Source of the DNA: Methylococcaceae bacterium
GTDB taxonomy: Bacteria; Pseudomonadota; Gammaproteobacteria; Methylococcales; Methylomonadaceae
Reading direction: 5' to 3'
Assembly (NCBI GenBank): GCA_009925045.1
Contig: RFQK01000013.1
Location: 1-15,804 of the forward strand
DNA length: 15,804 nucleotides
The position numbers and the translations under genes are program-made. Shown piece after piece: positions 1 to 15,804 of the stretch. How positions within the stretch are numbered: position 1 is the stretch's first letter; each line of letters opens with the position of its first letter. The notes under the pieces were generated by a model, which searched no databases, was not told where the DNA came from, and worked only from the letters and a program-made list of their open reading frames with translations.

Positions 1-531
1 TCAGGAACTGCAGGCCCAACTTCTGACACTAACAGCAAGACTTGGGCTCTTTACAGCATCGTAGGCAAACATAACCTAAACGATAAAACCCATTTAGTAA
101 TGCAACACGATCACGGTTTTGCTGAGGGCGCTGCTGATGGCGGTGCAAAAACTGCTGAATGGTACGGTATCAACTCTTATATTTTCTACGACATCAACGA
201 CAAATTAGCAGCTGGCTTAAGAGCTGAGTATTTCCGCGATCAAGATGGATACAGAGTGGCGAATTCTGGCAGATGTTTTGCGGGCGCGAATGGCAGCTAC
301 AATGCAGCCGGCAATACTTGCACAACTGGCGCAATGGCCGGCGGCCCAGGCCCTAACACTTACTACGCTCTGACTGCTGGCCTAAGTTACAAACCTATGA
401 AATGGTTAAACTTGAGACCTAACATGCGTTTAGACTATGCTGACAAAAACGCATTTGGATTTGGCAGTGACGGTTTAGCCGTTCAAAAAACCCAGTTCCT
501 GTTCTCTGCAGATGCTGTGGTTACTTTCTAA
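1..531 (+). CDS. Outer-membrane beta-barrel porin, OmpL-like (BBP2 type), 3' end only
   Basis: The reading frame is open from the first base of the window, so the gene begins upstream and only its last 176 codons are seen. The fragment has alternating polar and aromatic/aliphatic strands (for example WYGINSYIFYDIND, LAAGLRAEYFRD, YYALTAGLSYKP) and ends in VVTF, with the C-terminal Phe typical of outer-membrane barrels. The R-A-E-Y-F-R-D strand, the late K-P-x-K-W-L-N-L-R-P strand and the F-L-F-S-A-D-A-V-V-T-F end fit the OmpL-like porin family (BBP2, formerly DUF1597). A glycine-rich loop with two cysteines (GRCF...GNTC) lies between strands and could form a disulfide. Such proteins are thought to be diffusion pores; the substrate cannot be told. 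It is followed by a strong terminator before glnA and so is a separate transcript. Family assignment is from recognised motifs, not a search. Confidence 0.82.
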   Translation, partial: SGTAGPTSDTNSKTWALYSIVGKHNLNDKTHLVMQHDHGFAEGAADGGAKTAEWYGINSYIFYDINDKLAAGLRAEYFRDQDGYRVANSGRCFAGANGSYNAAGNTCTTGAMAGGPGPNTYYALTAGLSYKPMKWLNLRPNMRLDYADKNAFGFGSDGLAVQKTQFLFSADAVVTF

Positions 532-565
532 TCAGTTAGATACCTGACTTTATTAGATAAACACT

Positions 566-606
566 AAGCTTCCGGTTGTTAAGCACGGCCGGAAGCTTTG
601 TTTTTT
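566..606 (+). terminator. Rho-independent terminator after the porin gene
   Basis: A perfect 10-bp stem, AAGCTTCCGG (566-575) with CCGGAAGCTT (589-598), encloses a 13-base loop and is followed by a T-rich run (597-606). It separates the porin transcript from glnA. Confidence 0.87.
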
Positions 607-690
607 ATAGCTCTTTACACCGAATGATGCTATCGTTAGCAACGTTTGACCCACAACCATAATAATTATTTTTCTAGGAGATTTTGGCCG

Positions 691-2103
691 ATGTCTGCAG
701 TAGATAACGTACTCAAATTGATTCAAGAAAACGACGTTAAATTTGTCGATTTCCGTTTTTGTGACACCCGCGGTAAAGAACAACACGTTTCTTACCCTGC
801 TCACACCATCAGCGCGGACACATTCGAGCGCGGTAACATGTTCGACGGTTCCTCTATCGCTGGCTGGAAACACATCAACGAATCAGACATGATTCTGATG
901 CCGGATCCAACCACAGCTGTTCTTGATCCATTCTTTGATGACAAAACTCTGATTCTGCGTTGCGACATCATCGAGCCAAAAGACATGCAAGGCTACGAGC
1001 GTGACCCACGTTCTATCGCGAAACGCGCTGAAGCTTACATGAAATCTACCGGTATCGCAGATACTGCTTTGTTCGGCCCAGAAAACGAATTCTTCATCTT
1101 TGATGACGTTCGCTGGAATGCTGGCATGGGTGGCTGCTCTTACCAAATCGATTCTGAAGAAGCGGGCTGGAACTCAGGCAAAACCTACGACAACGGTAAC
1201 ACTGGTCACCGTCCAGGCGTTAAAGGTGGTTATTTCCCAGTGCCTCCTGTCGATTCTTTCCAAGACATTCGTTCAGCAATGTGCTTAGTGTTAGAAGAAA
1301 TGGGCCAAACAGTTGAAGTACATCACCACGAAGTGGCAACTGCTGGTCAGTGCGAAATCGGCGTTCGTTTCAACACCATCGTGCAAAAAGCTGACGAAGT
1401 ATTGGGCCTGAAATATGTGGTTCAGAATATTGCGCATGCTTACGGCAAAACAGCGACTTTCATGCCAAAACCATTAGTTGGTGACAACGGTTCAGGTATG
1501 CACGTTCACCAATCTTTGGCGAAAGACGGCAAAAACCTGTTCACAGGTGATTTGTACGGTGGTCTGTCTGAAACTGCTTTGTATTACATCGGCGGTATCA
1601 TTAAACACGCTAAAGCCTTGAACGCGATTACCAATGCGTCAACCAATAGCTACAAACGTCTGGTACCTGGTTTCGAAGCCCCTGTTATGCTGGCTTACTC
1701 AGCCCGTAACCGTTCTGCTTCTATCCGTATTCCTTTCGTTAACAACCCAAAAGGTCGTCGTATCGAAGTGCGTTTCCCTGACTCAACTGCAAACCCATAT
1801 TTGGCGTTTGCTGCTATGTTGATGGCAGGTCTGGATGGTATTCAAAACAAAATCCACCCAGGTGAAGCGATGGACAAAGATCTGTATGACTTGCCACCTG
1901 AAGAAGAAGCAGCTATCCCACAAGTCGCGTTCTCATTCGACGAAGCTTTGGCTGCGCTGGACAGTGACCGTGAATTCTTGACTCGCGGTGGTGTATTCAC
2001 CAATGATGCACTCGACGGCTACATTGCTCTGAAAAAAGACGAAGTTACCCGTCTGCGTATGAGCACTCACCCTGTTGAGTTGGAAATGTACTACAGCTTG
2101 TAA
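691..2103 (+). CDS. glnA: Glutamine synthetase, type I (GSI-beta)
   Basis: Condenses ammonia with glutamate, using ATP, to make glutamine in the cytoplasm; it acts as a dodecamer and is the entry point of ammonium assimilation. The protein is 470 residues, the usual length for proteobacterial GlnA. Visible landmarks are the N-terminal beta-grasp segment with FDGSSIAGW, the metal and glutamate site around [12 protein letters not shown], the ATP-side segment [10 protein letters not shown], the [10 protein letters not shown] segment, and the adenylylation loop DLYDLPPEE with Tyr399, so control by GlnE is expected. The start at 691 is chosen because AGGAG (676-680) lies 10 bases upstream and the product [11 protein letters not shown] matches the family; an earlier in-frame ATG at 646 would add 15 residues. 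Terminators on both sides make it monocistronic. No sigma-54 -24/-12 element or NtrC dyad was seen in the roughly 85 bp upstream. Confidence 0.97.
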
Positions 2104-2131
2104 GCCGTAGACCTTTCTTAGGCACATTAAA

Positions 2132-2165
2132 AGCCCCGCAAGCACCTGCTTCGCGGGGCTTTTTT
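2132..2165 (+). terminator. Rho-independent terminator after glnA
   Basis: GC-rich stem AGCCCCGC (2132-2139) with GCGGGGCT (2153-2160), extended inward by AAGC/GCTT, is followed by T5 and preceded by A4. Efficient termination of glnA is expected. Confidence 0.92.
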
Positions 2166-2186
2166 ATACCAACTGACTAAAACGCT

Positions 2187-2963
2187 ATGACCCGTATTAT
2201 TTCCGCAAATCTCAATGGCATTCGTTCTGCAGCGAATAAAGGCTTTTTTGAATGGCTTCAGACACAACAGGCTGATTTTGTCTGCATTCAAGAACTCAAA
2301 GCTCAGCTAGCCGATCTCTCCCCTACTATGCTGCAACCTGAAGGTTTTTACGGCTATTTTCATCCGGCCGAAAAAAAAGGCTACAGTGGCGTGGGCATCT
2401 ACAGTCGTCAAGCGGCTGATCAAGTCATCGTCGGCTTAGGTCACGAGGATATCGATAGTGAGGGTCGTTATCTGGAAGTTCAACTCGGCAATTTATCGGT
2501 CATTTCCTTGTACCTGCCATCGGGCTCTAGCAGTGAAGAACGTCAAACCGTCAAATACAGTGTCATGGCGCGTTTTTATCCACACTTACAGCAACTGATT
2601 GCCAGTGGCCGTGATGTGGTGATTTGCGGCGACTGGAATATCGCCCACCACAACATTGATCTAAAAAACTGGCGTAGCAACCAGAAAAACTCTGGTTTTT
2701 TGCCTGAGGAACGTGCCTGGTTGACTCAGGTGTTAACTGACCTGGGCTGGGTAGATGTGTATCGCTTACTCCATCCCGATACCACTGATGGCAGTTACAC
2801 CTGGTGGAGTAACCGAGGTCAGGCCTGGGCCAATAATGTGGGATGGCGGATTGATTATCAGATTGCGACACCTGGCATTGCCAACCAAGCAGTCCATACC
2901 ACTATTTATAAAGAGCAACGCTTTAGTGATCACGCTCCGCTAATCATTGACTATCAAAACTAA
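2187..2963 (+). CDS. xthA: Exodeoxyribonuclease III (AP endonuclease, Xth family)
   Basis: A Mg2+-dependent nuclease of the endonuclease/exonuclease/phosphatase fold that cleaves 5' of abasic sites and removes 3' blocking groups and 3' nucleotides in base-excision repair. It has 258 residues against about 268 for E. coli ExoIII. Conserved motifs appear in order: N-L-N-G-I-R (residues 8-13), C-I-Q-E-L-K with metal ligand Glu36, G-V-G-I-Y-S-R, E-G-R-Y-L-E-V, Y-L-P-S-G, the catalytic C-G-D-W-N-I-A-H segment, W-R-I-D-Y-Q and the terminal S-D-H-A-P (Asp248, His249). The start codon has no clear Shine-Dalgarno and lies only 21 bp past the glnA terminator, so its promoter must sit in the glnA 3' end or it depends on read-through. 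Its last 20 bases overlap the end of the convergent porin gene. It is functionally unrelated to its nitrogen-related neighbours. Confidence 0.92.
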   Translation: MTRIISANLNGIRSAANKGFFEWLQTQQADFVCIQELKAQLADLSPTMLQPEGFYGYFHPAEKKGYSGVGIYSRQAADQVIVGLGHEDIDSEGRYLEVQLGNLSVISLYLPSGSSSEERQTVKYSVMARFYPHLQQLIASGRDVVICGDWNIAHHNIDLKNWRSNQKNSGFLPEERAWLTQVLTDLGWVDVYRLLHPDTTDGSYTWWSNRGQAWANNVGWRIDYQIATPGIANQAVHTTIYKEQRFSDHAPLIIDYQN

Positions 2964-4053
2964 GCACACACGACACCATTAACAACTGCTGATGTCCAAC
3001 TAAACTCTGAACCTGTTCTGACCCTGTATAAAAACCAGCTTGATTGCCGCTGGTAGTATCCAAACGGTATTCCAATCGCCAAAGACTGCTCAAACTGGCT
3101 TGATGGGTTTTATATTCTAGGGTTGCCGTTGCGCCTTTAATCAGTTGTCTCTGACCCGTCATTAATCCATCGGCATCCCAATAGAGTTCTGGTCGAAGCG
3201 CAAGCGCCCATTCTGACTGTAGTTGCCAGCGACCCGACAGCATGGAAGCCAGCCATAATGCTTGTTGCTTGCCCCCTTCCTGGCTACCACTATCAAATGC
3301 CCAGGCCAAGGTTAAGGGCTCTGCAGACCATTGCAGAATACTATCCGAAAAATAACGCCAGCTTGAACCGGAGCTATGCTGCTCAGTTCCCGCAAATAAA
3401 TTATGCGTATATTTCCAGTTTTGATTGATAGTCCAAACCACTTGAGTCGCATATTTTGGTTGCGAGGTTCTGTATGCGAGATAATCATAGTCATTCAGAA
3501 GAAACACACCCAATTGTAAATCTTTGTTAACAGGATATTGCCCTCCAATTCCAATCACATAATACGGTGAATAATCTGCCATCCATGATCGGCTTATGTG
3601 GTTGTTATCTCTGGACCACATTGATTCCAGTCCTATAAAACTATTCATTAGTCCGCCGGTTAGATTTAAACCATTCCCAAAAGGAAGACGATAGCTTAGG
3701 TTGGCACGTGCCAGATAACGTAACCAACTATATCCAGCTATTCGTTGCTGGTCAGGCACCAGACCATCGGTGTCGTAACCAGCCTGCAAAGCCAATTCCA
3801 TTCCCCAGGGCGAGTTTTCCTCCTGTAATTTCCTCAGATAGGCCATACCCATATTAGGTGCCAGCTGATTGAGTCGATTGGTAGTTAATTTGCTACGCCA
3901 AGAACGAGTTTGATCATGCTCAAGATTTGCTGCATATGCAAAATCCAGCATCAATCCCGATTGCCATTCAGCATCCTGAGCATAGCCTTTAGAAGCCCCT
4001 CCCACACAACAAATCCATATTCCCAACACTTGTATTAATCTGGCTAACTTCAT
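2944..4053 (-). CDS. Outer-membrane beta-barrel porin, OmpL-like (BBP2 type)
   Basis: An exported protein of 369 residues. It has a signal peptide (Lys-Leu-Ala-Arg, a hydrophobic core, a G-Y-A-Q cleavage region near residue 25) and then alternating beta strands to the end. The segment N-S-F-I-G-L-E-S-M-W-S-R-D-N-N and the following S-W-M-A-D-Y-S-P-Y-Y-V-I-G-I-G match the shape of the OmpL-like/BBP2 porin family, where a conserved G-x-E is followed by an N-x(n)-S-x-P-x-x-x-x-G segment. It probably forms a passive pore; the substrate is unknown. It is divergent from the ammonium channel gene and shares with it a 126-bp intergenic region holding a large palindrome with NtrC-like dyads, which suggests nitrogen-responsive expression. 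The 3' end overlaps xthA by 20 bases in convergent orientation. It is less similar to the porin at the left edge than a recent duplicate would be. The family call is good; the link to nitrogen is inference. Confidence 0.8.
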   Translation of the reverse strand: MKLARLIQVLGIWICCVGGASKGYAQDAEWQSGLMLDFAYAANLEHDQTRSWRSKLTTNRLNQLAPNMGMAYLRKLQEENSPWGMELALQAGYDTDGLVPDQQRIAGYSWLRYLARANLSYRLPFGNGLNLTGGLMNSFIGLESMWSRDNNHISRSWMADYSPYYVIGIGGQYPVNKDLQLGVFLLNDYDYLAYRTSQPKYATQVVWTINQNWKYTHNLFAGTEQHSSGSSWRYFSDSILQWSAEPLTLAWAFDSGSQEGGKQQALWLASMLSGRWQLQSEWALALRPELYWDADGLMTGQRQLIKGATATLEYKTHQASLSSLWRLEYRLDTTSGNQAGFYTGSEQVQSLVGHQQLLMVSCVLSFDSQ

Positions 4054-4111
4054 TTTTTATCCGAACAAAGTATTCGAAACCCATTCCATATCGACTCTAT
4101 ACTATTTGCAA

Positions 4112-4163
4112 TATGATCCAATATGGTGCAATATACAACAATATTGCACCATATTGGATCATA
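4112..4163. promoter_or_regulatory. Perfect 23-bp inverted repeat with two NtrC-like dyads between porin and amtB
   Basis: Arms at 4112-4134 and 4141-4163 are perfect reverse complements around a 6-base centre (4135-4140). Each arm holds a 17-bp imperfect dyad of the NtrC-site type TGCACC-N5-GGTGCA: TGATCCAATATGGTGCA (4114-4130) and TGCACCATATTGGATCA (4145-4161). In each, one half-site is perfect and the other matches 4 of 6. The dyad centres are 31 bp apart, about three helical turns, close to the spacing of the paired NtrC sites upstream of enteric glnA. The palindrome ends 16 bp before the amtB ATG and lies 58 bp upstream of the porin ATG. It could be a paired NtrC operator or enhancer, a site for another dimeric regulator, or a long hairpin in an amtB leader. 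No good sigma-54 element was found beside it. The repeat is certain; its function is inferred. Confidence 0.62.
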
Positions 4164-4179
4164 AATATAGAGGACTGAC

Positions 4180-5481
4180 ATGATTAACGCCTACAAATGC
4201 AAAGACCTCGCTCTCTTGTTAGGGTTATTAGCCTTTACCAGTAGCACCCGGGCTGATGAAGTTTTAAATTCAGCAGACACTGCATGGATCTTGACTGCCT
4301 CTGGCCTGGTCCTGTTCATGACCGTTCCGGGACTTGCCTTGTTTTACGGTGGACTGGTCAGAACCAAGAATGTTTTATCTATTCTGATGCAATGTTTTGC
4401 CATCACAGCACTCGTCTCTCTGTGCTGGCTTTTGGGCGGATACAGTCTGGCCTTGAGTCATAGCGACTCTTTTAATGCCCTGATTGGTGGCACATCGAAG
4501 TTGTTGTTACTCAATCTGAATGCTGAAAGTATTAAAGACAATCTTCCTGAAACGGTTTATTGCATGTATCACCTGACTTTTGCGATTTTTGCTCCGGCCT
4601 TAATCGTTGGCGGGGTTGCAGAACGCATTAAATTCTCAGCATTACTATGGTTTGTGGCCGCTTGGGAGTTACTGGTCTATATCCCAATATGTCATTGGGT
4701 CTGGGGTGGCGGCTGGTTATCTGAACTAGGCGTGATGGATTTTGCCGGTGGACTCGTGGTCCATGTATCCGGAGGTATAGCCGCTTTGGTGGGTGCAATT
4801 ATGACAAAACCGAGAGTGGGATACCCTCGGGTGATCATGCCACCTCATAACTTAACCATGACCGCAACGGGTGCTGGCATTCTTTGGGTAGGCTGGCACG
4901 GATTCAGTGCTGGCAGTGCGCTAATGGCAAACGGTGCGGCTGGAATTGCAATGCTTTCTACCCATATGAGCGCGGCAGCCGGATCACTGACATGGATGTT
5001 TATCGAATGGAAAAAATTCGGTAAACCCAGTGGTTTGGGGCTCATCACGGGCATGGTTGCGGGTTTAGGCATGATTGCTCCCTCAGCCGGATTTGTGACA
5101 CCGCTCAGCGGGGTTCTGATTGGCGTAGTGTCAGGATTTAGCTGCTTTTACACGCTTCATTGGCTTAAACGTCATTTGACCATCGATGACTCACTCGATG
5201 TATTTTCAATCCATGGTGTTGGCGGGATTGTGGGTTCCATATTAACTGCCCCCTTATCCTCTGAAGCTTTAGGGGGGATAGGCACTTTCTCAGGTAACGG
5301 CATCTGGGGACAGCTTTGTATTCAAATCCTCGCAGTAAGCTCCATTCTGCTCTGGAGCGGAATATTGAGTTGGATTTTACTCAAAATCATCGACAGTGTA
5401 GTGGGCATACGTGTCAGTGTTCAGGATGAAACCGAAGGACTCGATATCTCACAACATAATGAACAAGGCTACAACCTCTAA
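4180..5481 (+). CDS. amtB: Ammonium channel/transporter, Amt family
   Basis: An inner-membrane trimeric channel that recruits NH4+ and conducts NH3 plus H+ (433 residues, close to E. coli AmtB). An N-terminal signal-like segment with a T-R-A-D junction near residue 25 precedes about 11 membrane helices. The twin pore histidines are present as V-V-H195-V and S-I-H345-G. The gate region contains L-T-F134-A and W-H-G-F-S-A-G-S, and A-E-R-I-K-F and H-W-V-W-G-G-G are typical. Residue 131 is His (M-Y-H-L-T-F) near the outer gate, where many relatives have Gln. The C-terminal tail (V-G-I-R-V ... E-G-L-D-I-S-Q-H ... G-Y-N-L) is the conserved part that contacts a PII protein, so GlnK-type inhibition is expected although no glnK is adjacent, unlike the common glnK-amtB operon. 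AGAGGA at 4169-4174 serves as ribosome binding site. It is followed 13 bases later by a small secreted protein gene, probably co-transcribed. Confidence 0.95.
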   Translation: MINAYKCKDLALLLGLLAFTSSTRADEVLNSADTAWILTASGLVLFMTVPGLALFYGGLVRTKNVLSILMQCFAITALVSLCWLLGGYSLALSHSDSFNALIGGTSKLLLLNLNAESIKDNLPETVYCMYHLTFAIFAPALIVGGVAERIKFSALLWFVAAWELLVYIPICHWVWGGGWLSELGVMDFAGGLVVHVSGGIAALVGAIMTKPRVGYPRVIMPPHNLTMTATGAGILWVGWHGFSAGSALMANGAAGIAMLSTHMSAAAGSLTWMFIEWKKFGKPSGLGLITGMVAGLGMIAPSAGFVTPLSGVLIGVVSGFSCFYTLHWLKRHLTIDDSLDVFSIHGVGGIVGSILTAPLSSEALGGIGTFSGNGIWGQLCIQILAVSSILLWSGILSWILLKIIDSVVGIRVSVQDETEGLDISQHNEQGYNL

Positions 5482-5494
5482 GCAGGAACAAAAT

Positions 5495-5821
5495 ATGCGT
5501 ATCAGTCAAATTATATTCATCGTGTTTGCCCTTATTAGCCAATCTGTTCTGGCCATTGATGCTGATGAAGTCATGAACAAAGTTAAATCCATGCCGTGTA
5601 AAAATGATCAAACTGTTGATCAGATCCTCGAACAAACAATTCGTAGCCGTGCCCAGCGTGATATTGGCTGGAGACGTTTTCAGGAAGACAATTATGTGGA
5701 TGTTGAACGAGCGGTGTTAATCACTAAAGGCATGGAGTTTCGTTATCGTTGGAGAGCCCAAAATGACGGGAGCATTGCACCACAAAACGAAAGAACGGAA
5801 AAACTCTGTAGCAACGAGTAG
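5495..5821 (+). CDS. Small secreted protein of unknown function
   Basis: I do not recognise the family. It codes for 108 residues and begins with a clear signal peptide (MRISQ, then a hydrophobic core ending S-V-L-A near residue 20), giving a mature protein of about 88 residues that is probably periplasmic. The mature part is rich in charged residues (E-Q-T-I-R-S-R-A-Q-R-D, R-Y-R-W-R-A-Q-N-D) and has exactly two cysteines, Cys35 and Cys105, which could form a disulfide joining its ends. The start at 5495 is chosen because AGGA (5484-5487) lies 7 bases upstream and the signal peptide begins there; the frame is open further up, inside amtB, but that part would be shadow coding. It sits 13 bases after amtB and just before the ntrB promoter region, so co-expression with amtB is likely. 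Any role in nitrogen uptake is speculation from position. Confidence 0.75.
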   Translation: MRISQIIFIVFALISQSVLAIDADEVMNKVKSMPCKNDQTVDQILEQTIRSRAQRDIGWRRFQEDNYVDVERAVLITKGMEFRYRWRAQNDGSIAPQNERTEKLCSNE

Positions 5822-5826
5822 TAATT

Positions 5827-5841
5827 GCACTAATTAGGTGC
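5827..5841. promoter_or_regulatory. Putative NtrC-binding dyad upstream of ntrBC
   Basis: GCACTAATTAGGTGC has the GCAC-N7-GTGC form of enteric NtrC sites and differs only in a few central bases from the E. coli glnA-type site GCACTATATTGGTGC. Its centre (5834) lies about 109 bp upstream of the start predicted from the sigma-54 element at 5917-5932, a standard enhancer distance. NtrC itself is encoded 1.2 kb downstream, so this would be autoregulation. Confidence 0.68.
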
Positions 5842-5879
5842 GTGTTGTGGCTATTTTGGTTAATTTTACTGCAACACGC
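5840..5879. repeat. 8-bp inverted repeat between the NtrC-like dyad and the -24/-12 element
   Basis: GCGTGTTG (5840-5847) is repeated inverted as CAACACGC (5872-5879), with 24 A/T-rich bases between. It overlaps the last two bases of the NtrC-like dyad. No T run follows, so it is not a normal terminator. It may be a weak stem ending the upstream transcript or a binding site for an accessory bending protein; neither is shown. Confidence 0.4.
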
Positions 5880-5916
5880 TCGTCTTACCCCCCACTACAC
5901 GGCACAAATAAAGAAC

Positions 5917-5932
5917 TGGCTTACAAATTGCT
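5917..5932 (+). promoter_or_regulatory. Sigma-54 (RpoN) -24/-12 promoter of ntrBC
   Basis: TGGCTTACAAATTGCT matches the consensus TGGCAC-N5-TTGCW with the exact GG-N10-GC spacing (GG 5918-5919, GC 5930-5931); only the A and C of TGGCAC differ. Transcription should begin near 5943, leaving a leader of about 26 bases before the ntrB start. Together with the upstream NtrC-like dyad it makes a complete enhancer-dependent promoter. Confidence 0.75.
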
Positions 5933-5968
5933 TTGGTTTTAGGCATTACTTTTCTAGTCTAGCTGGCC

Positions 5969-7030
5969 GTGCATAACAAAATTCTCGATCACATCAATGA
6001 AGCCATATTGCTATTCGATAGCGATCTGCGCTTACGCTATATTAATCCTGCCGGTGAAATCCTGTTCACCGATAGCGAGAAGCATTTAGTCGGCAGCCCG
6101 ATTCAAAAGTTATTCAAAACATCTCAGACTCTGATATTTGACGATCTGGTCAAACGACTCAAACAATATGAACCCCTAGTTGACCGCGAATTGATACTTG
6201 ATCGACTCAATAATTCGGTCACGGTTAATCTCAGCGCTACACCTTTACAGGAAAATGGTACTTTTACAGAAACATTGATCGAATTACAGCCAGTTGACCG
6301 CCATTTACGCATTTCGCGTGAGGAGCAATTGCTGGCACAACAAAACACCAGCCGTATGTTAGTACGGGGTTTGGCGCATGAAATCAAAAATCCTCTGGGC
6401 GGCCTCAGAGGCGCCGCCCAATTGCTGGATCTGGAATTGACCGATCCCGAACTCAAAGAATACACCCAAATCATTATTGCCGAATCCGATCGCTTACAGG
6501 ATTTGATGGACAAAATGCTGGGCCCCAATAAACCAGCCCATAAATCCAGCCTCAACATCCATGAAGTTTTAGAACGTGTCCGACAGTTGGTCGCTGTGGA
6601 ATCCACTAGCCAGATTCAGCTTAATACCGATTATGATCCCAGCATCCCCGAACTGATGGCCGACAAAAACCAGCTCATCCAAGCTATTTTGAATATAGTC
6701 CGTAACGCAGTTCAGGCAATTGGCTCACAGGGCAAGATCACCATACGCACGCGCATCAAAAGACATATGACCATCAGTCGGAAACGCCACAAATTGACGG
6801 TCAAGATTGACATTATTGATACCGGACCCGGTATAGCACCGGAACTGATGGAACGGATTTTCTACCCCATGATCACAGGGCGTGCCGAAGGAACGGGGCT
6901 TGGGCTATCTATAGCCCAATCCTTGATCAATCAGCACAATGGCTTGATTGAATGTGAAAGCGAACCGGGGCATACGGTTTTCTCAATCTTCCTACCGATA
7001 AACCCAGCCAAAGCAGAACCGAGGAGATAA
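5969..7030 (+). CDS. glnL: Nitrogen regulation sensor histidine kinase/phosphatase NtrB (GlnL)
   Basis: A cytoplasmic histidine kinase that phosphorylates NtrC under nitrogen limitation and, with PII, dephosphorylates it when nitrogen is plentiful (353 residues; E. coli 349). An N-terminal PAS domain (about residues 1-110) has no membrane segments. The H box is G-L-A-H137-E-I-K-N-P-L-G-G, followed by R-G-A-A-Q-L-L. The ATPase domain shows the N box N-I-V-R-N-A-V-Q-A, the G1 box D-T-G-P-G-I and the G2 box G-T-G-L-G-L-S-I-A. The tail G-H-T-V-F-S-I-F-L-P matches E. coli GlnL. The start is GTG at 5969: an in-frame TAG at 5960 rules out longer products and no ATG serves better. The ribosome binding site is weak, which would keep the kinase scarce relative to NtrC. 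It ends 3 bases before ntrC, so the pair is one operon. Confidence 0.95.
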   Translation: MHNKILDHINEAILLFDSDLRLRYINPAGEILFTDSEKHLVGSPIQKLFKTSQTLIFDDLVKRLKQYEPLVDRELILDRLNNSVTVNLSATPLQENGTFTETLIELQPVDRHLRISREEQLLAQQNTSRMLVRGLAHEIKNPLGGLRGAAQLLDLELTDPELKEYTQIIIAESDRLQDLMDKMLGPNKPAHKSSLNIHEVLERVRQLVAVESTSQIQLNTDYDPSIPELMADKNQLIQAILNIVRNAVQAIGSQGKITIRTRIKRHMTISRKRHKLTVKIDIIDTGPGIAPELMERIFYPMITGRAEGTGLGLSIAQSLINQHNGLIECESEPGHTVFSIFLPINPAKAEPRR

Positions 7031-7033
7031 GCA

Positions 7034-8452
7034 ATGCCTGCCGCCGATACAGTCTGGATCGTTGATGACGATAAATCAATCCGCTGGGTACTCGAAAAAG
7101 CCTTGCAAAAAGCCGGCATTCAAACCCAATGTTTTGCGAGCGCTAATGATTTGCTTAAAGCACTATCGGGCGTATTACCGCAGGCCTTAATCACTGACAT
7201 TCGCATGCCAGGGATGGATGGCTTTGAATTGTTAAGAGAATTACAAAACAATCACCCCGAGTTACCCGTCATTATCATGACTGCGCATTCGGATTTGGAG
7301 AGCGCGGTTTCGGCTTTTCATGGCGGAGCCTTTGAATATTTGCCTAAGCCGTTTGATGTCAATGAAGTACTGGAAACCGTTCAGCGTGCCTGTAATCATA
7401 GTAAAGAATTACAATCGGTAGATTCCGCTGTCGATATCAAGCAATTGGAAGAAAGCACCGAAATTATTGGTGAGGCACCGGCCATGCAGGAAGTATTCCG
7501 GGCTATTGGTCGTTTAGCGCGCTCACATATCACGGTGTTAATTAATGGCGAATCGGGAACCGGTAAAGAACTGGTGGCTAAAGCCCTCCACAAACACAGT
7601 CCTCGTTCCGATCAACCGTTTATCGCCCTCAATATGGCGGCGATTCCACGCGATTTGATGGAGTCCGAGTTATTCGGGCATGAAAAAGGCTCGTTTACCG
7701 GCGCCCAAGCGCGTCGTATTGGCCGTTTTGAACAAGCTAATAACGGCACCCTGTTTCTGGATGAAATCGGCGACATGCCGGCTGAATTACAAACACGTTT
7801 ATTGCGCGTCTTGGCCGACAACGAGTTTTATCCAGTTGGTGCGCACAGCTCGGTTAAAGTTAACGTACGTATTATCGCCGCAACCCATCAAAACCTGGAA
7901 CAACTGGTGGCTGAAGGCCGTTTCAGAGAAGACTTATTTCACCGTTTAAACGTTATCAGGATTCAAATTCCACCGCTCAGGGAGCGTCGTCAGGATATTG
8001 GTATTCTAATGCGACATTTTCTGTTCTTGAGTGCGAAAGAACTGGGTACAGAAATTAAAGTCCTCAGACCGGAAACCGAAGCTTTCTTAAGTAACTTTAA
8101 ATGGCCAGGTAACGTCAGACAATTAGAAAATATTTGTCGCTGGCTGACGGTGATGGCCTCTGGACGTGAAATTCATATCGAAGACCTGCCGTCTGAGGTT
8201 TCTCAAGCCACCTATATGGCCGAAGATGCTGATCCTGGTAACTGGCAACATTTATTCGCGCTCTGGGTACAACAACAACTCAATGAAGGCCGACCAGAAA
8301 TCGCTAAACAAGCCATTCCTGCAGTCGAAACGCTGCTGATTCAAACCGCTCTGCAATTCACACATGGTCGCAAGCATGAAGCCGCTTTGTTATTGGGTCT
8401 GGGCAGAAACACCCTGACACGCAAGCTTAAAGAGCTAGATATCGAGGATTAA
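7034..8452 (+). CDS. glnG: Nitrogen regulation response regulator NtrC (GlnG), sigma-54 activator
   Basis: A transcription activator that, when phosphorylated by NtrB, oligomerises on enhancers and drives open-complex formation by sigma-54 RNA polymerase (472 residues, family length). The receiver domain has acidic pocket V-D11-D12-D13 and phospho-acceptor Asp55 in T-D-I-R-M-P-G-M-D-G. The AAA+ domain has Walker A G-E-S-G-T-G-K178-E (172-179), the sigma-54-contacting loop as G-S-F-T-G-A (219-224) instead of the usual GAFTGA, Walker B T-L-F-L-D-E-I-G-D and arginine-finger segment F-R-E-D-L-F-H-R-L-N. The C-terminal Fis-type helix-turn-helix is A-A-L-L-L-G-L-G-R-N-T-L-T-R-K-L-K-E-L. GAGGAG sits about 8 bases before the ATG, much stronger than the signal of ntrB. 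Likely targets in the window are the dyads at 4114-4161 and 5827-5841. The Ser in the loop is the only unusual feature. Confidence 0.97.
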   Translation: MPAADTVWIVDDDKSIRWVLEKALQKAGIQTQCFASANDLLKALSGVLPQALITDIRMPGMDGFELLRELQNNHPELPVIIMTAHSDLESAVSAFHGGAFEYLPKPFDVNEVLETVQRACNHSKELQSVDSAVDIKQLEESTEIIGEAPAMQEVFRAIGRLARSHITVLINGESGTGKELVAKALHKHSPRSDQPFIALNMAAIPRDLMESELFGHEKGSFTGAQARRIGRFEQANNGTLFLDEIGDMPAELQTRLLRVLADNEFYPVGAHSSVKVNVRIIAATHQNLEQLVAEGRFREDLFHRLNVIRIQIPPLRERRQDIGILMRHFLFLSAKELGTEIKVLRPETEAFLSNFKWPGNVRQLENICRWLTVMASGREIHIEDLPSEVSQATYMAEDADPGNWQHLFALWVQQQLNEGRPEIAKQAIPAVETLLIQTALQFTHGRKHEAALLLGLGRNTLTRKLKELDIED

Positions 8453-8466
8453 TTGCATTAGGGTTT

Positions 8467-8494
8467 TTGCCGATTTCAGCAGGCAGTGTATACT
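8467..8494 (+). promoter_or_regulatory. Probable sigma-70 promoter for the EHD-like protein gene
   Basis: TTGCCG (8467-8472) and TATACT (8489-8494) are separated by 16 bases; transcription would start near 8501, some 44 bases before the ATG. The -10 box is strong and the -35 moderate. A dyad at 8477-8501 spans the -10 box. Confidence 0.55.
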
Positions 8495-8501
8495 CCTGCT
8501 G
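8477..8501. repeat. 7-bp inverted repeat over the -10 region
   Basis: CAGCAGG (8477-8483) and CCTGCTG (8495-8501) are perfect inverted copies around an 11-base centre that contains the TATACT -10 box. It could be an operator or a weak hairpin at the end of the ntrBC transcript; there is no T run, so it is a poor terminator. Confidence 0.4.
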
Positions 8502-8544
8502 TGTCGACACACCCAATCAATAATAATAAATAGGCAGGCTCGTT

Positions 8545-9906
8545 ATGGCGGAAAAATCAGTTAGTAAGCATCTGAATAACCTTGAGAAACTGTTTGCAGC
8601 GAATGATCCGGTCTTGCAAAAAACAGTTAAGGTCTATCAAGATCTGGATGAACTGAAACAGGAAATTGGTTTGATTGATCCTGATGAGACTTCCGCCCGA
8701 CAAGTTTCCTGGTGGCCACTGGTCAGTACCTTAGGAGGCTATTCATCGGCCAAGTCTGATTTTATTAACCGCTATTTCAACATCAATCTCCATAGCTCTC
8801 GACATAAATTTACGGTTCTGCAATACACTCCGCAACCCAACCCTGTAACCTTACCGGGTAACGCCTTGGATGCCGATCACCGCCTGCCCTTTTATCAAAT
8901 CAGTCGCGATATCGAAAACATTCAAGCAGGTGAAGGTAGCAAGATTAACAGCTACTTAGAACTAATTACCGTCAATAGCAACCCTTTAAAAAACCGACTG
9001 GTGATTGATGCGCCCGTCGTCAATGCTGCCAGCGAGAATCTAGCAACCGCTATGTTGCGCAAGCATGTGATCAATATTTCCGATCTGGTACTGGTTTTCA
9101 CCGACTTGTTTGAGGTCGAACCTGCCCTGATCAGCGAAACGATTAATGACATCGTTGAAAATCAGGATAGTAATAAATTTATTTTTGTTGTCGACCATTC
9201 TGAAATCAATATTGATAACTTCAAAGCTCAGGAAATTGCCGCTTCCTGGCAAAGACGCTTAGGTGAGTTTGGTATCTTTACCGGACAATTTTTAGTACTT
9301 TCCCAAAACGGGGATTTGTCGCTTATAGAGCAACGCTTACAAAACCTTAATAACGACCGTAGCTATCGCATTCTGGGTTCTTTGGAAAAAAGCATTCGTG
9401 ACATTGATGATGTGGTGTTTGAAGAAGTGGAATCAGCACTGGATACCTGGAAAGAACGTTGTAACGCCACCACATTGATTGTCTTAGGCTTTTTGATCAT
9501 GTTGATGCTGTTTGCTGAAATCGCCATGGGCATTTTGGACCTGTTGCTTGATCCTATAATCGGCCCCCTGATCATACTGACCGTGATTGCGATTCTGACG
9601 CCCATTCACGTCATGGTGAGTCGCGTCCATGCGAAATTCATTATCAAGCAATTGCATAAACGCCAAAAACAACTCAATATTCCTGAGGACTTAGCTGGCT
9701 TGTATGAAAAAAGCCTGAGCTTCTGGCGTGTTTTATTACCGACCACCTCACCTGTCGGTAAAAACAAGAAAAACCGTAAACGCTTAGGTGCCATGATAGA
9801 GCAAACTAAAGATCTAGTTCAGGCATTGAACGATCAGTTTAGCCACACCCGGCAAGCCGAGCAGTATCGCCCTATCACCGACCCTTACAACGGAGAAAAC
9901 TTTTAA
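8545..9906 (+). CDS. Membrane-anchored EHD/dynamin-like protein with degenerate GTP-binding motifs
   Basis: The 453-residue protein follows the layout of EHD-type dynamin GTPases. Residues 64-71 read G-G-Y-S-S-A-K-S-D-F-I-N, where EHDs have G-Q-Y-S-T-G-K-T-T-F-I. Residues 103-115 read L-P-G-N-A-L-D-A-D-H-R-L-P-F, where EHDs have I-P-G-N-A-L-V-V-D-P-x-x-P-F. V-I-D155-A-P stands for I-I-D-T-P-G and D-H-S-E (217-220) for N-K-A-D. So the P-loop Gly is Ala, the G3 Thr and Gly are lost, and the G4 motif is replaced. After the G region come a helical stretch with C-terminal resemblance to EHDs, two transmembrane segments (about 309-331 and 338-358) and a basic, helical tail (K-N-K-K-N-R-K-R). It may remodel or scaffold the inner membrane with weak or no GTPase activity. 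Own promoter upstream; likely operon with the membrane protein 17 bases downstream. The homology is from motif order by eye. Confidence 0.8.
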   Translation: MAEKSVSKHLNNLEKLFAANDPVLQKTVKVYQDLDELKQEIGLIDPDETSARQVSWWPLVSTLGGYSSAKSDFINRYFNINLHSSRHKFTVLQYTPQPNPVTLPGNALDADHRLPFYQISRDIENIQAGEGSKINSYLELITVNSNPLKNRLVIDAPVVNAASENLATAMLRKHVINISDLVLVFTDLFEVEPALISETINDIVENQDSNKFIFVVDHSEINIDNFKAQEIAASWQRRLGEFGIFTGQFLVLSQNGDLSLIEQRLQNLNNDRSYRILGSLEKSIRDIDDVVFEEVESALDTWKERCNATTLIVLGFLIMLMLFAEIAMGILDLLLDPIIGPLIILTVIAILTPIHVMVSRVHAKFIIKQLHKRQKQLNIPEDLAGLYEKSLSFWRVLLPTTSPVGKNKKNRKRLGAMIEQTKDLVQALNDQFSHTRQAEQYRPITDPYNGENF

Positions 9907-9923
9907 GAACTGGGAGTTGAATT

Positions 9924-10424
9924 ATGGAGACAATCAAAGCCTACTTGCCTCTGTGTTGGTTCCGTAACCATATTTTGCGCCTCCCACAATCCGGCGAGTT
10001 TCTTAAGAAAAATCTGCTGTTCTATTTTGGGGTGGTGTTTTTTATTCAGTTCAATATGTCGGACGACATAGAATCCGTCTTTGAGGTTGTCCTTGAGGCG
10101 CTTTTTTCTGTTAGCTTTATTTGGCTGGTTTTGATACTCAACCGAAGTCTGGATAATTTTGCAGGCGTTTGTTCAGCGGTTCTTTTTGTTCAAAACTTCA
10201 TTTCAATTTTAGTCGTACCCGTCGTATTTTGGGTGACTACCACCGAAAGCCTTGGCAGTTATATCGCTTTAATGATTTTGATGACCTGGCTGATTTTACT
10301 GGTCGCCAGAATCTTTAAACAAATTCTGATGATTAACAATTCCGCTGCGCTCGTCGTCTCATTGGCCTATTTTGGCATTGTGTATGGCGGATCCTATGCC
10401 CTTTACAGCTTAGTGGCTGGCTGA
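9924..10424 (+). CDS. Small polytopic inner-membrane protein, partner gene of the EHD-like protein
   Basis: I do not recognise a named family with confidence. The 166-residue protein is very hydrophobic with about five predicted membrane segments (roughly residues 28-45, 60-78, 84-110, 115-136 and 145-164) and an amphipathic N-terminus (C-W-F-R-N-H-I-L-R-L-P). The size and topology resemble Yip1-domain proteins, which is only a tentative comparison. GGGAG (9912-9916) lies 7 bases before the ATG. It begins 17 bases after the EHD-like gene and is almost surely co-transcribed and co-translated with it, so the two probably act at the same membrane. The last 15 bases overlap the convergent DUF2066 gene. 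Confidence 0.75.
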   Translation: METIKAYLPLCWFRNHILRLPQSGEFLKKNLLFYFGVVFFIQFNMSDDIESVFEVVLEALFSVSFIWLVLILNRSLDNFAGVCSAVLFVQNFISILVVPVVFWVTTTESLGSYIALMILMTWLILLVARIFKQILMINNSAALVVSLAYFGIVYGGSYALYSLVAG

Positions 10425-11237
10425 GGGTTTAACGGCATAAAAGCTGGAAAGGACTTGATACAGCCGCTCAACGTCTGCCAGCAGTGATAAGCGCATCGGT
10501 TGACACATGCCACTCCACTCAGTTTTATGACCATCGAAATACAAAACCCAACTGGTCTGCCAGCAATTCTCGCGATGGGTAAAGTTGACGACTGCGGTTG
10601 AAATCGCTTCATAACGTTGCGACAGTTCAACCACGGTTTTTTGATCGAGTTTGTTAATATTATCCACCGAAACCCGCTGCTGCTCATCCAGATCAAGTAA
10701 GGGATAAACAAAAGGTAAACCCTTAACCCGCGAAGCCAGACTGAGTTCAGCTTCTACATTCGGCATGAACTCAGGATTATAAAACTGACGCTCACCCTCA
10801 TCATTCACCACAATCCACAACAAAGTCGCCGGCCTGTTTTCATCCCACAAAGCCAGTTGACTTGACTGCAAAGTTTTTAAAATCTGTTCCTCGTCGAATT
10901 CCACCTGCATGCGCCGGGGACCCTCGATACGATCCTGACTTTCATCCCCCTGCTTACTCAGATCCGCATACTGGAACTGTTTGATATAGGGAGTCGGATT
11001 TTTTAACATCTCCTGAATAACCGGCAGACGAGCGATGTTATCACTCACCACCACGCGATTCAGTACACTGTAGAAAGCCTGTTTAAGCCCAAACAGACGA
11101 TCATCGGCATTCTGACTTTTCACCACCAACTCTACTTCGTATAAGCCCTGTACTTCGACACCCGAAGCAGACTGCATATACAAAGTGCCACACAGGCCTA
11201 TTATCGGAAACAGCCATTTCAGCTTGATTGTTTGCAT
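10410..11237 (-). CDS. DUF2066-domain exported protein
   Basis: A 275-residue protein with an N-terminal signal peptide (K-L-K-W-L-F-P-I-I-G-L-C-G, cleavage near residue 26). The mature start V-Q-G-L-Y-E-V-E-L-V-V, then F-G-L-K-Q-A-F-Y-S-V-L-N-R-V-V, is the hallmark of DUF2066, in which a short strand segment precedes a helix resembling V-x-R-A-L-x-x-V-L-x-R-V-T-G. L-L-W-I-V-V-N-D-E-G-E-R and the later L-P-F-V-Y-P-L-L-D-L-D are also typical. Function is unknown; it is presumably periplasmic. Its place divergent to purM is the conserved neighbourhood in gammaproteobacteria, which supports the call. AGAAGG (complement of 11244-11249) provides the ribosome binding site. It converges on and overlaps the small membrane protein gene by 15 bases. 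Confidence 0.87.
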   Translation of the reverse strand: MQTIKLKWLFPIIGLCGTLYMQSASGVEVQGLYEVELVVKSQNADDRLFGLKQAFYSVLNRVVVSDNIARLPVIQEMLKNPTPYIKQFQYADLSKQGDESQDRIEGPRRMQVEFDEEQILKTLQSSQLALWDENRPATLLWIVVNDEGERQFYNPEFMPNVEAELSLASRVKGLPFVYPLLDLDEQQRVSVDNINKLDQKTVVELSQRYEAISTAVVNFTHRENCWQTSWVLYFDGHKTEWSGMCQPMRLSLLADVERLYQVLSSFYAVKPSASH

Positions 11238-11319
11238 TCTGTACCTTCTGGTCGCGTCGGTTATCGTTAGGTTCTAGTGTACAATATAACGCATTCATTT
11301 TTTTATCGAGAGGTCGCCC

Positions 11320-12360
11320 TTGAGCCAACAACAGCAAGATCGCCTGGATTACAAAAGCGCAGGCGTAGATATCGAAGCCGGTAACGCACTGGTTGAGCGT
11401 ATTAAACCCATTGCTACCCGTACCCGCAACGCGGGTGTGATGGCCGGTTTAGGCGGATTTGGTTCCTTGTTTGAACTCCCCTTAGATCGTTACCGTCAGC
11501 CAGTTTTAGTTTCTGGCACTGATGGTGTAGGCACCAAGCTCAAACTGGCTTTGGATCTTGATCTGCATAAAACAGTCGGTATCGACTTGGTTGCCATGTG
11601 CGTCAATGACATCGTGGTTCAAGGTGCTGAGCCATTGTTCTTTCTGGATTATTTTGCGACCGGCAAATTGGATGTAAATACCGCCGCCGATGTTATTGAA
11701 GGTATTGGTAAAGGCTGTGAGTTATCAGGCGCAGCTTTAGTCGGTGGTGAAACTGCTGAAATGCCCGGCATGTACGCGGAAGGTGACTATGACTTAGCCG
11801 GTTTTTGTGTGGGCATCGTCGAAAAAGATCAGATTATTGACGGCAGCAAGGTCAAAGCAGGCGATAAATTGATCGGCATTGCTTCATCAGGCCCTCACTC
11901 CAATGGTTATTCTTTAATTCGTAAAATTATTGAAAAAAGTGGCGCCAGCTTAGAGGATTCCTTTAATAACAGCACCTTGGGCGAAACCCTGCTGACACCC
12001 ACCCGGATTTATGTCAAAGCCTTGCTCAATCTGCTGAAACAGGTTGATGTTCACGCGATGGCGCATATCACCGGTGGCGGTATCACCGAGAACTTGCCTC
12101 GAGTGTTACCAGACGACTTATCCGCTGAAATTGATTTATCCGCTTGGTCATTCCCCGATATTTTTGTCTGGCTGCAACAACAAGGCAATGTCGCTCTGGA
12201 AGACATGCTGGTGACCTTCAATTGCGGTATCGGCATGATCGTTTGTGTTGCCGCTGAGGACGAAGCCAAAACCCTGGCATTACTGCATAGCAGTGGTGAG
12301 CAAGCGTTTACAATAGGCAGCATCATTCCAGCAAACAATCAACGCGTAAACTATCAATAA
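11320..12360 (+). CDS. purM: Phosphoribosylformylglycinamidine cyclo-ligase (AIR synthetase)
   Basis: Step five of purine synthesis: FGAM plus ATP gives AIR, ADP and Pi, in the cytoplasm, as a dimer. The 346-residue length matches E. coli PurM (345). N-terminal [56 protein letters not shown] and [11 protein letters not shown] are diagnostic. The start is TTG at 11320: GAGAGG (11308-11313) lies 6 bases upstream, and no in-frame ATG exists before the conserved N-terminus. The gene is divergent from DUF2066 across 82 bp. A terminator follows at once, so purN, its usual partner, is not in this operon. Confidence 0.97.
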
Positions 12361-12381
12361 TTCGGAAGTTTCGGCATAAAT

Positions 12382-12408
12382 AAAAACTGTCCTTAACGGG
12401 CAGTTTTT
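12382..12408 (+). terminator. Rho-independent terminator after purM
   Basis: AAAAACTG (12382-12389) pairs with CAGTTTTT (12401-12408), with inner TCC/GGG pairs (one G-U) and a TTAAC loop. The T5 end on either strand means it could act in both directions. Confidence 0.88.
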
Positions 12409-12740
12409 ATCTTCTTAAGATCAGGCAGAACAATCAGTCCCCACTCCTCATACACTTAGCCTCAGAGCAAACTCCGCGCGACTGACTACATCGTTAATTT
12501 TTAAAACAATCGTCGGCAGCATTCAACATTGGGCTATCTGTCGCCGAATGACCATGAACTTAAAATGGCAGAAAAACAAGCTATATCAGTGTCGGAAAAA
12601 AGTTGACCATTACATTGTTCATAATCGAGTAGGGAACGGGACCACCTCGTCGCCATCTCACATCACAGTTCAGCTAACTCTTCCCCTTGCCGAGCAAATA
12701 GAGGATTTACACCTCCAAGTGAGTGCGCCCCGACAGGCAC
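12409..12740. other. 332-bp stretch without a recognisable gene
   Basis: Between the purM terminator and the tRNA terminator I see no convincing coding frame, tRNA or repeat. A plus-strand frame of 96 codons (12548-12838) runs into the tRNA-Glu gene and lacks family features. The stretch could be a decayed gene or element; I could not identify it. Confidence 0.5.
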
Positions 12741-12775
12741 AAAAAAAGGCACTCAGCATACGCATGAGTGCCTTT
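12741..12775 (-). terminator. Rho-independent terminator of the tRNA-Ala/tRNA-Glu transcript
   Basis: An 11-bp perfect stem, AAAGGCACTCA (12745-12755) with TGAGTGCCTTT (12765-12775), has a 9-base loop. On the minus strand it is followed by a run of seven T (A run at 12741-12747), placed just after tRNA-Glu. Confidence 0.88.
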
Positions 12776-12781
12776 AACTTC

Positions 12782-12857
12782 TGGCGTCCCCAGGGGGGTT
12801 CGAACCCCCGTTACCGCCGTGAAAGGGCGGTGTCCTAGGCCACTAGACGATGGGGAC
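12782..12857 (-). tRNA. tRNA-Glu (anticodon TTC)
   Basis: A 76-base gene on the minus strand closely matching E. coli tRNA-Glu: acceptor GTCCCC/GGGGAC, D arm around GTCTAGTGGCCTAGGAC, anticodon arm CCGCCCTTTCACGGCGG with TTC (complement of 12821-12823), T arm with GTTCGAAC, and encoded CCA (complement of 12782-12784). The T stem is all C/G, slightly different from E. coli. It is second in a two-tRNA transcript downstream of gltX. Confidence 0.98.
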
Positions 12858-12875
12858 TAAGACTATTAAATCAAT

Positions 12876-12951
<76 letters not shown>

Positions 12952-12967
12952 TCAGTTGAGTCCGCCT

Positions 12968-12995
12968 ATTATACAGTGATTTTAAGTTTTGACCA
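12968..12995 (-). promoter_or_regulatory. Sigma-70 promoter of the tRNA genes with GC-rich discriminator
   Basis: On the minus strand a perfect TATAAT (complement of 12968-12973) lies 16 bases after TGGTCA (complement of 12990-12995). The bases after the -10 box, AGGCGGA, form a GC-rich discriminator typical of stringently controlled stable-RNA promoters. Transcription would begin near 12961, about 10 bases before mature tRNA-Ala, and just past the end of gltX. Confidence 0.78.
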
Positions 12996-13004
12996 GCTTT
13001 TCTT

Positions 13005-14399
13005 TTATTGACCTTGTATCGTATTAATCGCCCTTTGAATACGGTTCAAGGTTTTCTCGCGACCCAATAACGCACAGGTCTGATCAATTGCTGGCGAAAC
13101 GCCACACCCACAAACAGCTACTCGAAGTGGCTGAGCGACTTTACCCAAACCTAATTGCAATGATTCCGCAGTGTCCAGTACGACTTGATGCAAGGGCTCT
13201 GCCTGCCAGTCAGTCACCGCACTAAATGCGGTCAACAATTGCTGTAAAACAGGAACGGCTTCTACTTTAAAGTTTTTAGCCGCTGCTTTTTCTTCATAGC
13301 CATCAAATTCTTCGTAAAAATAGCGACTGGCTTCAGCCATTTCTACCAATGTTTTGCAGCGTTCACGCTGAATTTTAACGATTTCAGATAAAACTGGTCC
13401 CTGACTGGGGTCAAGACCTAACTCACCCAAATGCCAACTCAAATGTCTAGCCACATGGGCTGGATCACTGTGCATGATGTACTGATGATTCAGCCACAAC
13501 AGTTTTTCGGTATTAAACGTTGAAGCTGAAACATTCACCTTTTCCAGCTGGAATAACTCGACCATTTCATCCAGCGAGAACAACTCCTGATCACCGTGCG
13601 ACCAGCCCAGACGCACCAGATAATTCAATAAAGCTTCAGGCAAATACCCCTCATTACGATATTGCATCACGCTGACCGCACCATGACGCTTAGATAAACG
13701 CGCACCATCAGATCCTAAAATCATCGGCACATGCGCATACAAAGGCAATGAGGCACCCAAGGCCTTTAAAATATTAATCTGACGCGGAGTGTTGTTGACA
13801 TGATCATCACCACGAATCACATGGGTTACCCCCATATCCATGTCATCAACGACAACCGTCAGGTTATAGGTCGGAGTTCCGTCAGAACGGGCAATAATTA
13901 AATCATCCAGTTCCTGATTAGCCACTACAATGCGACCTTTAACCAAATCATCAATCACCACCTCGCCCTGTTCAGGATTTTTAAAGCGGACCACCCGCTC
14001 ACCGTCCTGAACTACACCATGACGACACTTGCCGTTATAGCGTGGCTTTTCTTTATTGGCCATTTGCTGTTCACGCAATGCATCGAGTTCTTCGCGACTG
14101 CAATAACAATAATAGGCATCCCCCTGATCCAGTAATTGCTGAATCACTTCTTTATAGCGGTCAAAACGATGCGTCTGATAAAACGGACCCTCGTCATACT
14201 CCAGACCGAGCCAAGTCATTCCTTCTAAAATCGCATCAACCGAAGCCTGGGTAGAACGCTCCAGATCGGTATCTTCAATCCTTAAAATAAACTTGCCGCC
14301 ATGTTTGCGTGCATATAACCAGGAAAATAAAGCGGTTCTGGCACCCCCCACATGTAAATATCCAGTTGGGCTAGGGGCAAAGCGGGTTCTAATACTCAT
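13005..14399 (-). CDS. gltX: Glutamyl-tRNA synthetase
   Basis: A class I aminoacyl-tRNA synthetase that charges tRNA-Glu with glutamate using ATP (464 residues, E. coli 471). The HIGH-type signature is G-Y-L-H-V-G-G-A-R (13-21) and the KMSKS-type loop is R-L-S-K-R-H-G-A. The zinc site is the canonical Cys98-x-Cys100 ... Cys125-x-His127, at the same positions as in E. coli GltX. I-L-R-I-E-D-T-D and the [17 protein letters not shown] segment are also conserved, and an all-helical anticodon-binding domain follows. No strong Shine-Dalgarno precedes the ATG, which sits 6 bases after the stop of the Sel1-repeat gene, so translational coupling is likely. The tRNA-Ala and tRNA-Glu genes lie directly downstream on the same strand. 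Confidence 0.98.
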
Positions 14400-14405
14400 A
14401 GTGAT

Positions 14406-14870
14406 TTATTGACTCATTAAAAACTTTTTAGCGTATTCAGTCGGGATAGTGCGTGCAGCACTGAAACGCATGGCCTGATAGTTGAATTGCACACTACCCT
14501 TGGCGGCTTCGTTGCGTCCCAGGATAGCCATCGAGGTGCTATGCCCTTGCGCCGCAGCTTTTTCATACCATTTAGTCCCTTTTTCAGGATCATTGGCTAC
14601 GCCGATACCACGATCATACAAAGCACCCATGACCACTTGGGCATCCACCAAACCTTGTTTAGCGGCTTTTTCCATCCATTCAGCGGCCTTGGCTTCATCT
14701 TTTTCCAAACCCTCACGACCCAGCAAATACGCTGACGCTAGTTTTGCTTCGGCTAATGGCTGTCCGGCAGCGGCGTGTTGTTTGATTTCATCAATACTTT
14801 CAGCCCAAACTACTGAAAATTGCAAGACGCATACAGCTAACAACAGATGCCGCAAGTAATGGGTTTTCAT
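14406..14870 (-). CDS. Exported Sel1-repeat protein
   Basis: A 154-residue protein. A signal peptide (Lys-Thr-His-Tyr-Leu-Arg, hydrophobic core, V-V-W-A cleavage near residue 23) is followed by two clear Sel1-like repeats: about 39-73 (A-E-A-K-L-A-S-A-Y-L-L-G ... A-A-E-W-M-E-K-A-A-K-Q-G) and 75-109 (A-Q-V-V-M-G-A-L-Y-D-R-G-I-G-V ... G-T-K-W-Y-E-K-A-A-A-Q-G). A third, partial repeat (S-M-A-I-L-G-R-N) leads to a non-repeat tail. Sel1 repeats are helical TPR-like scaffolds for protein contacts; the partner and role are unknown, probably periplasmic. GGAGG (complement of 14877-14881) is a strong ribosome binding site 6 bases before the ATG. The gene ends 6 bases before gltX, forming an operon with it. 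Confidence 0.87.
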   Translation of the reverse strand: MKTHYLRHLLLAVCVLQFSVVWAESIDEIKQHAAAGQPLAEAKLASAYLLGREGLEKDEAKAAEWMEKAAKQGLVDAQVVMGALYDRGIGVANDPEKGTKWYEKAAAQGHSTSMAILGRNEAAKGSVQFNYQAMRFSAARTIPTEYAKKFLMSQ

Positions 14871-15044
14871 GGCTCACCTCCGCTTATTATTTTTTAGTTA
14901 TGCTACTTATTTTACGCCAAGCCTGCAGAAAGATGCGGATTAAACCCATCGTCAAATTTTATCATTAAGAAACAATTAGTTATTCTCATGCCAAACTCGA
15001 CCACTGGGCATGGGATGGTCATGCATGAAACACGACAACGATAG

Positions 15045-15398
15045 AGGCACGAGCCGACGGACTGCTGGAGTAGTCGCGATATTCTGTTTGATTTTGACAG
15101 TAACCGGATTAAAAAAGTCTTTGGTCCGGTGCTGAATAATGTCGTGCAAATCATGCAGGCGAATCCCAAGCTGCAAATCAGCGTAGAAGGCCATACTGAC
15201 AGCACCGGCAAACAAGCCTATAACCAAAAACTTTCTGAGCAACGTGCTAGCGCCGTTAAACAAACACTGGTCGAACAAGGCATTGAAGCGAATCGATTGC
15301 AAGATAAAGGCTATGGCGAGAGCCAGCCAGTGACCAGTAATGCGACCCGCGAAGGCCGCGCCCACAACCGCCGTGTTGTTTATCAACCGCTTAAATAG
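15045..15398 (+). pseudogene. 5'-truncated OmpA-family C-terminal (peptidoglycan-binding) domain
   Basis: The frame is open from 15045 to the TAG at 15396 and encodes most of an OmpA-like domain: D-I-L-F-D-F-D-S-N-R-I-K, I-S-V-E-G-H-T-D-S-T-G, Y-N-Q-K-L-S-E-Q-R-A-S-A-V, G-I-E-A-N-R-L, G-Y-G-E-S-Q-P and N-R-R-V-V. These domains bind peptidoglycan non-covalently in the periplasm. The only usable start in frame, GTG at 15129, lies inside the domain, after its first strand, and has no ribosome binding site. Above it the frame meets TAG at 15042, and no signal peptide is seen. Around 15053-15062 the neighbouring frame reads A-D-G, which joined to C-W-S-S-R-D-I-L-F would look like a natural lead-in, so a one-base shift near 15062 is possible. 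The remaining bases back to 14881 hold no gene I recognise. Best read as a decayed or frameshifted outer-membrane protein gene. Confidence 0.65.
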
Positions 15399-15499
15399 GT
15401 GTTTATGTTTTATCGGGGAGCCCCAAGCTTTCCCGATGGCATTTGAAGGGCTCAGTCCCGATTAAGCAGGCATTGTCAAGCTAGAATGACCCCTTCAAA

Positions 15500-15787
15500 T
15501 TATCGCCGTTTCAGATCACGGTAAAAATTTTCGTGCGTTCCAAGCAGGAGCAAGATTCGGGTGGCGGGATCGAATTCATAGGCTAAAAGCATTTGCTGAT
15601 GAGTACTCATAAACTTGTACACATCAACACCTGACAGATCACCGCGTGTGGGTTCACCGATTTCCGGTGTTTTAATAATCACCTCTACAGCTGCGTCAAC
15701 GTCCGCCTTCTGATTTTTCTGTAATTTCTTATAAATCCGGGCAAAGCTAGCCGTCTGTAACACTTGAACAGACAAGGAATCCCTCAC
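15500..15787 (-). CDS. RelE/ParE-type toxin of a type II toxin-antitoxin pair
   Basis: Up to 95 residues. The sequence V-L-Q-T-A-S-F-A-R-I-Y-K-K-L-Q-K-N-Q-K-A, V-D-A-A-V, G-D-L-S-G-V-D-V-Y-K-F, L-L-A-Y-E-F and the end G-T-H-E-N-F-Y-R-D-L-K-R-R match the RelE/ParE fold group in which a basic helical start is followed by a four-strand sheet and a C-terminal H-E-N-F-Y-R-D-L-K motif. Members are ribosome-dependent RNases or gyrase poisons; which one cannot be decided. Two starts are possible: GTG at 15787, or TTG at 15775 with GAGGG five bases upstream, which starts nearer the family N-terminus. A TGA in another frame (15786-15784) overlaps the GTG as GTGA and may end the antitoxin gene, which lies mostly beyond the window. 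Confidence 0.8.
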   Translation of the reverse strand: MRDSLSVQVLQTASFARIYKKLQKNQKADVDAAVEVIIKTPEIGEPTRGDLSGVDVYKFMSTHQQMLLAYEFDPATRILLLLGTHENFYRDLKRR

Positions 15788-15804
15788 TGCTTGTCCTGTG
15801 GCAC

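Follow-up and report, generated by a model that had tools for sequence, protein, structure and literature searches.

What does a long perfect palindrome do when it stands between a porin gene and the ammonium channel gene amtB, which of its features is kept by evolution, which gene does it serve and in which direction does it act? We addressed these questions in a Methylococcaceae bacterium (assembly GCA_009925045.1, contig RFQK01000013.1), where the window, i.e., the whole stretch of DNA that was analysed, covers 15,804 nucleotides. The genome measures 2.0 Mb in 478 contigs and is 83% complete; it encodes a PmoA-type protein (PF02461), and the source is therefore probably a methane oxidiser, perhaps of a Methylomonas-like genus. 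Amt genes are textbook NtrC-activated genes, and ammonia competes with methane at the monooxygenase. The genes of the window are, in order, glnA, an exonuclease-like gene (these two named by eye from their translations), a porin gene (BBP2) on the minus strand, amtB, a small gene, glnL and glnG (Table 1). The small protein was found beside the amtB relatives in 15 of the 15 loci examined, with 35–56% identity, and matched no Pfam or NCBIfam model. Rfam, used at gathering thresholds over the whole window, gave two tRNAs and nothing else. Our comparison with relatives provides a clear case in which paired dyads are conserved and the perfect palindrome is apparently secondary, and the place of this conserved NtrC pair on the predicted amtB core promoter suggests a regulatory sign opposite to the textbook one.

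Table 1. Features of the amtB region and its neighbours, in positions of the window
Feature	Position	Strand	Remark
Porin gene (BBP2), divergent from amtB	2944..4053	-	PF07642; improbable target of the operator
MarR-type box TATCGACTCTATA	4089..4101	.	11/12 match to TATCGA-N-TCGATA; shortly before the -35
Predicted sigma-70 -35, TTGCAA	4106..4111	+	Best placement; starts eight bases before dyad 1
Perfect inverted repeat	4112..4163	.	23-bp arms 4112-4134 and 4141-4163, 6-nt centre; 23/23 complementary (100%)
NtrC-like dyad 1, TGATCCAATATGGTGCA (TGATCC-N5-GGTGCA)	4114..4130	+	12/14 consensus positions
Predicted sigma-70 -10, CAATAT	4129..4134	+	N17 from the -35
NtrC-like dyad 2, TGCACCATATTGGATCA (TGCACC-N5-GGATCA)	4145..4161	+	12/14 consensus positions
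Putative Shine-Dalgarno-like GAGGA of amtB	4170..4174	+	Read from the sequence
amtB, ammonium transporter / ammonium channel	4180..5481	+	PF00909; TIGR00836 over cut-off
Small gene after amtB	5411-5821		Conserved neighbour
NtrC-like site before glnL, TGCACTAATTAGGTGCG	5826..5842	+	11 of 14; comparison within the window
Sigma-54 element before glnL, TGGCTTACAAATTGCT	5917..5932	+	9 of 12; 91 bp after the start of the NtrC-like site
glnL (ntrB), sensor kinase	5969..7030	+	NF008293 over cut-off
glnG (ntrC), presumed binder of the operator	7034..8452	+	TIGR01818 over cut-off; C-terminal 90 residues match NtrC domain 1ntc

The original prediction, made from the letters of this DNA, read the palindrome as two perfect inverted arms around a 6-base centre, each with its own 17-bp NtrC-like dyad, and both readings were recovered: all 23 pairs form, and the palindrome is the sole inverted repeat reported between 3700 and 4500 with default settings. 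Each dyad agrees with 10 of the 12 positions of the NtrC-site form TGCACC-N5-GGTGCA and with 12 of the 14 of the E. coli NtrC box TGCACCAnnnTGGTGCA (our scoring consensus, taken from the accessible part of PMC8743547), which makes them putative sites by motif match, with 31 bp between their centres (4122 and 4153). Note that a loose NtrC pattern applied to the window's entire genome gave 426 matches versus 286 for the reversed control, which is too weak for use. At E <= 1e-180, amtB was carried by 11 of the 37 genomes of the genus, the window included (G007, where the gene is seemingly in pieces, was left out), and the other ten proteins share 70–80% with that of the window, no closer one having been found in our searches; more distant Amt relatives, which were left out of the comparison, amounted to at least 80 loci in the contig scan, the best identity among the matches listed being 59%. 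In the 11 aligned upstream regions (130 bp each), two NtrC-like sites of at least 9/14 lying 18–33 bp apart were present in 10, whereas 300 rounds of single-base shuffles gave 0.06 on average and never more than 1; the pair was found in 8/11 at 10/14 and in 5/11 at 11/14, and these counts are not independent since the 11 sequences are related by descent. Dyad 1 scores 10–12/14 in nine of the ten relatives and is degraded (below 9) in L025 from genome G022, dyad 2 scores 9–12/14 in all ten, and of the ten sequences measured, nine have a spacing of 30 or 31 bp and L025 one of 28. L026, which has three NtrC-like sites spaced by 22 and 20 bp, near whole helical turns, was left out of the spacing and arm-pairing measurements because its sites are spaced otherwise. 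Among amtB relatives from other genera of the family (n = 18) the pair was found in none. Site pairs also lie upstream of three amtB relatives of another family of the order (L027, L028, L029).

An NtrC with a matching DNA-binding helix is present in the window. Indeed, the glnG product scores over the NtrC equivalog cut-off (TIGR01818), and its helix reads GRNTLTRKLKEL, as in four of seven relatives, GRNTLTRKIKEL being found in three; the aligned 1ntc, which we take to be an alanine mutant at this helix, reads GAATLTAKLKEL. The loop of this protein is GSFTGA in the window, L147 and L148 and GAFTGA in five other relatives. Our sigma-54 scan (TGGCACG-N4-TTGCW with GG-N10-GC required) detected an element of 9–10 of 12 in eight of eight genomes, situated 50–52 bp upstream of the start used for glnL and itself preceded, at 67–100 bp, by an NtrC-like site of 10–13 of 14. 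This set comprised the window and seven relatives, L151 and L153 having no glnL match in the stretch and the G030 contig being short; in the window, as in all seven relatives examined, glnLG thus possess a sigma-54-like promoter of their own, accompanied by an NtrC-like site. Because the pair at amtB is conserved, an ntrC equivalog lies in the window and an NtrC-like site stands at the glnL sigma-54 element, the two dyads have the appearance of genuine NtrC sites.

The original prediction found no sigma-54 element beside the operator, and the relatives agree: within 350 bp of amtB, on either strand, no conserved element with GG and GC 10 bp apart was detected in the 11 sequences, and thus no conserved -24/-12 region within reach of an enhancer. 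Only isolated matches occurred, namely 9 of 12 at -301 in the window, 10 of 12 at -326 with another 10 on the minus strand in L024, 8 of 12 at -54 on dyad 1 with 9 on the minus strand in L026, and 8 or less, or none, in the remaining sequences. At other Amt loci of relatives, sigma-54 elements of at least 10 of 12 were found with NtrC-like sites of at least 10 of 14 placed 69–100 bp ahead in 7/8 loci fetched (L257 being the exception), a count scored by the presence of the elements and not by which gene, Amt or PII, each element faces. The pair pattern GGTGCA-N12-16-GCACN5TGG, searched in the 37 genomes, matched in 28. Among 29 loci examined, 16 matches fell inside open reading frames, and the 15 of those that are not amtB are probably due to chance. 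The intergenic pairs away from amtB have a sigma-54-like element (at least 9 of 12) nearby in six of seven cases (none at L268), at 61–97 bp in L263, L275, L279 and L280, at 74 and 114 bp in L271 and at 227 bp in L266 (a locus leading to a PII gene). Neighbours of 112 residues in L263 and L280 were considered as PII and discarded, as Pfam found no family. At amtB, six of the seven loci with the pair pattern have no sigma-54-like element oriented to the gene, and the single match of the window falls within the porin gene, at a distance of 246 bp upstream.

Which promoter, then, do the dyads touch? Anchored on dyad 1, 794 sigma-70 placements (position by spacer) were scored over the 11 sequences, and the best was TTGcca-N17-CATTAT with a mean of 8.27 of 12 (z 6.3, a ranking value only since the placements overlap); the second and third (7.55 and 6.82) use the same -35. 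In the ten relatives the -35 reads TTGCCA in five and other TTG hexamers in five, and the -10 is CATTAT or CAATAT in 8/11 sequences (CATTAT in five of the ten relatives). With this placement amtB transcripts would start near 4141, so that dyad 1, centred at about -19, fills the conserved N17 spacer and overlaps the -10 by two bases, and dyad 2, centred at about +13, follows the predicted start and covers about +5 to +21; the NtrC sites therefore lie over the predicted core promoter and its start. The hexamer TATACT, formerly proposed as the -10, does occur at 4098-4103, and in the window alone TCGAAA-N18-TATACT reaches 9 of 12, compared with 7 of 12 for the weak hexamers TTGCAA/CAATAT; therefore, amtB of the window may use this upstream start as well. 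However, the TATACT offset averages 3.9–4.6 of 12 over the 11 sequences versus 8.27 for the TTGcca/CATTAT promoter, and it was rejected as the conserved -10, being poorly kept and overlapping the MarR-type box. Whichever of the two starts is used, the dyads would fall over the core promoter or immediately downstream of the start.

Repression of a sigma-70 promoter, the second option of the original prediction, fits best, with dyad 1 in the conserved spacer, and we consider with moderate confidence that a paired NtrC operator covers the sigma-70 core promoter of amtB and that NtrC represses the gene. What the sequences show is that the sites exist and are conserved, that a sigma-54 element is missing and that the promoter fits, from which we infer NtrC binding and, by geometry, a sign that is probably negative. 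With three helical turns between them, two NtrC dimers would bind jointly and exclude RNA polymerase by occlusion, the same NtrC would activate glnL via sigma-54 and, in many relatives, other Amt genes too, and the MarR-type box just upstream of the -35 would provide a second input to amtB. Several observations speak against repression: the window's own promoter scores below the TATACT one, dyad 1 is weak in L025, and sigma-54-like matches exist in L026 (at -54) and L024 (at -326). Moreover, an ammonium channel that is off under nitrogen limitation would be physiologically odd, most of all in G003, a 99% complete genome in which this Amt alone was found in our search. A positive enhancer, downstream or distant, acting on an unrecognised sigma-54 promoter of amtB would explain G003 and accord with the weak match in L026; it would also correspond to the direction in which NtrC ordinarily acts on Amt genes, as seen for Caulobacter, where NtrC activates glnK and its AmtB-family neighbour (excerpts of PMC10274813), and as suggested by the sigma-54 elements with NtrC-like sites at the other Amt loci of relatives. 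However, the lack of a conserved GG-N10-GC upstream of amtB in 11 sequences, when 8/8 glnL regions have one, makes this explanation unlikely.

The palindrome could also form a 5′ mRNA hairpin of amtB, transcribed from the TATACT promoter and acting on stability or translation, which the original prediction had kept as its rival reading. In the window the leader folds at -35.2 kcal/mol (z -8.83 against shuffles), and the better score of the TATACT promoter there points the same way. However, this promoter is not conserved at its offset, arm pairing drops from 23/23 in the window to 7–14 of 23 positions in nine relatives whereas the dyads are retained, and the leader fold of ten relatives gives z values from -2.35 to +0.39, none being below -2.4. 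The pairing expected of a structured leader is thus lost in nine relatives by base pairs and in 10/10 by fold, and on both grounds we rejected the hairpin, which now appears quite improbable. The original prediction had proposed to weigh the two dyads against the whole palindrome across related genomes, and the converse outcome, in which hairpin pairing is kept and the GGTGCA halves are lost, was looked for in the relatives and did not occur. Since palindrome and hairpin are lost in relatives and the dyad pair is kept, the conserved feature is the paired putative NtrC operator of amtB. As for the perfect palindrome, it is probably a secondary by-product: two copies of one dyad would by nature make an imperfect inverted repeat, whose arms template switching could then make identical (cf. 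the abstracts of PMC8604942 and PMC8794818). An assembly error may also be its source.

The double operator had been assigned in common to the porin and amtB, and the relatives support the double site but not the sharing. The position between the two genes argues for the porin in the window, and a porin gene is divergent from amtB in 5/11 genomes (the window, G003, G009, G011 and G030). In the stretch examined, no porin match lies beside amtB in G002, G013, G006, G017 and G022, and that of G024 is limited to 32 residues. At 9 of 14 the pair persists in five of these six genomes, G022 (L025) being the exception; the operator therefore appears to belong to amtB, its sharing with the porin is not supported, and we rejected a common operator on gene order. 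In addition, the poor -24/-12 element suggested for the porin at 4088-4074 (minus strand) had no match in the sigma-54 scan, the best GG-N10-GC on that strand within 350 bp scoring 6 of 12 in the window, and no minus-strand sigma-54 candidate was found in porin-bearing L018 and L019, so that an operator for the porin, alone or with amtB, is very improbable. That the sites belong to another regulator, Fis-like or unknown, is conceivable insofar as NtrC binding is deduced from motif and context, and is very improbable given the 12/14 match to the E. coli box (accessible part of PMC8743547), the NtrC equivalog on the same contig and the resemblance to dyads that precede sigma-54 elements at glnL and other Amt loci.

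The preferred reading, repression by a paired NtrC operator, includes the second input upstream. All 11 amtB sequences have a block with 9–11 of the 12 positions of TATCGA-N-TCGATA, which we tried as a -10 region and as a sigma-54 element, neither spacing being fitted. Over 300 bp upstream of amtB relatives from other genera of the family, the box reaches at least 9 in 13/18 and at least 10 in 7/18, compared with 16% and 1.5% expected in random DNA of this length; L128, cut off by a contig end, was left out, and L141–L145, judged by eye, seem to be PII-linked Amt genes with a PII coding sequence upstream. L027, L028 and L029 have no clear box (best 7–8 of 12). Genome-wide, matches to this box palindrome (<=1 mismatch) outnumber those to the reversed control in seven of eight genomes (e.g., 33 vs 4 in G160, 35 vs 9 in G013 and 8 vs 3 in the window's genome), but not in G003 (7 vs 10). 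In G116 (L179, L185), GAATCGATATTAG recurs many times, with near-identical surroundings for the two copies read; it is probably a dispersed repeat and accounts for part of the enrichment in that genome. At loci L191–L214, 19 of 27 box matches are intergenic, with some places counted twice and L207–L214 hand-picked, and nearby genes encode carbonic anhydrase, cytochrome P460, MlaA, a SulP transporter, an ATP-synthase-type subunit and a MarR-family protein. Of the 237 genomes of the family, 193 encode a relative of this MarR protein at E <= 1e-25, and 29 of the 30 best loci (not L243) have a box (<=2 mismatches) 53–82 bp before the start of the protein match, versus 0/30 for the reversed control; these loci (L215–L244) are all from one genus and hence not independent. 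The ortholog was not found in the window's incomplete assembly, where the sole relative found is a MarR paralogue, and boxes (<=2 mismatches) were present in 0/8 paralogue loci. Judged from sequence, the boxes suggest a MarR-type regulon in this family of methanotrophs, whose regulator may bind upstream of amtB.

Titles and abstracts on NtrC repression of amtB or ammonium transporters (subscription journals being mostly out of reach), as well as those on methanotroph amtB with NtrC and on Methylomonas ammonium-transporter transcriptomes, did not report this arrangement; in Methylobacter, ammonium transporters rose after nitrate exposure, the part of PMC6977074 at hand leaving the genes unspecified. 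Altogether, we tentatively propose, as a possibility that falls short of an even chance, that one NtrC in the same genus controls two kinds of channel in opposite directions: other Amt genes (PII-linked, as checked in G034) would be activated via sigma-54, and the present one would be repressed by the paired operator placed over its sigma-70 promoter, with a MarR-family regulator acting on this promoter too (possible targets being, e.g., carbonic anhydrase and cytochrome P460). If control is indeed opposite, this channel would serve nitrogen-replete cells, perhaps in the ammonia balance of methane oxidisers. The arrangement therefore offers a direct test of whether methanotrophs keep separate ammonium channels for nitrogen-poor and nitrogen-rich life.

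At enteric glnAp2, the tandem enhancer consists of two NtrC sites about three helical turns apart, situated about 100 bp upstream of the -24/-12 element. The amtB pair likewise has two NtrC-like sites about three helical turns apart, but it overlaps the predicted promoter and start instead of lying far upstream. Its MarR-type box recalls EctR, a MarR-type methylotroph protein with an operator overlapping a -10 region and, in one of the two species tested, with control over its own gene; however, in the portions of PMC5924519 available the EctR half-sites are A/T-rich, 8 bp long and 2 bp apart, a form that the TATCGA-N-TCGATA box, with its 6-1-6 layout, does not have. NtrC is known to repress genes that are not under sigma-54 control (excerpts of PMC3870243, PMC10746234 and PMC10274813). 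In E. coli, NtrC represses the sigma-70 promoters glnAp1 and glnLp (sections of PMC3870243), and the amtB case would resemble these in being a sigma-70 promoter under negative NtrC control by nitrogen; in contrast to them, the target is an ammonium channel, two similar sites 30–31 bp apart fall on one core promoter, and no sigma-54 element was found in the control region. Finally, nfeR1 of Sinorhizobium meliloti also combines a sigma-70 promoter, a second regulator and NtrC as repressor; according to the text seen of PMC10746234, NtrC binds there at -95 to -121 and is thought to exclude an activator, whereas the amtB pair would cover the core promoter itself.
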